Position numbers and translations under genes: made by a program. A stretch of 13,444 bases of DNA. It comes from Acidobacteriota bacterium (GTDB taxonomy: Bacteria; Acidobacteriota; Terriglobia; UBA7540). Under the pieces are notes generated by a model. The model saw only the letters and a list, made by a program, of their open reading frames with translations. It was not told the origin of the DNA and searched no databases. The stretch covers positions 1-13,444 of the forward strand of contig PLWR01000410.1 of assembly GCA_003165615.1 (NCBI GenBank), given 5' to 3'. Shown one piece after another: positions 1 through 13,444 of the stretch. Every line of letters starts with the position of its first letter. The first letter of the stretch is position 1.

Positions 1-1120
1 CGAAGCTGCCGATGCTGGTGTCATAAAGGGAATAAGGCGACACGCGGTCGAGCACGCGGATGTTGCCGCGGTACAGGCCCAGGGTTACTTTCCCCGTCAC
101 GTTTACTTGCGTGGTGGCAATGAAGCTGTCCAGAGCTTCGCGCAGCGGCGTGAACCACTGTCCGTAATAGACCAGCTCGGCATATCGCAATGCGATGTGT
201 TGTTTGTAGTGGAAGGTTTCCCGGTCAAGGCACAGGGCTTCCAGTTCGTGGTGGGCCGCGTAGAGCAGCGTGCCTCCGGGCGTTTCATACGCCCCATGCG
301 ATTTCATTCCCACCAGCCGATTTTCCACCAGGTCGGTGCGGCCCACGCCGTAGCGGCCGCCGATTTCATTCAAGGTTTCGACCAGCTTGACGCCCCCCAT
401 GCGCCTGCCATTCACTGACACCGGCACGCCCGCCTCAAATCCGATGACCACCGTTGCTTCCTGATTCGGCGCGTTTTGAGGACTGGTGGTGAGCTTCCAC
501 GCATCCTCGGGCGGCTCGCCCAGCTTGGTTTCCAGCGGCCCGCCCTCGTGGCTCAGGTGCCACAGATTCTGGTCGCGGCTGTAGAGGTCCTTCTTGGTGA
601 CGGGCACCGGAATGCCGTGACTTTCCGCATATTGCAAAGCGTCTTCGCGCGATTTGATGGACCATTCACGCCACGGAGCGATGACCCGAAGATGTGGCGC
701 AAGCGCCTTGAAGGTCAACTCGAAACGCACCTGGTCATTGCCCTTCCCCGTGCAGCCGTGCGCCAGGGCGTCCGCGCCTTGTTCGAGGGCCACCCTGACC
801 TGGGCTTTGGCCAACACCGGCCGGGCAAGGGAAGTTCCCAGCAGATACTTGCCTTCGTAAACCGTGCCCGCTTTGACGGCTTTCCAAAGGTAGCCGGTTA
901 CAAATTCCTCGCGCAGGTCCTCAACGAAAACTTTGCTGGCGCCGCTGGCCAGAGCCTTCCGGCGGACAGCGGCGTAATCGTCGCCCTGGCCGACGTTGCC
1001 GACCATGGCGATGACTTCGCAACCGTAGTTTTCCCGCAGCCAGGGAATGATGATCGAGGTATCAAGCCCTCCCGAGTAAGCGAGAACCACGCGCTTCACT
1101 TCTGGAGATGTGGAAGTCAA
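1..1120 (-). CDS. argG: Argininosuccinate synthase (3' end outside window)
   Basis: Makes argininosuccinate from citrulline, aspartate and ATP, the penultimate step of arginine biosynthesis, in the cytosol. Reading the minus strand from 1120 gives about 373 residues with no stop. The start region reads VVLAYSGGLDTSIIIPWL, the ATP-pyrophosphatase loop (SGGLDTS) typical of ArgG. Further on come GTSLARPVLAK, HGCTGKGNDQVRFE and SPYSLYD, all family hallmarks. The usual length is near 400, so roughly 30 C-terminal residues lie beyond position 1. I chose TTG at 1118-1120 because an AGAGGA-type ribosome-binding site sits about seven bases upstream and no ATG precedes it in a sensible place. It follows argR on the same strand across a spacer of about 180 bases built of heptamer repeats, so ArgR probably controls it, though I see no clear ARG box next to it. 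Confidence 0.96.
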   Translation of the reverse strand, partial: MTSTSPEVKRVVLAYSGGLDTSIIIPWLRENYGCEVIAMVGNVGQGDDYAAVRRKALASGASKVFVEDLREEFVTGYLWKAVKAGTVYEGKYLLGTSLARPVLAKAQVRVALEQGADALAHGCTGKGNDQVRFELTFKALAPHLRVIAPWREWSIKSREDALQYAESHGIPVPVTKKDLYSRDQNLWHLSHEGGPLETKLGEPPEDAWKLTTSPQNAPNQEATVVIGFEAGVPVSVNGRRMGGVKLVETLNEIGGRYGVGRTDLVENRLVGMKSHGAYETPGGTLLYAAHHELEALCLDRETFHYKQHIALRYAELVYYGQWFTPLREALDSFIATTQVNVTGKVTLGLYRGNIRVLDRVSPYSLYDTSIGSF

Positions 1121-1140
1121 ATGGGTTTCCTCTTCTTTTG

Positions 1141-1299
1141 TCAGTAGTCAGTGGTCCGTTGTCCGTTGTTAGTGGCACGGAAATGGCGAAACTCGAAGCT
1201 CGAAATTGGAAACTCGCCCGACCTTCGAGTTCCGATTCATTGTGCCCCGGACGTCGGACCAGCGACCGCTAGCCACTAGCCACTAACCACTAGCCACTT
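1141..1299. repeat. Heptanucleotide tandem repeats between argR and argG
   Basis: Almost the whole argR-argG spacer is made of 7-base tandem units of three different sequences. 1141-1175 has five units (TCAGTAG, TCAGTGG, TCCGTTG twice, TTAGTGG). 1188-1215 has four (GAAACTC, GAAGCTC, GAAATTG, GAAACTC). 1269-1296 has four (CTAGCCA twice, CTAACCA, CTAGCCA). The units drift by one or two bases but keep strict 7-base spacing. There is no open frame with a ribosome-binding site and no terminator hairpin. Heptanucleotide short tandem repeats are known from filamentous cyanobacteria, and similar runs appear elsewhere in this window. Confidence 0.85.
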
Positions 1300-1303
1300 T
1301 CTT

Positions 1304-1750
1304 TTATGTCGCCACGAGCGCCAGAATTTTCTTGCGAATCATTTCCGCCAGGTGCGAACTGGGAGTGGCGATAAAGATGGTGTCGTCACCGGCGATGGTT
1401 CCGACAACTTCCTCCCAGGGGTTGGCGTCCAGCGCCGCGGCCACCGAGTGCGCGTTCCCCGGACGGGTCTTCAGGATTACCATGTTTGCGGCCAGGCGCG
1501 CCTCGGTCAGGAATTCCTTCAGCACAATCGCCAGCGGCGGCTCGAGGTGCGCCAGCGGCTCCGCCGCTTCCGGCAGGCGGTATCCGGTGCGGGTCTTGAC
1601 CAGGCCGAGCTCCTCAATATCGCGCGAGACCGTCGCCTGGGTCACGTGAATGCCGCGATGCGCCAGCTTGCGGCAAAGGTCCTCCTGCGTTTCCACCTCC
1701 CGGTTGCGCAGGAGGTCCACAATCTGCGTGCGTCGATAGACCTTGTCCAT
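1304..1750 (-). CDS. argR: Arginine repressor ArgR
   Basis: A hexameric DNA-binding regulator that senses L-arginine and represses arginine biosynthesis. The 148-residue protein matches the family length. Residues 1-65 form the winged helix-turn-helix, with the recognition helix around TQATVSRDIEELGLVKT (37-53, including the conserved SRD at 42-44). Residues 75-148 form the oligomerisation and arginine-binding domain, with TRPGNAHSVA (95-104) and GTIAGDDTI (117-125), where the paired aspartates contact arginine. The start at 1750 is an ATG that puts the wing-helix at its usual distance from the N-terminus, although no strong Shine-Dalgarno precedes it. It lies directly upstream of argG on the same strand, consistent with an autoregulated arginine locus. 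Confidence 0.96.
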   Translation of the reverse strand: MDKVYRRTQIVDLLRNREVETQEDLCRKLAHRGIHVTQATVSRDIEELGLVKTRTGYRLPEAAEPLAHLEPPLAIVLKEFLTEARLAANMVILKTRPGNAHSVAAALDANPWEEVVGTIAGDDTIFIATPSSHLAEMIRKKILALVAT

Positions 1751-1769
1751 GTAAGTTTATGCAAACAAC

Positions 1770-1781
1770 GTATAAATATAC
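1770..1781. promoter_or_regulatory. Possible argR operator/promoter (AT-rich palindrome)
   Basis: Twenty bases upstream of the argR start lies GTATAAATATAC, an AT-rich inverted repeat (GTATA-AA-TATAC) in an otherwise GC-rich stretch. ArgR proteins bind imperfect AT-rich palindromes called ARG boxes and often repress their own gene. This site has the right place and composition but does not match the enterobacterial consensus closely, so it could equally be just the -10 region of the promoter. Confidence 0.3.
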
Positions 1782-1883
1782 CACGGGGCCGGGGGCCGGG
1801 CAAGCGCCAGCTTCTCCGGTTCCGATACCGGTAGTTGGCTGTCCCGATGAGGGCGCGACGTTGGGTTTCGATGCCGGGCCGGT

Positions 1884-2894
1884 TTACCTTTGCCCGGTCA
1901 CGGTGAGAGTACCACTGCCGACGCAACTGTTAACGCCCAGAGGCGAGCTGATCGACAGCGTTTTCTGGAATGTTGAGAAATGCAGCATTTCCTCTTCGGT
2001 GAGCTCAAATTGCAGCGGCGTCCATTCCTGGTCGATGCAAATGCCAATGTAGTGCTCGTCATCCTCATCCGGACTCGTCGTCGCAAAGTTCGGCCCCGCG
2101 AGGCGCAGCGTGCCGCCCTTCGCCCCGCGGATGAGTTCCGCTTCGACGGCATTGCCGGTCTTGGCGTTGGTAGCCGTGTGGGATCCTCCCGGAAACTGGG
2201 CCTTTGCCGAGGCATGGAAGGTGGTAATGGCGAACTGACACCGTTCGCCAGGCTGCATGGTGGCAGAGCAGTGGGCACCCGAACCTGGGTAGGGCGTGTA
2301 GACGGCCTCGCTGTGGTGCGTTTCCTTATGATCCATTTGCGTGGAATGGATCTCAACGTCGAGGCTAGTGCGGAAGGAGATACGACTGCACATTGCATCC
2401 GTTAAATCCTTCGTCACCTTGGCACTGATATCGCTGAAGTCTGCCTCGGGGCCCGAGCCGCTCCTGCTGAGCAGCACTCCGCCTTGGGCTTCCGTGAGCT
2501 GCAGGGTAACGGTTAAGGTGGTTCCATCCGAAGACCAGCCGCCGCTCACCAACTCATTGGGTGGAACATAGCGATTCTGCATCCGAGTCGCCGGGTCTGC
2601 CCCTGGAGATTTGGAGATGTCGATCTCGGATTTTATCGCTGCCAGCTTGTCAGGGTCCGTCTCGACAAGGAGGAAGCCGCCGGGCCTGTCGTAGCACGAG
2701 GCCGCAATCAAATCCGTCGACACAACCGCCGCCACATCTGCTCCCGTGATGTCGAGTCCTGTTGCCTTGAAGCCTTTGCTGGGCGCCCCGACGATATCCA
2801 TGCCGGATTGCGCCGCGCCCGTGGCCGCTCCTCCACCCAGAAGCGCCAAGAGGAAAAGACCCAGGATAGTTCTGCCCAAGATTTTCTTTCGCAC
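1884..2894 (-). CDS. Exported protein of unknown function
   Basis: A 336-residue protein I do not recognise. The start is GTG at 2894: GGGAGG lies just upstream at good spacing, and it puts a textbook Sec signal at the N-terminus (RKK charges, then a leucine/glycine-rich core at about residues 10-22 and an Ala-rich cleavage zone ending near GAAQ). There is no lipobox cysteine, so it should be periplasmic or secreted. The open frame runs 14 codons further up to 2936, but those precede the ribosome-binding site. The segment ELVSGGWSSDGTTLTVTLQL, followed by VLLSRSGSG and an amphipathic helix ending in MC, resembles in outline the C-terminal half of TolB-like/CsgG-type periplasmic domains; this is only inference. 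The C-terminal third has paired cysteines (CSAT, ERCQF, GICID, NSCVG) that could form disulphides. It is separate from argR (133-base gap) and downstream of a repeat element. Confidence 0.8.
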   Translation of the reverse strand: MRKKILGRTILGLFLLALLGGGAATGAAQSGMDIVGAPSKGFKATGLDITGADVAAVVSTDLIAASCYDRPGGFLLVETDPDKLAAIKSEIDISKSPGADPATRMQNRYVPPNELVSGGWSSDGTTLTVTLQLTEAQGGVLLSRSGSGPEADFSDISAKVTKDLTDAMCSRISFRTSLDVEIHSTQMDHKETHHSEAVYTPYPGSGAHCSATMQPGERCQFAITTFHASAKAQFPGGSHTATNAKTGNAVEAELIRGAKGGTLRLAGPNFATTSPDEDDEHYIGICIDQEWTPLQFELTEEEMLHFSTFQKTLSISSPLGVNSCVGSGTLTVTGQR

Positions 2895-2929
2895 AACGTC
2901 CTCCCTTCGGGGCCCCGAAAAGGGTACCT

Positions 2930-3030
2930 GGAACATGTGAAAAAATTGAATTTGGACCCGTTATCCACAATGTAAAGTATTGAAAATGCGTAGTGCTGAA
3001 ATCGGTAAAAGCAATTTTTTCACATGTTCC
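2930..3030. mobile_element. MITE-like element with perfect 19-bp terminal inverted repeats
   Basis: GGAACATGTGAAAAAATTG at 2930-2948 is repeated exactly, in inverted orientation, at 3012-3030. The arms enclose 63 AT-rich bases, giving a 101-bp unit. Outside the arms the match continues weakly (GGTACCT on one side against GGTGTCA on the other). There is no open frame inside, so if it is mobile it would need a transposase from elsewhere, as MITEs and REP-type elements do. I do not see a clear target-site duplication. It sits immediately upstream of the exported-protein gene and may carry or disturb its promoter. Confidence 0.6.
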
Positions 3031-3076
3031 TGACACCGTTCTCCCTGACACCGTTCTCCCCCTGACACCGTTCTCC
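3030..3076. repeat. Triple 15-mer tandem repeat
   Basis: CTGACACCGTTCTCC occurs three times, at 3030-3044, 3045-3059 and 3062-3076, identical each time, with two extra C between the second and third copies. The first copy abuts the right arm of the inverted-repeat element at 2930-3030, so the outer edge of that element appears to have been multiplied. Confidence 0.85.
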
Positions 3077-3117
3077 CCTCGTGCGCTCGCCCTTGGATTA
3101 TCGCGCCTGAGAAAAGC

Positions 3118-3144
3118 CCACGGACAGAAATGCGCTGTCCGTGG
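3118..3144 (-). terminator. Hairpin terminator downstream of the restriction-modification gene
   Basis: A perfect 10-bp stem (CCACGGACAG pairing with CTGTCCGTGG, 7-base loop) begins nine bases past the stop of the 3153-6137 gene. On the minus strand it is followed by GGCTTTTCTC, a short U-rich tail. Position and form fit an intrinsic terminator. The tail is modest, and a similar stem followed by GGCTTTTC occurs beyond the other end of the gene, so it may instead be a repeat. Confidence 0.55.
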
Positions 3145-3152
3145 CTACCAGC

Positions 3153-6137
3153 TCAGACATTCTCAATAAGCTTACGCTCTTCCTCCGTAATGCTGTAAAG
3201 TTCGTAAACTAGGTTGTCAATTACGGCGTCGGTGGAGGCGATTTCGCGCTCAAGGCGCTCGAGTTCGGAGGGCGCGAGCTTGCCCGAATGCTTTTTCTTG
3301 TTTAATTCCAACATGCGGTCCACCAGCACCACCATCTTGTCGTGCCGGGCCTTGTCCCTGGCATCCGCGAAATCAATGGGGCGGATGGGGAGATTGCGTG
3401 TTTCCTTGAGGACGATTTTCGGGAAATCGTCTCGTTGCGCGATGTTTGAGCGCTGCAAGAAATACCAGGACACGAGGCCGCTATTGAGACACCCGAGTAA
3501 ATAGTTCAAATCTGGGCCGCCGACAATTGGCAGAACGCTCTGCATGGATTTGTTGGTAACGAAATCGTCCGTCACCTTGACGGCTTGCAATCGAAATTGC
3601 CGACTGATAAGTTCGCGCAATAGAATTCGATGGCCTTTGAAATAACGTTCCGGTTTGGGTTCAGCAAGGCTCTCGTCGAATCTGATAAATCTCTTCTCCC
3701 CCGAGTCGAATGAATATCTACGGACTGTCCCCTCGAACGCGCGCCGGCTGTGGGGATGATCTGCCTTTTCGGTGAGGTTGAAGGGAGTCACACCCCTTTG
3801 CACGTCTGCGAAATCCTTTAACGGTTTGCCACGGGTTTGTATCTTGATGATGAGTTCAGAAGAGGCGGTGTCAGCGTAAGTCAGGAACTGATCACCGCTC
3901 CCGGCAAACCAACCCGTAAGCTCGGCAGTCTTGGTGCCATCCTCAAACTCTGCGATTTGTTCAATCTTGTGCCGCTTTGGGAATGTTTTCAGGAGTACCG
4001 CGCACAGCGCTTTCCGAGGCCAAGTAACAGCCTTGGCCCTCTTAACAGCCACGAAAATTGTGGTATCAACCCAGGCCTCGAACACGTCGTAGGGAAGATT
4101 AATAAACAACTGTGGGTCGGTCTTGGACACAAGGAACTGGCGGAGGGAACTAAACCTCACGCCACTATACCAGCCAGTCGGCACGATCATTGAGACGCGA
4201 CCAGAGATATTACACTGCGCTATGGCCTTTTCCATAAAGAGGCTGTAAGTGTCCAATTCGCTTGTTGCGGTCTCGTATTTCGACCGAAGGTAATGCATCT
4301 CCCCTTCGCTCAGAAGCGCACCATACGGCGGGTTCCCAATCACGCAATCGAAACCGCCATCTTTCATGACCTGGCCGATGCTGATTTGGCCGTTGCCTGA
4401 TGTAGGGGCGGTTCGCGAACCGCCCCTCCGGGTTTTCACCAGCGGGGGGCGTAACGCCGCCGTCCCGGCGGCATCCTCCGGTGCCGGCTGGAAGCCGGCG
4501 TTACGGGCCGGAAGGAAATTCCAATCGAAGGCGTTGATGCGGTCGCGCTCTTCGTCGGCGAACAGCAGGCCCTGGTCGTAGATATCCGGGCCAATCAGGG
4601 AATTGCCGCACTGGATGTTATATTTCAATTCCGGCAGGATGTGCTGCTTGGGCGGCAGTTGCGATTGCTCGCCTTCCAGAGCCTTCAGGTACAGGCTCAT
4701 CATGGTGATCTCAACGGCTTGCGGGTCGATATCCACACCGAAGAGGTTGTGGCGAAGGATTTTGGCCTTGCGATAGACGGAGAGGCGCTTGGAGCCGTCG
4801 GGGTCGGTGTGGACCTCGCGCATAAAATCGAGCGAAGGGTGGGCGTGGCGCACTTCCTGCTCCGGGTGCTCCAGATACCATTGGGTGTGGTAGTCAATCA
4901 GGTATTGAAACGCGCCAATCAGAAAAGAGCCCGAGCCGCAGGCGGGATCGAGAATCCGAATCTTCTCAATCTGTTTGGGCGATTTGCCCTCAATGACCTT
5001 GCCGACCGTGTTCTTAACGATGTAATCAACAATGTATTTGGGCGTGTAATAGACGCCGCCAGCCTTGCGGACTTCCGGCTTCTCCTCCACCTTGACCTGT
5101 TTGGGCGTCAGGCGGATGGTATTGCCGAGGTAGCGCTCATAAATCGACCCGAGTAATTCCACGCCGATCACGTCAAAGCGGTAGGGGCTCTTGGGCGGGT
5201 AGAGGCGCTTGATGATGCGGGCCAGAATCTCCGAATCGATTTGGATGTCTTCGGAAAGGTGGGGTTTGAAGATTTCGCCGTTGAAGTCGTCGTTGACTTT
5301 GTGGAAGAGGGCGTTGAGCCAGTCGAAGATGTGGAACTTCCCGCCGTGAGTTTCCCACTCCTCCACCACCTCAAGAAGCTGGCGTTTTTCGATCACATGG
5401 CGGTCTTCGGCAATACGAATGAAAACAATTCGGTCCAACAGCCGCTGCACCACCTCGTTAAGCTGCTTGGCGGTGAGGTCAGGATTGCGCTTGTGAATAT
5501 CACGGGCCAGGTCTTCGCGCCAGCCGGTCATTTCATCCAGGAAGACGTCATCCACCTGCTTGCGCAAGTGCGGGGCGCGGCGAGCCTTGGGGAGAAGGGC
5601 ATCCAGCGAACCGGCGGCAACCCGCTCCTGGGAAAACTCCCAGAGCTTATCGACTTGCGCCGGGTAATCGGTGTATTTCAGTCTGAGCAGCAGGCCTTCA
5701 TCAGGTTGGCGCTCGTCGGGCTGGCGGGAAGCATCGTAGAAGCGGAATTCTTCAAAATCGGTGAGAATGACGAAGAAAACCTGCTTGGTGTTCCAAACGT
5801 ACCCCTTGGCCTGCAAGATGTGATGAGGATTGCTGAGGGTTTCTGACGGCGCCTTGGCTTCCACAAAGAACTTGGTCTGCCCGCCGATGCGGAAGTTGTA
5901 ATCAGGCCGGCCCGTGGTCTCACTCTCGCCGCGCTCAACGATCACCTCGCGCTGGTGGTGCGGAAAACCGGCCGCATTCTCCATGTCCCAACCCAGCGCT
6001 TTGAACAGCGGGGTGATGAAATCGACGCGCGCCTGCGCCTCAAGATAATCCTTGGAAAGATAGTGTTCCCGGTCGGCCTGGAAATTTCGGATGAGCTTTT
6101 CAAGATCGGCGCGGAACGTGGCAATTGTCGCGGGCAA
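3153..6137 (-). CDS. Type IIG (Eco57I-like) restriction-modification fusion enzyme
   Basis: A 994-residue single-chain enzyme that should both cut and adenine-methylate DNA. Residues 1-130 hold a PD-(D/E)xK nuclease (PD at 78-79, EAK at 93-95) related to the HsdR N-terminus. Residues 140-350 form a helical connector. The N6-adenine methyltransferase follows: YYTP (363-366), DPACGSGSF for AdoMet binding (397-405), acidic DID (469-471), catalytic NPPYG (602-606). Residues from about 740 to the end form a TaqI-type target recognition region, ending in the usual DNLVYELYSITEEE tail. All key residues are intact. The start is TTG at 6137, with AGGGGAG five bases upstream. Residues about 543-583 are unusual: they are encoded by a palindromic repeat inserted in frame just before the catalytic motif. 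Hand-counted lines from 3601-4260 average about 47% GC against about 59% from 4621-5820, suggesting a mosaic or imported recognition half. No separate methylase or specificity gene is nearby, as expected for type IIG. Confidence 0.93.
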   Translation of the reverse strand: MPATIATFRADLEKLIRNFQADREHYLSKDYLEAQARVDFITPLFKALGWDMENAAGFPHHQREVIVERGESETTGRPDYNFRIGGQTKFFVEAKAPSETLSNPHHILQAKGYVWNTKQVFFVILTDFEEFRFYDASRQPDERQPDEGLLLRLKYTDYPAQVDKLWEFSQERVAAGSLDALLPKARRAPHLRKQVDDVFLDEMTGWREDLARDIHKRNPDLTAKQLNEVVQRLLDRIVFIRIAEDRHVIEKRQLLEVVEEWETHGGKFHIFDWLNALFHKVNDDFNGEIFKPHLSEDIQIDSEILARIIKRLYPPKSPYRFDVIGVELLGSIYERYLGNTIRLTPKQVKVEEKPEVRKAGGVYYTPKYIVDYIVKNTVGKVIEGKSPKQIEKIRILDPACGSGSFLIGAFQYLIDYHTQWYLEHPEQEVRHAHPSLDFMREVHTDPDGSKRLSVYRKAKILRHNLFGVDIDPQAVEITMMSLYLKALEGEQSQLPPKQHILPELKYNIQCGNSLIGPDIYDQGLLFADEERDRINAFDWNFLPARNAGFQPAPEDAAGTAALRPPLVKTRRGGSRTAPTSGNGQISIGQVMKDGGFDCVIGNPPYGALLSEGEMHYLRSKYETATSELDTYSLFMEKAIAQCNISGRVSMIVPTGWYSGVRFSSLRQFLVSKTDPQLFINLPYDVFEAWVDTTIFVAVKRAKAVTWPRKALCAVLLKTFPKRHKIEQIAEFEDGTKTAELTGWFAGSGDQFLTYADTASSELIIKIQTRGKPLKDFADVQRGVTPFNLTEKADHPHSRRAFEGTVRRYSFDSGEKRFIRFDESLAEPKPERYFKGHRILLRELISRQFRLQAVKVTDDFVTNKSMQSVLPIVGGPDLNYLLGCLNSGLVSWYFLQRSNIAQRDDFPKIVLKETRNLPIRPIDFADARDKARHDKMVVLVDRMLELNKKKHSGKLAPSELERLEREIASTDAVIDNLVYELYSITEEERKLIENV
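4389..4511. repeat. Palindromic repeat inserted in frame in the methyltransferase domain
   Basis: This stretch is dense in perfect palindromes. A 24-bp one spans 4404-4427 (AGGGGCGGTTCG followed by its complement). A stem GCCGCCG/CGGCGGC spans 4456-4472 with a 3-base loop, and GCCGGCT/AGCCGGC spans 4483-4499 with a 3-base loop. Both of the last two are framed by GTAACGCCG (4451-4459) and its inverse (4496-4504), so the whole could fold as a cloverleaf. It encodes about 41 residues rich in Ala, Pro, Arg and Gly without breaking the frame, in the link between FDWNF and the NPPY-containing strand. Confidence 0.85.
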
Positions 6138-6366
6138 GTGCGCTCCCCTGATGTTGACCAGATGTGAACCCAGAGTCTAATGCCACCGGACGGCAGATTC
6201 AAGAGAAGTTAGGATTGGAAGCAAGGCAGCGCGGACCTTTTTGTTGAGGTCCGCGGCTTTTCGTGGTGATGGGGGGAAGGACCGCGAACCTTGAGGTGCT
6301 GGTTCGCGCTACACTGCTGTTTCCCGCGCGCCAGCGCGTTCAGCCTGATGTAGCGGCGGGCTTCAC
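6138..6366. other. Gene-free spacer with hairpins, left of the hairpin array
   Basis: No gene is supported here. It contains the upstream region of the restriction-modification gene and two stems: CGCGGACCT/AGGTCCGCG at 6230-6255, followed on the plus strand by GGCTTTTC, and CGCGAACC/GGTTCGCG at 6283-6308. A partial copy of the array unit's core (GTAGCGGCGGG, 6350-6360) lies near the right edge, inside an inverted repeat CAGCCTG/CAGGCTG (6341-6347 and 6366-6372). No gene ends here on the plus strand, so the first stem is unlikely to be a conventional terminator. Confidence 0.6.
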
Positions 6367-6395
6367 AGGCTGCGGAAAAACCCCTGGCACACGAC

Positions 6396-6419
6396 GTAGC
6401 GGCGACTTTACGTCGCCAT
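6396..6419 (+). repeat. Solitary hairpin unit, opposite orientation to the array
   Basis: GTAGC, then stem GGCGAC, loop TTTAC, stem GTCGCC, then AT. Read on the plus strand it equals an array unit read on the minus strand, with the same 5-base loop and 6-bp stem. Two stem pairs are exchanged (A-T and C-G instead of two G-C), so both sides changed together. Confidence 0.75.
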
Positions 6420-6440
6420 AACCTCAATGGGTGCAACATA

Positions 6441-6710
6441 GAGATGGCGGGATAAACCCGCCGCTACGTTGCCATGGCGGGATAAACCCGCCGCTACGTT
6501 GCCATGGCGGGGTAAACCCGCCGCTACATTGCCATGGCGGGGTAAACCCGCCGCTACGTTGCCTTGGCGGGGTAAACCCGCCGCTACGTTGCCTTGGCGG
6601 GGTAAACCCGCCGCTACATTGCCATGGCGGGATAAATTCGCCGATACATTGCCATGGCGGGGTAAACCCGCCGCTACGTTGCCATGGCGGGGTAAATTCG
6701 CCGCTACGTT
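6441..6710. repeat. Nine tandem 30-bp hairpin units
   Basis: Nine head-to-tail units of exactly 30 bases, each with a stem GGCGGG, a 5-base loop (ATAAA or GTAAA) and CCCGCC, then GCTAC and a linker. Variation is confined to a few positions: loop base 1, GCCATGG or GCCTTGG in the linker, ACGTT or ACATT at the end. In units seven and nine CCCGCC becomes TTCGCC, which in plus-strand RNA still pairs through G-U wobbles. There are no spacers, so it is not CRISPR. Because 30 is a multiple of three, frames stay open on both strands (10-residue repeats such as PWRGKPAATL), but I see no ribosome-binding site and do not call a gene. Confidence 0.92.
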
Positions 6711-6724
6711 TTTCCGCAGCCTCT

Positions 6725-7171
6725 TCAGGCGGCGTTGGGGAGGGTTTCCGGCGTTTCCTCCGGGAGGATTTCAAACGTGGTTTCAATCTTTGCCGTCTTG
6801 GAAATCATGGCGCCCACCGAGCAGTACTTGGTTTCCGAGAGGTGAATGGCGGCCCTTACCGCCTCGGGATCGATTTGGCCGTGCAGCCGGTGCTTGATCT
6901 CCACGCGCGTAAAGAACGCGGGGGGTTCGGAGTTCTGGTCGGCGCGCAGCTCGATTTCATAACCGGTCACCTTTTGCCGCTTCTTGCGCAAAATATTGAT
7001 GACGTCAAAAGCCGTGCAGCCGCCCAGGGCCAGCAGCGCCAGCTCGATCGGCTTGGCTCCGCTGTGGCCGTCCGCATCGTCCATCACCAACGCGTGGCCG
7101 GTGCCCGATTGGGCCACGAATTGGCGCCCCGTGCCTTCCACCGTGGTCAAACGCAATTTGCCTTCAATCAT
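6725..7171 (-). CDS. OsmC/Ohr family thiol protein
   Basis: A 148-residue protein of the OsmC fold, whose members reduce organic hydroperoxides with a reactive cysteine pair; the cell compartment is the cytosol. The two family cysteines are present: Cys52 in LLALGGCTAFDVI (at the start of the central helix) and Cys117 in ETKYCSVGAM. The pattern GGCTAFDV with a long helix rich in KKRQK resembles the YhfA-like branch rather than Ohr itself, so the physiological substrate is uncertain. The start at 7171 has GAGGTG five bases upstream. It stands alone: the hairpin array is immediately downstream and a gene-free stretch upstream. The C-terminal tail (PEETPETLPNAA) is a short low-complexity extension. 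Confidence 0.92.
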   Translation of the reverse strand: MIEGKLRLTTVEGTGRQFVAQSGTGHALVMDDADGHSGAKPIELALLALGGCTAFDVINILRKKRQKVTGYEIELRADQNSEPPAFFTRVEIKHRLHGQIDPEAVRAAIHLSETKYCSVGAMISKTAKIETTFEILPEETPETLPNAA

Positions 7172-7783
7172 AGGTCACCTCAATTTCCTTTGGCGCTGGA
7201 CGCTCCACCTTCCGTCGCGAGGAAGGGAAGCCTGCCCGACCGCGGGGCCGCAAAAACCACGGCAGGTGCGAAGGCCACTCCGCGGGGATTTCCCTCACCT
7301 CAGATCGATGAATGCAATTTGCGGTGCGAAGTAACGGAAATGTTTGTGTGCAAGCGCGGAATGCGACATAAAGACCGTTTATAGGTGTCCGCTATGCAAA
7401 TTAGCTGAGCGGCGCAGGGGTAGGTCAAAAGAATCTTCGCATAGGCTGGAAAAAGCGACATTTTGACATCCCCTCACAGCCCTGGCAGCGGCGGGGATTA
7501 TCGAGCATCCTTGGGCTATCCACAATGCGGTGGCAGGGGAAGCCTGATTTTGAAATAGCATGGAATGCGATTCCCGATTTTTGATTCCGTACTTTCCGGT
7601 ACCCATAGGGTGCGGCAAAAACCAATTGCGCCATTACCTGTTCGCGCTGTGCAAAATGGCCGCCGCAAATTTGGGTTATACTGGCGCTGGTGTTGCCCGG
7701 CTGTTTCGCATGGCGCCCCCCCTGGCGTTTTCGAGGGCGGCTTTCAACGCGTCACCAAAGCCCCATGCAGGAAAGGATCCCGC
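7172..7783. other. Gene-free divergent spacer
   Basis: This lies between two divergently transcribed genes and must hold both promoters. No frame here has a believable start or family likeness. The long plus-strand frame beginning at 7565 runs into the acetyltransferase but starts inside a heptamer repeat. I can point to a small stem CCTTCC/GGAAGG (7208-7226), three heptamers GATTCCC, GATTTTT, GATTCCG (7569-7589) and a TATACT box at 7677-7682. I cannot explain the stretch of about 190 bases from 7380 to 7568. Confidence 0.5.
7677..7682 (+). promoter_or_regulatory. Possible -10 box for the acetyltransferase gene
   Basis: TATACT stands about 100 bases upstream of the chosen start codon in a GC-rich background and differs from the sigma-70 -10 consensus at one position. 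No convincing -35 hexamer is at 16-18 bases spacing, so this is weak. Confidence 0.25.
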
Positions 7784-8776
7784 TTGGGATTTGAAATCAT
7801 CGATATTCGCCGGTTTGAGCACAAGGAATTCTCAGACCTTCTGGAAGCTGAATCGCGCGCCTGGAACGACACGCTGCGTTGGAACTTCGCCGCCTCGGTG
7901 CGCGTCATCGAGGCCTGCTTGCGTGATAAGCGGCTTTCCGGATACGCCCTGGTGGATGAAGGGAAGATTCGCGGCTACTGTTTCTTCTTCTACGATGGGG
8001 AAAAAGGGATCATCGGCGACCTCTTTGTGAATCCGGAATTGGTGGGCCAAGGCCAGGAGCATGAACTGCTGGAGCACTCCCTGGAGACCCTCCTGGGGAC
8101 TCCCGGCTTGCAGCGCATTGAAGCCCAGCTTCCGCATTATGAGCGCGAGGAACTGGAGTCACGCTTCCTACCCCGTCATTTCCAGAGCTTTCAGCGCCGC
8201 TTCATGAGTCTTTCCTTGGAAGGGTATCGGCAGGGCGCCGGAGCGGAACCCCGTTCCGGGTCCCCCGCGGTGGACCCTTGGGTGCGGGAAGGCATCGATC
8301 TGATTCCCTGGCAAAAGCGTTTCAATGATGACGCGGCAGAGATGCTTTTCCAAACCTATCAGAAGCATGTCGATGCGCTCATCAACGACCAATACTCTTC
8401 GGTGATGGGAGCGACCCGGCTGATTGAAAATATCTTCCACAATCAGGGGTGCGGTACCTTCCTGACGCCAGCGTCGCGCATGGCGGTGCATCGCCCCACG
8501 CAGCAGTTGGCGGGAATCATCACCGTAACCGGTGTGCGCCCCCACACCGCGCATATTCCCCAGGTGGGTGTGGGTCCGGCATTCCAGGGATTGGGCGTGG
8601 GCACCGCGCTGATGGCAGCGGCGTTTCGAGATCTTGCGGAGGATGGTTTTGAGCAGGTCACGCTGACCGTAACCGAAGCCAATGCCGGCGCCGTGCGGCT
8701 CTACCAGCGGCTGGGATTCGAGACCTTCAAAACCTTCGGGGCCTTCATCTACGATCAGGGGGAAGGCAAATTCTGA
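7784..8776 (+). CDS. Tandem GNAT-family N-acetyltransferase
   Basis: A 330-residue protein with two acetyltransferase-like halves joined by a linker at about residues 147-165. The C-terminal half is a canonical GNAT fold: VGVGPAFQGLGVGTALM carries the acetyl-CoA pyrophosphate loop QGLGVG (268-273), and NAGAVRLYQRLGF (300-312) is the closing motif. The N-terminal half has the same layout (GDLFVNPELVGQGQEHELL, 78-96), but its loop reads GQGQEH and is probably degenerate, as in other double-GNAT proteins such as mycothiol synthase where one half is structural. I start it at TTG 7784, where AAGGA lies six bases upstream and likeness to GNAT proteins begins; the open frame continues back to 7565, but that part is repeat-like spacer. 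The substrate is unknown. Its stop codon lies inside the first of a run of heptamer repeats. Confidence 0.88.
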   Translation: MGFEIIDIRRFEHKEFSDLLEAESRAWNDTLRWNFAASVRVIEACLRDKRLSGYALVDEGKIRGYCFFFYDGEKGIIGDLFVNPELVGQGQEHELLEHSLETLLGTPGLQRIEAQLPHYEREELESRFLPRHFQSFQRRFMSLSLEGYRQGAGAEPRSGSPAVDPWVREGIDLIPWQKRFNDDAAEMLFQTYQKHVDALINDQYSSVMGATRLIENIFHNQGCGTFLTPASRMAVHRPTQQLAGIITVTGVRPHTAHIPQVGVGPAFQGLGVGTALMAAAFRDLAEDGFEQVTLTVTEANAGAVRLYQRLGFETFKTFGAFIYDQGEGKF

Positions 8777-8944
8777 ATTCTGAATTATGAATTCTGAACG
8801 CGGGACGAGTCTGAAGATATGGGATACAAGGTCGCAGGCAAATTCTGAATTCTGAATTCTGAAATCGGACTGCCGGAGCAATCAACTTCCAAATCAGCTG
8901 TTGGGGTAGCCCGCTTTCAGAATTTAGAATTCAGAATTCAGAAT
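8770..8944. repeat. Inverted arrays of ATTCTGA heptamers between convergent genes
   Basis: Four ATTCTGA-type units at 8770-8797 and three at 8842-8862 run in the plus direction; four complementary units (TCAGAAT/TTAGAAT) at 8917-8944 run the other way. The second and third blocks can pair into a stem of more than 20 bp around a loop of about 54 bases. A 23-base direct repeat (8764-8786 and 8836-8858, starting AGGCAAATTCTG) shows that the acetyltransferase gene's last codons were duplicated with the first block. The region may serve as a two-way terminator for the genes converging on it. Confidence 0.85.
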
Positions 8945-8954
8945 TCCCCCAGCC

Positions 8955-9416
8955 TTACTTCCCTTTCGCTTTCAGCAAGTCCTTCAACTCGTCCATGAAT
9001 TCGCGGACGTCCTTAAAATCCAGGTAGACCGAAGCAAAGCGCACGTAGGCAACTTTGTCGAGCTTCTTGAGGCGGTTCATCACCAGCTCGCCGAGCTCTG
9101 TCGCGGGGCGTTCGCGGTCGGGCGATTCAGCCACATGCGATTCAATCTCGTTGACCAGCGCCTCAAGCTTGCCCATGGCCACAGGGCGCTTTTCGCAAGC
9201 CTTGAGCAAGCCCGCCAGAATTTTCTGCCGGTCGAACTTTTCGCGCCGCCCATCTTTCTTGACCACCATGTAAGGGATTTCGTCAATGCGTTCATAGGTG
9301 GTGAAGCGACGGCGGCATTTCTCGCATTGGCGCCGGCGGCGGATGGTGTCGCCGATCTTCGCCTCGCGGGAATCCACAACTTTGTCTTCGACGTGCCCGC
9401 AGAATGGACATCTCAC
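8955..9416 (-). CDS. nrdR: Transcriptional repressor NrdR
   Basis: A zinc-ribbon/ATP-cone regulator that represses ribonucleotide reductase genes when dATP is high. The 153 residues match the family. The zinc ribbon uses Cys3, Cys6, Cys31 and Cys34 (MRCPFCGH and RRRRQCEKC), followed by [10 protein letters not shown]. The ATP-cone spans about 49-139 and opens with [16 protein letters not shown]. The helix [15 protein letters not shown] near the end is also typical. The ATG at 9416 places the first cysteine at residue 3, as in all NrdR proteins. It lies 23 bases downstream of the membrane-protein gene on the same strand and is probably co-transcribed with it. No ribonucleotide reductase gene or NrdR box is visible in the window. 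Confidence 0.97.
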
Positions 9417-9439
9417 GTTGGTGGTTCACCTCGAGTATC

Positions 9440-10504
9440 TTACAAAGTCACAGCCTTCTTTTCTTCTTCGGCAAGGGCTTCCAGGTTGCCGATCGACAAA
9501 CCCTCATGGATCAGCAGCACCAGCCCCAGGGCCAGGCAGGGGACGGAAATGAGAATCCAAAGCAAAATGCTCGCCCCCGTTGCGGGCTCGGCCGCAATGT
9601 TGAAGATTTCGTTCAAGGCCAGTATCACTCCAACCTGGTATCCCCCGCCGATTCCCGGAAATTGCACGATCAAACCCAGGGCCGCGCAGAAAAGCGTCAA
9701 CCCCGCGGCCAGCCAGGGCAGGTGCCCAAGATGGTGCCGCACACTCTTGAAAACCAGCCAGACGACGGTGGTATTTATTATCCACAGGGCAAGGGTCGTC
9801 ACCACGCTGCCGGCCAGTCCTTTCCAATCGCGAATCACGCTCAAGCCATCTCCAAAGGAGCGCAGAAAGTGCGCGAAGGAGTTGAAAGCGCGATCAGGAA
9901 GAAAACGAAACACCTTCAGCACCGCCGCCGTCACACTCTGCGCCTTCAGACGGAAAAGCACCAACCCCAGAATCAGCAGTCCGGTTAATCCGAAGAGCAC
10001 GTGCCCCCACTTGTGCATCTCGTGCAGGGCGAAGACTCCGCGGGCTGTGTCCGGATTCACCGGCTCGAAGTAAATGGCGGCGGCAAAGAGCACGACCATG
10101 GCGATGGTGTCGAGCACGCGCTCGAGCAACCACACCGCGACCATGCCGCTCATGGGAACATTTTCCTTCTTGGCGATGTAGGCGGGACGAACGAGTTCAC
10201 CGGGACGACCCACCAGGAAAATGGCGCTGAATCCCAGGATCTGCCCGACAAACAAAATCCACAAGGATGCGGACTTGATAGGCCGCATGAAGAATTCCCA
10301 GCGGACCGCCCGCATGAAGAAAGAGAGGTAAACGCCGAGAATCGCCAGCAGCAGGTAGCCGGGGCTCGCCCCTACGATCGAAGCCCAAAGGCGGTCCCAG
10401 CGGAAATTGCGCCACTCCGGGCTGCGACTCAGGTTGTAAAAAATCAAAACGATGATGACGGCCCCTGCAGCCAGCCACACCCATCGCCCCCATGCTTTTT
10501 TCAT
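9440..10504 (-). CDS. Lysylphosphatidylglycerol synthase TM-region/UPF0104 family membrane protein
   Basis: A 354-residue polytopic inner-membrane protein with roughly eight or nine hydrophobic helices (about 10-23, 47-64, 79-99, 121-146, 166-184, 229-253, 262-281, 286-300, 311-333). The family signature GRPGELVRPAYIAKKE (99-114) and LLERVLDT (126-133) are present, as is FPGIGGGYQVG (282-292) near the end. Family members include the flippase half of MprF and the stand-alone YbhN/AglD-type proteins. The MprF catalytic domain is absent here, so an aminoacyl-lipid synthase role is not supported; lipid or polyprenyl-linked substrate transport is more likely, by inference. The ATG at 10504 precedes the first charged residues and a membrane segment; its ribosome-binding site is weak. 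Confidence 0.88.
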   Translation of the reverse strand: MKKAWGRWVWLAAGAVIIVLIFYNLSRSPEWRNFRWDRLWASIVGASPGYLLLAILGVYLSFFMRAVRWEFFMRPIKSASLWILFVGQILGFSAIFLVGRPGELVRPAYIAKKENVPMSGMVAVWLLERVLDTIAMVVLFAAAIYFEPVNPDTARGVFALHEMHKWGHVLFGLTGLLILGLVLFRLKAQSVTAAVLKVFRFLPDRAFNSFAHFLRSFGDGLSVIRDWKGLAGSVVTTLALWIINTTVVWLVFKSVRHHLGHLPWLAAGLTLFCAALGLIVQFPGIGGGYQVGVILALNEIFNIAAEPATGASILLWILISVPCLALGLVLLIHEGLSIGNLEALAEEEKKAVTL

Positions 10505-10567
10505 AGAAAGGACCCGCTGCGGTTCTTCCCAGCAAAACTATCCGAAGGGTATCCGGAAGTCAAGCAG

Positions 10568-10592
10568 AGGACGCGCCGTACCGCGCCCCTAC
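10568..10592. repeat. GTAGGGGCG-type imperfect palindrome at the macro-domain stop codon
   Basis: Read on the minus strand, TGTAGGGGCG begins on the TAG stop codon of the macro-domain gene and continues as an imperfect GC-rich palindrome (GGGCGCGGTACGGCGCGTCC). The leading TGTAGGGGCG is identical to the start of the palindrome inside the restriction-modification gene (4401-4410). It may act as a transcript-end hairpin, though no T-tract follows. Confidence 0.5.
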
Positions 10593-11107
10593 AGGCGTTC
10601 AGCCAGTACCCTTTGATAAATATCGCGCGTGCGGCGGTCAAAACAAACGAAGAAAACCTTTTCCAGGGCGGGGTTCTTTTCCAGGAAAGCGCGAACTTCC
10701 CGAATGGCGATGCGCGTGGCCCGTAGCAAAGGGAATCCGTAAGCACCGGTGCTGATGGCGGGGAAGGCCACGGTGCGGATGCCGGTTTGGACGGCCATTT
10801 CAAGAGACCGCCGGTAGCAGCTTGCCAGCAGTTCGTCCTCACGATGTTCGCCATCTCGCCACACCGGCCCCACCGTGTGGATAATCCACCGCGCCGGCAG
10901 GCGATAGCCCTCCGTCACTTTGGCATCGCCGGTGGGGCAGCCGCGCAAGGTTCGGCATTCCTCCAGCAGTTCCGGCCCCGCCGCTGCATGAATGGCGCCA
11001 TCCACACCACCGCCGCCCAGCAACGAGGTGTTTGCCGCATTCACGATGGCGTCGACGTTTTGCTCCGTGATGTCGCCTTCGACAACTTCGATGGTTACGT
11101 TTAGCAT
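10589..11107 (-). CDS. Macro-domain ADP-ribose hydrolase (MacroD/YmdB type)
   Basis: A 172-residue stand-alone macro domain. Proteins of this type bind ADP-ribose and remove O-acetyl groups or mono-ADP-ribose from acidic residues. The landmarks are all there: GDIT (11-14), [20 protein letters not shown] (21-40, with the NAAN ribose-binding loop and catalytic Asp36 in GGVDGAIH), [15 protein letters not shown] (57-71), IIHTVGP (75-81) and the phosphate loop ISTGAYGFP (118-126). The length equals that of free-standing bacterial MacroD proteins. No ADP-ribosyltransferase or DarT toxin gene is adjacent, so a toxin-antitoxin role is not indicated. ATG 11107 fits the usual N-terminus. It is upstream of the membrane-protein gene on the same strand, 84 bases away. 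Confidence 0.94.
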
Positions 11108-11545
11108 GTCTTTGCCAGCAAGAAACTCATGAATACAGCACCAATACTAAGAATTCTTCTTCCCTCGCCCCCTTGGGGGAGAGGGGGGACCGCAAGGCGG
11201 AGGGGGCCCCACGTTCTGCTGGTGGTGGGGGTGAGGGGGTCGGCACCAGCATGATTGCACGCGGTCTATTTTAGTCGCTTCGATTTTGACCCCCTCAGCC
11301 GGGCCGTCCCGGCGAGAGGAATTCGGCTCGCAAGAATGCAGCGATCATTGCTTCTTCAGTCGCGGGGCCGCGTCCGATCATTTAGAAATTCTCTCCGGCT
11401 CTTGTTGCTCTGCTTCACTCTTATATAGATTTGTCGCCCTCAATACGGTAGTGGGTCAGATTGAAAACGCTTCTTGATCTTTGGACATTATGCTGTTAGG
11501 AACATAACAATCAACTACAATCTGTCATCTGTCGGCTGTTTGCTT
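11108..11545. other. Gene-free spacer with G-rich palindromes
   Basis: No gene is supported. 11162-11185 forms an 11-bp stem with one mismatch (CCCTCGCCCCC, TT, GGGGGAGAGGG), followed by a small stem CCGC/GCGG (11190-11200) and a G-rich run to 11240. TGAGGGGGTC (11232-11241) recurs inverted at 11288-11297. Two or three heptamers (TCTGTCA, TCTGTCG and a degenerate GCTGTTT) lie around 11521-11541, just past the glutaredoxin stop. The remaining part (11300-11520) is more AT-rich and shows no signal I can name. Confidence 0.55.
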
Positions 11546-11791
11546 CTAAACCCCCAATTCGTGGGCCAGCTTTTTGGCATCGAAAGGCGAGCAGGAGAAG
11601 ACACGCCCGCTGACATCGAATGTGGGAACTTTGCGCTTGCCATTATTCGCGCGCTTGACGAACTCCGCCGCCTCGGGATGCGCGTCGATGTCGATCTCCT
11701 CGAAAAGCAACTTGTGTTCATGCAGAAACTCCCGGGCGCGGCGGCAATCAGAGCACCACGTGGTGGCATACATGCGGATGGGGGTATTCAT
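11546..11791 (-). CDS. Small glutaredoxin-like protein
   Basis: An 81-residue thioredoxin-fold protein that should carry out dithiol-disulphide exchange in the cytosol. The active site is WCSDC (Cys13 and Cys16) after the first strand RMYATT. The cis-proline loop is KVPTF (Pro56), and SGRVFSCSPFDAKKL forms the final strand and helix. The size and CxDC-type site resemble the short glutaredoxins related to mycoredoxin and NrdH rather than the classical CPYC type. ATG 11791 has AGAGGG seven bases upstream. It is downstream of atpC on the same strand with 180 bases between them, and is probably separately expressed. Confidence 0.92.
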   Translation of the reverse strand: MNTPIRMYATTWCSDCRRAREFLHEHKLLFEEIDIDAHPEAAEFVKRANNGKRKVPTFDVSGRVFSCSPFDAKKLAHELGV

Positions 11792-11971
11792 GCCAAACCC
11801 TCTGAGCCTGTCGAGTCAGGATGCGTCCGTGGAGAGGGAGACTCCTGGGTGAAGCCGGCACTCCATCCACTCCTGCACGTGCCCCCCAGCTCGCAGGTGA
11901 TTTCAGCTTGATTTTACAACAAAGTCGGTTCAGTGACGAAGAAGGCATTCCGCGCAAGAGAGAGAGTGGAA

Positions 11972-12400
11972 TTATCCCCGGAGCTTGTGGGCAGTTTCCA
12001 GCCGAACTATGGCGCGGGCAAGGGATTTGCGGGCGCGCTCCATGTCCACTTGCGGATCGTCGAATCGCTTCAGGCGATCCTCGGCGCGGTTTTTTGCTTT
12101 CTCCGCGCGCTCCACATCGATCTCCTCAGCGCGTTCCGCCGATTGCACCAGCACAATGACGCGATCGCCCAGGACTTCGGCGAATCCCCAGTTCACCACC
12201 AAGGTGTGTTTGGCGCCGCCGGACGAGTACTCCAACTTGCCGGCGGCAAGCTCCGTCAGCAGGGGGGCGTGTCCGGGTAGAATTCCCAAATAACCGTTCT
12301 TACCCGGAATCGTCACGGCGGTTACCTCGTCATGCGCCACCAGGCGGTCAGGAGTCACGATGTCGAGTCGAATTTCAGTGGGAAGTGTAATTTCTGCCAT
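11972..12400 (-). CDS. atpC: F-type ATP synthase epsilon subunit
   Basis: The central-stalk epsilon subunit, which sits on the gamma rotor of the F1 sector and can inhibit ATP hydrolysis. The 142 residues consist of the N-terminal beta sandwich (1-88), including TIPGKNGYLGILPGHAPLLTEL (30-51), the most conserved part, and FAEVLGDRVIVLV, then the two-helix C-terminal domain (91-142) rich in E, R, K and A. Length and order match bacterial AtpC. It follows atpD on the same strand, as in nearly all ATP synthase operons, but the gap is 188 bases and full of short tandem repeats instead of a few bases. The ribosome-binding site is weak. Confidence 0.97.
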   Translation of the reverse strand: MAEITLPTEIRLDIVTPDRLVAHDEVTAVTIPGKNGYLGILPGHAPLLTELAAGKLEYSSGGAKHTLVVNWGFAEVLGDRVIVLVQSAERAEEIDVERAEKAKNRAEDRLKRFDDPQVDMERARKSLARAIVRLETAHKLRG

Positions 12401-12411
12401 AGCTTTGCTTT

Positions 12412-12570
12412 ATCGGATCATTGAATCATCGGGTCATCGGTTCATTTAAAGACTGTCCGCTGTCCGTGGTCCGTCGTCATTCGCTTTAAACCTTCGATGT
12501 CCGCCCATCGCCTGCAACTGACCATGGACAACTGACCACTGACAGCCTTTCAATGGCCCGATGGCCCGAT
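12412..12570. repeat. Octamer and heptamer tandem repeats between atpD and atpC
   Basis: 12412-12443 has four octamers (ATCGGATC, ATTGAATC, ATCGGGTC, ATCGGTTC). 12453-12480 has four heptamers (CTGTCCG twice, TGGTCCG, TCGTCAT). 12515-12542 has four more (CAACTGA, CCATGGA, CAACTGA, CCACTGA). 12553-12568 has ATGGCCCG twice. I see no strong hairpin that would end transcription, so the two ATP synthase genes may still share an mRNA. Confidence 0.85.
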
Positions 12571-12588
12571 AAAAAAACGACCCGATTC

Positions 12589-13444
<856 letters not shown>

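Follow-up and report, generated by a model that had tools for sequence, protein, structure and literature searches.

Results

The window (the whole stretch of 13,444 nucleotides analysed here) carries the gene of a restriction-modification enzyme in a single uninterrupted frame with start codon TTG (Table 1); the database copy of the protein (P0001) was called shorter, at 804 aa. Pfam matches were HSDR_N (residues 64-140), N6_Mtase, MmeI_Mtase, Eco57I (463-686) and TaqI_C (805-918), of which HSDR_N, Eco57I, N6_Mtase and TaqI_C all exceeded the Pfam cut-offs. Judged by these domains, one chain combines a nuclease, an N6-methyltransferase and a TaqI-like specificity domain, the arrangement expected of an Eco57I-like type IIG enzyme. 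Foldseek matched it to CamA, BrxX/PglX, M.BseCI, BpuSI, DrdV and MmeI. The host is a soil bacterium, and the enzyme both cuts and marks DNA. W539 and the N602, P603 and P604 of catalytic motif IV are invariant in alignment A1, and in the structure prediction a strand (596-601) comes before NPPY.

Table 1. Coordinates of the features discussed in the text.
Feature	Position	Strand	Basis or remark
Type IIG (Eco57I/MmeI-like) restriction-modification enzyme	3153..6137	-	994 aa; ORF, Pfam, Foldseek
NPPY codons, catalytic motif IV, residues 602-605	4323..4334	-	Translation
In-frame palindromic-repeat insert, +41 codons	4389..4511	-	Palindrome search, hairpin scan, empty-link comparison
Putative GTAG-tagged REP unit, GTAGGGGCGGTTCGCGAACCGCCCCT	4402..4427	+	Same palindrome in G001, G002
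Inverted pair of GTAA-tagged, REP-like units; encodes NAGFQPAPEDAAGTAAL	4450..4505	.	Arms 4450-4473/4482-4505
FDW codons, residues 537-539, left boundary of the variable link	4521..4529	-	Translation
Array of a different GTAG palindrome, GTAGCGGCGGGTTTATCCCGCC, adjoining the enzyme gene	6349..6786	.	Resembles repeats around the L090 Y1 gene, G034
Second TGTAGGGGCG, palindrome decayed	10584..10593	-	TAG of its GTAG terminates ORF 10589-11107

Between FDW and NPPY lies an insert of 123 bp. Its size was obtained by comparison with an empty link, that of L052 from the related genome G003: from the TGG to the GGFD codons the window link has 162 nt and the empty one 39 nt, a difference of 123 nt or 41 codons. 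A reading of the DNA made from sequence only had proposed a palindrome cluster here that leaves the frame open and adds about 41 residues before NPPY, and both points held. The cluster contains a perfect 24-bp palindrome at 4404-4427 and, beside it, the inverted pair, whose 24-nt arms are 83% complementary and include two smaller hairpins. At the first palindrome, GTAG at 4402 is followed by a stem of at least 10 pairs, and the unit read on the gene's strand gives RGGSRTAPT. By its letters, 4402-4427 shows what characterises GTAG REPs, the GTAG tetranucleotide adjoining a 5-13 bp stem, and 4450-4505 shows the inverted dimers or clusters of the same class. The GTAA tags of the pair stand at both outer ends (4451 on the plus strand, 4504 on the minus strand); a GTAG-tagged version, GTAGCGCCGGCTTCCAGCCGGC, occurs in loci L044 and L046 (from G001 and G005), and by this comparison GTAA reads as a variant of the GTAG form. 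Overall, the insert palindromes can be assigned to the GTAG REP class on these features.

A hairpin scan in 60-nt windows over the 2,985-nt gene gave the insert a score of 12, with a maximum of 8 outside it (0 of 451 outside windows equalled the insert). The scan was applied to 14 genes; the link was not located automatically in 6 of them, and that of L007 was placed manually. It separated the insert from the remaining gene for the window, L001 and L002. For L007 (7 of 462 outside windows equally high) and L012 (6 of 476, including a second palindrome of the L012 gene) there was no separation, and strong hairpins outside the link were also seen in L005, L020 and L012, the links of L005 and L020 being empty. 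In the structure model, which takes up the earlier question of a surface loop, residues 546-581 had a pLDDT of about 33, the longest stretch below 50, bounded by helices 528-534 and 587-592. The insert thus looks like a floppy loop, with the very low model confidence typical of disorder. An intein reading of the window insert was rejected: it has 41 residues, and Pfam gave no splicing family for the window protein, nor any intein family for P0170, P0192 or L024.

The palindromes are not confined to the enzyme gene. TGTAGGGGCG has two exact copies in the window, one at 4401-4410 (plus strand) and one at 10584-10593 (minus strand), where the surrounding palindrome is decayed (Table 1); allowing at most one mismatch there are 7 window sites against 0.75 expected, and none of 200 shuffles reached 7. 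The recurrence of this sequence on a stop codon near 10592, noticed earlier, was borne out; the ORF that ends there is presumably a macro-domain gene. The window palindrome was also found at seven places in G001 (for example GTAGGGGCGGTTCGCGAACCGCCCCTAC) and at one in G002 (87-100% identity, E < 0.001), and the nearest named homologues of the enzyme, among the matches listed, belong to Terriglobia. This agrees with the proposal of a dispersed, in-frame palindromic element like those of Rickettsia in another phylum. Link inserts compared with their own genomes had 42 listed matches in G034, 60 in G002, 63 in G001 and 44 in G042, with 40 candidates scored in each of these four; there were 6 in G041, and 9 in G043 that were mostly short and partial. 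The query is included in these counts, and a single palindrome was often counted on each strand. The G044 insert had 13 sites in its own genome and the control none. PF01797 (Y1) matches occurred in 8 of 8 comparison genomes, and the Y1 gene L090 in G034 is flanked on both sides by GTAG palindromes of another sequence.

To see how widely the link varies, we considered the best 120 homologues listed, found as predicted proteins. The link was short in 24, long and read through to NPPY in 93, and filled but with the frame lost inside it in 3 (P0108, P0110 and P0114). The earlier statement on related enzymes, that their link is only short, to be checked by aligning residues 543-583, held for 24 of the 120, while most of those listed carry other sequence there. 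The 93 long links formed about 15 motif classes of 26-72 aa with no common sequence; a regular expression found an RGGSRTAPT-like peptide in 24 of them. The link exceeded its modal length by more than 15 aa in 92 of 116 homologues. By contrast, none of the four segments that separate the five motifs before it did so (0/115, 0/116, 0/117 and 0/118), with length ranges of 30-33, 58-63, 35-41 and 18-21 aa. Repeats were clear in the clade DNA examined, that of five filled enzymes (the window, L001, L002, L003 and L049), and from their peptides we infer a repeat origin for the remaining motif classes. NFVP...SIGQVM flanks are common to most filled links, which suggests that many of them stem from an ancestral link already filled; the 93 filled links should thus not be read as 93 insertions. 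The in-frame state was moreover partly a precondition of detection, because homologues were found as predicted proteins and loci by their open frame. L001 has a TAG 25 codons past NPPY and is probably not an intact copy. The L007 insert sits between GNSLIG and FDW; therefore the landing site is a region, not a point. Long links of another kind, with a common PLHGS-type segment (L011, P0279, P0281, P0288 and P0320), were excluded as repeat insertions; P0279, P0281, P0288 and P0320 remain within the 8/105. A non-repeat insertion in a different segment is common to P0138-P0140 and P0146, and a further one is found in P0344/P0345.

We then compared enzymes at the protein level that were alike on both flanks (identity of at least 95% over the N flank and at least 90% over the C flank). 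The link class differed in 13 of 27 such pairs, the 13 falling into four protein groups. P0037 and P0084 have flanks 98.0/96.8% identical and different link classes; P0033 is filled and P0105 empty, with flanks 96.9/92.7% identical. Such differences in the insert between enzymes with closely matching flanks lend no support to the description of the repeat as domesticated. No sign of a selected function was found, and a conserved role of the inserted peptide is not supported, the inserts having no sequence in common. Recombination between alleles could, as a counterpoint, shift parts around the insert. On the homologue tree, where 68 of 112 inner branches had support below 80%, insert classes required 61 changes against 75-87 in shuffles, and 56 among the 91 bearers against at least 58; insert classes thus retain phylogenetic signal, a point against the turnover reading.

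In enzymes of other phyla, repeats occupy the same motif III-IV link, and in some the link contains a domain: a Y1_Tnp match in L024 (covering positions 28-89 of the 121 in the profile) and a DUF559 nuclease domain in P0170 and P0192 (5-108 of 109). C-rich palindromes adjoined 33 of 35 DUF559 loci and 2 of 17 Y1 control loci, after two overlapping DUF559 loci and one Y1 locus had been removed (34 of 37 DUF559 loci before). DUF559 was also found in frame inside MetH (L198, L199, L203) and in intein-like surroundings of DNA methylases (L201, L202), where Intein_splicing matches were under the curated cut-off. We know of no mobiliser for the C-rich palindrome class, for which DUF559 genes are a candidate.

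Discussion

We consider it highly probable that the 123-bp stretch consists of dispersed palindromic repeats, a GTAG REP and an inverted pair, inserted into a loop of the methyltransferase domain, and that this loop is a permissive landing site with turnover instead of a conserved functional domain. The insertion point would lie between motif III and the strand leading to NPPY. An HUH (Y1, RAYT-type) transposase would move the REP units; we infer RAYT involvement from the repeat class and the neighbourhood. Most hits in the gene would be lost with the broken enzyme, while hits in the loop would persist provided that they lengthen it by whole codons and keep the TAG of GTAG out of frame. This survival filter is visible in P0108, P0110 and P0114, which lose the frame in a filled link. 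Once filled, the loop could be entered or refilled by more repeats cheaply.

An alternative is that each insert was gained once per specificity allele and that recombination made the shared N-terminal part look identical. Type IIG enzymes swap specificity regions, the C-terminal parts form 33 clusters at 70% identity, and the tree is poorly resolved. However, the largest of these clusters (21, 17, 9, 8 and 8 members) each contain between 4 and 9 link labels, the empty one among them, and the pairs alike on both sides often differ in link class, albeit in four protein groups only; we therefore regard this history as rather unlikely. A selected linker appears improbable: a long disordered loop before motif IV would tune activity, stability or the balance of restriction and modification, with any repeat-derived sequence serving. 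It would fit the filled majority among the best homologues and the filled/empty state, which changes less often on the tree than expected by chance (11 times against a shuffled mean of 22.2). Nevertheless, filled links have no sequence or length in common, and empty enzymes are common, even as a second copy in one genome (in G003, L052 is empty and L074 filled).

That the palindromes act in the gene as DNA or mRNA structure, by pausing or by attenuation of restriction, with the peptide a by-product, we judge very improbable. The hairpins are strong (RNA z -2.17, DNA z -2.69), but they surpass dinucleotide shuffles in folding energy by a modest margin (matched by 5 of 200 shuffles for RNA and 3 of 200 for DNA), and like repeats lie inside unrelated genes of G042 and G034 too. 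An artefact of assembly or gene calling, with contigs misjoined at repeats, is hardly credible. Sampled repeat copies are often near contig ends in these MAGs, and three homologues lose the frame in the link; yet 93 separate protein clusters read through it, the window protein comes from an 80-kb contig and belongs to a cluster with 7 members, and a complete 1,061-aa G034 enzyme lies within a 35-kb contig.

Beyond this locus, sequence comparison presents the motif III-IV link as a recurrent landing site. In other phyla the same link may be used by another class of repeat, C-rich palindromes of the kind that adjoin DUF559 nuclease genes. A wider proposal, plausible but tentative, is that N6-adenine methyltransferases offer in this link a landing pad shared across phyla, on which two unrelated systems of mobiliser and palindrome settle: RAYT with GTAG REPs, and DUF559 (EDxHD-type) nuclease genes with C-rich palindromes, the latter so far undescribed; Y1 (L024) and DUF559 (P0170, P0192) would enter in frame, be translated with the host enzyme, decay to palindromes and be replaced faster than the enzyme evolves. 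In-frame REPs in proteins have so far been listed as isolated examples. At this one position, otherwise similar enzymes form a natural series (empty, about 15 fillings, or a mobiliser domain), which makes it testable whether palindromic repeats choose sites or merely survive where the protein tolerates them, and whether translated selfish DNA can turn into protein sequence.

The window enzyme shares domains and fold with BpuSI, MmeI and DrdV (Eco57I/MmeI-like type IIG) and with BREX PglX, a likeness drawn from domains and fold; it would differ from them in the 41-residue repeat-derived loop ahead of motif IV. A DUF559-containing gene has been placed among the EDxHD homing endonucleases (PMC9403480). 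By comparison, our DUF559 genes stand free beside C-rich palindromes, or lie in frame in the restriction-enzyme link and MetH. Among the open-access papers listed for DUF559, titles and abstract openings gave no description of DUF559 genes adjoining palindromes, and the association may be new.

In-frame REPs in proteins as such are already published, having been reported for several species in 2013 (Di Nocera et al., PMC3733652). As that text describes them, GTAG REPs and REPtrons share with the window insert the GTAG tag, the short GC-rich palindromes and their arrangement in inverted pairs and clusters; some lie within ORFs and in frame, like ours, and their TAG often gives neighbouring genes their stop codons, as at 10589 here. 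REPtrons involve Y1/RAYT transposases, and the related genomes here also have Y1 genes, L090 lying between GTAG palindromes. The words "restriction", "methylase" and "hotspot" are absent from its main text. It does describe different REPs at about the same place in recB of two Xanthomonas species, whereas here one link in one enzyme family holds about 15 motif classes in 93 proteins. The Rickettsia RPEs (Ogata et al. 2000, as summarised in PMC10969869) and the window insert, likened by description, are both palindromic repeats translated in frame; the RPEs have been described from a wide variety of genes, whereas in the present case a single link has been refilled.

Results

The insert in the type IIG enzyme

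The in-frame insertion in the enzyme gene is real. Pfam places nuclease, methyltransferase and specificity domains in its product, and the closest solved structures to the enzyme model, among the best 50 Foldseek rows, are CamA, BrxX/PglX, M.BseCI, BpuSI, DrdV and MmeI. Measured against the empty link of a relative (the link being the stretch from FDW to the catalytic motif NPPY), the insert is 123 nt long. It forms the strongest hairpins of the gene, since none of 451 windows outside it scores as high. A search for inverted repeats confirmed the palindromes where the sequence-only reading had placed them, and the frame stays open through them, as that reading had said. The insert sits before the strand leading to NPPY; in the structure model, pLDDT is near 33 at residues 546-581, against a whole-model mean of 83.4. 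In the known fold of these methyltransferases, the part of the sheet where the insert sits would point away from the active site.

The palindrome of the first unit also occurs in related genomes; in one of them (G001) its two ends carry GTAG and CTAC. A GTAG-tagged version of the second unit is present in loci of G001 and G005. Outside the gene, the second TGTAGGGGCG that had been pointed out does supply the stop codon of a neighbouring ORF. To judge from its sequence, the GGAACATGTGAAAAAATTG/CTGACACCGTTCTCC stretch looks like a further small mobile repeat adjoining the enzyme gene. ORFs called across the GTAGCGGCGGGTTTATCCCGCC array, e.g. 6431-7384, look spurious.

Coordinates of the repeats, genes and mobiliser domains
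Feature	Location	Strand	Remark
Type IIG enzyme, Eco57I/MmeI-like	window 3153-6137	minus	994-aa ORF
REP unit	window 4402-4427		GTAG + perfect stem
Inverted pair	window 4450-4505		GTAA tag at each outer end
Second TGTAGGGGCG	window 10584-10593
GTAGCGGCGGGTTTATCCCGCC palindrome array	window 6349-6786		between enzyme gene and ORF 6725-7171 (presumably OsmC-like)
Inverted GGAACATGTGAAAAAATTG copies, then repeated CTGACACCGTTCTCC units	window 2930-3080		copies ~60 bp apart; read by eye
Y1 gene and filled enzyme, G034	L150:1170-1628 and 2323-5508	both minus
L012 enzyme	L012:3705-6779
DUF559 (PF04480) genes + genome-specific C-rich palindromes	loci from L151-L197		e.g. CCCTCTCCC...GGGAGAGGG
MetH with DUF559	L198:1221-5261, L199:1783-5904, L203:1522-5664
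DNA methylases with DUF559	L201:1987-6057, L202:2264-6031

Contents of the link in homologous enzymes

Among the best 120 of 7,996 scored homologues, the link was short in 24, and long and read through to NPPY in 93. The earlier statement that related enzymes have a short link thus holds for the former and fails for the latter. Not all of the 93 are whole enzymes: two stop no more than 25 residues from NPPY, and others are fragmentary. The long links span 26-72 residues (92 measured) and sort, by author-defined regex classes, into 15 named kinds and one unclassified. Across this homologue set, the four inter-motif segments ahead of the link vary in length by at most 6 residues. In the last three homologues (P0108, P0110 and P0114), repeat-like sequence is entered in the link and the protein ends there out of frame. 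If insertions often disrupt the gene, such frame loss would be expected, though sequencing errors may also account for it.

At the DNA level, palindromes are plain in all five filled links read in the enzyme's own clade (window, L001, L002, L003 and L049). The link was readable in 28 of 37 enzyme loci, and in six of these the stretch from FDW to NPPY contains palindromic repeats or a mobiliser: L001, L002 and L003 (Acidobacteria), L012 (record labelled Thermotoga), L025 (Anaerolineales) and L024 (Chloroflexi). In L007 (Nitrospirae), a palindromic insert lies between GNSLIG and FDW. All seven inserts searched (L001, L002, L007, L012, L024 by its palindrome only, L025 and L049) had further matches in their own genomes, including 23 near-full-length copies for L007 and 8 partial ones for L025. 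The origin of the window insert from dispersed palindromic repeats, as originally proposed, is well supported. One genome (G003) holds an empty and a filled enzyme together. The L012 enzyme has a second in-frame palindrome, CCCCTCTCCCGCGGCTGGGAGAGGGG, between DPACGSG and GVDID.

Links of at least 26 aa occurred in 24 of 109 readable homologues of the Anaerolineales enzyme and 8 of 105 of the Nitrospirae enzyme. Four of these 8 have a non-repeat segment in common, and the rest, seen as protein sequence, are possible repeats. Lengthening also occurs, in some proteins, in two further linkers of the domain (8/116 and 7/103; 16/108 and 5/100), partly through shared non-repeat segments.

Probable turnover of the link

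The link class differed in 13 of 27 protein pairs with N flanks at least 95% and C flanks at least 90% identical; one of the 13 is filled versus empty, and together they come down to four groups of proteins. On a weakly resolved tree of the 300 residues preceding the link (115 tips, 17 link states), link class required at least 61 changes, compared with 75-87 in shuffles, and filled/empty status 11, compared with a shuffled mean of 22.2. Recombination may also lie behind the differing contents. Because of this and the weak resolution, we read these figures as probable signs of turnover, not event counts.

Mobiliser domains and repeats in other genes

In L024, a single 1,165-codon open frame matches Y1_Tnp between the methyltransferase halves, over positions 28-89 of the 121 in the profile, and has two copies of a palindrome found at 13 sites of its genome. 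In two proteins (P0170 and P0192), a nearly full DUF559 match lies in the link, adjoining PSPLPKGEG-type peptides. Mobilisers in the link give the best hint that the short inserts derive from mobile elements, as remnants of them or as their non-autonomous forms. The filled restriction enzyme of G034 has a Y1 transposase gene (PF01797) ~700 bp downstream. A methyltransferase-like frame in L205 (G178), RFFHWPLEFPEVF..., carries repeat peptides, together with an incomplete DUF559 match, at a position that looks equivalent to the link; a run of N interrupts the record at this point.

Of 35 non-overlapping loci centred on a DUF559 match, 33 had a C-rich hairpin within 450 bp of the match centre, and in 23 hairpins flanked it on both sides; the set consists of the best-scoring loci, drawn mainly from the phylum of G043. 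There were 76 hairpins near the matches versus 2 at 900-1,350 bp, and 2 of 17 control Y1 loci had one likewise placed. In G042, a DUF559 match (C29:6539-6811) stops ~10 bp short of a copy of the repeat that the restriction enzyme of this genome carries. MetH of three genomes has DUF559 in frame with PxPSPVGEG-like repeat peptides, between the pterin-binding and B12-binding domains. In N4/N6 DNA methylases, DUF559 has intein-like surroundings, with Intein_splicing matches below the curated cut-off.

Of 23 repeat copies sampled in G042, 7 lay inside open frames extending 60 codons or more in each direction, as did 5 of the 23 sampled in G034; one of these frames, 143 codons long in all, may be spurious. 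A Pfam scan of repeat-bearing frames, leaving out L127, L132 and L134, included a D-Ala-D-Ala ligase, a CheA-type kinase, a debranching-type enzyme, a methionyl-tRNA synthetase and two type ISP restriction enzymes; it gave no family for L112 and only a weak one for L130. Translated repeats are therefore not confined to the type IIG enzyme.

Discussion

The word "domesticated" in the sequence-only reading goes too far, as a selected role of the insert is unsupported. By their sequence, the window units appear to fit GTAG REPs as PMC3733652 defines them. According to that paper, GTAG REPs frequently supply stop codons to adjacent genes, and the copy beyond the enzyme gene does likewise. In-frame REPs are already known; what seems new is that one and the same enzyme link has been filled with many kinds of sequence, mobiliser domains included.
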